DNA from: an uncultured Pelagibacteraceae bacterium
GTDB taxonomy: Bacteria > Pseudomonadota > Alphaproteobacteria > Pelagibacterales > Pelagibacteraceae
NCBI GenBank assembly: GCA_902569105.1
Contig: CACFTE010000006.1
Location: 1 to 61,961, forward strand
Length of the DNA stretch: 61,961 bases
Reading direction: 5' to 3'
Shown here: one piece after another, positions 1 to 61,961 of the stretch
How positions within the stretch are numbered: position 1 is the first letter of the stretch
Layout of the letters: each line of letters opens with the position of its first letter
Notes under the pieces: generated by a model
The model's database searches: none
Seen by the model: the letters and a program-made list of their open reading frames with translations, nothing else
What the model was told of the DNA's origin: nothing
Translations under genes and position numbers: made by a program

Positions 1-814
1 CAATTCCTGAAACTTGCAGGATATGTGGAGAACCAATTGATCCAGCAGATAAAATTACTTCCTTATTAGCATTAACTGTATTTAAATTGTTGCCAATATA
101 ATAATTCACACCCATAGCTTTTTTTCCTTCAAAATTTATTTTTTGTACATGAGCATTTACAACAATCTTTAAATTTGGTCTTTTTTTAACAGGATTTAAA
201 TATCCTTTTGCTGCACTACACCTTAATTTTAAACCTGCTTTATTAAAACTTGTAGTAAACTGAAAAAAACCAACTCCAGTATTATCTCCAGTATTAAAAT
301 CGTTAGTTTTAGGAATACCGTATTCTTCAGCAGCATTTTGAAACTCATCAAGTAACTTTAAATTTATTTTTTTATTTGCAACTGTTATGGGACCACTGTC
401 ATTATGAAACTCACTTTTTCCAAGTTCATTATTTTCTGACTTTAAAAAATAAGGCAAAACATCGTCCCAACCCCATCCTGTATTTCCCATTTGCCTCCAA
501 ATATTGTAATCTTCTTTTTGACCCCTGATCCATAGGAGACCGTTAATTGAAGAACTTCCACCAAGAGTTTTTCCTCTAGGATATCTGATCGATCTGTTAT
601 TCATTGTTTCATCAGGCTCAGTTTTAAAACACCAATCAACTTTAGGGTTATGCATTGTTTTAAAATAACCAACAGGGATATGTATCCATGGATAGGTATC
701 TTTTCCTCCTGCTTCAATTAAGAGAACTTTATTAATTGGATTTGCAGAAAGTCTATTAGCCAAAACACATCCTGCCGATCCAGCTCCAACAATAATGTAA
801 TCAAAGTTCTGCAT
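1..814 (-). CDS. GMC-family FAD-dependent oxidoreductase (choline/alcohol dehydrogenase-like), 3' end cut by window
   Basis: I translated this gene from the minus strand starting at the ATG at 812-814; about 271 codons are visible and the C-terminal half lies outside the window. The N-terminus carries the FAD-binding Rossmann motif GAGSAG at residues 10-15 followed by an LIEAGG strand end. Near residues 80-97 is the GMC signature region (YPRGKTLGGSSSINGLLW). A second signature-like stretch with SAGSIGSPHILQ lies near the truncated end. The family oxidises primary alcohols, choline or polyols with flavin; the substrate cannot be read here. The gene is divergent from a TRAP transporter operon 146 bases away, which suggests that the imported compound may be its substrate. 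The catalytic His/Asn pair is not visible because of the truncation. Confidence 0.9.
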   Translation of the reverse strand, partial: MQNFDYIIVGAGSAGCVLANRLSANPINKVLLIEAGGKDTYPWIHIPVGYFKTMHNPKVDWCFKTEPDETMNNRSIRYPRGKTLGGSSSINGLLWIRGQKEDYNIWRQMGNTGWGWDDVLPYFLKSENNELGKSEFHNDSGPITVANKKINLKLLDEFQNAAEEYGIPKTNDFNTGDNTGVGFFQFTTSFNKAGLKLRCSAAKGYLNPVKKRPNLKIVVNAHVQKINFEGKKAMGVNYYIGNNLNTVNANKEVILSAGSIGSPHILQVSGI

Positions 815-928
815 AGTAGAATTGTTCTAATCTAAATTTAATTTATTAACATAATACAATATTATTATTTAACATATGCATGATTTGTCGCTTGTAATCA
901 AAGTGTTTTTTTGAGAGGATATCGGTTC

Positions 929-953
929 ATTAATTTAAATTAATAAAGAGGGG
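929..953 (+). promoter_or_regulatory. AT palindrome and ribosome binding site in front of the TRAP binding-protein gene
   Basis: The 146-base divergent space 815-960 holds a perfect 16-base palindrome at 929-944 (ATTAATTT/AAATTAAT) and a purine-rich ribosome binding site GAGGGG at about 949-954, seven bases before the ATG at 961. The palindrome may be an operator for the divergent pair, but in sequence this A+T-rich it could arise by chance. I see no convincing -35/-10 pair. Confidence 0.3.
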
Positions 954-960
954 AATAATA

Positions 961-2055
961 ATGAAAAAAATCATTTCAACGTTGTTTGCTGTATTCTTTT
1001 TAATGGGGCTATTTAATAGCGCTAATGCTGCAACAACATTTAAATGTCAGACCGTCTTGAACGCAAAAGGTGATGAAGTAAAAATGCTTAAAGACTTTAC
1101 TGATAACGTAACAAAACTTACAAGTGGTTCTCTAAAATTTGAAATCATGCCTGCTGGAACAGTAGTTGGTGTAAAAGAAACTTTAGACGCTGTTGACAAA
1201 GGATTAATTGATTGTGGATTTGCTTGGACTCACTACTGGTCAGGAGAGCATCCTGCAGCAATGTTATTTGGATCTCCAGTAGCAGGTGGTGGAGTAGGTA
1301 TTGACAACATTGCTTTCTTATCATGGTTTTTGATGGGTGGTGGTGAACAACTTTACGATAGACTTTGGAAAGAAATGGACAGAGACATCAAAGGTTTTAT
1401 GCTTCAACCAGTTGGACCAGAAGCTCTTGGATGGTTTCCTAGAAAAATAAAAAATATGGATGACTTTAGAACATTCAAATTTAGAACACCTCCAGGAATT
1501 CCAGGACAAACTTATAAAGATATAGGTATTGCGTCTGTTGCAATGGGTGGTGGAGATATTCTGCCAGCTTTAGAAGCAGGTACTATTGATGCAGCTGAAT
1601 GGTGTTGTCCAAAACCAGACATGGTATTTGGTATTCATAAAGTTTTGAAACATTACTATTTACAAGGTTTACACCAAGTAGTGGTTAATGCTGACTTTTA
1701 CATCAATGGATCAAAATACAAAAAACTTTCAGATCATGAGAAAAATGCTCTTAAGGTTGCAGCTGATGCATCTTTAATGAGATCTTTAGCTTACAGGATC
1801 AAAGTAAATGGAGAAGCTCTAAAAGAACTTACAACAAAACATGGTGTAATTCTTGAGGACACTCCTGCAGATTACTTCCCAGAGTATATGGCTGCTGCAA
1901 AAGCAACTTTAGAGAAAAACTCTAAAGAAAATGCTTTCTTTAAAGAAGTTTACGACTCAATGGTAAACTTTGCTAACGTTGCAGTTCCGTTTTGGTCAGG
2001 AGCTCAATCTTCAAATGCTAAGCTTGGTATGGCTTATGCGAATTCTTTGAAGTAA
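961..2055 (+). CDS. TRAP transporter periplasmic substrate-binding protein (DctP family)
   Basis: This 364-aa protein captures an organic acid in the periplasm and hands it to the TRAP membrane subunits encoded next. A Sec signal peptide is clear (Lys-rich start, hydrophobic core, cleavage near NANA/ATTF at about residue 23-24). The mature part shows DctP-family features: a central FRTPPGIPGQTYKDIG segment carrying the Arg that usually binds the substrate carboxylate, then an ALEAGTIDAAEW stretch typical of the 2-oxo-acid/mannitol-type branch. TRAP systems use an ion gradient rather than ATP. The ligand is not known. A strong ribosome binding site and a downstream hairpin suggest it is made in excess over the membrane subunits. 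Confidence 0.93.
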   Translation: MKKIISTLFAVFFLMGLFNSANAATTFKCQTVLNAKGDEVKMLKDFTDNVTKLTSGSLKFEIMPAGTVVGVKETLDAVDKGLIDCGFAWTHYWSGEHPAAMLFGSPVAGGGVGIDNIAFLSWFLMGGGEQLYDRLWKEMDRDIKGFMLQPVGPEALGWFPRKIKNMDDFRTFKFRTPPGIPGQTYKDIGIASVAMGGGDILPALEAGTIDAAEWCCPKPDMVFGIHKVLKHYYLQGLHQVVVNADFYINGSKYKKLSDHEKNALKVAADASLMRSLAYRIKVNGEALKELTTKHGVILEDTPADYFPEYMAAAKATLEKNSKENAFFKEVYDSMVNFANVAVPFWSGAQSSNAKLGMAYANSLK

Positions 2056-2070
2056 ACTAAACTTTATTAA

Positions 2071-2096
2071 AGCGGGCGAATATCGCCCGCTTTTTC
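2071..2096 (+). terminator. strong GC hairpin with T-run between dctP-like and dctQ-like genes
   Basis: A perfect 9-bp stem (AGCGGGCGA / TCGCCCGCT) with a 3-base ATA loop is followed directly by TTTTCC. It is much more G+C-rich than its surroundings and begins 15 bases after the binding-protein stop codon. This is a classic intrinsic terminator shape. Because the next genes are needed for the same transporter, it probably acts as a leaky terminator or as a 3' stabiliser of the binding-protein mRNA. Confidence 0.85.
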
Positions 2097-2106
2097 CTTT
2101 ATTATA

Positions 2107-2718
2107 ATGACTGATAAACCTACAAATCTAGATATATCAGATGAAATGATAGCCGAAAGGCGTGGTGGATCAAGTAAGATGCCTGATGACATGCCGCCAT
2201 GGATGGCAAAGGCAATTGTCTCAATAGATAGATTCAATAAAATTATAGGAAACATTGTTTGCTGGATAACAATTCCATTAATTTTAGGAATGGTTTATGA
2301 GGTCTTAGCAAGAAAACTTTTTTTAGCGCCAACAATTTGGGCCTATGATATGAGTCGTTTTTTATACGGAGCTTTATTTATGCTTGGTGCTGGTTATGCT
2401 CTTTCAAAAGGCGTTCATATCAGAGCAGATTTTTTATACAGAAATTTTAAAACCAAAACTCAAGGTAAAATTGATTTTTGGCTTTATCTTTTATTTTATT
2501 TTCCAGGTTTAATCGTATTTCTATATATGACAACTATATTTGTCCAAGAATCAATCATGCGTAACGAAAGAGGAATGGACACAACATGGATGCCTTATAT
2601 GTGGCCTATCAAATCATGTCTATGGTTTGGAATAATATTTTTGCTAGTTCAGGGAGTTTCAGAATTGTTTAAAAGTTATTATGCTATGACTAAGGGAAGG
2701 TGGCCTGGACAAGAATGA
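2107..2718 (+). CDS. TRAP transporter small membrane subunit (DctQ family)
   Basis: This 203-aa protein is the four-helix small subunit that associates with the large permease. Residues 1-40 form a polar cytoplasmic tail. Four hydrophobic segments follow, beginning near residues 45, 85, 125 and 170. The WAYDMSRFLYGALFMLGAGYALSKGVHIRADF stretch is characteristic of DctQ, with its conserved Ala-Gly-Tyr and His-Ile-Arg-Ala-Asp-Phe elements. The ATG at 2107 sits 51 bases after the dctP-like stop, just beyond the hairpin. The 3' end overlaps the next start codon in an ATGA arrangement, implying translational coupling. Confidence 0.93.
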   Translation: MTDKPTNLDISDEMIAERRGGSSKMPDDMPPWMAKAIVSIDRFNKIIGNIVCWITIPLILGMVYEVLARKLFLAPTIWAYDMSRFLYGALFMLGAGYALSKGVHIRADFLYRNFKTKTQGKIDFWLYLLFYFPGLIVFLYMTTIFVQESIMRNERGMDTTWMPYMWPIKSCLWFGIIFLLVQGVSELFKSYYAMTKGRWPGQE

Positions 2719-4049
2719 TTTCTCATTTAATTGATCCAGCCATATTGGGCTTTATATTAATTGGAGTAATGTTATTTGCTATATTTATAGGGTTTCCTAT
2801 ATCTTTCACATTAATTTTTTTAGGATTTGTTTTTGGTTATCTTGGATTTGGAAAATTAGTTTTCTATTTAATGACTTTGCAGTTTTCCATGGTCATGACC
2901 GAACAAACTCTCGCCGCCGTACCACTCTTTGTGTTTATGGGTATAATGATGGAACAAGCTGGTTTAATGGAAAGGTTATTTTCTGCCTTTCAAATGATGT
3001 TAGCAAAAGTACGAGGCTCTTTATATTATGCGGTTTTATTTGTTTCCGTTATTTTTGCAGCTGCAACAGGAATTGTTGGTGCTTCGGTGACAATATTAGG
3101 AATAATGGCGGCTAAATCAATGAATAAGTCTGGTTACGATGTAAAATTAGCGGCCGGAACCATAACAGCAGGAGGAACATTAGGTATATTAATTCCCCCA
3201 AGTATTATGCTTGTTGTAATGGGACCAATTATGGAAATTCCTGTTACTGATTTATTTGCAGCTGCTATTCTTCCAGGTATTTTATTAGCATGTTTGTATG
3301 CAGCTTATACGACAGTTAGATGTATATTAAATCCTAAATTGGGGCCAACTGTTCCTGAGGAACTTAGAGCAAAAAGTATGAAGGCTGTTTGGATCGAATT
3401 TTTTCTTGGATTAGTTCCGCCTGCAGCTTTAGTATTTGCGGCTCTTGGAAGTATATTATTTGGTTTTGCAACACCTACAGAAGCAGCTGGATGCGGTGCA
3501 GCTGGATCACTTTTATTAGCTCTTGCTTATAGAAAATTATCATTACCTAAATTGCAAGATGCTTTAGTTAAAACTTTGGAGATATCTGCTCTAATAATGG
3601 TACTAGTTGCAGCTTCAAACTTTTTTGGAGCAGTTTTTGCAAGGTTAGGAACTCCAATGGTTTTAACCGATTTTCTACTTTCTCTTGAAATGAATAAGTA
3701 TTTAATTTTAGCAATGGTGATGGTTATGATTTTCTTATTAGGATGGCCATTAGAATGGGTTCCAATTGTAATGATAATAGTTCCAATAATTTTACCACTC
3801 ATTGAGGCTCTAGAATTTAGTTTAATATGGTTTGCTATCTTAGTTGCGGTAAATCTTCAAACCGCCTGGCTATCACCACCTGTAGCATTGTCAGCTTATT
3901 TTTTAAAAGGGGTAGTGCCAGAGTGGGATTTGAAAGATATTTATCTAGGTATGATGCAATTTATGGTTCTTCAAGTCATTGGACTAATTATAATAATAGC
4001 ATTTCCCAAAATAGTGCTTTGGTTACCAACTCTGTTGTATGGACAGTAG
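2715..4049 (+). CDS. TRAP transporter large permease subunit (DctM family)
   Basis: This multi-helix permease of about 444 aa carries out the cation-driven translocation step. It has roughly a dozen hydrophobic segments, with the family hallmarks AAVPLFVFMGIMMEQAGL and GGTLGILIPPSIMLVVMGPIMEIPVTDLF (the Gly/Pro-rich re-entrant motif). I place the start at the ATG at 2715, which overlaps the TGA of the small subunit. A GTG five codons upstream (2700) is in frame but has less support. Together with the two preceding genes this completes a tripartite TRAP system. Confidence 0.95.
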   Translation: MISHLIDPAILGFILIGVMLFAIFIGFPISFTLIFLGFVFGYLGFGKLVFYLMTLQFSMVMTEQTLAAVPLFVFMGIMMEQAGLMERLFSAFQMMLAKVRGSLYYAVLFVSVIFAAATGIVGASVTILGIMAAKSMNKSGYDVKLAAGTITAGGTLGILIPPSIMLVVMGPIMEIPVTDLFAAAILPGILLACLYAAYTTVRCILNPKLGPTVPEELRAKSMKAVWIEFFLGLVPPAALVFAALGSILFGFATPTEAAGCGAAGSLLLALAYRKLSLPKLQDALVKTLEISALIMVLVAASNFFGAVFARLGTPMVLTDFLLSLEMNKYLILAMVMVMIFLLGWPLEWVPIVMIIVPIILPLIEALEFSLIWFAILVAVNLQTAWLSPPVALSAYFLKGVVPEWDLKDIYLGMMQFMVLQVIGLIIIIAFPKIVLWLPTLLYGQ

Positions 4050-4074
4050 TAAATAATTGTTTATTATCTGAAAA

Positions 4075-5532
4075 GTGAGTCAAGAAAAAGCAAATATAAA
4101 TCTAACTAACTGGGATATCGTTGGAGTTAATCCAAATGATAAAAATTGGACAAGTGGAGATATTTTTTGCTTTTGGGCAAATAATATTCAAAGTCTAGTA
4201 GGTTTTTCATTAATAGCATCACTTTATTTAGTCTATGATTTAAATATTATTATTGTTTTGTCAGCATGCATTTCTGCTGGTTTTTTAGTTTCAATCTTTT
4301 CTTATATAATTGGTCAACCATCACAAAAGTATGGCTTACCATTTCCCGTAATTTTAAGAAGTTCATTTGGAGTAGCGGGGGCAAGATATATTGGAATGCT
4401 TAGAGGAATTGTTGGTTTGTTTATGTTTGGAGTCCAAACATTCTTCATATCAAAATCTATCGGATATTTAATTAGAATTTTTATTTTTAATGTTGATGAT
4501 ACAATTTTAGAAAATGAAATGTTGTTAGTATTTTTAATGGGAATGGATCTAATTGACTGGTTTAGTTTTATATTTGCTTTAATCGTTCAACTTTACTTGT
4601 TTAAACAAGGACAAAATTTTATAAAATATATTTTAAATTTTTCAGCGTGGTTTGTATATGTAGGTTTAGCTTTATTTGTGGTTATTCTCGCAGGGGATAA
4701 TTCAAAGGAAATAGTTAGTGCATTTAAACTAAGCGTATCAACTGAAAATTTAGTATCTAGAGAAAATCTTCTTGCCTTTATAAGTCTAACAGGCACGATA
4801 TTCGCTTTTTTTTCAATTGTGATTTTAAATATAGGCGATTTTACGAGGTATGTAAAAAACAGTTCAGAAAATTTCCGTGGAAATTTATCTCTAGTAATTA
4901 ATTTGATTATTTTTTCATTCGTTTCAGTATTTATTGTTTTAGGTGCAGATATAGTTATGGCGAAAAAGATGATAGAGGTGGAACAGTTATTAACCAACCC
5001 AACAGATATAATAGGAAAAATTGATAATAGTTTTTTAACTATAATAGCAATTTTATTTATTTTAGTGGCTTCAGGATCTACTAATTTAATAGCAAATTAT
5101 ATTCCAACACAAAATGCACTGTTAAATTTTTTCCCAAAAAGTTTAGATAAATCAAGTACAGGTCTTTTAATCGTTATAATAGGTCTAATATTTGGTGGAC
5201 TATGGCTTCCAATTCTAAGCCAATCTGGTGTTTTATCTATAATTGACACAATAGGATCTTTTTTTGGACCAATAGCAGGAGTAATTATTGCTGACTATTA
5301 TTTGATTAACAATAAAGAATATATTTCAAAAGATATATTTTCTGATTTAAAAAAAGGAGCATATTTTTATACAGGCGGCTGGCAAATTAAAGGTTTATAT
5401 TCAATGATTATTGGATTTATATTCGCTGCCTCAACGATTTGGAATTTTGAATTAAGATTTTTACAGAGTTTTGCATGGTTAATTGGTGCATTAGTATCTT
5501 ATATAACTTATTATTTACTTGCGAGCGATTAA
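4075..5532 (+). CDS. NCS1-family nucleobase/hydantoin:cation symporter
   Basis: This 485-aa integral membrane protein begins at a GTG 25 bases after the TRAP permease. The N-terminus has the NCS1 pattern of a polar Asn-rich lead-in with Asp-Lys-Asn-Trp followed by a first helix (GDIFCFWANNIQSLVGFSLIASLY). About twelve hydrophobic segments follow, with a conserved FGVAGARYIGMLRGIVG loop and a C-terminal SFFGPIAGVIIADYYLI helix typical of uracil, allantoin, hydantoin and thiamine transporters. The substrate is unknown. Its position between a TRAP transporter and a dehydrogenase, all close together on one strand, suggests co-transcription. Confidence 0.88.
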   Translation: MSQEKANINLTNWDIVGVNPNDKNWTSGDIFCFWANNIQSLVGFSLIASLYLVYDLNIIIVLSACISAGFLVSIFSYIIGQPSQKYGLPFPVILRSSFGVAGARYIGMLRGIVGLFMFGVQTFFISKSIGYLIRIFIFNVDDTILENEMLLVFLMGMDLIDWFSFIFALIVQLYLFKQGQNFIKYILNFSAWFVYVGLALFVVILAGDNSKEIVSAFKLSVSTENLVSRENLLAFISLTGTIFAFFSIVILNIGDFTRYVKNSSENFRGNLSLVINLIIFSFVSVFIVLGADIVMAKKMIEVEQLLTNPTDIIGKIDNSFLTIIAILFILVASGSTNLIANYIPTQNALLNFFPKSLDKSSTGLLIVIIGLIFGGLWLPILSQSGVLSIIDTIGSFFGPIAGVIIADYYLINNKEYISKDIFSDLKKGAYFYTGGWQIKGLYSMIIGFIFAASTIWNFELRFLQSFAWLIGALVSYITYYLLASD

Positions 5533-5533
5533 T

Positions 5534-6538
5534 ATGAAAGCTTTAGTTTATACGGGCACTCAAGAATTAGTTTATAGGGATGAAAAAAATCCATCAGAAG
5601 TGAAAGGAGAAAGTATTTTGAAAGTTCATGCATCTGGAATTTGTGGCTCTGACATGCACGCATACCATGGTAAAGATGAAAGACGTATACCACCTTTAAT
5701 TCTAGGTCATGAAGTTAGTGGAGAAATTCAAAATGGAAAATTCAAAGGTAAAAATGTAGTTTTAAACCCCCTTATTACATGTGGAAAATGTGAATACTGT
5801 CAAAAAGGAAGAGAGCACCTATGTCCTTCTAGGGTACTTTTAGGAATGAACAGACCTATTGAAAGACAAGGTGCGTTTGCTGAATTAATTTCATCCCCAG
5901 ATTCAAACATTTATGAAATTCCAAAAGGATTAGATAAAAATGAAGCCCCAGTTGCAGAACCTACAGCAGTTTCCCTTCATGCAGTGCTTATTGGTGAAGA
6001 GTCAATAAAAAAACCTTTATCTGAATGCAGGGCACTAATTCAAGGAGGGGGTGCAATCGGTTTATTATGTGGATTAATACTTTCAAAAATAAAAGGTAAC
6101 AAAAATATTATACTATCAGATCCTAATAAATTGAGATTAAATGAGTGCTCAAAGTATTTAGATGCATCATTTGTTGCTCCAGATGACAAAAAAATTAAAA
6201 GTAATAGCTTTGATATAGTTTTTGATACTGTAGGTTTGGAAGCTTCAAGGCAACAGGCAATTGAAGTTGTTAAACCAGGTGGATCAATAATTCATATAGG
6301 TCTAACACATCCAGCTGGGACCTTTAATTTTAGAAAAATGACGCTTCAAGAGGTAACAGTTATAGGAACTTATTGTTATACAAATAAGGATTTTGAACAA
6401 ACTCTACAAATTTTAGCGAATAAAGATATTGGACCATTAGACTGGATAGAATTTAGAGATTTAAAAAATGGATGGGATGCTTTTAAACAAATTCATGATG
6501 GTACATGCATTGCACCTAAAATTATTTTATTACCTTAG
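5534..6538 (+). CDS. zinc-dependent medium-chain dehydrogenase/reductase (threonine/sorbitol dehydrogenase-like)
   Basis: This 334-aa enzyme oxidises a secondary or primary alcohol with NAD(P)+. Catalytic zinc ligands are visible at Cys37 and the His59-Glu60 pair (GHE). The structural zinc site has all four cysteines at 83, 86, 89 and 97. A Gly-rich nucleotide-binding turn (QGGGAIGLLCG) lies near residues 170-180. I start it at the ATG at 5534, one base after the stop of the NCS1 permease; an upstream in-frame TTG would only add five residues inside that gene. It probably processes a compound brought in by the adjacent transporters; the substrate is not determinable. Confidence 0.88.
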   Translation: MKALVYTGTQELVYRDEKNPSEVKGESILKVHASGICGSDMHAYHGKDERRIPPLILGHEVSGEIQNGKFKGKNVVLNPLITCGKCEYCQKGREHLCPSRVLLGMNRPIERQGAFAELISSPDSNIYEIPKGLDKNEAPVAEPTAVSLHAVLIGEESIKKPLSECRALIQGGGAIGLLCGLILSKIKGNKNIILSDPNKLRLNECSKYLDASFVAPDDKKIKSNSFDIVFDTVGLEASRQQAIEVVKPGGSIIHIGLTHPAGTFNFRKMTLQEVTVIGTYCYTNKDFEQTLQILANKDIGPLDWIEFRDLKNGWDAFKQIHDGTCIAPKIILLP

Positions 6539-6662
6539 AGGCAATATTTATTCGATTTTCAGCCATTTTGGCTCTACTAAGCTTGATATCTTTAGACATA
6601 ACTGGAGCTAAAATCATTATTGACCAGTAGATTAAAAGGATAAAAATCGAAATTGTCTTCAT
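6522..6662 (-). CDS. small predicted single-helix membrane protein (46 aa)
   Basis: This short minus-strand frame begins at the ATG at 6660-6662 and ends inside the 3' end of the zinc dehydrogenase, overlapping it by 17 bases. It reads as a hydrophobic helix (residues 4-21, Ile/Leu-rich with Tyr-Trp) followed by a basic tail ending in NRINIASKVIK. Signal-anchor or exported peptide character is plausible. A longer in-frame start at 6719 exists, but the internal Met fits the helix start better. I do not recognise a family; a second 46-aa membrane peptide lies nearby at 7399-7539. Confidence 0.45.
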   Translation of the reverse strand: MKTISIFILLIYWSIMILAPVMSKDIKLSRAKMAENRINIASKVIK

Positions 6663-6747
6663 AATTATTATATACTTACCAAAGTTGATTTTTGATTGTT
6701 TAAATTTTGTCAAAATCATGTATTAAGAATTTTTTTTGAAAATAATT

Positions 6748-7398
6748 ATGAATAAATTTTTTAAAATTCTAATAGCCTTTTTGATAACCACAAATATAGC
6801 GGCTGCCACAGAAATTAAAGTATTTGAGTTTACAGAGGATGAATTAAAAATGTTAGAGGTAAGAAAAGTACGAGGTGCTAATGCTAAAACAGAATATACT
6901 TTAGGTTTTAATGAAAATGGAAAGTTTCTAAAAGCTGTAGCCGATAATTCTGCCTCTGGTTTAGGAAAAGAAATTAAGATAGACCTTGATATAACACCTT
7001 ATCTAAATATCACCTGGAAAGTTGAAAAGGATCTTAAAGGTATAGATGAAAGAAGTAAAAAGGGCCATGATTATGCAGCACGTGTATTTGTAGTTAAAAA
7101 GACAGGTGCTACACCTTTATCTAATAGAGCAATGAACTATGTTTTTTCAAGCAATGAAGACGTAAACGTATCACACCCAAGTCCATTTACCAAAAAATCA
7201 ATAGACTATGTTCTTGCTACAACAAAAGAAAATTTAAATAAATGGGTTACAGTAAAAGTAAATGTAAAAGAGCATTTTAAAGAATTTCATAACTTAGATT
7301 TAAATGAAATCAATGGATTGGCGGTAATGGCTGATACAGATAATTCAAAACTTAAATCAATTTCATATTATCAAAATATCTATTTTTCTTCAGAATAA
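6748..7398 (+). CDS. exported DUF3047-like protein
   Basis: This 216-aa protein has a signal peptide (residues 1-20, ending ATNIAA-like) and a mature domain resembling DUF3047 proteins. The recognisable features are a DITPYLNITWKVEK strand, a GHDYAARVFVV strand and a C-terminal NGLAVMADTDNS segment, which in this family pack into a beta-sandwich of unknown function. I use the ATG at 6748; a TTG four codons earlier is also in frame. No enzyme motif is visible. It converges on the tiny gene at 7399-7539 with no spacer. Confidence 0.75.
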   Translation: MNKFFKILIAFLITTNIAAATEIKVFEFTEDELKMLEVRKVRGANAKTEYTLGFNENGKFLKAVADNSASGLGKEIKIDLDITPYLNITWKVEKDLKGIDERSKKGHDYAARVFVVKKTGATPLSNRAMNYVFSSNEDVNVSHPSPFTKKSIDYVLATTKENLNKWVTVKVNVKEHFKEFHNLDLNEINGLAVMADTDNSKLKSISYYQNIYFSSE

Positions 7399-7539
7399 TT
7401 AATTTTTTATAAATTTTTTTAGATACATGCTTATAAAAGATAATATTATAGCTACTAAAACATCTTCCAATGGTGATGCAGTTGGGTATCCAAAGTTCCA
7501 TAAAATTACACCAATAAGCCAAATAATAAAAACTTTCAT
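7399..7539 (-). CDS. small predicted membrane protein (46 aa)
   Basis: I found this frame by translating the 177-base space between the DUF3047-like gene and ybgC. It starts at the ATG at 7537-7539 and stops at 7399-7401, directly abutting the neighbouring convergent stop. The peptide starts with a hydrophobic helix (MKVFIIWLIGVILWNF), has a turn GYPTASPLEDV, then a second helix (VAIILSFISMYL) and a basic C-terminal KKFIKN tail. The two-helix hairpin design and orderly composition look coding. The family is unknown to me. Confidence 0.55.
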   Translation of the reverse strand: MKVFIIWLIGVILWNFGYPTASPLEDVLVAIILSFISMYLKKFIKN

Positions 7540-7575
7540 AAAAAAATTAATTTTACTATAATAAAATTATTATTT

Positions 7576-7974
7576 ATGCCAAAAAAATTTAATTTTTCAG
7601 TAAAAGTTTATTATGAGGATACTGACTCTGGAGGAGTGGTATATTATGCAAATTATTTAAAGTTTTTAGAAAGAGCAAGATCTGAGGCAATATATTCACT
7701 AGGATTTACCAATTCAGAATTACTTAAAAAAAATGGGATTTTATTAATAGTTAAATCATGTCATATTGAATATAAAAAACCTGCAAAATTTGAAGATAAG
7801 CTTGATATAATTTCTGAATTGATTTCATTTACCAAAACATCATTTATAATGAAGCAATCCATATTAAGAAATAATCAAATAATTTCGGTTGCGGATGTTC
7901 ATCTAGTTGCAGTCGATCAAAATGGAAAACCATCAAAATTACCTGACAAATTAAAACAAAAACTGGATAACTAA
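7576..7974 (+). CDS. ybgC: YbgC/FadM-family acyl-CoA thioesterase
   Basis: This 132-aa hot-dog-fold thioesterase has the full family signature at residues 14-27 (EDTDSGGVVYYANY), including the conserved Asp, followed by the helix LKFLERARSE. It hydrolyses acyl-CoA or acyl-ACP thioesters in the cytoplasm. In many proteobacteria the gene sits with tol-pal, but here the tol genes are absent. Its stop overlaps the convergent uracil-DNA glycosylase gene by 4 bases. Confidence 0.9.
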   Translation: MPKKFNFSVKVYYEDTDSGGVVYYANYLKFLERARSEAIYSLGFTNSELLKKNGILLIVKSCHIEYKKPAKFEDKLDIISELISFTKTSFIMKQSILRNNQIISVADVHLVAVDQNGKPSKLPDKLKQKLDN

Positions 7975-8645
7975 TTTAATTTTTTTATTCTATTAAAAAG
8001 ACTTACCATTTTTTTATCGTTTATTCTGCCTGTATTTACGTTTCTTGGACTTGGATGGTAGCAACCCACTAACGAAATTCCATTTTCTAATTTAAAAATA
8101 TTTCCATGTCCAAATTTTACTTTTTTATCTAAAATAATTTTTTTTTGATAAAAATATTTACATGCATCAAAAGCTATTTTTCCTAGAGCTACAATGACTT
8201 TAACGTTATTTAAATATTCAAGTTCTTTATCAAAAAAATTTGAACAATTATCTAATTCAATCCTTAATGGTTTATCTTCAGGTGGAACACATTTTAATGC
8301 AGTTGTGATGTATGCATTTTTAAGTTTAAGACCATCATTAATATGATCAGATTTACTTTGGTTTGATATTTTTGCTTTATGAAGACATTTATATAAAAAT
8401 TCGGAAGATTTATCTCCAGTAAAAACTCGTCCAGTCCGAGTACCTCCGTGAGCAGCGGGAGCAAGACCAATAAATAAAATTTGTGCGTTTGTATCTCCAA
8501 AACCAGTAATTGGTTTGCCCCAATATTTTTCATTTTTAAATTGTTTTCTTTTATTTTTAACAATTTTATCTCTAAATTTTTTTAAACGCGGACACAATTT
8601 ACATTTAATTATTTCATTATTTAGTTTTGATATATTATTATTCAT
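7971..8645 (-). CDS. uracil-DNA glycosylase, family 5 (UDGb) type with 4Fe-4S cluster
   Basis: This 224-aa base-excision repair enzyme removes uracil (and in related enzymes other deaminated bases) from DNA. Four cysteines at 15, 18, 119 and 134 match the cluster ligands of family 4/5 glycosylases. Motif 1 reads GLAPAAHGG (residues 60-68) with the family-5 continuation TRTGRVFTGD rather than the GEAPG form of family 4. Motif 2 is HPSPRN near the C-terminus. The gene is divergent from an exported phosphatase with a three-base gap. Confidence 0.9.
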   Translation of the reverse strand: MNNNISKLNNEIIKCKLCPRLKKFRDKIVKNKRKQFKNEKYWGKPITGFGDTNAQILFIGLAPAAHGGTRTGRVFTGDKSSEFLYKCLHKAKISNQSKSDHINDGLKLKNAYITTALKCVPPEDKPLRIELDNCSNFFDKELEYLNNVKVIVALGKIAFDACKYFYQKKIILDKKVKFGHGNIFKLENGISLVGCYHPSPRNVNTGRINDKKMVSLFNRIKKLN

Positions 8646-8648
8646 CAG

Positions 8649-9203
8649 ATGAAATACATTAATTTAATATTATTAGTTTTACTATCTGTATTTTTTTCCA
8701 GCAATGTGTTTTCTAATGAAAATGTTATTCTAGAATTACAAAAAGGTAAGAAAATTATTTTTATAAGGCATGCTCTTGCGCCTGGTAACGGCGATCCTTA
8801 CAACTTTGATCTCGATGATTGCGATACACAGAGAAATTTAGATGAAAGAGGAATAAAGCAATCAAAAAAAATCGGAGAATTCTTTAGAAAAAATAATATT
8901 CCAATTGATATAGTTTTATCTAGCGAATGGTGTAGATGTAAAGATACAGCTAAGTACGCTTTTGAAAATTTTAAAACTTTTAATGCTTTAAATTCTTTTT
9001 ATGATGCAAAATTCTTTAAATTTAAAAAAAAACAAATCAAGGCTCTAAAGAAATATATTGATGAATGGGATAGCAATAAGAATTTAGTTCTAGTAACACA
9101 TTATGTTGTTATATCTGAAATTTTAAATATAGGAGTTTCATCTGGTGAACTAGCTGTTACAAAAAAAAATTTAGGTTTGATAGGTAGGCTAGAAATTAAT
9201 TAA
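8649..9203 (+). CDS. exported histidine phosphatase superfamily protein
   Basis: This 184-aa protein starts with a signal peptide (about residues 1-22) and then shows the phosphoglycerate-mutase-like fold. The catalytic RH motif is at Arg40-His41 (IFIRHALAPG), a conserved Arg lies in SSEWCRCKDTA, and the second catalytic His is in LVTHYVVISEI near residue 151. A periplasmic phosphatase or phosphosugar phosphatase is likely. The DDCDTQRNLDERG segment is typical of the small secreted branch. The substrate is unknown. Confidence 0.87.
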   Translation: MKYINLILLVLLSVFFSSNVFSNENVILELQKGKKIIFIRHALAPGNGDPYNFDLDDCDTQRNLDERGIKQSKKIGEFFRKNNIPIDIVLSSEWCRCKDTAKYAFENFKTFNALNSFYDAKFFKFKKKQIKALKKYIDEWDSNKNLVLVTHYVVISEILNIGVSSGELAVTKKNLGLIGRLEIN

Positions 9204-10090
9204 TCATTTTTTAGTAATTTTGAAAAAAACTCATAATCTTGATACTTTGGATTGTTATCTCTTAGAAGAATTGAGTCAATTATAGCTATTAATCTAAATT
9301 TATTTTCTATTTTAAGTTTTTTATTTAAATTAAATTTAAAATAATAATTTAATAATGATCTCCTTAAATTCGGAAAAACTTTTCTTAATGCGGTAAAATA
9401 ACCTTCATGTTTTTTAAAGTAGTAAAATTTACTCCAAGTGTAATGATATGCTCGAAATATATCTGCGGCCTGATCATATTTGCGTTCGTGAGATTGTTGT
9501 CCAAAATGTTTAAATTTTAATTCTTTAACAACATACATCTTCATATTTTGTCTCTGTACTCTTTTGGATAAATCCCAAGTTTCAAAATAAATGAAAAAAT
9601 TTTCATCAAATATTTGTTTAGTAAACTTATTTTTATTTAATAGGATGGTTCCATCTATTATATCTACTTCATCTAAAACAAAATCTCTGTCTTTAGTTTT
9701 TAACTTAATATTTTTATTTTTATTAAATATGAAATAATTAGAATGGATATCCACATTATCGTATGACGGAGTAATCAAAGCAAATTCTTTAAAATTTTCA
9801 CATATTATTAAAAGTGATTGAATTAAGTCATTGCTTATCTCAATATCTGCAGGATTAATAAACACAAAATCATTTTTAGAACATTTAATAGCTAAATTCA
9901 CTGCTTTACCAAAGCCTAAGTTTTTATCGGGTATAATTACTTTAAGATTTTTGTAATAGTTTTCTAAACTTTTTATTTTTTGATTTCTAGAATTTTCGAC
10001 AACTATAATCTCATTATCATATTTTAAATTTTTTAATATTCTTAAAATATGCTCTTCACTGTTATAAGATAAAAATATAAGACTAATCAT
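9200..10090 (-). CDS. glycosyltransferase family 2 (rhamnosyltransferase-like)
   Basis: About 296 aa starting from the ATG at 10088-10090; an in-frame TTG two codons upstream is less likely. The N-terminus is a GT-A fold with ISLIFLSYNSEEHI, a GFGKAVNLAIK motif and an NPADIEIS segment in place of the usual DxD. The middle has the EVDIIDGTILLNK and DENFFIYFETWDLSKR elements found in WbbL-like transferases. It probably adds a sugar to a surface polysaccharide precursor on the inner membrane face. It resembles the gene at 15381, which flanks the deoxysugar cassette on the other side. Confidence 0.85.
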   Translation of the reverse strand: MISLIFLSYNSEEHILRILKNLKYDNEIIVVENSRNQKIKSLENYYKNLKVIIPDKNLGFGKAVNLAIKCSKNDFVFINPADIEISNDLIQSLLIICENFKEFALITPSYDNVDIHSNYFIFNKNKNIKLKTKDRDFVLDEVDIIDGTILLNKNKFTKQIFDENFFIYFETWDLSKRVQRQNMKMYVVKELKFKHFGQQSHERKYDQAADIFRAYHYTWSKFYYFKKHEGYFTALRKVFPNLRRSLLNYYFKFNLNKKLKIENKFRLIAIIDSILLRDNNPKYQDYEFFSKLLKND

Positions 10091-10137
10091 TATCAAACTG
10101 TTATAGCAGTTTTTTCAATATAAGTAGCAAAACTTGT

Positions 10138-10165
10138 TTGCAACAAAATTTAAAAGTAGTATAAA
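10138..10165 (+). promoter_or_regulatory. candidate sigma70 promoter for tRNA-Met
   Basis: A TTGCAA at 10138-10143 and a TATAAA at 10160-10165 are separated by 16 bases, placing transcription start near 10172, just before the tRNA at 10181. The space 10091-10180 also contains a small AAACTG/CAGTTT hairpin (10095-10112), whose role is unclear. Confidence 0.4.
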
Positions 10166-10180
10166 CCAACAATTATTTAT

Positions 10181-10257
10181 GGCGGGGTAGCTCAGTTGGT
10201 TAGAGCGCGGGACTCATAAGCCCGAGGTCAGTGGTTCGATCCCACTTCCCGCTACCA
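10181..10257 (+). tRNA. tRNA-Met (anticodon CAU, elongator type)
   Basis: A complete 77-base cloverleaf including an encoded CCA end. The acceptor stem GGCGGGG pairs with TCCCGCT (G-U pairs at both ends), the D-arm is GCTC/GAGC, the T-arm AGTGG/CCACT and the anticodon CAT lies at 10215-10217. It lacks the unpaired first base of initiator tRNAs. The anticodon stem has an A-G mismatch next to the loop (positions 31/39). A CAU anticodon could also mark a lysidine-modified tRNA-Ile, but the G1/U72 acceptor pattern resembles alphaproteobacterial elongator tRNA-Met. Confidence 0.9.
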
Positions 10258-10270
10258 AATAAAATATTGA

Positions 10271-11020
10271 ATGAACAAAATTACATCAAAAAAAAAAATA
10301 TACGCAATTGTTATATGCTATAACAGTTCACCAGCAATTGAGTCACTTTATAACAAAATAGATAAAAGCTTATTTGATAAAATTTATTTTTTTGATGATA
10401 ACTCGACTGACGACTCATATGAAAAAGCTAAAAAATTTGATTGGGAAGTAATTAAAAATGACACAAACTTAGGGCATGGTGGAAATTTAAAAAAAGCTAT
10501 AGATACAGCTTTTTTAGATGGAGCAGATTTTGCGTGTGAAATTCATGCAGATAATCAATATAATCCAAATTCCTTAATAGCTGCTAAAGATTTTTTTGAA
10601 AATGATTATGGCTTAATTATTGGATCAAGGTTTGTAAATAAAAATCCATATTTAAAGGATGGTATGCCATTCTTAAGATATTTTGCTAATAAAATTATGA
10701 GTACATTTACAAGTAAATTACTATCAATAAATTTAACTGAATTTCATACAGGTTATAAAATTTTTGGTAAAAAATTTTATCAAAATGTTCCTTTTAAAAA
10801 CTGTTCTAATGATTATTTATTTTCCTTCCAAATAATTCTCCAAGCTAAATACTTTAATTTAAAATATGGAGAAATAAGCATTTCTTCTTCTTATGAGGGA
10901 TTTAGAACTTCTTGCAATTATTATAGAGGATTTTTTTATCTTTTAAATAATTTTAGAGAAATTTTATTTTATTTTTTAGCAAAGATGAAAGTTTTTAATA
11001 GTAAAGTTTTCCCAAAATAA
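10271..11020 (+). CDS. glycosyltransferase family 2 (polyprenyl-phosphate sugar synthase-like)
   Basis: This 249-aa GT-A enzyme starts 13 bases after the tRNA. It shows YAIVICYNSSPAIE, the acidic motif FFDDNSTDDS and a second acidic site EIHADNQYNP, consistent with the dolichol-phosphate-mannose synthase branch. A conserved IIGSRFVNKNP segment and TGYKIFGKKFY follow. There are no transmembrane helices at the C-terminus, so it is the short soluble form. It likely transfers a sugar to a lipid carrier or glycan in the same surface-sugar island. Confidence 0.85.
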   Translation: MNKITSKKKIYAIVICYNSSPAIESLYNKIDKSLFDKIYFFDDNSTDDSYEKAKKFDWEVIKNDTNLGHGGNLKKAIDTAFLDGADFACEIHADNQYNPNSLIAAKDFFENDYGLIIGSRFVNKNPYLKDGMPFLRYFANKIMSTFTSKLLSINLTEFHTGYKIFGKKFYQNVPFKNCSNDYLFSFQIILQAKYFNLKYGEISISSSYEGFRTSCNYYRGFFYLLNNFREILFYFLAKMKVFNSKVFPK

Positions 11021-11021
11021 A

Positions 11022-11744
11022 TTATTTTTTTTTTATTAATTTATTAAGTTTCTTTAAGCTCATCAAAGAATTAAGGGGTAAATTATTTGTCTTAACTTTA
11101 GATATTTTAATTTTCTTAACTTTAGGATTATCTTTTACAGCGAATTCATAAACAGATTTACCTGGTCCTCCAGCATTGATTACTCCTTTATAATTCAAAA
11201 TTTTTTCGAGAATGTTAACAAAGTCTTTATGGTACATGAAGTTAGTATACATGTTTGAAAAAGCCTTTTTGTGAATAAATGGATATTCAGTCATACATGC
11301 TCTTATTATTAATGAGTTCTCATACATCTGAACTGAACTTTCTCCTCCCAATTTTGACCAGGCATAATTGTTAATAGGCAGAACAGGATCTGTTTCTTCG
11401 TAAAGCCCCCCTTTTTTTGGATAAACATAATTTGTTGAAAAATAAATTAATTTAATTTTATGTAGAGAGCAGATTTTGACTACATTTGCAGTTCCAATAA
11501 TATTAAGTGATATGCTTTTATTAATATGTTTTGAATGAACTTCCATTGGTCTTGACAATCCAGCTAAATGCAAAAAATACTTCGGTTTGAATTTTTCAAT
11601 ACAGTTATTAATTGATTTCTCATCAAGAATATTAAGTTTTTTTTTATCAGGAAAAATATATTGATACTTAACACCTTTTTTTTGAAGAATTTTACCAAAT
11701 CTTCCATGTCCACCACTGACTAGAACTTTTAATCTATTTGACAT
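11022..11744 (-). CDS. RmlD-like dTDP-4-keto-6-deoxysugar reductase (short SDR)
   Basis: This 240-aa short-chain reductase has a nucleotide-binding GGHGRFG at residues 11-17, the catalytic Ser/Thr at 103-104 (FSTNYVYP) and the YxxxK pair at Tyr127/Lys131. It is about 50 residues shorter than typical RmlD. It is the last gene of the rfbB-rfbA-rfbC-methyltransferase set and overlaps the methyltransferase by 11 bases. It would reduce the 4-keto group to finish the dTDP-sugar. Strict identity with rfbD is uncertain given the length and the intervening methyltransferase. Confidence 0.75.
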   Translation of the reverse strand: MSNRLKVLVSGGHGRFGKILQKKGVKYQYIFPDKKKLNILDEKSINNCIEKFKPKYFLHLAGLSRPMEVHSKHINKSISLNIIGTANVVKICSLHKIKLIYFSTNYVYPKKGGLYEETDPVLPINNYAWSKLGGESSVQMYENSLIIRACMTEYPFIHKKAFSNMYTNFMYHKDFVNILEKILNYKGVINAGGPGKSVYEFAVKDNPKVKKIKISKVKTNNLPLNSLMSLKKLNKLIKKK

Positions 11745-12933
11745 GACTTATCCAAATTCCTCTTTTTTTTTTAAATGATTTTTCTTTTTTTAAAATTTCT
11801 TCTTTATGATTCCAAGAACACAACACAGAAACATCTGGAGGATTTTTTCTAAAATATGATATCGGCATAATTGGTATATGTTTACCTGGAGAAAACTTAC
11901 CAATTTTTTCTTTAGTAGAGTCTGCTATATAATCAATTTGGTCTGATCCAATGTTACAATAATTAAATACTGTTGAGCTTTTAGCAGAAGCAGCATAGCC
12001 AGCAATTTTCTTTCCAATTGATTTATAATAATTTATTTTATCTTTAAATCTTCTCTTTGAAATTTCACAATTTTTTTTGAATTTCAAACAAGATGAAATA
12101 TTATTTAATTTTAATCTTTTCTCATATTTCAAAATTTTATTTATTCTTTTAGATATTTTTCTTTCACCACTTCTTGCTATTATATATCTCATTGAACCAC
12201 CATGAGTTTTTTGACTTATTGCGTCAATTAAATCAAAACCAAAATTTTTAAATATTGTTTTGACTGAATGAAGTGAAAATATGAATACATGTGCGTCATA
12301 TATTTGATCATAAGAAACTTTTTTAAACATTGATCCAAGATAAGGCTCTTCAAAAATAAAAACACCTTTTGATGATAATAGATAATCTATTGAACGAATT
12401 ACATCTTTTAAATTTGGTATATGACAAATAACATTTGCAGCGCAAATCAAATCAGTATTTTTTTTAAATTTTTTAAATTTCCTTATGTTTTTTGTGTTAA
12501 AGAAGCCATTAAATACATTAACATCAAAATTTTTTTTAGAAAAGTAAGCAACATTTTTTGAAGGTTCAAAACCTAAGTGGTTTATATTTTTCATTTTAAA
12601 ATTTTTTAAAAATGAACCATCATTTGATCCAATTTCAATTACATTAGACTTTTTATTTAAAAATTTTTTATAAGCCCAACTAAAATATTTTTTAAAATGA
12701 CCAATCATAAACTTAGATTTGCTTGTATAGAATGGATAATTGTTATTAAATATATGTGGAGATTTTGGGTGATCATTTACCTGAAATAGATAATTATCTT
12801 TTGAAAAACCAACTTCGAGTTTATAAAAGAATTCCTTTTTAAAATTTTTTTTATCAAGAAAACCATTTGCCATCGGCATTTTTCCAAATGACATAAAAGG
12901 TTTCATTTTCTTTCCCGAAATTTTACATCTCAT
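11734..12933 (-). CDS. sugar C-methyltransferase (NovU/TylCIII-like three-domain family) with degenerate zinc site
   Basis: This 399-aa protein has the three-part layout of dTDP-ketosugar C-methyltransferases: an N-terminal segment with FGKMPMANGFL (residues 16-26), an SAM-binding core with EIGSNDGSF (100-108), and a C-terminal domain with GYAASAKSSTVFNY (312-325) and FSPGKHIPI (347-355). Family members methylate carbon 3 or 5 of a keto-deoxysugar. Two oddities are visible. The N-terminal zinc ribbon normally needs two Cys pairs, but only Cys3 remains (CKISG instead of CxxCG, and the second pair is absent). The usual YHEH catalytic motif reads YDAH at 212-215. It is embedded in the rfb genes with 4- and 11-base overlaps. 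Confidence 0.85.
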   Translation of the reverse strand: MRCKISGKKMKPFMSFGKMPMANGFLDKKNFKKEFFYKLEVGFSKDNYLFQVNDHPKSPHIFNNNYPFYTSKSKFMIGHFKKYFSWAYKKFLNKKSNVIEIGSNDGSFLKNFKMKNINHLGFEPSKNVAYFSKKNFDVNVFNGFFNTKNIRKFKKFKKNTDLICAANVICHIPNLKDVIRSIDYLLSSKGVFIFEEPYLGSMFKKVSYDQIYDAHVFIFSLHSVKTIFKNFGFDLIDAISQKTHGGSMRYIIARSGERKISKRINKILKYEKRLKLNNISSCLKFKKNCEISKRRFKDKINYYKSIGKKIAGYAASAKSSTVFNYCNIGSDQIDYIADSTKEKIGKFSPGKHIPIMPISYFRKNPPDVSVLCSWNHKEEILKKEKSFKKKRGIWISHVK

Positions 12934-13460
12934 CTTTTAAAGTTTAAAAATTCATCAAAAGATTTACCTTTCTTATCTTTCTTTGAAATTATTTTTTTAC
13001 CCCCTGGCCATTTAATATTTAGTTTTTGATCATTCCATTTTATCGTAACCTCACTTTTTGCAGACCTATAATTGTTATTTCCATAAAAAATAATATTTTC
13101 ATTAGCCAAACCTAAAATGCCATGTGCAAAACCAGATGGTATTAACAAAGATTTACAGTTTTTGTCAGATAAAATGATTTTATAATGTTTTCCAAAAGTT
13201 TTAGATTTTTTTCTACAATCTATAACAACGTCCATTATTTTACCTTTGATAACAGATATAAATTTTTCTTGAGTATCTTGAGTTTGAAGGTGCATACCTC
13301 TCAAAACATTCTTTTTTGATTTAGACATACACCAAAAAATAAATTTTTTTTCTCTAAATAATTTACTTAAATAAATTTCTCTAAAGTATCCTCTTGTATC
13401 ATTAAATCTCAGTCCATTTATAACTTTTAAACCAGAAAATTTTGTTTTTAAGATTTTCAT
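12930..13460 (-). CDS. rfbC: dTDP-4-dehydrorhamnose 3,5-epimerase (RmlC family)
   Basis: This 176-aa cupin epimerises dTDP-4-keto-6-deoxyglucose at C3 and/or C5. The catalytic His is in RGMHLQ (His57) and the Tyr acid is probably Tyr131 (FYGNNNYRSAKSE). The IPSGFAHGILGL stretch and the C-terminal WNDQKLNIKWP are diagnostic. It overlaps rfbA and the methyltransferase by 4 bases each. Because the next gene is a C-methyltransferase, it could act mainly as a 3-epimerase, as proposed for NovW, but sequence alone does not decide this. Confidence 0.92.
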   Translation of the reverse strand: MKILKTKFSGLKVINGLRFNDTRGYFREIYLSKLFREKKFIFWCMSKSKKNVLRGMHLQTQDTQEKFISVIKGKIMDVVIDCRKKSKTFGKHYKIILSDKNCKSLLIPSGFAHGILGLANENIIFYGNNNYRSAKSEVTIKWNDQKLNIKWPGGKKIISKKDKKGKSFDEFLNFKR

Positions 13461-14323
13461 TTAATGAGCTTATTTAAATATTGGGAATAATTACAATTTC
13501 CATAAAATTTTATTGCTTCTTTAATATTTTTCTTATTTATCCATTTATTACTAAGCGCAATTTCCTCTAAACAAGCAATTTTAAATCCTTGTCGGTTTTC
13601 AATTGCTGATACAAAGTTGCTTGTTTTATAAAAATCATCTAATGAACCTGTATCAAGCCAAGCTCCACCTCTACCAATATAATCTGCATTAAGCTTATTT
13701 TTTGTTTTATACTTTTTAAGCAGGTCAGTAATCTCTAGTTCTTTTCTTTTAGAGGGTTTTAATTCTTTTGAGTATTTAATTACTTTATTATCAAAAAAAT
13801 ATAGGCCAGTTATTGCTAAATCTGATACAAATTTTTTGGGCTTTTCTTTAATTAATATAATTTTCTTATTTTTAACTTTTGCCACTCCATATTTTTCTGG
13901 ATTTGCTACTCTATGTAATAAAACTTTTGCACCTTGTTTAAGTTTAATACATTCAAGTAATTTTGAAGATAAATATTGTCCATAGAAAAAATTATCACCG
14001 AGTATTAATGCTACGTTATTTTTTCCTATAAATTTTTCACCTAATATAAATGCATCTGGTAAACCTTTAGGGCTATTTTGTTCTTTATAAGATAGATTGA
14101 TACCAAGTCTCTTCCCATCAGGGAGAATTTTTTTGTATTGATTAAGTTGTCCTTTATTTACAATAATTAATATATCCCTTATTTTAGCTAACATCAAAAT
14201 TGATAAAGGATAAAAAATTAGAGGTTTATCATAAATTGGTAACAACTGTTTATTAACAGCCTTGGTCAATGGACTCATACGAGTTCCCATACCACCAGAT
14301 AAAATAATCCCTTTTTTTATCAT
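13457..14323 (-). CDS. rfbA: glucose-1-phosphate thymidylyltransferase
   Basis: This 288-aa enzyme joins dTTP and glucose-1-phosphate to form dTDP-glucose, the first step of the cassette. The nucleotide loop GGMGTR is at residues 10-15 with KQLLP following, and the metal-binding Asp is Asp110 in LILGDNFFYG. Length and the YDKPLIFYPLS motif match RmlA. It overlaps rfbB and rfbC by 4 bases, so it sits in one tightly coupled operon. Confidence 0.95.
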   Translation of the reverse strand: MIKKGIILSGGMGTRMSPLTKAVNKQLLPIYDKPLIFYPLSILMLAKIRDILIIVNKGQLNQYKKILPDGKRLGINLSYKEQNSPKGLPDAFILGEKFIGKNNVALILGDNFFYGQYLSSKLLECIKLKQGAKVLLHRVANPEKYGVAKVKNKKIILIKEKPKKFVSDLAITGLYFFDNKVIKYSKELKPSKRKELEITDLLKKYKTKNKLNADYIGRGGAWLDTGSLDDFYKTSNFVSAIENRQGFKIACLEEIALSNKWINKKNIKEAIKFYGNCNYSQYLNKLIK

Positions 14324-15333
14324 TTTTTAGTTCCTAATCTTTTTAAAATATCTTTTCTCCTAAAGTTTAAAAAAAAATTTTGATTATTCATGTACCAATC
14401 TAAAGTTTTTTCTAATCCATCCATAAATTTTACTTTAGGTTTCCAATTTAACTTTTTCTTAATTTTATTACTATCTATAGCATATCTTGTATCATGACCA
14501 GGTCTATCCTTTACAAATTTAATTTTAACATTATTTCCTAATTTGAATTTTTTCTTTGAAATATTAATTAACTTTTTAACTAATTCTAAATTATCTAAAT
14601 TATAATTTGATCCAATATTATAAAATTCGCCTTTTCTTCCTGATTTATAAATTTTTATAAGTGCCTCACAATGATCTTTCACAAAGATCCATTCACGAGA
14701 ATTTCCTCCTTTTCCATAAATTGGTAATTTTTTGTTATTCAAAATGTTATAAACAAGTTTTGGAATTAATTTTTCAGGGTGTTGTCTTGGTCCATAATTA
14801 TTTGAGCAATTAGTTATTATCCCATCGATTTTATATGTTCGAACATAAGAGCTAACCAAATGATCCGATGAAGCCTTTGAAGCTGAATAGGGAGAACTAG
14901 GTTTATATGAATCTTCCTCTTTGGATCGTCCTCTAGTCACATCTCCATATACTTCATCAGTAGATATATGAATAAGCTTTATTTTTTTTTTGTTGTTTCT
15001 TATAATTTCTAGCAAATTGAAAGTTCCCAGAATATTAGAATAAATAAAATTTTTAGGACCATCTATGGATCTATCAACATGGGTTTCTGCAGCAAGATTA
15101 AAAATTGCTTTTGGTTTATAAATACTGATTATTTTTTTTAGTTTAACTTTATTACAAAGATCACATTTAATAAATTTATAATTTTTATTTTTAACAAATT
15201 CTTTAGTATTATAAAAATTTGATGCATATGTTACCTTATCTATATTAAGGACATTAAAATTTTTACTTAATAAAAGATCTATTAAGTTACTTCCTATAAA
15301 GCCTAATCCACCGGTAACTATAATTTTGTGCAT
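14320..15333 (-). CDS. rfbB: dTDP-glucose 4,6-dehydratase
   Basis: This 337-aa extended SDR enzyme converts dTDP-glucose to dTDP-4-keto-6-deoxyglucose. NAD-binding GGLGFIGSN is at residues 8-16, the catalytic Thr125-Asp126-Glu127 triad (HISTDEVYG) is present and the YxxxK pair is Tyr149/Lys153. It is the promoter-proximal gene of the five-gene cassette. The 47 bases to the divergent glycosyltransferase at 15381 should hold promoters for both directions. Confidence 0.96.
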   Translation of the reverse strand: MHKIIVTGGLGFIGSNLIDLLLSKNFNVLNIDKVTYASNFYNTKEFVKNKNYKFIKCDLCNKVKLKKIISIYKPKAIFNLAAETHVDRSIDGPKNFIYSNILGTFNLLEIIRNNKKKIKLIHISTDEVYGDVTRGRSKEEDSYKPSSPYSASKASSDHLVSSYVRTYKIDGIITNCSNNYGPRQHPEKLIPKLVYNILNNKKLPIYGKGGNSREWIFVKDHCEALIKIYKSGRKGEFYNIGSNYNLDNLELVKKLINISKKKFKLGNNVKIKFVKDRPGHDTRYAIDSNKIKKKLNWKPKVKFMDGLEKTLDWYMNNQNFFLNFRRKDILKRLGTKK

Positions 15334-15380
15334 TATTTTTTTTACATCAATAAACTAATTAAGTATACTTGTTAAATTCT

Positions 15381-16241
15381 ATGAATATAGATTTAAACGA
15401 TATAACATTTATCATAGTTAGTTATAAATCAAAAAAAGTTATTTATAATTGTATAAATTCATTACCTCAATTTTCAAAAATAATAATAGTTGAAAATTCT
15501 TCCGATAAAGAATTAAAAAGTGATTTAGAATCAAAATATGACAATATTGAGATTATTTTAAATAATAATATAGGAATGGGTGCATCAAACAATATAGGTA
15601 TTAAGAAATGTAACACAAAGTTTGCATATGTACTTAATCCAGATGTAATTTTTAGGGAAAATACGTTTTCAAATTTAATAAAATCTGTTCAATCAATTGA
15701 CGATTTTTCAATTATATCTCCGATTAATGAAAACAAAAAATTTCCTAATTATGAAATAAAAAAAAAATATAGACAGTCTCACGAAAATATAATTGAAGTT
15801 GATACTGTTGATGGTTTTTCGATGTTAATTAATAAATCCAAGTTTGATGATAGTGAATTTTTTGACGAGAATTTTTTTTTATATCTTGAAAATACAGATC
15901 TATGTTTAAGGCAGCGAATTAAAAATCAAAAAATATTTATTATAAAAAACTCTGAAATTAATCATATGGGTTCATATAGTACTAAGTTAGATCAATCAGA
16001 AAGTTTAGAGTACATTAGAAATTGGCATTGGATGTGGTCTAAATTTTATTTTAATAAAAAACATAATGGTTATTTAGTTGCTTTAATAAAAATTTCAGGA
16101 AATCTACTTTCAGCAATTATTAAGTATCTTTTATATTCACTGTCTTTTAATACACATAAAAAAAAAATTTACTCAATGCGTATTCTAGGAGTAATAAATT
16201 CAATTATTGGTAAAAAATCTTTCCTAAGACCAACTGATTAA
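15381..16241 (+). CDS. glycosyltransferase family 2 (rhamnosyltransferase-like)
   Basis: About 286 aa from the ATG at 15381; an upstream TTG at 15369 would add four residues. The GT-A N-terminus reads ITFIIVSYKSKKVI with the IGMGASNNIGIKK motif and LNPDVIFREN, the acidic site. A VDTVDGFSMLINK and DENFFLYLENTDLCLR element follows, as in WbbL-type transferases. It is divergent from the deoxysugar cassette and is a good candidate to use its dTDP-sugar product. The C-terminal helix may associate with the membrane. Confidence 0.87.
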   Translation: MNIDLNDITFIIVSYKSKKVIYNCINSLPQFSKIIIVENSSDKELKSDLESKYDNIEIILNNNIGMGASNNIGIKKCNTKFAYVLNPDVIFRENTFSNLIKSVQSIDDFSIISPINENKKFPNYEIKKKYRQSHENIIEVDTVDGFSMLINKSKFDDSEFFDENFFLYLENTDLCLRQRIKNQKIFIIKNSEINHMGSYSTKLDQSESLEYIRNWHWMWSKFYFNKKHNGYLVALIKISGNLLSAIIKYLLYSLSFNTHKKKIYSMRILGVINSIIGKKSFLRPTD

Positions 16242-16762
16242 TGTCCAGGAAAAGAAATTAAACTATCAACTTTATATTTTTTCTTTAATAAGTCGTTTCC
16301 ACCAAGATCAAACAAGTTTATAACAAAAATAAAACCTGCAACATTTCCTTGAGACATTTCTACTAATTTCGCAGCTGCTTCCGCTGTTCCACCAGTTGCT
16401 ATTAGGTCATCAATAATTAATATTTTTTCATCTTTATTGATTGAGTCCTTATGAACTTCAATCGTCGCGGTTCCATATTCTAATTTGAAATCAATAGAAT
16501 GGACATCTGCTGGCAGCTTATTTTTCTTTCTTAACATGATAAATGGTTTTTTTAATATATAAGAAACCGCTGATGCGAATACAAATCCTCTAGATTCGAC
16601 AGCTGCAATTTTATCAAAATCATAAGATATAGATTTTTTAACAATTTGATCTATAGTTTCAGCAAATGCTTTCTCATTTTTAATAAGAGTAGTTATATCT
16701 CTAAATAAAATACCTTTTTTTGGATAATCGGGAATAGATCTAATAAATTCTTTTAAATTCAT
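16238..16762 (-). CDS. apt: adenine phosphoribosyltransferase
   Basis: This 174-aa enzyme salvages adenine with PRPP to form AMP. The PRPP-binding motif IIDDLIATGGTAEAA is clear (about residues 115-129), and the N-terminal IPDYPKKGILFRDITTL and AVESRGFVFASAV stretches are Apt-specific. It is divergent from mtnP with 41 bases between start codons. MtnP releases adenine, so the pair makes metabolic sense. It converges with the upstream glycosyltransferase gene with a 4-base overlap. Confidence 0.96.
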   Translation of the reverse strand: MNLKEFIRSIPDYPKKGILFRDITTLIKNEKAFAETIDQIVKKSISYDFDKIAAVESRGFVFASAVSYILKKPFIMLRKKNKLPADVHSIDFKLEYGTATIEVHKDSINKDEKILIIDDLIATGGTAEAAAKLVEMSQGNVAGFIFVINLFDLGGNDLLKKKYKVDSLISFPGH

Positions 16763-16803
16763 AATAGTAATTTATAAATACTAAATAGTTTAAATCTTAT
16801 TAT

Positions 16804-17676
16804 ATGACAATAAACAAATTAGCAATTATTGGTGGAAGTGGACTTTATGATGTTGAAGAATTTAAAAGTAGAGAGTTATTGGACTTAAACACTGCTTGGG
16901 GAAAGCCATCAGATAAAATTTTAAAAACAAATTATAAAAATAAAGAAGTATTTTTTCTTCCACGACATGGAAGAGGACATTTTATTAATCCTTCTAATAT
17001 AAATTTTAGAGCAAATATTGATGCTTTAAAACAATTGGGAGTGTCAGATATTGTATCCGTGTCAGCAGTAGGATCTCTTAAAGAAGAATTGCCACCAGGT
17101 AAATTTGTAATTGTAGATCAGTTTATTGATAGAACCTTTGCTAGAAATAAAACCTTCTTTGAGGACGAAATAGTAGCGCACGTATCGATGGCACATCCTA
17201 CATCCAATGGATTGATGAATGCTTGCGAAGAAGCATTAAAAAAAGAAAAAATAGAATACCAAAGAGGAGGAACATATGTTGTTATGGAAGGTCCACAATT
17301 CTCAACATTAGCAGAATCAAATTTATATAGATCTTGGAAAGCTGATGTAATTGGAATGACAAATATGCCCGAGGCAAAGTTGGCAAGAGAAGCAGAAATA
17401 AGATACGCATCTGTTTCAATGATTACAGATTACGATTGCTGGCATCCAGATCATGAAAATGTTGATGTTCAACAAGTAATCAAAGTTCTTTTAGAAAATG
17501 CAGCTAAAGCTAAAAATATGATTAAAAGTCTGATAGAAAATTTTGAAAATTATATTGACCCTAAAGATCCAACAAATAATTGTTTAGATGTTGCAATCAT
17601 TACTTCACCAGAAAAAAGAACAGATAAAACAAAAGAAAAATTAAAGTTTGTAGCAGGAAGAGCTTTAAATAAATGA
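16804..17676 (+). CDS. mtnP: S-methyl-5'-thioadenosine phosphorylase
   Basis: This 290-aa enzyme splits methylthioadenosine with phosphate into adenine and methylthioribose-1-phosphate. Recognition rests on the IIGGSGLYDVEEF N-terminus, FLPRHGRGHFINPSNINFRANI, the GGTYVVMEGPQFSTLAES active-site stretch and NMPEAKLAREAEI. It opens a run of co-directional genes joined by overlaps (4 bases with the next). Substrate is supplied by the SpeD-SpeE fusion at the end of the same run. Confidence 0.95.
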   Translation: MTINKLAIIGGSGLYDVEEFKSRELLDLNTAWGKPSDKILKTNYKNKEVFFLPRHGRGHFINPSNINFRANIDALKQLGVSDIVSVSAVGSLKEELPPGKFVIVDQFIDRTFARNKTFFEDEIVAHVSMAHPTSNGLMNACEEALKKEKIEYQRGGTYVVMEGPQFSTLAESNLYRSWKADVIGMTNMPEAKLAREAEIRYASVSMITDYDCWHPDHENVDVQQVIKVLLENAAKAKNMIKSLIENFENYIDPKDPTNNCLDVAIITSPEKRTDKTKEKLKFVAGRALNK

Positions 17677-18467
17677 AACTTATTTACCTAATATTAGTTT
17701 TTATTCTATCGTTTAATAATTCATTTGCTATTAAATATAACATAGGTGATACAATTAAAGGAACACTTGATTTAAATAAAAATTTTAAAATTAATTTATC
17801 AAATGGTGAATGGGAAGTAATCAGGAAAGAGTTCAGCAGTGTTTATAGTATAAGACAATATATAATTGGTATTGGTAAGGTCAAAAATAATAGAATTGTT
17901 GAACTAATAGAAGTTTATGAAGGAGAACTAGGAAGAAATGTTGATCAGATTGACAACATTATCCAAGAATTAGTTTTTCATGACAAACATGATGGATGTT
18001 ACGAAAGACCAGAATATTATTTAGTTGAGCTTTACAAAAAAGGTAGCACACATAATTGTATGGTTGTAAGACATTTTGACGTTAGAAAAGAACTTAATAC
18101 TCCCGATTCTAATTGGGGAAAAGCCGCTGCTGCAGCTTATAATTATGCTCTGAAAAATAATCCTGAAATAGAAATACCTGAAATCTTTCTTGAAAGTGAA
18201 CATAGTTATTTTTCTAGACTTGTGAGAGGTAATTGGATGAGAGTTTCATACTTTTTAGATCCATACGAATTAGATTCACCTAAATTAAATTTATTGACCG
18301 AGGGAACTTCTGAATTTCATAGAAGTAACATAAATAGATTTCCAGAACATAAAAAAATTATGCAAAAATTCATTTCAATATCATCGAAAAGACATATTGA
18401 ATTTGAAAAAATAATTAAATCAAGAGGACGACATAGATTAAAATTAAACAAATATTTAACCGATTAA
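17673..18467 (+). CDS. exported protein of unknown function
   Basis: A 264-aa protein with a clear signal peptide (residues 1-19, ending NNSFA) and no further membrane helix. The mature part is mixed in charge with two cysteines at 109 and 129 that could form a periplasmic disulfide. It contains an Ala-rich helix (GKAAAAAYNYAL) and a basic C-terminus (IIKSRGRHRLKLNKYL). I do not recognise a family. It overlaps mtnP by 4 bases and mtnA by 1 base, so it is translated with methionine-salvage enzymes although it appears exported, which is unexpected. Confidence 0.8.
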   Translation: MKLIYLILVFILSFNNSFAIKYNIGDTIKGTLDLNKNFKINLSNGEWEVIRKEFSSVYSIRQYIIGIGKVKNNRIVELIEVYEGELGRNVDQIDNIIQELVFHDKHDGCYERPEYYLVELYKKGSTHNCMVVRHFDVRKELNTPDSNWGKAAAAAYNYALKNNPEIEIPEIFLESEHSYFSRLVRGNWMRVSYFLDPYELDSPKLNLLTEGTSEFHRSNINRFPEHKKIMQKFISISSKRHIEFEKIIKSRGRHRLKLNKYLTD

Positions 18468-19540
18468 TGAAAATTGAAGGAAAAAATTATCGTACGATTT
18501 GGTTTGAAAAAAATATAGTTAAAATTATTGATCAAACTAAACTACCTCACAAATTTATAATTAAAGATATAAAAAATGTTAAAGACTCAGTTAATGCAAT
18601 AAGAAATATGGAAGTTAGAGGAGCTCCACTAATTGGAGCCATGGCAGCTTATGGTTTGGTATTAGCGATTTTGGAAAAAAATGATCAAACATATCTTAAA
18701 AAAGCATCAGAGGATTTAATTAATTCTAGACCTACAGCAATTAATCTAAAATGGTCAGTAGATAGGATGATGAAAAAATTATCTGGTGTAAAAAGTGATA
18801 AAATTTTGCAAATTGCATTAAATGAAGCTATCGAAATATGTGAAGAAGATATCAGATTTTGTGAAAATATTGGTTTAAACGGTCTAAAAATAATTGAAGA
18901 AATTTATAATAAAAAAAAAGATACAGTTAAAATTTTAACTCATTGTAATGCGGGGTGGCTTGCAACTATAAATTGGGGAACAGCTACATCACCAATTTAT
19001 CATGCTCATAAAAAAGGAATTCCAGTACATGTTTGGGTCGATGAAACAAGGCCAAGAAATCAAGGTGCTAATCTAACCTCATTTGAACTAAATGAGGAGG
19101 GTATTAAAAATACTATTATTGCAGATAACACAGGCGGAATTTTAATGCAAAGGGGTGAAGTAGATATGTGTATAGTTGGAACAGATAGAACCTTGTCCAA
19201 TGGAGACGTTTGTAACAAAATCGGAACTTATCTAAAAGCTCTTGCTGCCTATGACAATAACATTCCTTTTTATGTTGCTTTACCCAGTTCAACAATTGAT
19301 TGGAATTTAAAAGATTATAAAGAAATTCCGATTGAAGAGAGAAGCTCTGAAGAATTATCACATATTGAAGGTTTAGATGAGAATGGTAATTTGAATAAAA
19401 TTCAAATTTATCCACAAAAAAGTAAATCAATGAATCTAGCATTTGATATAACTCCTGCAAAATATGTTACAGCTTTAATAACTGAAAAAGGTGTATGTGA
19501 TGCATCAAATTTAGGACTAAAAAAATTATTTGATAAGTAA
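18467..19540 (+). CDS. mtnA: methylthioribose-1-phosphate isomerase
   Basis: This 357-aa enzyme converts methylthioribose-1-phosphate to methylthioribulose-1-phosphate. The catalytic Cys160 (THCNAGWLAT) and Asp240 (VGTDRT) fall at the same numbers as in characterised MtnA. Other markers are VRGAPLIGAMAAYG near residues 50-63 and the DNTGGILM segment. Related eIF2B-like proteins lack this Cys/Asp pair, so the assignment is firm. The start overlaps the previous stop by one base (TAATG). Confidence 0.95.
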   Translation: MKIEGKNYRTIWFEKNIVKIIDQTKLPHKFIIKDIKNVKDSVNAIRNMEVRGAPLIGAMAAYGLVLAILEKNDQTYLKKASEDLINSRPTAINLKWSVDRMMKKLSGVKSDKILQIALNEAIEICEEDIRFCENIGLNGLKIIEEIYNKKKDTVKILTHCNAGWLATINWGTATSPIYHAHKKGIPVHVWVDETRPRNQGANLTSFELNEEGIKNTIIADNTGGILMQRGEVDMCIVGTDRTLSNGDVCNKIGTYLKALAAYDNNIPFYVALPSSTIDWNLKDYKEIPIEERSSEELSHIEGLDENGNLNKIQIYPQKSKSMNLAFDITPAKYVTALITEKGVCDASNLGLKKLFDK

Positions 19541-19541
19541 G

Positions 19542-20204
19542 ATGAATGAAGATTTAAAACAGCAAGTTATAGATTATTCTCTTAAATTGAATTCTACAAA
19601 TCTTTCACCACTTAGATCTGGAAATTTATCTGTGAGAGCTAAAATAGATGATGTTGATGGATTTTATATAACTCCTTCAGGTATTAAATATGAAAAACTT
19701 AAATTAACGGATATTGTTTTTATGTCTTTGAAGACAGAATATGATTATTTAAAAATTGCAAACTCAGGACTAAATCCATCTTCAGAGTGGAGATTTCATC
19801 AAGATATTTATAGAAAAAAACCTGAAGCAAAAGCTATAGTTCACACTCATTCTGCCCACGCAACTGCTATCTCTACTCATAGAAAATCTATCCCCCCTTT
19901 TCATTATATGATTGCTTTGATGGGTGGTGACGACATAAAATGTGCAGAATATGCAACTTTTGGAACTAAAGAATTATCTCAAAACATTTTAAAAGCACTA
20001 GAGAAAAGAAAAGCTTGCTTAATGGCAAATCACGGACAGATTGCATTTGCAGAAAGTTTAAGTAAAGCTTTCGAACTTGCACAAGAGGTAGAAAACATTT
20101 GCCACCAATACTTTCTTGCGATAAAGCTAGGAGAACCAAAGAATCTGACGTTTGCAGAAATGCAAAAAATTTTAGAAAAAGTAAAAGGTTATAAGAGGGG
20201 ATAA
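19542..20204 (+). CDS. class II aldolase, L-fuculose-phosphate-aldolase-like; probable methylthioribulose-1-phosphate aldolase
   Basis: About 220 aa from the ATG at 19542, one base after the mtnA stop; a TTG at 19530 is in frame but lies inside mtnA. Zinc ligands His101, His103 and His164 and the acid Glu82 (SSEWRFH) are visible. The IPPFHYMIALMGGDDIKCAEYATFG block is typical of fuculose-1-phosphate aldolases rather than MtnB dehydratases. Directly after mtnP and mtnA, it most likely cleaves methylthioribulose-1-phosphate to dihydroxyacetone phosphate and methylthioacetaldehyde, as known for Ald2-type enzymes. A MtnB role is the alternative. Confidence 0.8.
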   Translation: MNEDLKQQVIDYSLKLNSTNLSPLRSGNLSVRAKIDDVDGFYITPSGIKYEKLKLTDIVFMSLKTEYDYLKIANSGLNPSSEWRFHQDIYRKKPEAKAIVHTHSAHATAISTHRKSIPPFHYMIALMGGDDIKCAEYATFGTKELSQNILKALEKRKACLMANHGQIAFAESLSKAFELAQEVENICHQYFLAIKLGEPKNLTFAEMQKILEKVKGYKRG

Positions 20205-20210
20205 TTTTTT

Positions 20211-21251
20211 ATGGTTAAAGTCGGTGAGCATATCACTCTTGATATCATAGGCACTACGGGAGAATATGAACCGTCTTTTTTCGAGGGTTTAGTTCATAAG
20301 ATTGCTGAAAAGGCTAAAGTTACTGTTCTAAATATATCAAAATATAAATTTGAACCACAAGGTTTTACTTTAGTAGCTTTACTTGCAGAAAGTCATATTA
20401 GCTTTCATACTTTCCCAGAACATGGAATAATTAGTTTCGATTTTTTTACATGTGGAAAGGTATCCCCAAGTGTAGCTTTAGATGTAATAAAAAGTGAAAT
20501 TAAGTGCAAAAGGATTGTAAAAAAGTCTTTTGACCGTGATACAATTGAAAATTATTTTGATACTTCTAGCACCTCTGGAATGCAAAAATCTTATGTCGTT
20601 AAAGATGTGCTTGAGGATTTTGTGTCTAAAGTCGGTCAACATGTCCAAATTTTAAATTTAGAAGAATTTGGAAAATCTTTATTTATAGATAAAGATTTAC
20701 AAGTTGCTTCGTGTGATGAGCACTTATATAGCTCGACGTTTGTAAATTCTGGACTAAAATTAAATTCCAAAAAGGATAGAGCAGCTATAATTGGTGGTGG
20801 AGACGGTGGTGTAGCAAGAGAGTGTATATCAAAAAACTTTGAGTTTATTGATTGGTATGAACTAGATCCAGAAGTAGTAGAAGTTTGCGATAAACATCTT
20901 GGAACAATTGGTCAAAAAGCAACTGAAAAGAATTCAGTTAAATGTGTTTGGGGAGATGCATTTGAGAGTATAAAAAAAGTGGAAACTGATACCTATGATA
21001 AAATATATATTGATTTAAATGACGACCAATTTTGTATAGATCTTGCTGCAAAAAATATGGATCAAATTATAAGAATTCTTAAACCTAATGGAGTTGTTAC
21101 TGCCCAGGTTGGAAGTCAAGATAAAAGACCAAAACAGGTCGAAAATTGGAAAGATGTATTCAATAAAAACTTTGGAAATGCTACCCTTGATAGAGTTTAT
21201 ATTCCTAGTTTTGATAGTTCATGGAATTTTTATACATCTATTAATCACTAA
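20211..21251 (+). CDS. SpeD-SpeE fusion: S-adenosylmethionine decarboxylase plus spermidine synthase
   Basis: This 346-aa protein joins two enzymes. Residues 1-115 form a prokaryotic AdoMet decarboxylase with the self-cleavage site ESHISFHTFPE: Ser61 would become the pyruvoyl group, with His66 and Cys81 (FFTCG) as partners. Residues 125-346 form an aminopropyltransferase with GGGDGG (195-200), YELDPEVVEV (216-225) and the active-site YDKIYIDLNDD region. One chain could therefore convert AdoMet and putrescine into spermidine and methylthioadenosine, which mtnP then degrades. Such fusions have been described in bacteria. It starts 6 bases after the aldolase stop with an AGAGGGG ribosome site. 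Confidence 0.92.
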   Translation: MVKVGEHITLDIIGTTGEYEPSFFEGLVHKIAEKAKVTVLNISKYKFEPQGFTLVALLAESHISFHTFPEHGIISFDFFTCGKVSPSVALDVIKSEIKCKRIVKKSFDRDTIENYFDTSSTSGMQKSYVVKDVLEDFVSKVGQHVQILNLEEFGKSLFIDKDLQVASCDEHLYSSTFVNSGLKLNSKKDRAAIIGGGDGGVARECISKNFEFIDWYELDPEVVEVCDKHLGTIGQKATEKNSVKCVWGDAFESIKKVETDTYDKIYIDLNDDQFCIDLAAKNMDQIIRILKPNGVVTAQVGSQDKRPKQVENWKDVFNKNFGNATLDRVYIPSFDSSWNFYTSINH

Positions 21252-21312
21252 TTAATTCTTTTTAATTTCCTAATTTTGTGAAATACTTATTTTTTTATTA
21301 AAGGAGAAAATA

Positions 21313-22164
21313 ATGAATATATTTAAAAAAACTATAATTTCAGTTTTAGCTTCTTTATTTATCATGACGAACGTATATGCTGATAAAATAAAGATTGGAA
21401 CTGAAGGCGCTTATCCTCCATGGAATTCAAAAGATGCATCAGGAAAGCTAATTGGATTTGAGGTTGAATTAGCTTGGACACTTTGCAGATATATTGGGAA
21501 ACAATGTGAGATCGTGGAACAAGATTGGGATGGAATGATACCAGCTTTACTTATGAGAAAATTTGATGCAATTATGGCCGGAATGTCAATTACTGACGAG
21601 AGATTAAAAACAATTAATTTTTCACAAGGTTATGCAGATGAAGTTGCTCAGTTAGCAGTTATGAAAGGTTCAGATCTTGAAGGTATGGATACACCATCAG
21701 GTATAAATCTATCTATCGGTGGAAGTTCAGTTAATAAAGCACTTAAGACAATTGAAAGCGCATTAGCTGGCAAAACAGTTTGTGTTCAAACAGCAACAAT
21801 TCATCAAAACTTTTTAGACTCAGGTGATGTAGGAAGCGTAAATGTTAGAACTTACAAAACTCAGGATGAAGTAAACTTAGATTTAACATCAGGCAGATGT
21901 GACGTTGCACTAGCTGCAGCAGTAGCATTTACAGACTATGCTGAAAAATCTGGAAAACCTGTAGTATTAGTCGGACCAACATTTTCAGGTGGAGCATTTG
22001 GAAATGGAGTAGGTGTTGGAATTAGAAAAGGTGGAAGTGGTGCAATTGGAGAAAGAGATGCACAACTTTTAAAAGATTTCAATATGGCTATTAATAAAGC
22101 AAGAAAAAATGGTGACATAAGCAGAATCGCTACAAAGTGGTTCGGTTTTGACGCATCTATGTAA
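21313..22164 (+). CDS. polar amino acid ABC transporter periplasmic binding protein (HisJ/OccT-like)
   Basis: This 283-aa binding protein has a signal peptide (1-23, ending VYA/DKIK). The mature protein begins with KIGTEGAYPPWN and continues with GFEVELAWTLCRYIGKQCEIVEQDWDGMIPALLMRKFDAIMAGMSITDER, the standard opening of lysine/arginine/ornithine, histidine and octopine receptors. The two Cys in that stretch may form a disulfide as in HisJ. An AAAGGAG ribosome site lies at 21300-21306. The ligand is probably a basic or carbamoylated amino acid or an opine-like compound, but this is inference. Confidence 0.92.
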   Translation: MNIFKKTIISVLASLFIMTNVYADKIKIGTEGAYPPWNSKDASGKLIGFEVELAWTLCRYIGKQCEIVEQDWDGMIPALLMRKFDAIMAGMSITDERLKTINFSQGYADEVAQLAVMKGSDLEGMDTPSGINLSIGGSSVNKALKTIESALAGKTVCVQTATIHQNFLDSGDVGSVNVRTYKTQDEVNLDLTSGRCDVALAAAVAFTDYAEKSGKPVVLVGPTFSGGAFGNGVGVGIRKGGSGAIGERDAQLLKDFNMAINKARKNGDISRIATKWFGFDASM

Positions 22165-22172
22165 TTAATTTT

Positions 22173-22206
22173 AGATTTGGCGACTATATTATATAGTCGC
22201 CAATCT
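22173..22206 (+). terminator. long hairpin between binding-protein and permease genes
   Basis: A near-perfect stem of 12 bp (TTGGCGACTATA / TATAGTCGCCAA) closes a 3-base TTA loop, and the stem can extend outward through AGATT/AATCT with one bulged T. It begins 8 bases after the binding-protein stop and ends 2 bases before the permease start. No long T-run follows, so it may act more as an mRNA-stabilising or translation-modulating structure than a full terminator. It parallels the hairpin at 2071. Confidence 0.8.
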
Positions 22207-22208
22207 TT

Positions 22209-22901
22209 ATGGAACTTCTAGCATTCGGAGATACTGGTTGGGGAGATGAGTTATTTTATGCTACCCTGATGACTATAGCTGTTTCAATAACAGCAATGTT
22301 AATTGGTTTTTTGTTTGCTTTAATATTCACTCCCTTAAAATTATCTAAATACAAATTACTTAACTTAATAGGAAATTTTTATACTACAGTTATTAGAGGT
22401 GTTCCTGAGTTATTAGTCATTTATTTATTTTTTTTTGGAGGCAGTGGTGCAATTATGTTTGTTGCCTCTATGTTTGGTTATTACGAATATATAGAAATAA
22501 ATGCATTTATCACAGGTTCGTTCGCAATTGGTATTATCTCAGGTGCCTACTCAACAGAAGTATTTAGAGGCGCAATTCAGTCTATAGATAAAGGACAGTT
22601 TGAGGCAGCTAAAGTCTTGGGAATAAAAAAATATATTCAATTTTATAAAATTATTCTGCCTCAAATGTTGAGGCTAGCAATACCAAATTTAAGCAATGTC
22701 TGGCAAATCACATTAAAAGATACATCATTAATCTCCGTAACTGGATTAGTTGAAATTATGCGGCAATCTTATATTGCAGCTGGATCAACAAGAGATCCAC
22801 TATTTTTTTATTCTTTTGCAGCAGTTTTGTATTTGTTGCTTACTTTTCTGAGCATGAAACTAATCAATAGATTAGAAATTAAATACAGTAGAGGTTTTTA
22901 A
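22209..22901 (+). CDS. amino acid ABC transporter permease (HisQ-like)
   Basis: This 230-aa membrane protein has about five hydrophobic helices and the ABC permease EAA loop (GQFEAAKVLGIKKYIQFYKIILPQMLRLAIPNL) that contacts the ATPase. The IRGVPELLVIYLFFFGGSG motif is typical of the polar amino acid group. It begins directly behind the hairpin and overlaps the next permease by one base (TAATG). Confidence 0.93.
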   Translation: MELLAFGDTGWGDELFYATLMTIAVSITAMLIGFLFALIFTPLKLSKYKLLNLIGNFYTTVIRGVPELLVIYLFFFGGSGAIMFVASMFGYYEYIEINAFITGSFAIGIISGAYSTEVFRGAIQSIDKGQFEAAKVLGIKKYIQFYKIILPQMLRLAIPNLSNVWQITLKDTSLISVTGLVEIMRQSYIAAGSTRDPLFFYSFAAVLYLLLTFLSMKLINRLEIKYSRGF

Positions 22902-23572
22902 TGGATTTAGAATTAATGATTAATAGTTTTCCAAAGTTGTTAAATGCATCAGTAATTACACTTAAATTATTATCTTTATCATTATTCTTTGGGCTATTTA
23001 TTGGGCTACTTTTTGCAGTAATGAGAATGAGCAAAAATTTTATTCTTAATAAATTTTCATATGGTTACTCATACTTATTCAGAGGAACACCGTTACTTGT
23101 TCAGATTTTTATAATTTACTTTGGTTTTGGACAAATAGAATTTATAAGAGACAGCTTTTTATGGATCATATTAAAAGAACCTTATTGGTGTGCAATAATT
23201 GCTTTTGCTTTAAATACTGGTGCTTACACATCAGAAATACTTAGATCTGCGTTTCAAACTATTAAGAAAGGGTATATAGAAGCTGGTAAAAGTCTTGGTA
23301 TATCAAGTAAAATTATATTTTATAAAATTCAAATCCCAATTGCTATTAGACAATCTCTTCCAGCATACGGCAATGAAATAATATTAATGTTAAAGGGAAC
23401 TTCGTTAGCTAGCACAGTTACACTAATGGATTTGACTGGTGTAGCGAAGTATATTATTTCAACAACTTTTAAACCAATAGAGGTATTTATAGTAGCTGGA
23501 AGTATTTATCTTTTTATGACATTTATAGTACACAATTTAATCAAATTTCTTGAAAGAAAATATAATTATTAA
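22901..23572 (+). CDS. amino acid ABC transporter permease (HisM-like)
   Basis: This 223-aa second permease of the pair shows the same layout: several hydrophobic helices, FRGTPLLVQIFIIYFG and an EAA loop (GYIEAGKSLGISSKIIFYKIQIPIAIRQSLPAYGNE). With the previous gene it would form the HisQM-like heterodimer. No ATP-binding subunit follows; the next gene is an amidohydrolase, so the ATPase must be encoded elsewhere or shared. Confidence 0.93.
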   Translation: MDLELMINSFPKLLNASVITLKLLSLSLFFGLFIGLLFAVMRMSKNFILNKFSYGYSYLFRGTPLLVQIFIIYFGFGQIEFIRDSFLWIILKEPYWCAIIAFALNTGAYTSEILRSAFQTIKKGYIEAGKSLGISSKIIFYKIQIPIAIRQSLPAYGNEIILMLKGTSLASTVTLMDLTGVAKYIISTTFKPIEVFIVAGSIYLFMTFIVHNLIKFLERKYNY

Positions 23573-24357
23573 TGAAAGTTGCCTGTATTCAATCATCTGC
23601 CGGTGAAAATTATAATAAAAACTTCAAACAAATAGTTAAACTGATAAATCAATCAATTAAAAATAAAGCAGATTTAATCATTACTCCTGAAACGACTTCA
23701 CTTATCACAAGTGATAAGAAGATATTATATAAAAATACGTTTAAAATGAACGCTGATCCTTTAATTAAAAAAGTAAAAGAAATAGCAAAACAAAATAAAA
23801 AATGGATATTATTAGGCTCATTGCCAATTAAGGATAAAACAAAATACAGAAATAGGTCAATAATGATTAATCCAAATGGAAAAATTGTAGCTTATTATGA
23901 CAAAATTAAAATGTTTGATGTTAAGCTTCCCAATAAAGAACAACATAATGAAAGCAAAACGTTTAAACCTGGAAATAAACTTGTATCAGTAAAACTACCT
24001 TGGGGCAGGTTAGGCCTAACAATATGTTTTGATTTGCGTTTTCCAGAAATTTATAGAAATTTGTCCAAAAAGAATTTAAATTTTATTACAGTTCCGTCTG
24101 CATTTACAAAAATAACTGGCAAAAAACACTGGCTAGCATTACTTAAAGCTAGAGCAATTGAAAATTTTTGTTACATATTTGCCCCTAACCAGGTTGGTAG
24201 AAATACAAAAAAAAGAGAAACATTTGGGCATAGTGCAATAATTTCTCCAGATGGAAAAATTCTAAAACTTAAAAAAAAAGGTATAGGAATTATTTACTGT
24301 AATATTGATCCACACTTATCTATTAAACTAAGAAAAGTTATACCAAGCTTGAATTAA
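23572..24357 (+). CDS. nitrilase-superfamily carbon-nitrogen hydrolase
   Basis: This 261-aa enzyme carries the Glu-Lys-Cys triad of the superfamily: Glu40 (TPETTS), Lys111 (YDKIKMFDV) and Cys152 (TICFDLRFPE). The length and KIKMFDVKLPN stretch resemble the Nit1/Nit2 branch (omega-amidase or deaminated-glutathione amidase). It overlaps the permease stop by one base, so it belongs to the transporter operon and may release ammonia from the imported compound. Its stop overlaps the convergent neighbour by 4 bases. Confidence 0.88.
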   Translation: MKVACIQSSAGENYNKNFKQIVKLINQSIKNKADLIITPETTSLITSDKKILYKNTFKMNADPLIKKVKEIAKQNKKWILLGSLPIKDKTKYRNRSIMINPNGKIVAYYDKIKMFDVKLPNKEQHNESKTFKPGNKLVSVKLPWGRLGLTICFDLRFPEIYRNLSKKNLNFITVPSAFTKITGKKHWLALLKARAIENFCYIFAPNQVGRNTKKRETFGHSAIISPDGKILKLKKKGIGIIYCNIDPHLSIKLRKVIPSLN

Positions 24358-24743
24358 TATTTTGTATATTCTTTTATTTCTTTAATTTTAGAACCAGTAT
24401 GATCGTTAATTTGAAGCTTAATTTTTGCTCTATCATCATTTAGAAAGTGAACATCCCTAGAGAGTTTAATAAATTTTTCACTAAAATCAGAATTTTTTTC
24501 ACACATTCTTTTATCATCTTCTATCATCCAAAGTTTTGAATTGATTTCTTTTAAAGATCTAAATAACTCATTTAACTTATCATCAGATTTTACATTTATA
24601 GATAGCTGTTCTTTTAAAACTTTATACTCATCATGAATATATTTAAGTTTTTCTGCATCTTTTATTTTTTCTTGTTTAATTTCTAATATAGAAATTTTGT
24701 CGAGCAGCTCTCCTATAGAAACTTCAACTAAAATTTTATTCAT
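24354..24743 (-). CDS. DUF6165-like small helical protein
   Basis: This 129-aa cytoplasmic protein is largely alpha-helical and charged, starting with VEVSIGELLDKISILEIKQEKI, the opening I associate with the DUF6165 family. Such proteins commonly neighbour glycosyltransferases, and here the divergent neighbour is a GT9-type gene 36 bases away. Function is not known. Heptad-like Leu/Ile spacing across residues 10-60 suggests coiled-coil packing. Confidence 0.7.
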   Translation of the reverse strand: MNKILVEVSIGELLDKISILEIKQEKIKDAEKLKYIHDEYKVLKEQLSINVKSDDKLNELFRSLKEINSKLWMIEDDKRMCEKNSDFSEKFIKLSRDVHFLNDDRAKIKLQINDHTGSKIKEIKEYTKY

Positions 24744-24779
24744 ATAAATAATTGTATAGTATGTTAAATTGTTAAAAAT

Positions 24780-25721
24780 ATGTCTAATATTTTAATAATT
24801 AAACATGGATCATTAGGAGATATAGCTCAAGCAAGTGGTGCTATTCAAGATATTTCTGAATTTCATAAAGAGGATGACATATATCTATTAACAACTAAAC
24901 CTTATTTTGAATTATTCAAAAATAATCCTCATTTAAAAGCAGTTATATTAGACAAAAGGCTGTCCAGATTTAATCTAATTTACCTTTTTATTCTTATGCG
25001 TGTGATAAAAAAATATAAATTTGTAAAAGTTTTTGATTTGCAAAATTCCTCAAGAACAAGTTTTTATAAAAGAATTTTGTTTCCTAATGCAAATCATATA
25101 ATTTGGTCTTCCTCTGACACTACATTACCCAAAGAAAAGTCAAAACAAGAGTTTGATAAAAATCCTGTTTTAGACAGATTTAAACATCAATTAGAAGTTT
25201 CTGGAGTGAAAACAAACAAAACAATGTATCCAGATTTTAATTGGGCCTGTACCAATATAGATAAAATTAAAAAAGAATATGATTTAAACAAATATATAAT
25301 TTTATTTCCTTTTTGCTCCCCTCATCTAACAATAAAAAAATGGCCTCATTATAATAAGTTTATAGAATTGGTAAAAAATAAATTTAATGATGAGTATAAA
25401 ATTATAGTAGCACCTGGTCCCTTAGAAATACCTATGACAAAAGATATAAACGCAATATCTGTTTTAAATAATAATAAAGCACTAAATATTTCCGAGCTTG
25501 CAACATTAATAAAACAAAGCTCATATGTTGTTGCTAACGATACAGGTCCTGCACATATGGCTGCTCATTTAGGTGCAAAAGGAATAACTCTATTTGGTTC
25601 ACATACAACAGCTTATAAAGTAAGTATACAAAGAGAAAATTTTAAGGCAATTCAAGTAGCAGATTTAAATAAATTAACACCTGAAAAGGTATTTGAAAAA
25701 TTTATAGAAAATATAAATTAA
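24780..25721 (+). CDS. glycosyltransferase family 9 (LPS heptosyltransferase-like)
   Basis: This 313-aa GT-B enzyme starts with ILIIKHGSLGDIAQASGAI, the heptosyltransferase signature. Its C-terminal half has the PFCSPHLTIKKWP donor-binding segment and VVANDTGPAHMAAHLGAKGITLFGSH. It probably builds the lipopolysaccharide core, adding a heptose or related sugar. Its 3' end overlaps the convergent IclR gene by 4 bases. Confidence 0.88.
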   Translation: MSNILIIKHGSLGDIAQASGAIQDISEFHKEDDIYLLTTKPYFELFKNNPHLKAVILDKRLSRFNLIYLFILMRVIKKYKFVKVFDLQNSSRTSFYKRILFPNANHIIWSSSDTTLPKEKSKQEFDKNPVLDRFKHQLEVSGVKTNKTMYPDFNWACTNIDKIKKEYDLNKYIILFPFCSPHLTIKKWPHYNKFIELVKNKFNDEYKIIVAPGPLEIPMTKDINAISVLNNNKALNISELATLIKQSSYVVANDTGPAHMAAHLGAKGITLFGSHTTAYKVSIQRENFKAIQVADLNKLTPEKVFEKFIENIN

Positions 25722-26398
25722 ATTTGTTTTTCTAATTTTAATCTTGAATTTTTTAGTATTGATAAAAAATTATATGTATTAGTTTTGTTAAAATTTGAAA
25801 CGTGTCCTGAAACAGATATTGCTCCTAATAAAGTTTTTTGTTTTGACAATAATGGAACTGTTACTGAAGCTTTCTCAGGATCAATCTCTCCATGTGAAAT
25901 TGAAAACTCATCCTTAAGTACTTTGTTTTTATTTTGTGTTTTTAAATCATGATAAGTAGATATAATATGTCCACTAGATCCTCTTTCCAACGATCTTGGT
26001 TGCCCTAAGACAAGATTGTGCCTCATATCTTTCTCCGGTTCACTTTTCAAAATACAAATTCGTGCATTATCACTTTTAATCCAAAAACTTGCAGTTTCAT
26101 TTGTTTTATCTTTAATAAAGTTTAATTGTTTTTGTATTAGATCATTAATATGGAATGTATCATCATAAACGTTAATTAATCTGTTTATTGCATTACCAAG
26201 TTTGTATTTTTTACTTGGCAGTCTCTCAATGTATCCATATTTTAATAATGAAGCGCACAATCTTGAAGTTGTGCTTTTATATTGACTAATTTGTTTTGAT
26301 ATTTCTGTTAAAGTTAATTCTTCTCTTTTTTCGCTGAAAGCATTCAGAATCTGCAAAGCTTTATCTACAGCTTCGACACCCGCATTTTTTTTTTCCAT
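25718..26398 (-). CDS. IclR-family transcriptional regulator
   Basis: This 226-aa regulator has an N-terminal winged helix-turn-helix (residues 7-65: AVDKALQILNAFSEKREELTLTEISKQ, then STTSRLCASLLKYGYIERL) and a GAF-like effector domain. The effector domain includes RGSSGHIISTY and a C-terminal LLGAISVSGHVSNF strand. The effector is unknown. A perfect palindrome lies 49 bases upstream of its start codon and is a likely self-operator. The 92-base gap to the next upstream minus-strand gene means it has its own promoter. Confidence 0.9.
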   Translation of the reverse strand: MEKKNAGVEAVDKALQILNAFSEKREELTLTEISKQISQYKSTTSRLCASLLKYGYIERLPSKKYKLGNAINRLINVYDDTFHINDLIQKQLNFIKDKTNETASFWIKSDNARICILKSEPEKDMRHNLVLGQPRSLERGSSGHIISTYHDLKTQNKNKVLKDEFSISHGEIDPEKASVTVPLLSKQKTLLGAISVSGHVSNFNKTNTYNFLSILKNSRLKLEKQI

Positions 26399-26446
26399 AG
26401 ATTATCTTACGACATATTTTTTTAAAAAAAATAATTAATTATGTAA

Positions 26447-26461
26447 TTCTACTGAGTAGAA
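26447..26461. promoter_or_regulatory. perfect palindrome upstream of the IclR regulator (candidate operator)
   Basis: The 15-base sequence TTCTACTGAGTAGAA is a perfect inverted repeat with a single central base. It lies in the 92-base gap between two minus-strand genes, 49 bases upstream of the regulator start. IclR proteins bind short palindromes of about this size, so self-regulation is a reasonable guess. No second copy was noticed in the window. Confidence 0.45.
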
Positions 26462-26490
26462 CTATAAATTACGCCTGCTAGAACAGTTAT

Positions 26491-26907
26491 TTATATGTAA
26501 ATTTTATCTGCTAATCCGTAGCAAAGTATCGCACTTAATAACGTTAAAATTCCAGGTGCAATAATTCCCTCAATTGATGTTTTTTCTGTGTGTCCTAATT
26601 TGTTAATTTTAATTGTATAAACTCCAACAACAAATGCAGAAAGGTTTTGTAAAAATATTAAATTAAAAAATCCCCATGTTCCACTAACACCACCTGATCT
26701 TACAAACATTATATACATTGCCATTACGAATGAAGCTAAAAAAATTGATCCAAAAAATCTTGTCATGATAGCCCCTGAGTCATGCATTGCATATTGATCT
26801 AGAAATGATTTTGTTCCAAACACACATCTAAAGCCGTAAACACCGTGGCCAATAAAGTGTAAGATAAAAACAATTAAAAGAAATATTCCATTAAATTTTT
26901 CAATCAT
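26491..26907 (-). CDS. small four-helix membrane protein of unknown function
   Basis: This 138-aa protein has four hydrophobic segments near residues 7-25, 48-68, 80-98 and 113-133. His and Gly residues stand out in the first (FILHFIGHGVYGFRCVFG). No catalytic motif or family is recognised. It is on the same strand as the GT4 gene just upstream (13-base gap) and lies between it and the IclR regulator, so co-transcription with the GT4 gene is possible. Confidence 0.75.
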   Translation of the reverse strand: MIEKFNGIFLLIVFILHFIGHGVYGFRCVFGTKSFLDQYAMHDSGAIMTRFFGSIFLASFVMAMYIMFVRSGGVSGTWGFFNLIFLQNLSAFVVGVYTIKINKLGHTEKTSIEGIIAPGILTLLSAILCYGLADKIYI

Positions 26908-26920
26908 GATTCGTATACTA

Positions 26921-28003
26921 TCATAATAATTTTAAATATTCTTTTATAATTTTATCCCAGTGAAAATTATTAGAGAACTGCTTAGCTTTTTGACCAAATT
27001 GTTTGTAAGAATTATTTTTCAAAATTAAATCTATACTAGAATAAATATCATCTAAGTTGTTACCATCACAAATCAATCCAGTTTCATTATGTTTAATTGC
27101 ATCAGATGCTCCGCCATCTTTCCCTCCAATTGAAGGTATGCCAAATTGCGCAGCCTCAACATAGGCAATTCCAAAACCTTCAACAGATTTTTTATAAGTT
27201 ATAGAAGGCATTACAAACACATGAGACTTTGCAATTAATGCGTTTTTTAGTTCAGTACTAATATTTTTTAAGAACAAAACTTGGTTATTTAAATTAAGTT
27301 CTTTAGTTAATTTTTTAATATTTTCTTCCTCTTCGCCATAACCAATAGAAGTGTAAATAATATTCGGATAAATCTGTTTTAAATTTCTTAAAGCCATAAT
27401 AATTTTATCATGACTTTTTCTTTTATCGTATCTAGATACAGTAATTAATCTTGGATTTTTTCCTTTAAGTATTTTCTCAGCTTCTTTTAGGTGTTTATCA
27501 TCTATCTTTTCGACAGGATCAATTCCTGGGTTTATGACAATTATTTTTTCAGCTATTACACCCAAAGAAATAGCAAGTTCTTTAGTAAAGTTGGAGTTGG
27601 CTACAATCTTATCAACATTATTAAGTACTTTTAAAACTCTTTTATTTAATAATGATCCTTTATTATGATTTATTTCTTTGGAATGGATTAAACATATTTT
27701 TTTTACATTTGTTTTTATTTTTTCTAGACTTTTCCAATGGTCAGCAATTATAGTTTTAATTTTATTATTATTTTCAAGATAATTATTTACTAAAAAAGAC
27801 TTTCTGTATTTTTTTATTAATTTTGGCCCACCAATCCTTTCTATAGTAAAAGAAACTTTTTCATCAAATTGCTTTGAATTATCATGATCGTCGGCAAAAA
27901 CTTTGATTAAATCGTGTTTAGATAAAGAATTTGTAAGACCCCACATTAAATTTTGCATACCACCAATTTCTGGAGGATAACTTCTAGTAACAACTAAATG
28001 CAT
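26921..28003 (-). CDS. glycosyltransferase family 4
   Basis: This 360-aa GT-B enzyme begins with LVVTRSYPPEIGGMQNLMWGL, the acceptor-side motif of GT4. The C-terminal half shows VSRYDKRKSHDKIIMAL and the donor-binding EGFGIAYVEAAQFGIPSIGGKDGGASDAI, including the conserved Glu pair spacing (ExxxxxxxE). It probably transfers a hexose to a surface glycan or glycolipid. It is separated by 4 bases from the redoxin gene upstream on the same strand. Confidence 0.88.
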   Translation of the reverse strand: MHLVVTRSYPPEIGGMQNLMWGLTNSLSKHDLIKVFADDHDNSKQFDEKVSFTIERIGGPKLIKKYRKSFLVNNYLENNNKIKTIIADHWKSLEKIKTNVKKICLIHSKEINHNKGSLLNKRVLKVLNNVDKIVANSNFTKELAISLGVIAEKIIVINPGIDPVEKIDDKHLKEAEKILKGKNPRLITVSRYDKRKSHDKIIMALRNLKQIYPNIIYTSIGYGEEEENIKKLTKELNLNNQVLFLKNISTELKNALIAKSHVFVMPSITYKKSVEGFGIAYVEAAQFGIPSIGGKDGGASDAIKHNETGLICDGNNLDDIYSSIDLILKNNSYKQFGQKAKQFSNNFHWDKIIKEYLKLL

Positions 28004-28007
28004 TTAA

Positions 28008-28556
28008 TTATTTCCACTTAATACTGCAGCCAGCACTTGGAGTTTGATTTTCAGGTCCTTTATTAGTTTCAGCAATTTGTTTCATTGCTTTGAATAAATC
28101 ACTATCACCCTCTCTTACAGGAACTAAATTTTTTAATTCTCTCAATCTACCCCGATATTGAAGTTCTAAATTTTTGTTGTAACCAAAAAAATCAGGTGTA
28201 CATACTGCACCATAAGTCTTTGCAATCTCTTGTGTTTCATCACTAAGATATGGAAAATTAAATTGATTTTTTTTTGCAAATTCAATCATATTTTCAAAAG
28301 AGTCCTCAGGATAATTCTCTGCATCATTTGCACATATCGCAACAGCATTAATGCCAAGTTTTTGTAATTCAGTACAATCTTCTACTATTTCTTTTGTAAC
28401 CGCCTTAACATAAGGGCAATGATTACAAATAAACATTATCAGAGTTCCATTTTCACCTTTTATGTCATTAAGAGATAAAATTTTGTTATCAGTTGATTTA
28501 AGTTTAAAGTCAGGTGCCTTTTTACCAAAATCACATATTGGAGTTTCTATAGCCAT
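28008..28556 (-). CDS. thioredoxin-fold redoxin (AhpC/TSA or ResA-like), cytoplasmic
   Basis: This 182-aa protein has the opening KAPDFKLKSTDNKILSLNDIKG of the redoxin group and a CNHCPYVK active site with Cys44 and Cys47. No signal peptide is present. It continues with VAICANDAENYPEDSFENM and VCTPDFFGY, which carries the cis-proline. It likely reduces disulfides or peroxides, but the partner is unknown. The gene is divergent from a carbonic-anhydrase-like gene with a 20-base gap. Confidence 0.82.
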   Translation of the reverse strand: MAIETPICDFGKKAPDFKLKSTDNKILSLNDIKGENGTLIMFICNHCPYVKAVTKEIVEDCTELQKLGINAVAICANDAENYPEDSFENMIEFAKKNQFNFPYLSDETQEIAKTYGAVCTPDFFGYNKNLELQYRGRLRELKNLVPVREGDSDLFKAMKQIAETNKGPENQTPSAGCSIKWK

Positions 28557-28576
28557 AATGTATTATTATATAAATT

Positions 28577-29089
28577 ATGTTTTACGATTTAAAAGATAAA
28601 AAACCAAAAAACTCTGGCGAAAATTGGGTAGCCCCAAACGCAGTAGTAATAGGAGATGTTACATTAGACAAGAATTCTAGTATTTGGTTTAATGCGACAT
28701 TAAGAGGAGATATTGAAAATATTCATATAGGTGAGGGGTCAAATGTTCAGGATGGCAGTGTTTTGCATACAGATCCTGGATGTCCTTTAAAAGTTGGAAA
28801 AAATGTTACAGTTGGTCATATGGTTATGCTTCATGGATGCACGATAGGGGATAATAGTTTAATTGGAATTGGTGCAGTGATTCTCAATAATGCAAAAATT
28901 GGAAAAAATTGTATCATTGGTGCAAAAGCTTTAATTACAGAAAATAAAAAGATACCAGATAACTCTTTAGTGATTGGTTCGCCTGGAAAAGTTGTTAGAG
29001 AGGTCACAGAAGAAGAAAAAAAAGCAGTTTGGGAAAATACCAAACATTATCAAGACAATTGGAAAAAATATTCAGAGTCGATCTTTTAA
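28577..29089 (+). CDS. gamma-carbonic anhydrase family protein (YrdA/PaaY-like)
   Basis: This 170-aa left-handed beta-helix protein has hexapeptide repeats throughout. Three candidate zinc ligands are visible: His64 (SVLHTDPG), His81 and His86 ([10 protein letters not shown]), matching the positions used by gamma-carbonic anhydrases. The C-terminus ([15 protein letters not shown]) is typical of the YrdA branch. Whether it hydrates CO2 or acts on a thioester is not clear, as many family members are inactive in standard assays. Confidence 0.88.
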
Positions 29090-29685
29090 GGTACTAACCA
29101 AGCATTTTTGTTAGTTTCAAAATCAAACTTAGCCCTTCGATGTCCCTTAGCTGCAAGATATAGCCATTCAATAGATTTAATTTTACATTTAATAACAGTA
29201 AAGTTTTTATAACCTTCTTCACTTTGTTCCATCGTATAGTTAAAATCTTCTAATTTTGATATCATACCAGATGTAGGATTTTCCGATGTAGTTCCTGGGG
29301 GACTATCTGTTAAATAGCATCTTCTACTTATATGTTGAGTTTTTTTCCAAGATTCTTCAGTTGTGGAGTTTTGATTATTTATTTCACAATCAACTTTAAC
29401 CCTTAATTGAATTTTTTCCTCTTTATTATAAAAAAGGAGTGAAGCTTTATTGTTTTTCTTAAGAATATCCACTTTTGGAGATCTAAGATCAGTATGAAAT
29501 TGTAATAGATTATTTTCTCTATCAGACTTTCTTAGTACAACTATTCTTCCATCGATTTCATCTTGATGAGCACACATAAAAACTGGAATTCTAAAAGGAG
29601 AGGCTCTGTTGGTAACAGCATCATCTAACATAGACCAATACTTGTTTTGAATTTCTTCTAAATTTTCGTAGTATGCTGGCTGCAT
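29086..29685 (-). CDS. pyridoxamine 5'-phosphate oxidase-like FMN-binding protein
   Basis: This 199-aa split-barrel protein resembles the PNPOx family: [44 protein letters not shown] is the FMN-binding strand pair, and the C-terminal [16 protein letters not shown] closes the fold. It lacks the typical PdxH C-terminal substrate motif, so it is probably a pyridoxal-unrelated flavin enzyme. It overlaps the convergent gene by 4 bases, and a 6-base gap separates it from the dehydrogenase upstream. Confidence 0.82.
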
Positions 29686-29691
29686 ACAATA

Positions 29692-30561
29692 TTACTTTCT
29701 AAATCTTCTAATTAAACTTGATGTATCCCAACGGTTGCCACCCATTTCTTGAACATCTCCGTAATATTTATCTACAAGTTCAGTGATAGGTAATAAAGAA
29801 CCATTATTTTTTGCTTCATCCATGGCAATTTTTAAATCTTTTCTCATCCAATCAACTGCAAATCCAAAATCAAATTTATCATCAATCATTGTTTTGTATC
29901 TATTTTCCATCTGCCAAGATTGGGCCGCACCTTTTGATATAACTTCAATTACATCTTCCATGTTTAATCCAGCTTTCATACCAAAGTTAATTCCTTCAGA
30001 TAATCCTTGAACTAATCCAGCAATACAAATTTGATTAACCATTTTAGCTAATTGTCCCGATCCAGTTTTGCCAAGTAATTTCATTTTTTTGCTGTAACAA
30101 TCAATTTTATCTTTAGCTTTATCAAAGTCAGCTTGATCACCACCAATCATAACTGTCAATGCACCGTTTTCTGCACCAGCTTGTCCACCTGATACAGGAG
30201 CATCTAATGCACCAAAACCATTTTTTTTTGCATATTCATAAATTTCTCGAGCAATTGTTGCAGAAGCTGTAGTGTTATCTATGTAGATCGCACCTTTCTT
30301 TATTGTTTTAAAAGCTCCATTGTCACCAAAAGTGACTTCTCTTAAATCATTATCGTTACCAACACATGTGAAAATATATTCAGCATCTTTTGCAGCTTCA
30401 GCAGGTGTTTCTGCCATTTTACCTTTAAATTCACTTGTCCATTTTTCTGCTTTTGATTTTGTACGATTAAAAACAGTTACATTATGTCCACCTTTTGATA
30501 TATAACCAGCCATTGGATAACCCATTACACCAAGACCGATGAAAGCAACATTACAAGTCAT
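29692..30561 (-). CDS. 3-hydroxyisobutyrate dehydrogenase-family NAD(P)-dependent oxidoreductase
   Basis: This 289-aa beta-hydroxyacid dehydrogenase has the GLGVMG nucleotide loop (9-14), the substrate-binding DAPVSGG (120-126) and the catalytic Lys173 in KMVNQI. Members act on 3-hydroxyisobutyrate, tartronate semialdehyde or related C3-C4 acids. The exact substrate cannot be fixed from sequence. The gene is divergent from the MFS transporter that follows. Confidence 0.9.
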   Translation of the reverse strand: MTCNVAFIGLGVMGYPMAGYISKGGHNVTVFNRTKSKAEKWTSEFKGKMAETPAEAAKDAEYIFTCVGNDNDLREVTFGDNGAFKTIKKGAIYIDNTTASATIAREIYEYAKKNGFGALDAPVSGGQAGAENGALTVMIGGDQADFDKAKDKIDCYSKKMKLLGKTGSGQLAKMVNQICIAGLVQGLSEGINFGMKAGLNMEDVIEVISKGAAQSWQMENRYKTMIDDKFDFGFAVDWMRKDLKIAMDEAKNNGSLLPITELVDKYYGDVQEMGGNRWDTSSLIRRFRK

Positions 30562-30569
30562 AATTTTTT

Positions 30570-31778
30570 ATGTTTAAAAATTTAAGTTTAAAAGTAATTA
30601 TATTTGGATTTATATTTACATTTTTTTCTAGCTTTGGACAGAGTTTTTTTTTAGGACTTTTTAACTCAAGTATCAGAAACGAACTCTCTATTACTCATGG
30701 GCAGTTTGGCTCAATATATGCTTCAGCAACCTTATTAAGTAGTTTTCTTTTGATTTGGGTTGGAAAAAAAATAGATGATATTAATATTTCGAAATTTGCT
30801 TTATTTGTAATTTTATTACTATCTTTTTCATCTTTTTTCTTTTCAAAAATATCATCTGTATCTTTGTTATTTATTGCAATTTTTTTAATGAGATTTGCAG
30901 GACAAGGTATGATGTCTCATACTGCAACAACAACTATTTCAAGATATTTTACAAAATCTAGAGGAAAGGCATTAAGCACTGGATGGTTTGGTCTATCAAC
31001 AGCAGAGTTTATTCTTCCTGTATTAATTGTATATCTTTTAGCAATTTATAATTGGAAAGATATCTGGATTACAATTTCTTTGATTGTAATAATTTTTTTA
31101 CCTATTGCCTCTTACTTTCTTATAAAAAATTTAAATTTTGAGTCCAGAGAAACGCAAGAGGATGAAAATTCTTCAGAGGGTAAAATTAAAGACTGGAAGC
31201 GAATTGAAGTTATTAAAGATTTTAGATTTTATGTGGTATGTGCAAATATGCTTGCGATGCCCTGGATTGCCACAGGTACTTTTGTTTATCAATCTTTTAT
31301 TTTAGAATCTAAAAACTGGGGACCATTTATTATTGCCCAATCTTTCATGGCTTACTCAATACTATCTGTAATAACTTTATTTTTATCAGGTTTTTTGATT
31401 GACAAGTTTACCAGTAGAAAATTATTAATCTTTATGAATATTCCTCTGCTACTTGCTGTAATAGTGATAATATATTTTAATCATCCCATAACCGCATTTA
31501 TCTTTCTTGGTTTAATTGGAATTTCTAACGGTTTTGCAAACGTTCTCGGTTCCTCGACATGGGCTGAAATTTATGGAGTAAAATATATTGGTTCAATAAA
31601 AGCATTAACTACTGCTTTAATGGTTTTTTCAACAGCTTTTGGTACAGCCTTGTTTGGAGAATTGATTGATAGGGGCTTTTCAATCGAGCAGATTGCTATA
31701 ATTTCATCGATTTATATATCAATTTCTTTGATTTTTCTTTTACTTATTAGAAAGAAGCTTAATCCTACAAAAATATAA
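30570..31778 (+). CDS. major facilitator superfamily transporter
   Basis: This 402-aa protein has about 12 hydrophobic segments with a polar central loop near residues 190-215 (ESRETQEDENSSEGKIKDWKR). The cytoplasmic signature between helices 2 and 3 is reduced to WVGKKIDD. A TTTISRYFTKSRGKALSTGWFGLSTAEF stretch resembles monocarboxylate and oxalate/formate-type carriers. The substrate is unknown. It is divergent from the hydroxyacid dehydrogenase by 8 bases, hinting at an organic-acid theme. Confidence 0.88.
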   Translation: MFKNLSLKVIIFGFIFTFFSSFGQSFFLGLFNSSIRNELSITHGQFGSIYASATLLSSFLLIWVGKKIDDINISKFALFVILLLSFSSFFFSKISSVSLLFIAIFLMRFAGQGMMSHTATTTISRYFTKSRGKALSTGWFGLSTAEFILPVLIVYLLAIYNWKDIWITISLIVIIFLPIASYFLIKNLNFESRETQEDENSSEGKIKDWKRIEVIKDFRFYVVCANMLAMPWIATGTFVYQSFILESKNWGPFIIAQSFMAYSILSVITLFLSGFLIDKFTSRKLLIFMNIPLLLAVIVIIYFNHPITAFIFLGLIGISNGFANVLGSSTWAEIYGVKYIGSIKALTTALMVFSTAFGTALFGELIDRGFSIEQIAIISSIYISISLIFLLLIRKKLNPTKI

Positions 31779-31819
31779 AAATCCTTGATTTTATTTATAT
31801 CGGAGTATAAATACCACGC

Positions 31820-32329
31820 ATGGCAAGAGTAACAGTAGAAGATTGTATTGATAAAGTAGATAGCCCTTATCAACTAGTATTAGTAGCAAAAGAAAGAGTA
31901 ACTCAACTCAACTCTGGAATTGAACCAACATTACCAAGAGATAATGATAAAAACACTGTCATCTCTTTAAGAGAAATAGCTGAAGAAAAAGTTAAAGTCT
32001 CAGAATTAGTTGATAGCGCGGTATACAAATTAAGAAAACATGTTGAGCAAATAGAAGATGCATCGGAAGAAGATGAAGAAATTGGAGATGATTTTGAAAA
32101 TCTTTACAAAGGTGAAATTTCAAAAAGTGGTGTACCTATTCTTCCATCAAAAAGGGCCAGAAAAATTCCAGAAAAAATTCAAGTTTCAAAAGAAGATCTA
32201 GCAGAATTGACAAATGCTCCAGATGTACAGGCCGAAGAATCAGAAACCGGAGAAGTTTCATTAGACCAAATGAGTGAAGAGGAAAATAATGAAGCTGCTA
32301 CAGAAGATTCAGAAACTTCAAATACCTAA
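31820..32329 (+). CDS. rpoZ: RNA polymerase omega subunit with long acidic tail
   Basis: Residues 1-85 match omega ([26 protein letters not shown], with the conserved [10 protein letters not shown] element). The remaining roughly 80 residues form an unusual extension dominated by Glu, Asp and Ser, ending DSETSNT. Omega is usually 70-130 residues, so at 169 aa this is long. It helps assemble RNA polymerase; the tail could influence DNA or factor binding. A TTGATT (31785) and TATAAA (31806) lie upstream but with a short 15-base spacer. Confidence 0.92.
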
Positions 32330-32359
32330 TTAAATAATATATTAACTTTCTAGATTTTT

Positions 32360-33343
32360 ATGAATAGACTAGTTTCAGTTGCACCCATGATGGATTGTAC
32401 AGATCGTCATGAAAGATATTTTTTAAGATTGATTAGCAAGAATGTACTTCTTTATACTGAAATGATTGTTTCAGAAGCAATTGTTAAAGGTGATAAAAAA
32501 AAACTTTTAGAATTTAACATTAAAGAGAAACCAGTAGCACTTCAATTAGGTGGATCGTCACCCAAGTTTTTATCAAGTGCAACAAAAATTGGTGAAGATT
32601 TTGGTTATGATGAAATTAATCTAAATTTAGGTTGTCCGAGTAAAAAAGTTCAAAAAAATAAATTTGGCGCGTGTTTAATGAAGGAACCAAATTTAGTCGC
32701 AGATTGCTTAAATGAGATGGTATCATCTACAAAGCTACCGGTGACAGTTAAAACTAGAATTGGTTACGATAACGTAGAAGATTATGAAAATATTTACAAC
32801 TTTGTAAATATTTTATCAAAAACAGGAGTAAAAACATTCATTATGCATGCAAGAAAAGCAATGCTTGGTAAATTTACACCAAAACAAAATCTTAATATAC
32901 CTCCTTTAAAATATGAAGTTGTTTACAAATTAAAAAAAGATTTTCCTAATCTTGAAATTATTATCAATGGTGGAATTACTAGCTCAGATCAGATTAAAGA
33001 TCATCTTAAACAAGTTGATGGTGTTATGATTGGAAGATCAATTTATCATTCACCATATTTTCTAGCAGATATTGAAAAAGATATTTTTTCAAATGAAAAT
33101 ATTTTAACTAGAGAAGAAGTAATAAAAGAGTTAATCGATTATGTTAAATTTGAAATTAAAAAAGGAACTAAGCTTCATCATATAATGAGACATACACTTG
33201 GTTTGTATCATGGAATATCTGGATCAAGTTTCTGGAAAAGATATTTAAGTGAAAATATGTGTGTCAGAGATGCTGACGTTCAAAAAGTAGATCATATCTT
33301 AGATAAGGTTAAGTACCCACACCAACAAGAAGTGAGTATTTAA
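32360..33343 (+). CDS. dusA: tRNA-dihydrouridine synthase (DusA type)
   Basis: This 327-aa FMN enzyme reduces uridines in the tRNA D-loop. It starts with the DusA-type VSVAPMMDCTDRHERYFLRL and has the substrate-binding NLGCPSKKVQ at about residue 88-98. The catalytic Cys105 is in FGACLMKEP, and VKTRIGYD and IINGGI complete the fold. DusA modifies positions 20/20a. It follows rpoZ by 30 bases and directly precedes the TSUP gene. Confidence 0.92.
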   Translation: MNRLVSVAPMMDCTDRHERYFLRLISKNVLLYTEMIVSEAIVKGDKKKLLEFNIKEKPVALQLGGSSPKFLSSATKIGEDFGYDEINLNLGCPSKKVQKNKFGACLMKEPNLVADCLNEMVSSTKLPVTVKTRIGYDNVEDYENIYNFVNILSKTGVKTFIMHARKAMLGKFTPKQNLNIPPLKYEVVYKLKKDFPNLEIIINGGITSSDQIKDHLKQVDGVMIGRSIYHSPYFLADIEKDIFSNENILTREEVIKELIDYVKFEIKKGTKLHHIMRHTLGLYHGISGSSFWKRYLSENMCVRDADVQKVDHILDKVKYPHQQEVSI

Positions 33344-34177
33344 TTGATTGGCCAAATTTTAGAAAATCAATATTTACTACTTATAATATTGATGGTTATA
33401 ACTGCTTTTCCAGTTGGTTTTTTTGCTGGGTTATTTGGTATAGGCGGTGGATTAATTACAGTACCTTTTTTATTTTTTATATTTAGTTCACTTAATATAG
33501 ATCCAAATTACATTATGCACTTAGCGGTTGGAACCTCATTTTCTATTATTATACCTACATCTTTTGTTTCGGTTTACACACACAATAAACACGGAGCTGT
33601 AGATCTTCAGATAATAAAGTCATATGCTCTTTTCGTTATTATTGGTGTAATCGTTGGAACATCACTAGCATCGATTATGAAAACAAAAGGTTTAATTTTA
33701 TTTTTTACAATAGTTGTTTATTTTTTAAGTATTTATTTGTTATTTTTGAAAGAAAAAGCTCAAGATACCAAACCTAATTTTAATCTACTTCCAAAAATAG
33801 TTTTTGGATTTATTTCTGGATTTGTTTCGGCACCTATGGGAATAGGTGGGGCAGTGATGAACGTTCCTATTCTTAAATATTTTGGTTATCCAATAAATAA
33901 AGCTATTGGAAGTGCTGCAGCCATAGGTTTTTTTATTGCTTTATTTGGAGCAATAGGGTTTTTAATTTCTGGTTCATATCTAGATGTAGATCTTCCATTA
34001 AGCATTGGTTTTATTAATATTCCAGCGCTATTAATTTTTATACCTATTACAACTTTTATGGCAAAGGTAGGAGCGAACGCTGTACATAAAATTGAAAAAC
34101 AAAAAATTACAAAGTTTTTTGGTATATTTCTTTTAGTTGTTGGGAGTATATTTTTGTATAGATATCTAAATATATAA
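33344..34177 (+). CDS. TSUP (TauE/SafE) family transporter
   Basis: This 277-aa membrane protein has about eight hydrophobic segments and the family motif FAGLFGIGGGLITVP near the N-terminus, repeated as SAPMGIGGAVMNVP in the second half, reflecting the internal duplication. It probably exports sulfite or sulfonate-derived anions, as in taurine metabolism, but the substrate is uncertain. The start is a TTG directly after the dusA stop. Confidence 0.9.
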   Translation: MIGQILENQYLLLIILMVITAFPVGFFAGLFGIGGGLITVPFLFFIFSSLNIDPNYIMHLAVGTSFSIIIPTSFVSVYTHNKHGAVDLQIIKSYALFVIIGVIVGTSLASIMKTKGLILFFTIVVYFLSIYLLFLKEKAQDTKPNFNLLPKIVFGFISGFVSAPMGIGGAVMNVPILKYFGYPINKAIGSAAAIGFFIALFGAIGFLISGSYLDVDLPLSIGFINIPALLIFIPITTFMAKVGANAVHKIEKQKITKFFGIFLLVVGSIFLYRYLNI

Positions 34178-34181
34178 AATC

Positions 34182-34213
34182 GGGAGCGGTTTCAGTCTCC
34201 CTCTGCCACTCCC
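34182..34213 (+). terminator. GC-rich hairpin downstream of the TSUP gene
   Basis: GGGAGCGG pairs with CCACTCCC (one C-A mismatch) around a 16-base loop, followed by TTAATTTTC. The loop contains a second CTCCC that could pair with GGGAG instead, giving two alternative folds. It lies 4 bases past the TSUP stop in the 97-base convergent gap 34178-34274 and is the likely transcription end for the rpoZ-dusA-TSUP run. The rest of that gap shows nothing else. Confidence 0.5.
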
Positions 34214-34274
34214 TTAATTTTCTTATATCTGATTCTCTCTATTTTAATTAACTCTTATTAATTGAATCTTGAAT

Positions 34275-35720
34275 TTATATTTTTTGATCGTATTCACCAA
34301 TTTTCCCAGTTTGCTGGAGTAAAGCATCTATAAAAAAGAATATATTTTTCTTTCTGTCCTCAGATGTGGGGCTTTCAGTAACTATTACTAAAGATGGTTT
34401 ATTTGATGAAGCTCTTATCAAACCCCATGAACCGTCTTTAAGGCTAAACCTAACACCATTTACTGTTAAAATATTATTAATTTCTTGACCATCAATCTTT
34501 TGGTTGTTTTCTTTGAAATTTATTATTTTTTTAGTTATTTCCTCAATAACTGCATATTTTTCCTCATCCTTGCAAAAAGGTCCCATTGTTGGACTTTGAT
34601 ATGTTTTTGGCAGAGAAGAAATTAATTTGCTGAGTTTATGTTCCTCATTATCAAGCAATTTACAAACTTGTATTGCAGAGTTTATACCATCATCATAACC
34701 ATATCCTAAAGGCTGATTAAAAAAGAAATGGCCACTTTTTTCAAAACCAGCAATTGCATTGTCTTCGTTGACCTTTCTTTTTATATAAGAGTGTCCAGTT
34801 TTCCAATAGATTGTTTCACAATTATTTTTTGTTAAAATTTCGTCATTTTCATATAATCCTGTAGATTTTACATCTACAACAAATTTATTGTCAGGGTATT
34901 TTTTTGAGATATCTCTTGCAAGTAATAGACCAATTTTATCAGAAAATATTTCATTTCCTAATTCATCGATAACTCCCACACGATCACCATCTCCATCAAA
35001 TCCAAAACCAACATCTGCTTTATTCTCTCTTACACATTTTGCTATTTCATGAAGCATTTTAAGATCTTCGGGATTTGGATTATATTTAGGAAAAGTAAAG
35101 TCTAAGTCGCAATCTAATTCAATTACCTCACAACCAATATTTTTTAGTATTTCTGGGGCGAATATTCCTGCAGTTCCATTTCCACATGCAGCCACTACCT
35201 TTAGTTGTTTATTAATTTTTGTTTTAGATAAATGTTCAATGTATTTTGATTTATAATTATCGATTTTTTTGTAACTTCCATTACCTTTTTTAAATTTCTT
35301 TTCTAATACTATCTCTTTTAATTCTTTCATTTCCTCATAACAATGAGTTAACCCTTTTCGAATACCCATTTTAATACCTGTCCAGCCATTTTCATTATGG
35401 CTCGCAGTAATCATTGCTACTGCATCAGAATTTAGATCAAATTGAGAAAAATATATGGTAGGCGAAAGACATAAACCAAGATCCTCTACATTACATCCTG
35501 TCGAAATTAAACCCTCTACAAAATGGTTTTTTACTTCTTCACTATACGACCTATAATCGTATCCAACAGTAACTCTTGCATTTTTTTTAACTTTAATAAT
35601 TTGTGTACCAAAGCCTTTTCCAACTTCTCTGATTCCCTCTCCATTGATATTTTCTGGATACAACCATCGTGCGTCATATTCCCTAAAGCCATAAGGGTCG
35701 ATTTTTATCGTTTCGGACAT
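34275..35720 (-). CDS. phosphomannomutase/phosphoglucomutase (ManB/AlgC type)
   Basis: About 481 aa from the ATG at 35718-35720, where the conserved opening (MSETIKIDPYGFREYDARW) begins. The frame runs 114 bases further upstream, but that part is unlike the family and lies over the nrd promoter. The active-site Ser107 is in ITASHNENGWTG and the metal loop DGDGDR lies near residue 248. The C-terminal phosphate-binding RASSNKPSLVIVTES is intact. It interconverts hexose 1- and 6-phosphates and can feed glucose-1-phosphate to rfbA and mannose sugars to surface glycans. Confidence 0.9.
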   Translation of the reverse strand: MSETIKIDPYGFREYDARWLYPENINGEGIREVGKGFGTQIIKVKKNARVTVGYDYRSYSEEVKNHFVEGLISTGCNVEDLGLCLSPTIYFSQFDLNSDAVAMITASHNENGWTGIKMGIRKGLTHCYEEMKELKEIVLEKKFKKGNGSYKKIDNYKSKYIEHLSKTKINKQLKVVAACGNGTAGIFAPEILKNIGCEVIELDCDLDFTFPKYNPNPEDLKMLHEIAKCVRENKADVGFGFDGDGDRVGVIDELGNEIFSDKIGLLLARDISKKYPDNKFVVDVKSTGLYENDEILTKNNCETIYWKTGHSYIKRKVNEDNAIAGFEKSGHFFFNQPLGYGYDDGINSAIQVCKLLDNEEHKLSKLISSLPKTYQSPTMGPFCKDEEKYAVIEEITKKIINFKENNQKIDGQEINNILTVNGVRFSLKDGSWGLIRASSNKPSLVIVTESPTSEDRKKNIFFFIDALLQQTGKIGEYDQKI

Positions 35721-35794
35721 GTGGATATATCTACATTTTTTTTGGTTTTTTGTTGAATAAAAAAACAAATTTTCTATAAATGTTCTCTTGAATT

Positions 35795-35841
35795 GTAGTT
35801 TATATAGTATATTAACCTTTTCAACACACAACATATAGTTG
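35795..35841 (+). promoter_or_regulatory. putative NrdR box pair in the nrdAB promoter
   Basis: Two 16-base sites, 35795-35810 (GTAGTTTATATAGTAT) and 35826-35841 (ACACAACATATAGTTG), align with the NrdR-box consensus ACACWATATATWGTGT at 11 and 12 of 16 positions by my hand count. They are exactly 31 bases apart, the spacing typical of NrdR-regulated promoters. They lie 38-84 bases before the nrdA start. The ribosome site AAAAGGAAGA follows at about 35866-35875. NrdR represses ribonucleotide reductase when dATP is plentiful. Confidence 0.65.
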
Positions 35842-35878
35842 TTTTACATAAGTTTAACGTTTATAAAAAGGAAGATAC

Positions 35879-37825
35879 ATGAATAAAGTCTTGTCTCAAG
35901 CCATCAAAAAGGCTGTCTCTGAATATACTAATAATAATGTAGTTAATATAGAAGATAATAAACAAAAAAGACCAGACTTATTTTCACTTTCAGACAATAC
36001 AGAGTTATTTCAAAATTCAAAAGGTATCACGATAAAAATTGATAGATCTAAAGATGACAATTTAACTGACTTCGGAAAAGCAACACTTAGTGACAGGTAT
36101 TTAGGTCATAATGAATCTTTTCAAGATTTATTTGCAAGAGTTGCAAGTCATTATGCTGATGACAATTTACACGCTCAAAGATTATATAATTACATAAGCA
36201 ATTTATGGTTTATGCCTGCTACCCCAGTTCTATCAAATGGTGGAACTAAAAGAGGTTTACCTATCTCATGTTTTTTAAATGAAGCTGGAGATAGCTTACA
36301 TGGTATTTTAGATTTATGGAGTGAGAATGTTTGGCTTGCCGCAAAAGGTGGAGGTATTGGAAGTTACTGGGGTAACTTAAGATCTATTGGAGAAAAAATT
36401 GGAAGAGTAGGAAAAACCTCTGGAATTATTCCTTTCATAAAAGTTATGGACTCTTTGACAATGGCTATTAGTCAAGGATCATTAAGAAGAGGATCTGCGG
36501 CTTGTTACTTGCCCATTGACCATCCTGAAATTGAAGAGTTTATTGAAATGAGAAGACCAACAGGCGGTGACCCAAATAGAAGATCGTTAAATTTACATCA
36601 TGGAGTACTCGTGACTGATGCTTTCATGAGAGCAGTTGAATTGGACGAACAATGGGCTCTAAAGAGTCCCAAAGATGGAGCCGTTCAGTCTACAGTTTCA
36701 GCTAGAAATTTATGGATAAGACTTTTAACTGCCAGAGTTGAAACTGGTGAGCCATATATAATTTATATAGATACAGTTAATAGACAAATCCCCCAACATC
36801 ATAAGCTTGCTGGGTTAACAGTTAAAACTTCAAACTTGTGTAGTGAAATAACATTACCAACTGGAATTGATAAGGAGGGAAGGGACAGAACAGCAGTTTG
36901 TTGTTTATCGTCTTTGAATTTAGAGAAATATGACGAATGGAAAGATGACAAAACTTTTGTAAAAGATGTAATGAGATTTTTAGACAATGTGCTAACAGAC
37001 TTTATAGAAAGAGCTCCAGATGAATTTAGTGATGCAACCTATTCAGCAATGAGAGAAAGAAGTGTTGGCCTAGGAGTCATGGGAATGCATTCTTATTTTC
37101 AACAAAAAATGATTCCTTTTGAGTCAGTAATGGCTAAAGTTTGGAATAAAAAAATATTTCAAAATATTCAAGAACAAGTTGATCAAGCGTCCAAAGATCT
37201 AGCTGAAGAAAGAGGTCCATGTCCTGATGCTGCTGAATACGGGATTAGTGAAAGATTTTCAAATAAGACAGCCATCGCGCCCACTGCATCAATATCAATT
37301 ATTTGTGGAGGTGCCTCACCTGGAGTTGAACCCATAGCTGCAAACAGTTATACTCACAAAACTCTTTCTGGATCATTTAATGTCAGAAATAAGTATCTTG
37401 CTAAACTTTTAGAAAAACACTCAAAAAATGATGATGAAACATGGTCAAGCATCACTACTAACCAAGGATCTGTATCTCATCTTGAATTTTTAACACAAGC
37501 AGAAAAAGATGTATTCAAAACAGCTTTTGAACTTGATCAAAGATGGGTGGTTGATTTAGGGGCTGATAGAACACCTTATATTTCTCAAGCACAATCTATA
37601 AATATTTTTATACCGGCAGATATCCATAAAAGAGATCTGCATCAAATTCATTTTCAAGCATGGAAGAAAGGATTGAAAAGTCTTTACTATTGTAGATCTA
37701 AGTCAATACAAAGAGCTGAAAATGTCAACGATACAAAATCAACGGATGTTACATCCAATGTTTATAAATCAAAAAACAATCAAAAAGATCAACCAGAATA
37801 CGAGGAGTGCTTATCATGTCAGTAG
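35879..37825 (+). CDS. nrdA: class I ribonucleoside-diphosphate reductase large subunit, without ATP-cone
   Basis: This 648-aa subunit reduces NDPs to dNDPs. The thiol Cys131 (LPISCFLNE), the catalytic Cys321 in NLCSEI and the C-terminal redox pair CLSC are visible. The N-terminus is not an ATP-cone: it starts MNKVLSQAIKK and reaches the core (TPATPVLSNGG) by residue 113, so the usual allosteric activity domain is missing. That makes the protein about 100 residues shorter than E. coli NrdA. It overlaps nrdB by 10 bases. Confidence 0.93.
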   Translation: MNKVLSQAIKKAVSEYTNNNVVNIEDNKQKRPDLFSLSDNTELFQNSKGITIKIDRSKDDNLTDFGKATLSDRYLGHNESFQDLFARVASHYADDNLHAQRLYNYISNLWFMPATPVLSNGGTKRGLPISCFLNEAGDSLHGILDLWSENVWLAAKGGGIGSYWGNLRSIGEKIGRVGKTSGIIPFIKVMDSLTMAISQGSLRRGSAACYLPIDHPEIEEFIEMRRPTGGDPNRRSLNLHHGVLVTDAFMRAVELDEQWALKSPKDGAVQSTVSARNLWIRLLTARVETGEPYIIYIDTVNRQIPQHHKLAGLTVKTSNLCSEITLPTGIDKEGRDRTAVCCLSSLNLEKYDEWKDDKTFVKDVMRFLDNVLTDFIERAPDEFSDATYSAMRERSVGLGVMGMHSYFQQKMIPFESVMAKVWNKKIFQNIQEQVDQASKDLAEERGPCPDAAEYGISERFSNKTAIAPTASISIICGGASPGVEPIAANSYTHKTLSGSFNVRNKYLAKLLEKHSKNDDETWSSITTNQGSVSHLEFLTQAEKDVFKTAFELDQRWVVDLGADRTPYISQAQSINIFIPADIHKRDLHQIHFQAWKKGLKSLYYCRSKSIQRAENVNDTKSTDVTSNVYKSKNNQKDQPEYEECLSCQ

Positions 37826-38829
37826 AAAGTTTAAAAAATCAAGATCAAAAAATTATAAAACCAAAAAAAATGGGATTACTTGTAGAAAATCCAGTTTACA
37901 AGCCATTCAGATATCCATGGTGTTACGATGCATGGTTAACCCAACAAAGAATTCATTGGCTTCCAGAAGAAGTGCCTTTAGGAGATGATGTAAGAGATTG
38001 GCAAAAAAACTTGTCACAAGCAGAAAAAAACCTGTTAACTCAAATTTTTAGATTTTTTACTCAAGCAGATGTTGAAGTTAATAACTGTTATTTAAGACAT
38101 TATACTACTGTTTTTAAACCAACTGAAGTTTTAATGATGATGACATCATTTGCGTCAATGGAAACCGTCCATATTGCAGCTTATTCACATCTTTTGGATA
38201 CAATTGGAATGCCCGAGTCTGAATATTCAGCATTTATGAAATATAAAGAAATGAAAGATAAATATGATTATATGCAAAATTTCAATGTAAATTCGAAAGA
38301 AGATATTGCAAAGACAGTTGCCGTCTTTAGTGCCTTCACTGAAGGTTTACAATTATTTGCAAGTTTTGCAATTTTATTAAATTTTCCAAGATTTAATAAA
38401 ATGAAAGGTATGGGCCAAATTGTGACTTGGTCAGTAAGAGATGAAACTTTGCATTGTAATTCTATGATAAGACTATTCAAAGAATTTATAAAAGAAGAGC
38501 CACAAATTTGGACGCCTCAACTTAAAAAAGAGATCTATGAGGCATGTAGAACTATAGTTCATCACGAGGATGCATTTATTGACTTGGCATTTGAAATGGG
38601 TCCAATGAAAGGCTTAACAGCTCAAGAAGTGAAAGATTATATTAGATTTATTGGAAACAGAAGATTATCACAATTAGGTTTGGAACCAATTTACGATGTA
38701 CAAAAAAATCCATTAACATGGCTTGATACAATGTTGAATGCAGTTGAGCACATGAACTTCTTTGAAGGTAGAGCCACAGAATATTCTAAAGCATCTACTC
38801 AGGGATCTTGGACTGAAGCTTTTAGTTAA
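37816..38829 (+). CDS. nrdB: class I ribonucleoside-diphosphate reductase small subunit
   Basis: About 337 aa from the ATG at 37816, preceded by a CGAGGAG ribosome site inside the end of nrdA; a GTG at 37807 is in frame. Metal ligands are visible in QADVEVNN, METVH and the second helix pair FSAFTEGLQ and RDETLHCN. A Tyr in the HIAAYSHLL stretch aligns with the radical Tyr of E. coli. No ATP-cone is present, so neither subunit here carries the usual activity-control domain. Confidence 0.94.
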   Translation: MSVESLKNQDQKIIKPKKMGLLVENPVYKPFRYPWCYDAWLTQQRIHWLPEEVPLGDDVRDWQKNLSQAEKNLLTQIFRFFTQADVEVNNCYLRHYTTVFKPTEVLMMMTSFASMETVHIAAYSHLLDTIGMPESEYSAFMKYKEMKDKYDYMQNFNVNSKEDIAKTVAVFSAFTEGLQLFASFAILLNFPRFNKMKGMGQIVTWSVRDETLHCNSMIRLFKEFIKEEPQIWTPQLKKEIYEACRTIVHHEDAFIDLAFEMGPMKGLTAQEVKDYIRFIGNRRLSQLGLEPIYDVQKNPLTWLDTMLNAVEHMNFFEGRATEYSKASTQGSWTEAFS

Positions 38830-38838
38830 AAATAAAAT

Positions 38839-39963
38839 TTACCTTTGATTTAACTGTACAACTTTTCTATGTTGATTTCCTTTATACTTAGCTAAAGGTC
38901 TAATTAGTTTATTAGCTGCATGTTGCTCTATGATGTGAGCTGACCAACCAGTTATCCTTGAAATCACAAAAATAGGTGTGAAGAAATCTGTATCAAATCC
39001 CATTAAATGATAAGTAGGTCCCGTGGGATAGTCTACATTTGGATGAATATTTTTTCTATCAATCATAACTTTTTCTACAATATTATAAATTTTTTCAAAC
39101 TTTTTATCATTTTTTAATTTAGCAACTTTTCCAAAATATTCTCTCATAGTTGGCACTCTAGAGTCACCACTTTTATAAACCCTATGACCAAAACCCATTA
39201 CAACATCCTTATTATCTAACGCCTTGTTAATCCACTTTAATGCATTTTCTGGTTTTTTAATTTTACTCATCATGTGCATTACCTCTTCATTTGCACCTCC
39301 ATGTAGAGGACCTTTTAAACTCGCAATTGCACCAGTTATTGCTCCGTGAATATCTGATAAACTACTTGTAATTGTTCTTGCTGTGAATGTTGAAACATTA
39401 AAACTGTGCTCTGCATATAAAATTAATGATACATCAAAGGCTTTAACTATTTCTTTATTTGGAACTTTTCCAAAACACATATGAAAGAAATTCTCAGAAA
39501 ATGAAAGATTTTTCTTTGGAGGTATAATTTTTTTCCCTTTTCTGGCTCTGTAAAAAGCTGCAAGGGCCACTGGTGTTTTTGCAAATATTCTCATAACTTT
39601 TCGCATATTTGCTGAAGGTGAATTATCTTTGGTTTCTTTATCCTCAAGCCCCATAATACTCACTGCAGTTCTTGCAACATCCATTGGATGCGCATTTTTA
39701 GGAAACCTTTTAATATCTTGAAGTAATGTATTAGAAAGTTTTCTTTCATTTCTTTCTTGTTTTTCAAATTTTTTAAGTTGATTTTTATTAGGTAGTTCAC
39801 CATTTAAAATTAAATAAGCAACTTCCTCAAATTTACATTTAGAACAAAGATCTTGAGCAGCATAACCTCTATAAGTAAGTGAGTTTATTTCAGGCATCAC
39901 TTTAGAAACTTCGGTTTCGTCTACAACAATTCCCAACAAACCTTTTTTAATTTCATCACTCAT
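38839..39963 (-). CDS. prpC: 2-methylcitrate synthase (citrate synthase family)
   Basis: This 374-aa enzyme condenses propionyl-CoA with oxaloacetate. The citrate synthase hallmarks are LHGGANEEVMHMM with the active-site His, GFGHRVYKSGDSRV and the Asp in the VDYPTGPTYHLMG/DFFTPIFVISRITGWSAHIIEQ region. The assignment to methylcitrate synthase rests on being the third gene of a prpD-prpB-prpC unit and on its short length. It touches the prpB stop and could also make some citrate. Confidence 0.88.
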   Translation of the reverse strand: MSDEIKKGLLGIVVDETEVSKVMPEINSLTYRGYAAQDLCSKCKFEEVAYLILNGELPNKNQLKKFEKQERNERKLSNTLLQDIKRFPKNAHPMDVARTAVSIMGLEDKETKDNSPSANMRKVMRIFAKTPVALAAFYRARKGKKIIPPKKNLSFSENFFHMCFGKVPNKEIVKAFDVSLILYAEHSFNVSTFTARTITSSLSDIHGAITGAIASLKGPLHGGANEEVMHMMSKIKKPENALKWINKALDNKDVVMGFGHRVYKSGDSRVPTMREYFGKVAKLKNDKKFEKIYNIVEKVMIDRKNIHPNVDYPTGPTYHLMGFDTDFFTPIFVISRITGWSAHIIEQHAANKLIRPLAKYKGNQHRKVVQLNQR

Positions 39964-40859
39964 TACTCATGACCTTCAGTATTAAAGTTATAAATTTTTT
40001 CATCTAGAGAATTATATTTTTCATAATCTACTAGATCATATAATCTTTTTCTTGTTTGCATTTTATCTATAATATTATTTTGATGTCCATCTGCAAAAAT
40101 AGCACGTAGTCCATCCTCAACATTTTTCATTGCTAACCTTTGAGTTGTTACAGGGTATAAAACAATATTATATCCTAAATTTTCAAGATCTTTATAGCTC
40201 AATAATTTCGATTTACCAAACTCAGTCATATTGGCTAATAAATATGAACTAAGTGATTTCCTAACTTTCTCAAATTCATTTTCATCCTTTAATGCCTCAG
40301 GGAAAATAATCTCTGCTCCAGCATCAATATATGATTTACATCTTTCAATCATTTTATCCAGTCCTTCAACAGTCCTAGCATCCGATCTAGCAATTATTTT
40401 AAAGTTTTTATCTTTTTTTGAATTGACGCAATCTTTAATTTTTTTAATCATTTGATCGGTTCTAATTAGTTCTTTATTTTCAAGATGCCCACACCTTTTT
40501 CTCTCAATTTGATCTTCTATATGAACTGCAGAAATTCCATAATTCTCTAAAGTTTCAATTGTATTTTTACAGGAGTTGAAACCTGTATCTATGTCCACAA
40601 TAGTTGGTAAATTTGTAACTCTTGCAATCTGATTTGATCTGTAACTTACGTCCTTTAAAGTTGTTAATCCAATATCAGGGTAACCTAAATCATTAGACAT
40701 AACTCCTCCAGAAACATAAACTGCATCATAACCGATTTCCTCTATCAATTTTGCTGTAAGAGGATTGTAAGCTCCTGGAACCCTTAGAATCTTATTTGAT
40801 TTTAATCTATTATTTAAATTAATTCGTTTTTCTTCAGGTTTTTTTTCAATAAAATGCAT
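39963..40859 (-). CDS. prpB: 2-methylisocitrate lyase
   Basis: This 298-aa member of the isocitrate lyase/PEP mutase family cleaves 2-methylisocitrate to pyruvate and succinate. Active-site residues are KRCGH (121-125, with catalytic Cys), the metal-binding Asp pair in DIDTGF (89-94) and the VPGAYNPLTAKLIEEIGYDAVYVSGG N-terminus. The lid motif and length match PrpB better than oxaloacetate decarboxylase. It shares single-base overlaps with prpD and prpC. Confidence 0.92.
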   Translation of the reverse strand: MHFIEKKPEEKRINLNNRLKSNKILRVPGAYNPLTAKLIEEIGYDAVYVSGGVMSNDLGYPDIGLTTLKDVSYRSNQIARVTNLPTIVDIDTGFNSCKNTIETLENYGISAVHIEDQIERKRCGHLENKELIRTDQMIKKIKDCVNSKKDKNFKIIARSDARTVEGLDKMIERCKSYIDAGAEIIFPEALKDENEFEKVRKSLSSYLLANMTEFGKSKLLSYKDLENLGYNIVLYPVTTQRLAMKNVEDGLRAIFADGHQNNIIDKMQTRKRLYDLVDYEKYNSLDEKIYNFNTEGHE

Positions 40860-42361
40860 TAAAAAATAGATTTCCTATTATTTCTTTTCAGTTTCTTGCT
40901 ATTTACTTCAATATTTAATTTATACAGCTGTCCATTTTTTAGTGTTTTAATTTTTTGAACAGTATTTAAAAATCTCTTACTTTCTTTTTTTGAAATTATT
41001 TTATCAGTAAGAATTTTAAATTTATTTATATAATTTTCTCTTTTAAATGGTCTAGCACCATAAGGATGAGCATCTGCTCTTTCTAGTTGTTCAATGATTT
41101 TTTTTCCATTATTTAAAGTTACAATTACTTTTGCACCAAAACATTTTTTTTTTGGATTAGGATCATGATATTTACTGGTCCATTTTTTATCTTCATGAGT
41201 TTTAATTGATCTCCATAATTTAATTGTACTTTTTCTATTTGATCTTGATTTGCTGTACGATTTTTCGTGATGCCAGTTACCATCCTCTAAAGCTACAGCA
41301 AAAATATACATTATTGAATGATCAAGCGTTTCTCTACTTGCATTTGGGTCCATCTTTTGAGGGTCATTTGCTCCTGTTCCAATTACATTGTGAGTATGAT
41401 GGCTAGTATAAATATCTATTTTTTTAATATTATTAAGATTATTTATTTTTGATTTAATCTTTTTTGCAATATCTATAAGTGCTTGTGCTTGATACTCAGC
41501 AGAATACTCTTTTGTATAAGTTTCAAGAATAGCTTTTTTTTCTTGGTTTTTTTTTGGTAATGGAACTTTATAAATTGCTTTTTTACCATCAAGAATCCTT
41601 GATATGACACTATCTTCACCCTCATAAATTGGACTCGGCCCACCTTCACCTCTCATTGCTCTATCCACTGCTTCAATTCCTAATTTACCTGCATGTCCTG
41701 GTGCAAATGCTTTCCAACTTGATATTGCACCTTTTCTGGATTGTCTCGTTGAAATTGTAATATGCAAAGCTTGTTGAATAGCTTGGTAAATTGTTTCTGT
41801 ATTAAGTTTAAGCATTGAACCAATACCAGCAGCAACACTTGGACCTAAATGAGCTATGTGATCTACTTTATGTTTATGTAAACAAATACCTTTAACTAAA
41901 TTTACCTGTACTTCATATGCAGTTATAATTCCTCTTAGTAGATCTAATCCACTTTTTTTTAATTGCTGAGCTACAGCTATCAGAGCTGGAATATTATCAC
42001 CAGGGTGGCTATAGTCTGCTGCTAGAAATGTATCATGAAAATCCAACTCTCTTACTGCAGTACCATTAGTCCAAGCTACCCACTCACAAGCAAATTTTTT
42101 TTTTGAGTTGACACCAAATATTGTAGCGCCATTTTTTCTTGGGTGTGCCAATGCCATTTCTCTTGATGAAATTACTGGTTTTCTATTTAAAGAGGCTATT
42201 GCTACAGATGCATTATCAATAATTCTATTTATTACCATATCAACTGAATATCTATTAAGTTTTGCATTATCGCTAGATATCTCAGCAATCTTCCAAGCTA
42301 ATTGATTTTTTTTTGGAAGTTTTTTTTTTGATGGGTAAACTTTTACTGTATGTAATATCAC
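40859..42361 (-). CDS. prpD: 2-methylcitrate dehydratase
   Basis: This 500-aa enzyme dehydrates 2-methylcitrate in the methylcitrate cycle. It starts at a GTG at 42359-42361 with a good ribosome site (AAGAGGAA on the minus strand, 42367-42374), which supports that start. Family features are LPKKNQLAWKIAEISSD, LDFHDTFLAADYSHPGDNIPALIAVAQQ and GAISSWKAFAPGHAGKLG. It is the first gene of the operon, so the cell can use propionate or odd-chain and methyl-branched carbon. Confidence 0.92.
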   Translation of the reverse strand: MILHTVKVYPSKKKLPKKNQLAWKIAEISSDNAKLNRYSVDMVINRIIDNASVAIASLNRKPVISSREMALAHPRKNGATIFGVNSKKKFACEWVAWTNGTAVRELDFHDTFLAADYSHPGDNIPALIAVAQQLKKSGLDLLRGIITAYEVQVNLVKGICLHKHKVDHIAHLGPSVAAGIGSMLKLNTETIYQAIQQALHITISTRQSRKGAISSWKAFAPGHAGKLGIEAVDRAMRGEGGPSPIYEGEDSVISRILDGKKAIYKVPLPKKNQEKKAILETYTKEYSAEYQAQALIDIAKKIKSKINNLNNIKKIDIYTSHHTHNVIGTGANDPQKMDPNASRETLDHSIMYIFAVALEDGNWHHEKSYSKSRSNRKSTIKLWRSIKTHEDKKWTSKYHDPNPKKKCFGAKVIVTLNNGKKIIEQLERADAHPYGARPFKRENYINKFKILTDKIISKKESKRFLNTVQKIKTLKNGQLYKLNIEVNSKKLKRNNRKSIF

Positions 42362-42412
42362 AATTATTCCTCTTGTTTAATTATTTACAGCTAGCTTAAA
42401 ATTTAATCAATA

Positions 42413-43102
42413 TTAATGATCAAAATATTTACTTATTATTGTCTCAATACCTATAAAATCTTTAATTAAATGATCATGATGTATTTCTGATGTTTTTTTT
42501 TCAGTATATCCGTTCTCTAATAATATAAATGTAACACCCGCAGATTTAGCAGTTTCGGCATCAGTTTCACTGTCACCAATCATTATTGATTTTTTAATAT
42601 CTCCTTGCATAATTTCTATTACATTTGTTAAATGTCTTGGATCAGGTTTACAATAATCAAAAGTATTACTGCCAGCTATATATTCAAAGAAATGATTAAT
42701 TTTTAATTTTTTTAATAAGTCAACAGATAGATAGTCTTGTTTATTTGTACAAATTCCCAATGAAATATTATTGTTTTTGCACCATTTTAAAAAATTTTCA
42801 ACTCCATTAACAATTTTACTATCTACACAAATATTTTTTGTATAGTAATCTAGGAATTCATTTACCATTTCTTTTTTAAGACTTTGATCATCAATCTTCC
42901 TAAAGTTCTCTTGAGCCTGACCCCAGACAGATCTTGTAATCAATGAGCTAGCACCTTTGCCAACTAATTTCTTTATATCTTCCGATTTTTTAGACTCAAA
43001 ACCATACTTAGCCATTACATGATTATGGGCGCTAATTAAATCTGGAGCAGTTTCTACCAGGGTGCCATCTAGATCGAATATAATTGTTAGTTTTTGACTC
43101 AT
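42413..43102 (-). CDS. gph: HAD-family phosphatase (phosphoglycolate phosphatase-like)
   Basis: This 229-aa HAD hydrolase has the nucleophile motif FDLDGTLVETAPD near residue 9-21. Motif II is GICTNKQ, the motif III Lys lies in CKPDPRHL, and the acidic motif IV is MIGDSETDAETAKSAG. The cap domain resembles Gph, which detoxifies 2-phosphoglycolate. It lies 51 bases downstream of nothing on its strand and is divergent from the GlmU-like gene. Confidence 0.88.
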   Translation of the reverse strand: MSQKLTIIFDLDGTLVETAPDLISAHNHVMAKYGFESKKSEDIKKLVGKGASSLITRSVWGQAQENFRKIDDQSLKKEMVNEFLDYYTKNICVDSKIVNGVENFLKWCKNNNISLGICTNKQDYLSVDLLKKLKINHFFEYIAGSNTFDYCKPDPRHLTNVIEIMQGDIKKSIMIGDSETDAETAKSAGVTFILLENGYTEKKTSEIHHDHLIKDFIGIETIISKYFDH

Positions 43103-43172
43103 ATTTAAAAGTATTAATAAGAAATAATTTGTGACTTAATTATACCATTTACTTAAATATATATAAATTCAA

Positions 43173-43784
43173 ATGAAGCAAGAATTAATTCAAAAAAAAT
43201 TAAGAATAAAATTTCTTAAACAGGGTGTTAAAATGATATCACCTGAAACTATATTTTTTTCAAATAAAACAAAAATTGGAAAAAATGTTTCTATAGAGCC
43301 CTATGTAGTCTTTGTTGGGAGTGTTGTTTTAAAAAATAATATAACAATAAAATCATTTTCACATTTAGAAAATGTTAAAGTAGAGAATAATGTTTTAATA
43401 GGACCTTTTGCAAGAATAAGACCTGGAACTATTTTAGGTGAAGGATCTAAAGTTGGTAATTTTGTTGAAGTAAAGAAAAGTAAAATTGGAAAAAATTCGA
43501 AGATAAACCATTTATCATATGTTGGAGATGCTAATCTTGGAAAAAATGTAAATATAGGAGCTGGAACTATTACATGTAACTATGATGGAATTAAAAAAAG
43601 CAAAACAATTATTAAAGACAAGGTATTTATTGGATCAAATACATCTTTAGTAGCTCCATTAACAATACATGAACAAAGTGTAGTAGGTGCGGGTTCGGTT
43701 ATTACAAAAAAAGTAAATAAAAAATCATTAGCACTTACAAGATCAAATCAGATTGAAATTAAAAATTATAAAAGAAAAAAATAA
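43173..43784 (+). CDS. stand-alone GlmU acetyltransferase domain (glucosamine-1-phosphate N-acetyltransferase)
   Basis: This 203-aa protein matches only the C-terminal left-handed beta-helix half of GlmU. It begins precisely at the inter-domain linker (RIKFLKQGVKMISPETIFF). Conserved acetyltransferase residues are the RIRPG loop (81-85), NFVEVK (96-101), His113 in NHLSYVGD and CNYDG (135-139). The N-terminal pyrophosphorylase half, with its GGxGTR loop, is absent, and there is no room for it in the 70-base upstream gap. It directly precedes glmS. It likely makes GlcNAc-1-phosphate while another protein forms UDP-GlcNAc. Confidence 0.88.
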   Translation: MKQELIQKKLRIKFLKQGVKMISPETIFFSNKTKIGKNVSIEPYVVFVGSVVLKNNITIKSFSHLENVKVENNVLIGPFARIRPGTILGEGSKVGNFVEVKKSKIGKNSKINHLSYVGDANLGKNVNIGAGTITCNYDGIKKSKTIIKDKVFIGSNTSLVAPLTIHEQSVVGAGSVITKKVNKKSLALTRSNQIEIKNYKRKK

Positions 43785-45605
43785 ATGTGTGGAATTATAG
43801 GAATTACTAGTACCAAAAATGTTTCAGCATCAATACTGAACTCTTTAAGAAAATTAGAATATAGAGGATATGACTCTGCTGGTATTGCAACTTTAGAAAG
43901 CGGTGTTATTAAAGAAGTTAAATGTGAAGGTAGAGTAGATGCGTTAGAAAGCAATCTCTCTAAACAAAAAATTGATGGTAACATTGGAATAGGACATGTG
44001 AGATGGGCAACACACGGAGTACCTAGTACTGTAAATGCTCATCCCCATTCATCAGATAAAGTTTCAGTGGTACATAATGGCATAATCGAAAATTCTACTA
44101 TTCTTAAAAAATTATTAATTAAAAAAGGTTATGTGTTTAAATCTCAAACTGATACAGAGGTAATAGTCCATCTAATAACAGATTACTTAAAAAAAAATAA
44201 TCTTAAAAACTCAATTATTAAAATGCTTAAAAAAGTTCATGGAAGTTTTGCATTGGGAATAATTTTTCAAGACCAGCCAGATTTAATTGTTGGTGCCAGA
44301 AGAGGATCACCACTTGCTGTTGGTTATGGACCAAATGAAAATTATTTGGGTTCCGATTCTTATGCCTTAAAATCTATGACAAATAAAGTTACTTACTTGG
44401 ATGATAGTGAATTTTGTATTATCAAAAAAGATGGAGTAGAATTTTTTGATGAAGAAGGAAATAAAATAAATAAAAAAGTTTTAGAACTTTCAAAAAATGA
44501 TAATCAATATGAAAAGGGTGACTACAAACATTTTATGGCAAAAGAAATTGATGAACAGCCAACTACAATTAAAAATTGTGTCAATGAATACATTAATAAA
44601 ATTAGTAACTCTATTAATATTTATAATTTTCCATGGAAAGATAAAGATATATCATCAATTCTTTTAATAGGTTGTGGAACTGCTTATCATTCTTGCTTGA
44701 TGGCAAAATATTGGTTTGAACAAATGACGACCCTTGATGTAAATATAGATATAGCATCTGAATTTAGATATAGAAAAAATAGATTTAAGAAAGATTGCTT
44801 ATATATTTTTGTATCTCAATCTGGAGAAACAGCAGATACTTACGCAGCTTTAGATCTATGTAATAAAAATAAGGTAAAAACTTGCTCAATAGTTAATGTA
44901 GTTGAAAGTTCTATTGCAAGAGACTCTAAATTTGTATTACCAATTCATTGTGGTCCAGAAATAGGAGTTGCTTCAACGAAAGCTTTCTTGGGACAAATGT
45001 TAGTTCTGTATATACTTTGTCTCAAATTGGCTTATGAGAGAAAGGATATGGATAAAAAAATTTTTAGTCTTAAAGTTAAATCTTTATTAGAACTTTCAAA
45101 AAATGTTAAAAAAACTCTTTTAACAGAGGATCAAATTCAATTAGTCTGTAAAAGCTTTGTTGACGCAAAAGGATCAATGTTTTTAGGAAGAGGTTTTTCT
45201 TATCCAATAGCTTTAGAGGGAGCACTTAAGTTAAAAGAATTAGCATATGTTCATGCAGAGGGATATCCTGCAGGTGAAATGAAACATGGCCCATTGGCAT
45301 TAATTGAGGATGGAATGCCAGTTGTTGTATTGGCACCTAGAGACGAATATTTCAAAAAAACAATTTCAAATATGCAAGAAGTAATTGCTAGAGGAGCAAA
45401 AGTTCTTTTAATAACAAATAAAAGCAAAAACGAAGTTGTCCATGAAAATATTTGGCAATCAATTGAAGTAGAAAATACAAATGACGATTTGCTACCTTTT
45501 TTAATTACTATTCCTTTACAGAAGCTTGCATATCATTCAGCATTAAATAAAGGTTATGATATTGATAAACCTAGAAATTTGGCAAAATCTGTCACTGTTG
45601 AATAA
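43785..45605 (+). CDS. glmS: glutamine-fructose-6-phosphate aminotransferase (isomerizing)
   Basis: This 606-aa enzyme makes glucosamine-6-phosphate. The glutaminase nucleophile is Cys2 (MCGIIG), the N-terminal domain includes RWATHG and the SDSYALKS loop, and two SIS isomerase domains follow with SQSGETADT, STKAF and the C-terminal PRNLAKSVTVE. The start codon follows the GlmU-like stop with no gap. No glmS ribozyme is expected or seen. Confidence 0.96.
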   Translation: MCGIIGITSTKNVSASILNSLRKLEYRGYDSAGIATLESGVIKEVKCEGRVDALESNLSKQKIDGNIGIGHVRWATHGVPSTVNAHPHSSDKVSVVHNGIIENSTILKKLLIKKGYVFKSQTDTEVIVHLITDYLKKNNLKNSIIKMLKKVHGSFALGIIFQDQPDLIVGARRGSPLAVGYGPNENYLGSDSYALKSMTNKVTYLDDSEFCIIKKDGVEFFDEEGNKINKKVLELSKNDNQYEKGDYKHFMAKEIDEQPTTIKNCVNEYINKISNSINIYNFPWKDKDISSILLIGCGTAYHSCLMAKYWFEQMTTLDVNIDIASEFRYRKNRFKKDCLYIFVSQSGETADTYAALDLCNKNKVKTCSIVNVVESSIARDSKFVLPIHCGPEIGVASTKAFLGQMLVLYILCLKLAYERKDMDKKIFSLKVKSLLELSKNVKKTLLTEDQIQLVCKSFVDAKGSMFLGRGFSYPIALEGALKLKELAYVHAEGYPAGEMKHGPLALIEDGMPVVVLAPRDEYFKKTISNMQEVIARGAKVLLITNKSKNEVVHENIWQSIEVENTNDDLLPFLITIPLQKLAYHSALNKGYDIDKPRNLAKSVTVE

Positions 45606-45640
45606 TTGAAAAACTCTGTTAAAACAATTTCAAGTTGAAT

Positions 45641-47020
45641 ATGAAAAAATGGAAATTAAATAGTTGGAGGAGTTATCCTGTCAAACACATCCCAACGTAT
45701 GAGGATGAGAAGGAATTGAATTTAGTTTTAAATAAATTGAAGTCATTTCCTCCCTTGGTTTTTGCAGGTGAAACGAGACATCTTAAACAACAATTAGCCG
45801 AAGTTGTTGATGGAAAGGCATTTTTACTTCAAGGTGGAGATTGTGCAGAAAGCTTCGCCGAATTCAATCCTGACAATATAAGAGATTATTTTAAAGCAAT
45901 GTTACAAATGTCATTAGTATTAACATACTCTGCGTCTCTACCAGTGGTTAAACTTGGAAGAATAGCAGGACAGTTTTCTAAACCAAGAAGTGCACCAACA
46001 GAGAAGCAAGGAGATGTTGAGCTACCTAGTTATTTAGGTGACAACATTAATGGTATAGAATTTACTGAAAAAGCGAGAAGGCCAGATCCCAAAAGATTAT
46101 TCAAAGCTTATTCTCAAGCTGCTTCAACACTGAATTTAATCCGAGCATTTTGTCATGGTGGATTTGCAGATCTTAAAAAAGTTCATTTATGGAATTTAGG
46201 ATATATAAAAAATAGTCCACAAGCCGCAAAATTTAAAGATCTTGAAGACAAGATAGCAGATGCACTAGCTTTTATGGAAGCTTGTGGGATAACTGCAGAA
46301 TTTAATAGAAGACTTAAAACTGTAAACTTTTGGACTTCTCATGAGGCTTTGCTTCTACCGTTTGAGGAGAGCATGACAAGAGTTGACTCAACAACAGGAG
46401 AGTATCACGATACTTCAGCACATTTTGTGTGGATTGGAGATAGAACAAGACAATTAGAAGGTGGACATGTAGAATTTTGTAGAGGAATAGAAAATCCAAT
46501 AGGAATTAAATGTGGACCGACTTCAGATCCAGATGAAATAGTAAAAATTTGTAGAGTAATAAATCCAGAAAACGAAAAAGGTAAGATTACCCTAATATCA
46601 AGATTTGGACACGATAAAGTAGAAAAATTCTTACCCAAACTAATTCGAAAAATTAAAAAGGAGGGTGTACATGTAGTTTGGTCATGTGACCCAATGCATG
46701 GCAACACAATTAAATCAACCACAGGGTTTAAAACAAGACCATTTAATAATGTTTTAAAAGAAGTTAAAAATGTATTTTCTGTTCACCAAGCCGAGGGAAC
46801 ATTTGCTGGAGGACTTCATATTGAAATGACAGGTCAGAATGTGACAGAATGTACAGGTGGAGCACAGAAAATATCCGATCAAGATTTATCAAGTAGATAC
46901 CACACTCATTGCGACCCTAGATTAAATTCAAATCAAGCACTTGAGCTTGCTTTCTTAATTTCTGATGAAATCAAAAAGAATACAATTTACAGCAGGACAA
47001 AAATACAAGCTGTATCTTAA
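45641..47020 (+). CDS. 3-deoxy-7-phosphoheptulonate synthase, class II
   Basis: About 459 aa from the ATG at 45641; a TTG two codons earlier is also in frame. It starts the shikimate pathway by joining PEP and erythrose-4-phosphate. The class II (plant type) identity is clear from FAGETRHLKQQL, LLQGGDCAESFAEF, GRIAGQFSKPRS and the C-terminal HCDPRLNSNQALELAF. No ACT or other regulatory domain is attached. It begins 36 bases after glmS. Confidence 0.93.
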   Translation: MKKWKLNSWRSYPVKHIPTYEDEKELNLVLNKLKSFPPLVFAGETRHLKQQLAEVVDGKAFLLQGGDCAESFAEFNPDNIRDYFKAMLQMSLVLTYSASLPVVKLGRIAGQFSKPRSAPTEKQGDVELPSYLGDNINGIEFTEKARRPDPKRLFKAYSQAASTLNLIRAFCHGGFADLKKVHLWNLGYIKNSPQAAKFKDLEDKIADALAFMEACGITAEFNRRLKTVNFWTSHEALLLPFEESMTRVDSTTGEYHDTSAHFVWIGDRTRQLEGGHVEFCRGIENPIGIKCGPTSDPDEIVKICRVINPENEKGKITLISRFGHDKVEKFLPKLIRKIKKEGVHVVWSCDPMHGNTIKSTTGFKTRPFNNVLKEVKNVFSVHQAEGTFAGGLHIEMTGQNVTECTGGAQKISDQDLSSRYHTHCDPRLNSNQALELAFLISDEIKKNTIYSRTKIQAVS

Positions 47021-47044
47021 AGAAAAATCATTATTATCAGCTTT

Positions 47045-47782
47045 ATGAATACAAAAGAAAAAATAAAATTCATCTCTAACTGGATTCGAAATTACGTAAA
47101 AAAAATGCCGGTAAGCGCTAAGTCTTTAGTAATAGGTGTTTCAGGTGGGATAGACTCATCAGTTTCAAGCACCCTAAGTGCTATGACTGGTTTAAAAACT
47201 ATTGTTTTATGTATGCCAATTAAACAACATAAATCTCAACATGATTTAAGCATTAAACATAAAGATTGGCTGATATCAAATTTTAAAAATGTTGAGGGTC
47301 ACGTTATTGAACTTGATAATGTATTTAAATCTTTTGAAAATAATTTATCAAATTTTAGAAATGAACATGGATTTGCCAATTCTAGAGCAAGACTAAGAAT
47401 GACCACGCTCTATCAAGTTGCTGCAGCAAATAATGGTATTGTTGTAGGTACTGGAAATAAAGTTGAGGATTTTGGCGTGGGCTTTTATACAAAATATGGA
47501 GATGGAGGAGTAGATATTTCACCACTTGCAGACTGTAATAAAACTGAAATTTGGGAAATAGGAAAAGAATTAAATATTTTGAAAGAAATAATTGATGCTC
47601 CACCAACTGACGGATTATGGGATGATGGAAGAACAGATGAGGGTCAACTTGGGATGAGTTATAAGGATATAGAACTAGCTATGGAAGACCCAAAATCCCC
47701 AAATAGACAAAAATACGAAAAAATCAGGCTAACAAATCTCCATAAAATGGAGCCAATTCCAGTTTGTATAATTCCTAGATAA
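47045..47782 (+). CDS. nadE: NH3-dependent NAD synthetase
   Basis: This 245-aa enzyme completes NAD from deamido-NAD. The ATP pyrophosphatase P-loop SGGIDSS is near residue 33, and VVGTGNKVEDFGVGFYTKYGDGGVDISPLADCNKTE and PPTDGLWDDGRTDE are diagnostic. It lacks the glutaminase domain, so it uses ammonia. A small perfect hairpin TCCTAGA-TAA-TCTAGGA at 47773-47789 encloses its stop codon. Confidence 0.94.
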   Translation: MNTKEKIKFISNWIRNYVKKMPVSAKSLVIGVSGGIDSSVSSTLSAMTGLKTIVLCMPIKQHKSQHDLSIKHKDWLISNFKNVEGHVIELDNVFKSFENNLSNFRNEHGFANSRARLRMTTLYQVAAANNGIVVGTGNKVEDFGVGFYTKYGDGGVDISPLADCNKTEIWEIGKELNILKEIIDAPPTDGLWDDGRTDEGQLGMSYKDIELAMEDPKSPNRQKYEKIRLTNLHKMEPIPVCIIPR

Positions 47783-47826
47783 TCTAGGATTCACAAAACA
47801 CATAATTCAGTATATTCCTAGAAACA

Positions 47827-49188
47827 ATGAGTAAAGATATATTTTTAACTAATTCTTTTGGTAGTAAGAAAGAAAAATTTACTCCAATTAATTCAAAAAA
47901 AATAGGTATGTATGTATGTGGCCCAACTGTCTATGATAATCCACATATTGGAAATGCAAGACCTTTAGTTATTTTTGATATCTTATTTAAAATACTTAAA
48001 TTAAAATTCAATTCTAGTTCGGTTACATATGTAAGAAATATAACAGATGTTGATGACAAAATTATTACATCATCAAAAGAAAAAAATATAACAATTTCAG
48101 AACTAACAAGCAAAATTACGAAAATTTTCCATCAGGACTGTGAATATCTATTTTGTGAAAAACCAACTTACGAACCAAAAGCTACTGAAAATATTGAATT
48201 AATGATTAAAATGATATCTGATCTAATTTCCAATGGCTATGCTTACGAAAAAAATAATCATGTATACTTTGAAGTTAATACTTTTGCAGACTATGGAAAA
48301 TTATCAAATAAAAACATAGATGAGTTAGTTGCTGGTTCTAGAGTTGAAGTTTCTGAAAATAAAAAAAATCCAGCAGATTTTGTATTATGGAAACCATCAA
48401 ATGAAGATGAGCCATCTTGGTCTTCACCTTGGGGAAAAGGTAGACCAGGCTGGCATTTAGAATGTTCTGTTATGTCAAAAAAATATTTAAACAATGAGTT
48501 TGATATTCATGGTGGCGGCAGAGATTTAATTTTCCCTCATCATGAAAATGAAATTGCTCAATCGAGATGTGCAAATAAAACTAAATCTTTTGCAAAATAT
48601 TGGATACATAATAGTTTTATTACAATGTCCAATGAAAAAATGGCAAAATCCAAAGGAAATATTTTAAAAATAGGAGATTTTAAAAATAAAGTAAGTGGTC
48701 AAGTTATAAGATTAGCTTTAATCAATGCACACTATAGGCAGCCTTTAGAATGGAATGATGAATTAATTAAAAACTGCAAAAATATACTTGATAAGTGGTA
48801 TACGGTATACATAAAAGTAGATGAAATAAATTCAATACCAGATGAGATTTTAGAGCCATTATTTGACGATCTTAATACTCCTGGATACATAGCTAAATTA
48901 CATGAACTTTATACAGCAGCAGTTAATGGTGATGACTCAAATAAAAAACTATTTAATCAAGCATGTAATTTAATAGGTTTACTCCTTGAAGATGATAAAA
49001 AATGGAATTCTTATAAGAAAGTAAATATTAAAATTTCAGAGGAAGAAATAATTTATAAAATAAATGAGAGAAATACAGCGAGAAAAAACAATAATTTTAA
49101 ATTAGCAGACAAAATAAGAAACGAACTATTCGAAAATGGTATTTTAATTGAAGACAAAGATGATAAAACGACATGGAAATATAAATGA
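47827..49188 (+). CDS. cysS: cysteinyl-tRNA synthetase
   Basis: This 453-aa class I synthetase charges tRNA-Cys. The HIGH motif is HIGN in CGPTVYDNPHIGNARP (about residues 30-45) and the KMSKS motif is KMAKSKGN. The zinc ligands are in CGPTVYDNP and LECSVM/HHENEIAQSRC. The C-terminal helical domain is short and typical. It overlaps the citramalate synthase gene by 4 bases. Confidence 0.95.
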   Translation: MSKDIFLTNSFGSKKEKFTPINSKKIGMYVCGPTVYDNPHIGNARPLVIFDILFKILKLKFNSSSVTYVRNITDVDDKIITSSKEKNITISELTSKITKIFHQDCEYLFCEKPTYEPKATENIELMIKMISDLISNGYAYEKNNHVYFEVNTFADYGKLSNKNIDELVAGSRVEVSENKKNPADFVLWKPSNEDEPSWSSPWGKGRPGWHLECSVMSKKYLNNEFDIHGGGRDLIFPHHENEIAQSRCANKTKSFAKYWIHNSFITMSNEKMAKSKGNILKIGDFKNKVSGQVIRLALINAHYRQPLEWNDELIKNCKNILDKWYTVYIKVDEINSIPDEILEPLFDDLNTPGYIAKLHELYTAAVNGDDSNKKLFNQACNLIGLLLEDDKKWNSYKKVNIKISEEEIIYKINERNTARKNNNFKLADKIRNELFENGILIEDKDDKTTWKYK

Positions 49189-50786
49189 ATAAAGAGAAAA
49201 TATATATCTTTGATACCACTTTAAGAGATGGAGCACAGACTCAAGGTGTGGACTTTTCAATCGATGATAAACTTAAAATTGCTAAAGCTTTAGATGGTCT
49301 AGGCATTGATTATATAGAAGGAGGTTGGCCTGGAGCTAATCCAACAGATACAGAATTCTTTCAAAAAATAAATAAATTTAGAAATTCAACACTTACAGCA
49401 TTTGGAATGACAAAAAAAACTGGTAGAAGCGCTGAAAACGATCCTGGGCTTTCAGCATTATTGAATACAAATTCACCTGCAATTTGTTTAGTTGGAAAAT
49501 CATGGGATTTTCATGTTGATATTGCATTAGGTATTTCAAAAAATGAAAATTTAGAAAATATTTCAGAAAGTACAAAACATTTTGTTAATCAAAAAAAAGA
49601 ATTTATTTTTGATGCTGAGCATTTTTTTGATGGGTATAAGAACAACAAAGAATATGCACTTTCGTGTATAAAAGCTGCTTACAAAAATGGAGCCAGATGG
49701 ATTGTTTTATGTGACACAAATGGAGGAACTTTACCAAGTGAGGTATTTGAAATTGTTTCAGAAGTTACAAAAGTTGTTCCAGGAAATAATCTTGGTATTC
49801 ATGCTCATAATGACACTGAAAATGCTGTTGCAAATTCACTTTCGGCAGTACTTGCAGGTGTTAGACAAATTCAAGGCACTATAAATGGATTAGGTGAAAG
49901 ATGTGGAAATGCTAATCTAATGTCTATTATTCCAAGTTTACATCTAAAAAATATTTTTAAAGAAAAATTTATAACTAATATTGATGAAAAAAATATTAAA
50001 AATCTTACACAATGTTCAAGATTATTGGATGAAATATTAAACAGGAAACCAAATCAACATCTTCCTTATGTAGGTGCTTCTGCTTTTTCGCATAAAGGCG
50101 GTCTACATGTATCAGCTGTCCAAAAAGATCCAAAAACCTATGAGCATATAGAACCTTCATTGGTTGGAAATAACAGGAATATAGTTGTGTCAGATCAATC
50201 AGGAAAATCAAACATAATTTCGAGATTGAACTCTATTGGGATAGATTTCGAGGAAAACGATTCAAAAATAAAAAAATTATTAGACGAAGTAAAAGGAAGA
50301 GAATTTATTGGTTATAGTTATGATGGAGCAGATGCATCTTTCGAATTATTAGCTAGACGAATTATTGGAACAATACCGAGATATATTTCAATTAATGATT
50401 ATGAAGTATCAGTTAAAAAGATTTCCAAAGATGAAATAAAATCTTTTGCTAAAGCTACATTAGTTGTTGATAATAGTTCTATTTTATGTGAAGGCGAGGG
50501 CAATGGTCCAGTTCACGCACTAGATAATGCCATCAGAAATAATATTGATAAATTAGCAAAATATTCCGAATACCTAAAAGATCTAAAACTTGTCGATTAT
50601 AAGGTAAGAATTCTCAATACAGGAACTGAGGCTACAACTAGAGTTTCTATTGAAAGCACAGACTCTAAAGGAAAAAATTGGTTTACTATAGGAGTCTCAC
50701 CTAACATTATTGATGCATCGTTTAAAGCTTTAGTTGATAGTTTAGATTATAAACTGTTTAAAGATAATGCGCCTGCTAGCAAGTAA
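49185..50786 (+). CDS. cimA: (R)-citramalate synthase
   Basis: This 533-aa enzyme condenses pyruvate and acetyl-CoA to citramalate for isoleucine synthesis, bypassing threonine. It has the TIM-barrel DTTLRDGAQTQGVDFSIDDK, GGTLPSEV and GIHAHNDTENAV motifs of the LeuA/CimA group. Its length, IDYIEGGWPGANPTDTEFF and GLNGLGERCGNANL-like region (NGLGERCGNANLMS) match the CimA type more than isopropylmalate synthase. A C-terminal regulatory domain is present. It overlaps the next gene by one base. Confidence 0.88.
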   Translation: MNKEKIYIFDTTLRDGAQTQGVDFSIDDKLKIAKALDGLGIDYIEGGWPGANPTDTEFFQKINKFRNSTLTAFGMTKKTGRSAENDPGLSALLNTNSPAICLVGKSWDFHVDIALGISKNENLENISESTKHFVNQKKEFIFDAEHFFDGYKNNKEYALSCIKAAYKNGARWIVLCDTNGGTLPSEVFEIVSEVTKVVPGNNLGIHAHNDTENAVANSLSAVLAGVRQIQGTINGLGERCGNANLMSIIPSLHLKNIFKEKFITNIDEKNIKNLTQCSRLLDEILNRKPNQHLPYVGASAFSHKGGLHVSAVQKDPKTYEHIEPSLVGNNRNIVVSDQSGKSNIISRLNSIGIDFEENDSKIKKLLDEVKGREFIGYSYDGADASFELLARRIIGTIPRYISINDYEVSVKKISKDEIKSFAKATLVVDNSSILCEGEGNGPVHALDNAIRNNIDKLAKYSEYLKDLKLVDYKVRILNTGTEATTRVSIESTDSKGKNWFTIGVSPNIIDASFKALVDSLDYKLFKDNAPASK

Positions 50787-51505
50787 TGTCATTTAAAAAT
50801 ATTTCATTTATTTTACACAAACCACAATTATCAGAAAATATTGGGGCGTGCGCTAGAGCTATTAAAAACTTCAGTTTTAGTAAGTTATCACTAATAAATC
50901 CAAAACCATTATTTCCAAATGATAAAATTTTAGCTACCTCTGTTGGAGCAAAGGATATAATTAACAATGCTAAAGTTTTTAATAACATTGAAGACTCCTT
51001 AGATAAAATTGATATTTTAATTTCTACATCTGCGCGATTTAGAAATAAAAATATAAAACATATTTTAATTAAAGATTTACATAAAATTGATTTTTCAAAA
51101 AAAATTGGTTTTTTATTCGGTTCTGAAGCATCAGGGTTATCTAATAATGAGGTGAGTTATTCAGATTATACTTTACAAATACCAACTAACAAAAATTTTA
51201 GATCATTAAACTTGTCACATAGTCTAATAATAATAGCTCAAGCAGTCAGTAGTTTAATATCAAAAAATAATATTAAATTTGATAAGTCTAAAAAAATTAA
51301 AAATGCATCGAAGAAAGATATTAAAAATATGCTATCTTTATGCATAAAAAATTTAGAAAAAAGAAATTTCTTTTATCCATATGAAAAAAAATCAATTATG
51401 CTAGAAAATTTAAGAAGTATATTTTATAAACTTAACCTATCTGAAAAAGAAACTCGCATATTATCCAGTGTATTTGCTGGTTTAATTAAAAAAAAGGTTG
51501 ATTGA
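50786..51505 (+). CDS. SPOUT RNA methyltransferase (TrmJ-like)
   Basis: This 239-aa methyltransferase has the TrmH/TrmJ knot motifs: LHKPQLSENIGACARAIKNF at the N-terminus, GFLFGSEASGLSNNEV and SLNLSHSLIIIAQ. Such enzymes 2'-O-methylate tRNA position 32 or rRNA. The N-terminus and extra C-terminal helical tail resemble TrmJ, but the substrate is not certain. Its stop codon is followed immediately by the rpsD promoter candidate. Confidence 0.87.
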   Translation: MSFKNISFILHKPQLSENIGACARAIKNFSFSKLSLINPKPLFPNDKILATSVGAKDIINNAKVFNNIEDSLDKIDILISTSARFRNKNIKHILIKDLHKIDFSKKIGFLFGSEASGLSNNEVSYSDYTLQIPTNKNFRSLNLSHSLIIIAQAVSSLISKNNIKFDKSKKIKNASKKDIKNMLSLCIKNLEKRNFFYPYEKKSIMLENLRSIFYKLNLSEKETRILSSVFAGLIKKKVD

Positions 51506-51529
51506 CAAAACATAACTTCTGCTTATAAG
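51502..51529 (+). promoter_or_regulatory. candidate sigma70 promoter for rpsD
   Basis: A perfect TTGACA at 51502-51507 and TATAAG at 51524-51529 are separated by 16 bases, overlapping the end of the trmJ-like gene. The expected transcription start is near 51536, leaving only about 6 bases before the rpsD ATG at 51542, so the message would be nearly leaderless from this promoter. Confidence 0.5.
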
Positions 51530-51541
51530 ACGCATTACTTA

Positions 51542-52159
51542 ATGACAAAAAGATTAAATTCTAAACATAAAATAGATCGTAGATTAAGGGTAAATCTATG
51601 GGGGAGACCAAAAAGTCCTTTTAATTCTAGAGCTTACCCTCCAGGCCAACACGGTCAAACGAAATCAGCAAAACCCTCAGATTTTGGTGTTCAGTTACAA
51701 GCTAAACAAAAATTAAAATCTTATTATGGTAATATGAATGAAAGACAGTTTCGAAATTTGTATAAGAAAGCTATTATGGCAAAAGGCAATACTGCAGAAA
51801 ATTTAATTGGACTTTTAGAAAGAAGATTAGATGCTGTCGTATATAGATCAAAATTCGCTAATACAATTTTTTCGTCTAGACAACTAATAAATCATGGTCA
51901 TGTAAAAGTTAATGGAAAAAAGGTAAATATTTCTAGTTACCAAGTAAAAGAGGAAGATACTATAGAAATTAGAGATAAATCTAAACAACTTGCAATTATA
52001 GATGTGGCTATGGCTAGCAAAGAGAGAGAAACTCCAGAATATATTCAAGTAGACGAAAAAAATAAAAAAGTTAAATTTGTAAGAGTGCCTAAATTCGAGG
52101 AAGTTCCTTATCCTGTAGTTATGGAGCCAAACCTTGTAGTAGAATACTATTCAAGATAG
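51542..52159 (+). CDS. rpsD: 30S ribosomal protein S4
   Basis: This 205-aa primary assembly protein of the small subunit shows [32 protein letters not shown] and the S4 RNA-binding domain ([52 protein letters not shown] segment, about residues 95-150). The alphaproteobacterial form lacks the N-terminal zinc Cys residues. It is isolated from other ribosomal protein genes here. A promoter-like sequence lies directly upstream. Confidence 0.96.
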
Positions 52160-52909
52160 GTGAATTTTTTAAGTCTATTAAAAAGAAACTTCATTTACAA
52201 AATTAAATCAAAAAAAAATATCGATCATGATACGTTTGAAAAAGACGTAACATTAGATAACTTATTTGAATTTTATAAAACTGATAAAGCAAGTAATATT
52301 AATAGCAACGACCAACTTGGCCATGGTTATTCTTCTTTTTATCATAAACATTTTAATGAACTTCAATCAAAAAAAATTAATTTATTAGAAATTGGATCAT
52401 ATTCTGGTGCATCTGCTGCAGCTTTCAGTAAATATTTCAAAAATATTAATATTTATTGTTTAGATATAAATCTTTCAAAATTTAAATATGAGTCAAAAAA
52501 TATTTTTCCTTTTGGTATAAATGCTAATGATAAAAAATCTGTCAAAAGATTCTTTAAAAAAATTGACTTTTATAATTCAATTATTGAATTTGATATTATA
52601 ATAGATGATGGTTCTCATATTTTAAGCGATCAACTTAAAAGCTTAAACTTTTTTTTTAATTTTGTTAAAAAAGGGGGTTACTATGTTATTGAAGAGTACA
52701 GATTTCCAGAATATTTTCCTCACCTAAAAGATACAAATGAAGTAGTTATAAAAGAATTAATTTATAAGATCAGAAAAAAAGAAAATATTCAAAGTAAAAT
52801 TTTTGATAAAACTACATTTGAAAGTTTATCAAAAAACATAGAAAACATCTTTGAGTATAAAGGAAATAGTGATCACTCAGATATCTTATTTATAAAAAAA
52901 AATAATTAG
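52160..52909 (+). CDS. class I SAM-dependent methyltransferase (macrocin O-methyltransferase-like)
   Basis: This 249-aa protein starts with a GTG right after the rpsD stop. The SAM-binding motif LLEIGSYSGASAAAFSKYF and IDDGSHILSDQ resemble the MycE/TylF-type sugar O-methyltransferases. The FYKTDKASNINSNDQLGHGYSSFYHKHF lead-in, common in surface-sugar modifying methyltransferases, supports this. The lysine-rich start looks unlike its ribosomal neighbour. The acceptor is unknown; convergent with grxD. Confidence 0.78.
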   Translation: MNFLSLLKRNFIYKIKSKKNIDHDTFEKDVTLDNLFEFYKTDKASNINSNDQLGHGYSSFYHKHFNELQSKKINLLEIGSYSGASAAAFSKYFKNINIYCLDINLSKFKYESKNIFPFGINANDKKSVKRFFKKIDFYNSIIEFDIIIDDGSHILSDQLKSLNFFFNFVKKGGYYVIEEYRFPEYFPHLKDTNEVVIKELIYKIRKKENIQSKIFDKTTFESLSKNIENIFEYKGNSDHSDILFIKKNN

Positions 52910-53242
52910 TTATTTTTTATAATTAATACCCTTAGAGTCTAAGAAATTTTTAAGCTCTCCATTTTCAAACATTTCCTTAATAATATCACATCCTCCTATA
53001 AATTCTTGCTTGATATATAGTTGAGGAATTGTTGGCCAGTCACTAAATTCTTTAATACCTTGTCTTAATTTTTCATTTTCGAGTACATTTACTGATTTAA
53101 ATTTTACATCCAAAATTTTAAGCATATTTGAAACAGCCATCGAGAAGCCACATTGAGGAGCATCTGGTGTACCTTTCATAAAAAGACATATTTCATTATT
53201 ATCTATTTCTTTTTTTATAATTTCGTTTATCTGTTCATCCAT
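52910..53242 (-). CDS. grxD: monothiol glutaredoxin (Grx4 type)
   Basis: This 110-aa protein carries the CGFS active site at residues 31-34 (APQCGFSMAV) with WPTIPQLYI and GGCDI, the glutathione-binding elements. CGFS glutaredoxins hold and pass on [2Fe-2S] clusters together with BolA, which is encoded next to it. It is the last gene of the purine operon run. Confidence 0.95.
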   Translation of the reverse strand: MDEQINEIIKKEIDNNEICLFMKGTPDAPQCGFSMAVSNMLKILDVKFKSVNVLENEKLRQGIKEFSDWPTIPQLYIKQEFIGGCDIIKEMFENGELKNFLDSKGINYKK

Positions 53243-53473
53243 TTAATTCTCCTTTGTTTTGATCGCTAAAGCATGAAGTTCATTACCCATTTTACCTCTT
53301 AATGAATTATAAACCATTTTGTGTTGCTCAATTTTACTTTTCCCTGAAAATTGAGAAGAAGTCACAGTTGCTGAATAATGATTACCGTCTCCAGCTAGAT
53401 CTTGAATTTCTATAGTTGCATCTGGCATTGCTTCTTTTATTAGGTTTTCAATTTCTTTTAAATCCATCGCCAT
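53243..53473 (-). CDS. bolA: BolA-family protein
   Basis: This 76-aa protein has the BolA fold with ATIEIQDLAGDGNHYSATVTSSQFSGKSKIEQHKMVYNSL. A conserved His in QHKMVYN is available as an Fe-S ligand in the BolA-glutaredoxin complex. The BolA and CGFS glutaredoxin genes are adjacent, and the purL overlap of one base suggests joint expression. Confidence 0.93.
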   Translation of the reverse strand: MAMDLKEIENLIKEAMPDATIEIQDLAGDGNHYSATVTSSQFSGKSKIEQHKMVYNSLRGKMGNELHALAIKTKEN

Positions 53474-55668
53474 TAGTTATTCATATACTCCCTTAACCAG
53501 TATTTATGCACATCTGACAATTCTTCAATAGGTAAATTTATATCACTGTCAAAACTAACAGTTTTGTCTTGTATAATGCCAAAATCATCGAAATGAATGG
53601 AATTCTTTTTGAGAATTTCAACTACACTTTGAATATTGTCAGAATTTATCTCAACAACATATCTAGCCTGATCCTCACCAAAAAAATATTCGTATTTATT
53701 AGTCAAACCTTTAAGCTTATTTATTTTAATACCTTTATTACCTTTTATACACATTTTTGAAACAGCAGTCAGTATTCCCCCTAATGAAATATCATGACAA
53801 CTAACAACTAATTTTTTTTGAATTAAACTTAAGATTGTTTCACCTATATTTTTTTCATTAAATAAATTTATACTTGGTGGAGGACCTTTTTTTTCGTTAA
53901 GAATGTCTTTAGCAAAAATGCTTTGATCAAGGTGGCCTTCAGTTTTACCAATTATATAAACAATATTACCTATGCTCTTAAACTCCATTGATAACATATT
54001 TTTATAATCTTTAATTAAACCTACGCCGCCGATAGCGGGAGTTGGTTTAATTCCTTTATCTTTTGTTTCGTTATAAAACGAAACATTGCCTGAAACCACT
54101 GGAAAATTTAAATATTTACTTGCCTCAGTTATTCCCTCAACGCATTCCACAAATTCTCCCATATTTTTTTCTTTTTCAGGATTTCCAAAATTTAAACAAT
54201 TAGTAATAGCTATCGGCTTTGCTCCTACAGAAATTAAATTCCTCCAACTTTCACAAACTACTTGTTTTCCACCACTTAACGGATGAGAATAACAATAAGA
54301 TGCAGATGAATCTACAGATGCAGCAACAGCTTTTTTAGTTCCGTGAACTCTAATAACACCTGCGTCACCCCCAGGTTTTTGTATAGTATCACCCATTACC
54401 GTATGATCATATTGATCCCATATCCATTTTTTTTCAGAAATATTTGGATTACTTAAAATCTTTTTTAAACAGTCTGACAAACTTAATGTTTTAAAGTCAT
54501 CTTTATTAAATTTTATCTTTTGCGGAAGTTTTGTTTTTTTCCACTTTCTATCATATTCTGGAGCTTTTTCTGCTAATAAGTTAATTGGAATTTCCGCAAC
54601 GTTTGTATCATTAAAAATTAATTTTATTTTTTTAGAATTCGTAGTTTTTCCAATTACAGCAAAATCTAAATTCCATTTATCAAAAATTTTTTTTGCTTGA
54701 TCCTCTTTACCGTTTTCTAGAATGATTAACATTCTTTCTTGACTTTCCGATAACATTATTTCGTAGGGTGTCATATTTTTTTCCCTACATGGTACTTTGG
54801 TTAAATCTAATTCAATACCTAAATTTCCTTTAGAAGCCATTTCAACACTTGATGAAGTAAGTCCTGCAGCACCCATATCTTGGATAGCTATAATTGAACT
54901 ATCATTCATTAATTCCAAACAAGCCTCTAAGAGAAGTTTTTCAGTAAATGGGTCTCCTACTTGAACAGTTGGTTTTTTTTCCTCAATTTTATCATCAAAG
55001 GTTGCTGATGCCATACTAGCACCATGAATTCCATCCCGACCAGTTTTTGATCCTACATATATAACAGGCTTATCCAATCCAACTGCCTTTGAGTAGAAAA
55101 TTTTATTTTTGTTAACTAAACCTAAAGTCATCGCGTTAACTAAAATATTACCGTTATAAGAATCATCAAACGTAGTTTGTCCAGCTATAGTGGGAACTCC
55201 TATACAATTTCCATATCCACCAATTCCTTTAACTACACCCCTCAAAAGATTTTTCGTTTTTTTATGTTGTGGTGATCCAAAATGAATTGAATTTAAATTA
55301 GCTATCGGTCTAGCACCCATTGTAAAAACATCTCTCATTATACCACCTACACCTGTAGCTGCTCCTTGATAAGGCTCTATAAACGATGGATGGTTATGAC
55401 TTTCTATCTTAAATACAATTGCATCGTCATCTCCAATATCAATTACACCAGCATTTTCACCTGGCCCTTGAATTACTTGTTTTCCTTTTGTATGTAGTTT
55501 TTTTAGATGTTTTCTGGAGGATTTATATGAACAATGTTCATTCCACATTGCTGAAAAAATCGCAAGTTCAGTTAGATTAGGAGTACGTTTTAATAAATCA
55601 CAAATCTTAGAAAATTCCTCTTTTTTTAATCCGTGGTCGATTGCTACTGCTTCATTAACTTTTGTCAT
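53473..55668 (-). CDS. purL: phosphoribosylformylglycinamidine synthase subunit II
   Basis: This 731-aa small-form PurL carries the ATP-binding FGAM synthase domain; ammonia comes from PurQ and PurS bridges them. Markers include [18 protein letters not shown] with the catalytic His, [37 protein letters not shown] and [11 protein letters not shown]. It lacks the glutaminase domain, matching the separate purQ gene. It overlaps purQ by 4 bases. Confidence 0.97.
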
Positions 55669-56348
55669 CTGAGGTTTCCTAAAAGATTTTCAAAGAATAA
55701 CGAGCCATCTTCTCCAGAGAGATATTGGTCAATCATTCTTTCTGGATGAGGCATCATTCCTAAAACATTGTTATTTTTATTAAATATTCCTGCTATATTC
55801 TTTATCGCACCATTAGGATTGTTTTCTTCATTTTCTAATCCTTCAGAATTGCAATATGTTACAGCTATTTGATCATTATCTTCTAGAATTTTTAACTCAT
55901 TTTTTGTACAAAAGAAATTTCCTTCATTATGTGCAATATGTAACTCTAAAATATCTTTCTTAATACCTTTGAAATACTTGTTTTTTTTATTCTTAATTTT
56001 AACAAAAACATTTTTACAAATAAAATTTAAATATTTATTTTGTTGAAGAATTCCAGGCAACAATCCTGTTTCTGTTAATATTTGAAATCCGTTACAAATA
56101 CCCAGAACCAATCCCCCAGAATTGGCAAAATCTATAACAGATTTAATAATTTTGGATTTCGATGCAATACTTCCACATCGCAAATAATCTCCATAAGAAA
56201 AACCACCAGGTAATACTATCAAATCGCTTTTTGGTATTGATAGGTCGTTGTGCCAAACCATAGTATTTTTAAAGCCAAATTTTTTGAGAGCTACATCCAT
56301 ATCCCTGTCACAATTTGAACCTGGAAAAATAATTACAGAGGATTTCAT
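55665..56348 (-). CDS. purQ: phosphoribosylformylglycinamidine synthase subunit I (glutaminase)
   Basis: This 227-aa glutaminase has the Cys nucleophile in [10 protein letters not shown] (about residue 95) and the downstream MPHPERM His/Glu. [14 protein letters not shown] at the N-terminus is typical of PurQ. It delivers ammonia to PurL. A 6-base gap separates it from purS upstream. Confidence 0.96.
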
Positions 56349-56354
56349 TGACGA

Positions 56355-56588
56355 TTAAATAATTTTATAATCCTCAATTACAAGATTGGCCAACAATTTT
56401 TTACACATTTCATCAACTTGTTCTTTAGCTTTTGCTTCATTATTTTCATTCACAGTAATTTCAAAAAATTTACCTTGTCTTATTTCCTCTATATTTGAAA
56501 AACTCATGCCATTTAAAGTCTGCTGTATCGCTTTTCCTTGAGGATCTAAGACACCATTTTTTAGAGTGACTATTACTTTAAATTTCAT
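56355..56588 (-). CDS. purS: phosphoribosylformylglycinamidine synthase subunit PurS
   Basis: This 77-aa protein shows the PurS pattern VTLKNGVLDPQGKAIQQTLNGMSF and a C-terminal CKKLLANLVIEDYKI. It bridges PurQ and PurL in the three-subunit FGAM synthase used by alphaproteobacteria and Gram-positives. It touches purC with a one-base overlap. Confidence 0.95.
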   Translation of the reverse strand: MKFKVIVTLKNGVLDPQGKAIQQTLNGMSFSNIEEIRQGKFFEITVNENNEAKAKEQVDEMCKKLLANLVIEDYKII

Positions 56589-57370
56589 TATTTTTTTTTA
56601 ATTTTCACAGCAGTTGGCTTAGGAAATTTAATTGGTCTGATATTATTAACATATTCATGTAAAATTCCTAATCTTCTAGCAACCTCTTGATAGGCCTCAA
56701 CCACATCTCCTAAATCTTTTCTAAATCTATCTTTATCTAGTTTTTTATCTGTATCAGAATCCCACAATCTGCAAGTATCTGGGCTAATCTCATCTGCCAG
56801 GATAATTTTTCCATCTGATTTTCTTTTTCCAAATTCAAGTTTAAAATCAATAAGTTTTATATTAATACCTTTAAACATGCCTTGTAAAAAATCATTTATA
56901 CGCAAACAATTTTCAGTAATTAAATTAAGTTCAGAAATTGAAGCCCACCCAAATGCATCAATGTGTTCTCTTGCAACTAAAGGATCTCCGAGTTCATCAT
57001 TTTTATAGCAGTACTCAATTAATGGTTTGTTTAAAACAGTACCATCTTCAATACCAAGTCTTTTTGTTAAAGAACCGGTGACAATATTTCTTACAACAAA
57101 TTCAATTGGAATAATCTCTACCAATTCAATTAATTGTTCTCTCATATTAAGTCTTTTAACTAGATGATTTTCAATACCCACATCTTTCAAAGCTGATAAA
57201 ATATGTTCTGAAATTCTATTATTTAAAATTCCTTTACCCTCAATATTTGCTTTTTTTTGATTGTTAAATGCAGTTGCATCATCTTTAAAATGCTGAATAA
57301 CTAAATTTTTATCTGCTGAAGCAAATATAATTTTTGCTTTTCCTTCATAAAGTTTTTTACCTTTTTTCAT
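56588..57370 (-). CDS. purC: phosphoribosylaminoimidazole-succinocarboxamide synthase
   Basis: This 260-aa enzyme adds aspartate to CAIR. The [11 protein letters not shown] opening, [28 protein letters not shown] and [12 protein letters not shown] are all SAICAR synthetase features. A Lys-rich C-terminal tail ([13 protein letters not shown]) is extra. It overlaps purB by 4 bases. Confidence 0.96.
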
Positions 57371-58662
57371 TTTTTAAATATCCTTTTAAAAATAAAGTTT
57401 ACATTTTTAAAGTGACTTGAGTAATTAAAAATTGATTTTAATTTTTTTTCACCAATTATATTCATAACTTTTTTATCTTTAGATATTAAATCAAATAAAT
57501 TCCTATTTTCAGAAAAACATCTTTTTGCATACGTTTGAACAATTTTATATGATTTTTCTCTAGAAATTCCTCCCTTAGTTAACTCTAACATAATTTCTTG
57601 AGAAAATATTAGTCCCTTTGTTAAATGTATATTTTGTATCATTTTTTTTGGATAAATAATCATTTTATCTAAAACGTTTGCAAGCCTAGCAAGAGCAAAA
57701 TCTAATGTTATATTTGCATCCGGTCCAATATTTCTCTCTACACTCGAGTGGGATATATCTCGCTCATGCCATAAGGAAATATTTTCTAGAGCTGGAATTG
57801 TATGACCCCTTACAATTCTAGCAAGGCCCGTTAAATTTTCACTTAATATTGGATTTTTTTTATGCGGCATTGCTGAAGACCCCTTCTGATCTTTTGAAAA
57901 GTATTCCTGTATTTCATAAACCTCTGATCTTTGCAAATGTCTAATTTCAGTAGACACTCTTTCAACACTTCCTGCTATGATTCCTAAAACAGAAAAATAA
58001 TATGCATGTCTATCTCTGGGTATTATTTGAGTAGAAATTGGCTCAGGATAAAGACTTAATTTTTTTGCTACGTAACTCTCAACTTTTGGATCAATATTCG
58101 CAAAAGTACCAACTGCCCCTGAAATTGCACATGTAGAGATATTATAGATTGCACTTGCAAGTCTTTTTCTATTTCGTTTAAATTCCTCATAAAACGAAGC
58201 TAGTTTTAAACCAAAAGTTATTGGTTCAGCATGTATACCATGACTTCTTCCAATACAAGGTGTGAGCTTATATTTTTTTGCTTGTCTTTTTAAAATAGAA
58301 AGAATTTTATCAATATCTTTTAATAAAATTTCACCTGATTGTTTTAATTGAATATTGAAAGCAGTATCTAAAACATCGGATGAAGTCATGCCTTGATGAA
58401 GATATCTTGCTTTAATTCCAGCTTGCTCAGTTATTGAGGTTAGAAAAGCAATTACGTCGTGTTTTACTTTTGCTTCAATATTATGGATTCGTTTTACATT
58501 TATTTTAGCTTTTCTTTTGACTATCGATGAAACACCCTTTGGTATAAGTTTATATTTTTCCATCGCTTCTGCTGCAGCAACTTCGATATTTAGCCAGATT
58601 TTATATTTGTTTTCCTCAGACCAAATTGTTTTAAGTTCTTTTCTTGAATATCTATCAATCAT
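57367..58662 (-). CDS. purB: adenylosuccinate lyase
   Basis: This 431-aa enzyme acts twice in purine synthesis, splitting SAICAR and adenylosuccinate. The fumarase-family signature [12 protein letters not shown] is present, with [13 protein letters not shown] and [16 protein letters not shown], where the catalytic His and Ser lie. Length matches the short bacterial form. A 2-base gap separates it from the map gene. Confidence 0.96.
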
Positions 58663-58664
58663 TA

Positions 58665-59433
58665 TTAATAAGGAGGCTTGTTATATCCTTTACCAGATTC
58701 TGTGAAAATTTCATATCCATTTTCAGTAATTCCAAGCGTATGTTCAAATTGTGCTGATAAAGACTTATCTTTAGTTACAGCTGTCCATCCATCATTTAGA
58801 ATTTTTACATCATATTTTCCTGCATTAATCATTGGCTCAATTGTGAAAGTCATACCAGGATAAAGCTCTAACCCAGTATTTTTTTTTTCCATAATGTAGA
58901 ATATTAGGAGCTTCATGAAACGTATTACTAATTCCATGACCACAAAAATCTCTCACAACAGAATATCCTTTTTCCTCAACGTATGTTTGAATTGCATGAC
59001 CAATATCTCCTAATTTTATTCCAGGTTTTAAAATTTTTATTGCAAGCATCATTGACTCGTAAGTAACATCAATCAAATTTTTTGCTTTTACAGATGAATT
59101 TCCTATAATAAACATTCTACTTGTATCACCGTAATATTCATTAACAATTGCAGTAACATCAACATTTATTACATCTCCATCCTCTAAAATACGTTCAGAC
59201 GGTATCCCATGGCAAACAACATGATTTAATGAAGTACAGAGAGATCTCTTAAATCCTCTGTAAAATTGAGGCGCAGAGTATCCACCGCTATCTCTAATAA
59301 AGTCATAAGCTAAGCGATCTATTCTATCTGTTGAAATTCCAGGTTTTATGAAATCTGTTAACATATCCAATGTTCTTGATGCCAGCTTTCCAGCAACCCT
59401 CATTTTTTCAAACTTTTCTTTATATTTAATCAT
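58665..59433 (-). pseudogene. map: methionine aminopeptidase type I, split by a one-base frameshift
   Basis: The first frame (59433 down to 58837) gives residues 1-182 of MetAP with metal ligands Asp92, Asp103 and His166, plus active-site His173 (FHEAP). The second frame (ending at 58665) supplies the rest: [12 protein letters not shown] with one Glu ligand and [10 protein letters not shown] with the other. They meet at a run of ten A (coding strand; T at 58879-58888). Reading nine A instead restores a full-length protein with the same spacing as E. coli MetAP between HY and PGM. As written the first frame would end without both Glu ligands. Because map is normally essential, a sequencing error or polymerase slippage is more likely than true loss. 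Confidence 0.85.
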
Positions 59434-60112
59434 GCATAATTTGTATTTTTTTTTCTATTACAATTTCACTTGAATTTAATTTGCAACCGTATGCAATAAA
59501 TTTTACACCTTTTTTACTCGCTTCAATAAAATTATTATAATAATAGGAATCTATATCTTTTGCTATTCTAAATTTAGAAATATTTTGAATTTGTATCAAA
59601 AACAAAACATACGGTTTATAACCCTGCTTTATTGATTCTATTAATTTTTTTAAATGTTTGGTTCCCCTTGATGTTACAGCATCAGGGAATTCAGCAATTT
59701 TATTATTTCTAACAAGAGTTACATTTTTTACTTCTATTAGTTTGTTATCACATAAAAAGTCAAATCTTGTATCATCTGAGTATTTATACTCTGACCTAAT
59801 TGTTTTAATTGATGAAAATTCCTTAAACAATTTATTCTTTAAACCATGCTCTACTATACGATTTGCACGATGGGTATTTACACCAACTATTTTTTGGTTT
59901 GACCTTATCATTTCAAGAGTATATTTTAACTTTCTCTTTGGATCATCTACTTTTGAAATCCAAACATCATTACCTTTATCCAATAAACCAAGCATAGAAC
60001 CAGTATTAGGGCAGTGGGCAGTTAGTATTTTATTATTTACTTCAACATCTATAAAAAATCTTTTATATCTTTTAATTAATTTGCCTTTAATTAAACTGTT
60101 GGTAAATTTCAT
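59426..60112 (-). CDS. sfsA: sugar fermentation stimulation protein homologue
   Basis: This 228-aa protein matches SfsA: LIKGKLIKRYKRFFIDVEV, HCPNTGSMLGLL, RFDFLCDNKLIEVKNVTL and FPDAVTSRGTKHLKKL (nuclease-like Asp/Glu/Lys set). SfsA is usually described as DNA-binding, though the fold resembles a PD-(D/E)XK nuclease. Its stop overlaps the map start by 8 bases, so they are probably co-transcribed. Confidence 0.93.
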   Translation of the reverse strand: MKFTNSLIKGKLIKRYKRFFIDVEVNNKILTAHCPNTGSMLGLLDKGNDVWISKVDDPKRKLKYTLEMIRSNQKIVGVNTHRANRIVEHGLKNKLFKEFSSIKTIRSEYKYSDDTRFDFLCDNKLIEVKNVTLVRNNKIAEFPDAVTSRGTKHLKKLIESIKQGYKPYVLFLIQIQNISKFRIAKDIDSYYYNNFIEASKKGVKFIAYGCKLNSSEIVIEKKIQIMHD

Positions 60113-60134
60113 TTTAAATTATTTATATTAAGAA

Positions 60135-60887
60135 ATGACAAATAAAAAAGAAATAACTGCTGGAATTATTATTATTGGTAATGAGGTATTATCTGGCAGA
60201 ACTAAAGATATTAATACAAGTACGTTAGCAAAATGGCTAAATTCTCTAGGAATTGAAGTTAAAGAGGTGAGAGTTATTCCTGATATAGAGTTTACTATAA
60301 TTGAAACTGTAAACCATTTAAGAAAGAAATTTAATTATATATTTACAACTGGTGGAATTGGTCCAACACATGACGATATAACAGCGGAGTCTATTTCTAA
60401 AGCATTTAATTTAGAATACGGTTTTCATAGTGAGGCATATTCTATTTTAGAAAAATACTATAATCCTGGAGAGTTTAATGATGGCAGACAAAAAATGGCA
60501 AAAATGCCTACCTCAGCAAACTTAATATTAAATCCAACAAGTGGTGCTCCAGGTTTTTATGTTGAAAATGTATTTTGTTTACCTGGTGTGCCATCCATTC
60601 TTCAATCAATGATTGGAGGATTAAACAATGTTCTAGTAGGTGGTGAACCAATTTTAAATTTAACGATTAGTTTAAGAACAGTCGAAAGTGAAATTGCAAA
60701 ATCAATTACTGAAATTCAAAACAAAAATAAAGATGTCGAGATAGGAAGTTATCCTTTTTTTAGAGCAGGAAAACTAGGTGTATCCATAGTTATAAGGTCA
60801 TCTAATAAAAAAAAGCTTGATGGATGTAATGTAGAAATATTAAAATTTGTTAAGTCAAAAGGTATTGAAATTGTAGAGGAAGTATAA
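60135..60887 (+). CDS. molybdopterin-binding domain protein (CinA N-terminal-like)
   Basis: This 250-aa protein has the MoaB/MogA-like domain with IIGNEVLSGRTKDINTSTLAKWL, FTTGGIGPTHDDITAESISKAF and LPGVPSIL. It corresponds to the N-terminal half of CinA without the nicotinamide-nucleotide amidase half. Members can hydrolyse ADP-ribose-like compounds, but the role here is unknown. It overlaps the following gene by one base and is divergent from sfsA by 22 bases. Confidence 0.88.
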   Translation: MTNKKEITAGIIIIGNEVLSGRTKDINTSTLAKWLNSLGIEVKEVRVIPDIEFTIIETVNHLRKKFNYIFTTGGIGPTHDDITAESISKAFNLEYGFHSEAYSILEKYYNPGEFNDGRQKMAKMPTSANLILNPTSGAPGFYVENVFCLPGVPSILQSMIGGLNNVLVGGEPILNLTISLRTVESEIAKSITEIQNKNKDVEIGSYPFFRAGKLGVSIVIRSSNKKKLDGCNVEILKFVKSKGIEIVEEV

Positions 60888-61294
60888 TGCTTTACTTTGC
60901 TTATGGCAGTAATCTTAATCATTTTCAAATGAAACGAAGATGTAAAGATTCAATTTTTATAAAAAAATTTGAGCTTAAAGGTTATAAGCTTAATTTTAGA
61001 AGTAAATATAGAGCAGCAGATATTGAGAAGAAAAAAAACTCAATAGTACCAGGTGGATTATTTGAGATTTCAAAAAGTGATGAAAAAAAATTAGATTTGT
61101 ACGAAGATTATCCAGTATTATATAAAAAAATATTTTTTTACTATTATAATAAAAAAGTGATGACGTATATTATGAACAATAAAACAGAGTTCAGATATCC
61201 AACAGAAAGATACCTCAATGTTGTAAAACAAGGATATAAAGACTGTGGTTTAGATAAATCCTATTTAATTAAAGCTTTAAATCCAATTAAATAG
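60887..61294 (+). CDS. gamma-glutamylcyclotransferase-like protein
   Basis: This 135-aa protein begins with the signature FAYGSNLNHFQMKRRC (YGSNL at residues 6-10) and continues with VPGGLFEIS and LDLYEDYPVLY, characteristic of the GGCT/AIG2 fold. It may act on gamma-glutamyl peptides or related amines. The catalytic Glu is probably in the ISKSDEKKLDLYEDYP region. It precedes an AzlC-type exporter. Confidence 0.83.
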   Translation: MLYFAYGSNLNHFQMKRRCKDSIFIKKFELKGYKLNFRSKYRAADIEKKKNSIVPGGLFEISKSDEKKLDLYEDYPVLYKKIFFYYYNKKVMTYIMNNKTEFRYPTERYLNVVKQGYKDCGLDKSYLIKALNPIK

Positions 61295-61961
61295 ATGTAT
61301 TCAAAATCAAAAACTTTTTCAAAAGGCGCTTTAGATATTTTACCTCTACTGATACCCGTAGTTCCATTTGGTATAATATTTGGAGCTATAGGTATAGAGT
61401 TGGGTTTTGGTCCTTATCTAACTTATGCAACTTCAATTGTAATTTTTAGTGGTGCTAGCCAAATTGTTATATTGCAATTAATATCAGCAGGAGCATCGTC
61501 ATTAGTTGCAATTACATCTTCGTCTGTTGTAAGCACAAGACACCTTTTGTATGGTGCAGTAGTAAGTCAACATTTAAATCACTTATCGATATATTGGAAA
61601 ATTGGATTATCTTACTTGTTAACAGATCAAGCATTTGCTGTATCAAATCAGTATTTTAAAAAAAATTCTGAAAATAAATATAAACATTATCATCTTGTTG
61701 GATCTGGTTTCACTTTGTGGTTTATTTGGCAATTTACTACAATTATTGGAATAGTGTTAGGGTCAATTGTACCAGAAGAACTTGGTTTAACATTCACAAT
61801 ACCGTTAACCTTTTTAGCATTATTAGTTAATTATTTGAGAAATATAGATCACTTGATCGTTATTATTATATCTGGAATTTCATCAATTATATTTTTTGAT
61901 TCACCGTTAAAGTCTTACATAATTATATCAAGTATAGTTGCATTAATTGGAGCAACAATTT
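61295..61961 (+). CDS. AzlC-family branched-chain amino acid exporter, truncated by window end
   Basis: I translated this from the ATG at 61295, directly after the previous stop; 222 codons are visible and the end is outside the window. It opens with GALDILPLLIPVVPFGIIFGAIG, then IVIFSGASQIVILQL and STRHLLYGAVVSQHL, the AzlC hallmarks. Several hydrophobic helices follow. The partner AzlD would be expected just downstream. Confidence 0.88.
   Translation, partial: MYSKSKTFSKGALDILPLLIPVVPFGIIFGAIGIELGFGPYLTYATSIVIFSGASQIVILQLISAGASSLVAITSSSVVSTRHLLYGAVVSQHLNHLSIYWKIGLSYLLTDQAFAVSNQYFKKNSENKYKHYHLVGSGFTLWFIWQFTTIIGIVLGSIVPEELGLTFTIPLTFLALLVNYLRNIDHLIVIIISGISSIIFFDSPLKSYIIISSIVALIGATI

Follow-up and report, generated by a model that had tools for sequence, protein, structure and literature searches.

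A Five-Gene Set for a Putative C-Methylated Deoxysugar in a Genomic Island of Pelagibacteraceae

Gene Content of the Island

The window, the whole stretch of 61,961 nucleotides analyzed here, is the entire contig C6 of an uncultured Pelagibacteraceae genome (assembly of 1.04 Mb in 32 contigs, 83.9% complete). Five ORFs lie on its minus strand from 11022 to 15333, in the order RmlB, RmlA, RmlC, methyltransferase (MT), and short SDR, just as the first-pass annotation had them, and the consecutive overlaps along this series are of 4, 4, 4, and 11 bases. Family-2 glycosyltransferases (GT2) had also been noticed next to the block, and PF00535 is indeed found in three flanking genes. The island setting had been missed: the block is flanked by apt and by a tRNA-Met gene. 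The features are as follows.

9200–10096, minus strand: GT2 beyond the tRNA (PF00535; TIGR01556, 31.9 bits, cut-off 200.55)
10181–10257, plus strand: tRNA-Met (CAT), the probable island border
10271–11020, plus strand: GT2 resembling polyprenyl-phosphate sugar synthases (PF00535; PpgS and AglJ models, both below cut-off)
11022–11744, minus strand: short RmlD-like SDR, 240 aa (PF04321, 83.8 bits, residues 6–149; motifs GGHGRFG and YAWSK)
11734–12933, minus strand: TcaB9/KijD1-type sugar C-methyltransferase, 399 aa (PF08421, PF13489, PF08484)
12292–12294, minus strand: codon GCA of MT Ala214, equivalent to TcaB9 Glu224 (all 121 remaining rows of the 122-row alignment have Glu)
12930–13460, minus strand: RmlC, dTDP-4-keto-6-deoxyglucose 3,5-epimerase, 176 aa (TIGR01221, 161.6 bits, cut-off 155.75)
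13457–14323, minus strand: RmlA, glucose-1-phosphate thymidylyltransferase, 288 aa (TIGR01207, 351 bits, just below the cut-off of 360.65)
14320–15333, minus strand: RmlB, dTDP-glucose 4,6-dehydratase, 337 aa (TIGR01181, 419 bits, cut-off 365)
15369–16241, plus strand: GT2, divergent from rmlB (PF00535)

As judged from the sequence, the family assignments of the five genes are far beyond chance. RmlB matches that of the syntenic relative L136 at 78%. The catalytic positions of RmlC appear from the alignment to be occupied by His57 and Tyr126, and among solved structures its top matches are 3,5-epimerases (E ~1e-29), NovW following at 3e-12, with the exception of one solved 3,5-epimerase (1nxm) that ranks under NovW. 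We thus class this protein by its matches as 3,5-epimerase-like and not NovW-like.

A tRNA-Met gene is also found in seven of the eight related loci scanned. A scan of the window for rRNA gave no match, and one for promoters and terminators found 47 promoter-like sites, fewer than the shuffled mean of 58.6. The GT2 at 15369–16241 scores 40.8 bits with the rhamnosyltransferase model TIGR01556 (cut-off 200.55), and a homolog adjoins RmlB divergently in 15 of 20 RmlABC-SDR loci without an MT; it is a likely user of the dTDP-sugar. Homologs of the other two GT2 genes are absent from the equivalent site of L136.

The short SDR fails the RmlD equivalog model TIGR01214 (72.2 bits vs. 224, the match being confined to residues 6–151). 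This is a strict test, since just 9 of 14 control genomes pass it. In the genus, 2 of 201 genomes have an RmlD above the curated cut-off, and full-length RmlD-like proteins are present below it (up to 187 bits). The SDR co-occurs and is co-oriented with RmlABC in the manner of an RmlD: RmlA is present in 60 of the 66 genus genomes carrying the SDR (Fisher p 8e-20, kinship ignored), and 40 of the 66 SDRs lie on the same strand as RmlA at a distance of at most 4 kb. Because RmlABC-SDR runs without an MT are frequent and RmlD itself so rare, the SDR, probably a 4-ketoreductase, is most likely the substitute rhamnose reductase of the genus and not a noviose-specific enzyme. Its single-sequence structure model was too poor to use (pLDDT 33.6). 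In the SDR tree, no starred set of at most half the rows includes the window protein, which falls outside a 25-row clade (94/94, unstarred) holding 16 of the 22 MT-less RmlABC-SDR runs described below; of the remaining runs, five are in a second clade and one is elsewhere.

The Methyltransferase

All three MT domains score above cut-off (PF08421, 38.7 bits; PF13489, 70.5; PF08484, 148.3). With phmmer, the protein matches KijD1 and TcaB9 at E values of 1e-79 or better, and it is homologous to both over its whole length at 34–35% identity. These two are C-3'-methyltransferases of the D-tetronitrose and kijanose-type pathways. The predicted structure of the window MT (pLDDT 94.8) matches them end to end (KijD1, Z 58.6, rmsd 1.1; TcaB9, Z 57.4, rmsd 1.4), the third match being MtmC (52.5). 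The likeness extends to the active-site His and Tyr positions. The differences are the absence of the zinc cysteines, the replacement of Glu224 by Ala, the lack of amino- or 2-deoxysugar enzymes next to the gene, and a setting that is probably the cell surface instead of an antibiotic.

The zinc site is absent, as the N-terminal domain has one of the four cysteines. Each of these is retained in 77–80 of 81 rows outside the genus vs. 8–17 of 41 rows within it (Pelagibacter), although the trimming of rows left gaps in the columns of the first two cysteines, not of the last two; the zinc cysteines are thus missing in most MTs of the genus examined. For the active site we used the residues mutated in TcaB9 according to PDB titles, from which the TcaB9 numbering also comes (Tyr76, His181, Tyr222, Glu224, and His225). 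The equivalents of Tyr76, Tyr222, and His225 are present in all 122 aligned rows and that of His181 in 121. The window MT keeps four of the five, and Ala214 in place of the active-site Glu calls for caution, catalysis being a prediction.

The MT tree was built from the single best MT of each locus, cut down to the part that matches TcaB9, and 80 named relatives, chosen from 583 by their likeness to TcaB9. The end branch of the window protein is longish (0.48). In its clade, a second SDR (SDR307) and/or a DegT aminotransferase are nearby in 14 of the 15 other rows and neither adjoins the window block. An amino sugar was therefore the probable substrate of the ancestral enzyme. Five sequence pairs including the window MT have dN/dS ~0.2–0.3 at dS >1, which indicates purifying selection on average.

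The Island Across the Genus

The comparison set consists of 201 genomes drawn evenly from the genus; many of the assemblies are incomplete, and a gene absent from the sample may reflect an absent contig. We fetched 90 loci, the window excluded, for their match to the MT or the SDR (L037–L076, L115–L154, and L260–L269); several share one genome, L076 comes from the window's own genome, and L269 from another genus. Genes on the synteny map were labeled by blastp to window and locus proteins, with Pfam confirmation for some.

An RmlABC-SDR run with no MT inside occurs in 22 of the 90 loci, a count that includes L063 and L069, where an MT is found elsewhere in the stretch. L055 was left out of the full RmlABC runs because its RmlC falls under the score threshold, and L053 lacks RmlB. 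Similarly, no MT was found in 23 of the 66 genus genomes with the SDR. These counts do not support the earlier view that the five genes form a single dedicated unit: the MT is an add-on within the island that runs from apt to tRNA-Met. At the matching chromosomal site, L136 has the RmlABC-SDR run without it. L058, L064, and L065 have RmlABC, MT, and SDR as one run, with neither a 2,3-dehydratase nor DegT. Their MTs belong to a clade other than that of the window MT, so the same five-gene set probably arose separately there.

The window RmlA is 86–87% alike to those of L136 and L135, a value that drops to 56% for RmlC and 57–59% for the SDR, against 76% (RmlC) and 72% (SDR) between L136 and L135. 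Probably, then, the apt to tRNA-Met interval first carried an RmlABC-SDR island for rhamnose, and an RmlC-MT-SDR segment was later swapped into it, a direction that we infer. The signal is not unique to loci with an MT, since in five MT-less locus pairs with RmlA of at least 84%, RmlC goes down to 55%. Among the literature matches listed, most subscription journals being outside the scope, no title concerned C-methylated sugars in Pelagibacterales, and the main text of PMC11898729 has no occurrence of rhamnose, methyltransferase, or deoxy.

The Product and Its Alternatives

The first-pass annotation had proposed a branched deoxysugar as the product, and this is reasonable because the families combine those of a dTDP-6-deoxyhexose pathway with that of a sugar C-methyltransferase. 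It had also raised a role in phage evasion, for which we saw no evidence. Our preferred reading, in which belief and doubt are about balanced, is that the five enzymes produce a C-methylated 6-deoxy-L-hexose in dTDP-activated form, whose branch is most likely at C3, as in a sugar of the 3-C-methyl-rhamnose type. RmlA would join dTTP and glucose-1-phosphate, RmlB would give the 4-keto-6-deoxy sugar, and RmlC would epimerize C3 and C5. His215 of the MT, the counterpart of TcaB9 His225, would then take the proton off C3, beside the 4-keto group, and the AdoMet methyl would be transferred to that carbon. Finally, C4 would be reduced by the short SDR, the stand-in for RmlD in the genus, and the product used by the divergent GT2. 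The MT and the SDR would have been acquired as part of the RmlC-MT-SDR segment.

A less probable but quite possible alternative is that the other four enzymes, RmlABC and the short SDR, yield plain dTDP-L-rhamnose. The MT would then be a passenger that is inactive, in decay, or active on a different nucleotide sugar. The block has textbook RmlA, RmlB, and RmlC, with adjoining GT2 genes that are weakly rhamnosyltransferase-like; it differs from RmlABCD in having the 240-aa SDR for RmlD and an MT inside the operon. The MT-less runs elsewhere, including that of L136, make plain rhamnose possible. Three features of the window MT would fit a passenger: the loss of the Glu, which is unique to it, the lack of SDR307 and DegT, with which its clade is usually associated, and its longish end branch. 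However, the ORF is intact and overlaps both neighbors, its position between RmlC and the SDR suggests cotranscription, selection on it appears purifying, only 1 of 38 highly conserved columns is changed (that of Glu224), and the five-gene set recurs with an MT of another clade.

Regarding the methylated carbon, we favor C3 over the C5 of noviose, which the first-pass annotation had suggested. The noviose genes novT/V/W/U/S make up the same five functional classes as the block, and the 4-keto carbon adjoins C5 as well as C3; a dTDP-5-C-methyl-rhamnose nevertheless seems to us quite improbable. The closest solved relatives of the MT are the C3 enzymes KijD1 and TcaB9, an argument that is biased, since in the structure-match list the C3 enzymes alone of this MT family have solved structures. 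Elsewhere in the genus, MTs adjoin NDP-hexose 2,3-dehydratases or DegT aminotransferases, which are the settings of known C3-methyltransferases. No antibiotic genes are seen beside the block, and its RmlC departs from NovW, a 3-epimerase according to PMC9095892. With NovW (PDB 2c0z) as query, 392 genomes from the genus to which G201 belongs (a Streptomyces locus, L164) gave 18 matches (E up to 1e-85, best identity 71%), and neither a novobiocin-type cluster nor NovU was found in the genomes searched in this way. Literature searches found nothing on NovU as a methyltransferase and nothing linking nogalose to a C-methyltransferase. We set aside L-nogalose of nogalamycin as a possible five-enzyme C3 parallel, as the accessible part of PMC9764417 mentions neither rhamnose nor C-methyl. 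Finally, a C-methyl amino-deoxysugar with its aminotransferase encoded elsewhere in the genome is very improbable: clade MTs are linked to DegT and the genome has five PF01041 matches, but the best (C2:125899–126651, 136 bits) spans profile positions 23–271 alone, whereas the linked DegT in L038 reaches 333 bits, the other four have at most 34 bits, and SDR307 and DegT are missing beside the block.

A Gram-negative parallel to a C3-methylated sugar is virenose of the Coxiella LPS, for which PMC3539893 proposes a TylCIII-like C3-methyltransferase in the making of a branched 6-deoxysugar of the O-antigen. The routes given there are purely in silico, a GDP route being proposed alongside the TDP route, and the latter differs from ours in being drawn without an RmlC step and with no confidently predicted 4-ketoreductase (PMC3539893). 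A literature search combining C-methyltransferase, branched-chain sugar, and lipopolysaccharide found nothing.

More speculatively, and with doubt outweighing belief, SAR11 may have a modular branched-deoxysugar system at a few island sites, comprising rhamnose sets (RmlABC-SDR), mycarose-type sets (with 2,3-dehydratase, Gfo/Idh, and MT), C-methyl amino sugar sets (SDR307-MT-SDR-DegT), and the window set. In the latter, an amino-sugar MT without its zinc cysteines, its two partner enzymes, or the invariant Glu would have been reused on a rhamnose-pathway hydroxy-sugar, giving a 3-C-methyl-L-rhamnose-type surface sugar via the SAR11-type short RmlD. Branched deoxysugars have been described chiefly in antibiotics and on the surfaces of a few pathogens. 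If this is true, these streamlined ocean bacteria spend scarce AdoMet on surface chemistry through modular C-methyl-sugar sets, the short reductase replacing RmlD in the genus gets a name, and the window MT becomes a natural test of how a sugar C-methyltransferase works when the zinc site is gone and an active-site Glu that is otherwise nearly invariant has been replaced. The L-mycarose-type pathway uses RmlA, RmlB, a 2,3-dehydratase, a 3-ketoreductase, a C3-MT, an epimerase, and a 4-ketoreductase; the window block has neither the 2,3-dehydratase nor the Gfo/Idh oxidoreductase, whereas genus locus L055 has all these enzyme classes in one direction.

The five-gene block and its short reductase

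As a description of the set, a rhamnose island that carries a probable short stand-in for RmlD and has gained a C3-type methyltransferase is preferable to the noviose reading. The five overlapping genes proposed by the first-pass annotation are borne out by ORF coordinates and family scans:

11022-11744, minus strand: SDR, the short RmlD-like reductase; overlaps the MT gene by 11 bases
11734-12933, minus strand: MT, the sugar C-methyltransferase; overlaps the RmlC gene by 4 bases
12930-13460, minus strand: RmlC; overlaps the RmlA gene by 4 bases
13457-14323, minus strand: RmlA; overlaps the RmlB gene by 4 bases
14320-15333, minus strand: RmlB

RmlB and RmlC score above their equivalog cut-offs and RmlA slightly below. 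MT contains the three Pfam domains of sugar C-methyltransferases, which NovU and TylC3 share. SDR resembles RmlD in its first 150 residues only and falls far under the RmlD cut-off; it has nucleotide-binding and YxxxK motifs. Three family-2 glycosyltransferases flank the block, and GC is 22-27% in these three genes and the five of the block, versus 29.3% in the entire window.

In 201 Pelagibacter-genus genomes, counting the window's own, searches find SDR in 66 (E up to 1e-15) and RmlA in 94 (E up to 1e-30); 60 genomes have the two together (Fisher p 8e-20, ignoring kinship among genomes). Forty of the 66 SDRs share the strand of an RmlA no more than 4 kb away; 24 of these 40 lack an MT within 4 kb, 8 (window included) have an MT next to them on that strand, and 8 more have one nearby. 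No MT was found in 23 of the 66 SDR-bearing genomes (E up to 1e-10). RmlD scores above its cut-off in 2 of the 201 genomes, and full-length RmlD-like proteins below the cut-off do exist in the genus (best 187 bits). From the co-occurrence with RmlA we conclude that the short SDR is most likely the usual replacement of RmlD in the genus. Class-wide, SDR matches occur in 3 of 289 genomes (E up to 1e-25): the window's own, a second one from its genus, and one from a different genus (32% identity).

The methyltransferase and its carbon

The nearest solved relatives of MT are KijD1 and TcaB9, both C-3'-methyltransferases, followed by MtmC, the D-mycarose 3-C-methyltransferase. The AlphaFold model (pLDDT 94.8) superposes on KijD1 at Z 58.6 (394 residues, 1.1 Å) and on TcaB9 at Z 57.4 (397 residues, 1.4 Å), with Z of 19.1 or less for other methyltransferases. 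In a 49-row tree, MT and 15 further MTs of the Pelagibacter genus make up a starred clade. Of those 15, 14 are accompanied by a second SDR (SDR307), by a DegT aminotransferase or by both, or else by a fusion of SDR and DegT. MT, DegT and SDR307 also co-occur in named loci from other bacteria, e.g., L202, L204, L211, L219, L225, and L234, among 80 of 583 chosen for likeness to TcaB9. The Pfam-checked fusion in L042 (9181-11061) joins a short SDR and the aminotransferase in one 626-aa protein; judged from its length, a 600-aa protein in L267 is seemingly the same.

The remaining Pelagibacter MTs are grouped apart from this clade; some adjoin RmlABC and SDR (in one run in L058, L064, and L065), others NDP-hexose 2,3-dehydratases. 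In L055 (4518-10426), Pfam-checked, RmlB, RmlA, RmlC, SDR, MT, 2,3-dehydratase, and a Gfo/Idh oxidoreductase are all encoded in one direction; these are the enzyme classes of the mycarose pathway. L059 and L066 have RmlB-RmlA-RmlC-SDR-MT and then an NDP-hexose 2,3-dehydratase. The three loci may be read as a mycarose-type set in Pelagibacter-genus genomes, with Pfam support in L055. L069-L073 encode proteins of ~850 aa matching MT; the Pfam-checked one, L069 (7237-9804), joins an N-terminal SDR to a PF08484 methyltransferase that keeps all four N-terminal Cys.

The first-pass annotation had likened the genes to the noviose set, with possible methylation at C5. C3 and C5 are both next to the 4-keto carbon, and on chemical grounds either could be methylated. 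The solved relatives of MT and both kinds of partner gene in related clusters favour C3. C3 is also favoured by the window's RmlC, whose top-scoring hits are 3,5-epimerases (E about 1e-29), whereas NovW reaches 3e-12; this argument is not clean, because the solved 3,5-epimerase 1nxm ranks under NovW. PMC9095892 gives NovW as a 3-epimerase and epimerase specificity as not predictable from active-site residues. The family's structures among the matches are C3 enzymes only, so nearness to these is biased evidence. Overall, a C-methylated deoxysugar is plausible; its noviose version, with the branch at C5, is disfavoured.

In the most likely order, dTDP-glucose would be converted to 4-keto-6-deoxyglucose and then to 4-keto-L-rhamnose, the latter methylated at C3 via an enolate with His215 as base, and C4 then reduced by SDR. 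The divergent family-2 glycosyltransferase would transfer the sugar; it weakly resembles rhamnosyltransferases, and 15 of 20 MT-less loci have a homologue of it at the equivalent position.

In the main rival, possible yet less probable, the product is ordinary rhamnose, and MT is inactive or works on another sugar. It draws on the absence of MT's usual partner enzymes and on a change at one of the five residues that PDB titles name as mutated in TcaB9 (Tyr76, His181, Tyr222, Glu224, His225). Equivalents of Tyr76, Tyr222, and His225 are present in all 122 aligned rows and His181 in 121. At Glu224 the window alone has another residue, Ala (Ala214), against Glu in the other 121 rows, and Glu is also found in eight further relatives. 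Among 38 columns with one residue in at least 95% of rows, MT deviates at this one only. GCA and GAA differ by one base, so an assembly error is possible at this codon.

MT keeps one of four N-terminal Cys, putative zinc ligands from the Pfam domain name and, reportedly, from the TcaB9 papers. Outside the genus each is present in 77-80 of 81 rows; within it, in 17, 8, 8, and 9 of 41, the first two columns being partly blank because of row trimming. Six such proteins, taken as full-length ORFs, start without the first two Cys. Most of the 41 rows lack a site kept by nearly all relatives from elsewhere.

Chromosomal site and history of the island

On one side the block is bordered by apt/mtnP and on the other by a tRNA-Met gene (10181-10257). 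Seven of eight related stretches scanned (L136, L135, L038, L260, L045, L058, L154) likewise have a tRNA-Met near variable sugar genes; the eighth, L142, begins at a contig start and is possibly too short to show it. By coordinates, the tRNA directly adjoins SDR in L136, L045, and L058, and in L038 it shares 6 bases with the end of the DegT gene. The window has no rRNA match, so the island is another site than the rRNA-linked O-chain cluster described in PMC11898729.

L136 shows this site in a second genome of the genus, where MT is missing. The order there is MtnP, Apt, glycosyltransferase, RmlB, RmlA, RmlC, SDR, a 122-aa ORF, after which the genes are again those of the window; the glycosyltransferases at 9200 and 10271 have no homologues at this site. 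L260 has the same apt-side site plus additional enzymes (RmlB, RmlA, RmlC, a DUF4422-like protein, SDR307, MT, SDR, DegT), the protein between RmlC and SDR307 resembling the DUF4422 protein of L058.

Compared with the MT-less L136 and L135, the window shows 86-87% identity in RmlA, 74-78% in RmlB, 56% in RmlC, and 57-59% in SDR, while L136 and L135 share 76% in RmlC and 72% in SDR. These values fit a replacement of the RmlC-MT-SDR segment. Replacements of this kind may not be rare, since among the 20 MT-less loci the five pairs that reach at least 84% in RmlA span 55 to 86% in RmlC. Pairwise dN/dS against the window is about 0.2-0.3 for MT and likewise for SDR, values made unreliable by dS over 1.

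Adjoining the island, 16238-21251 encodes phosphoribosyltransferase (apt), PNP_UDP_1 (mtnP-like), IF-2B (mtnA-like), and class II aldolase domains, and AdoMet decarboxylase and spermidine synthase joined in a single ORF; we read these domains as pointing to salvage of methylthioadenosine and to synthesis of polyamines. A further sugar-gene site in the window's genome (L076, C2:12000-31900), with LepA and GyrB on either side, has a second PF08484 methyltransferase of 414 aa, its four Cys intact, adjoining an epimerase-like gene.
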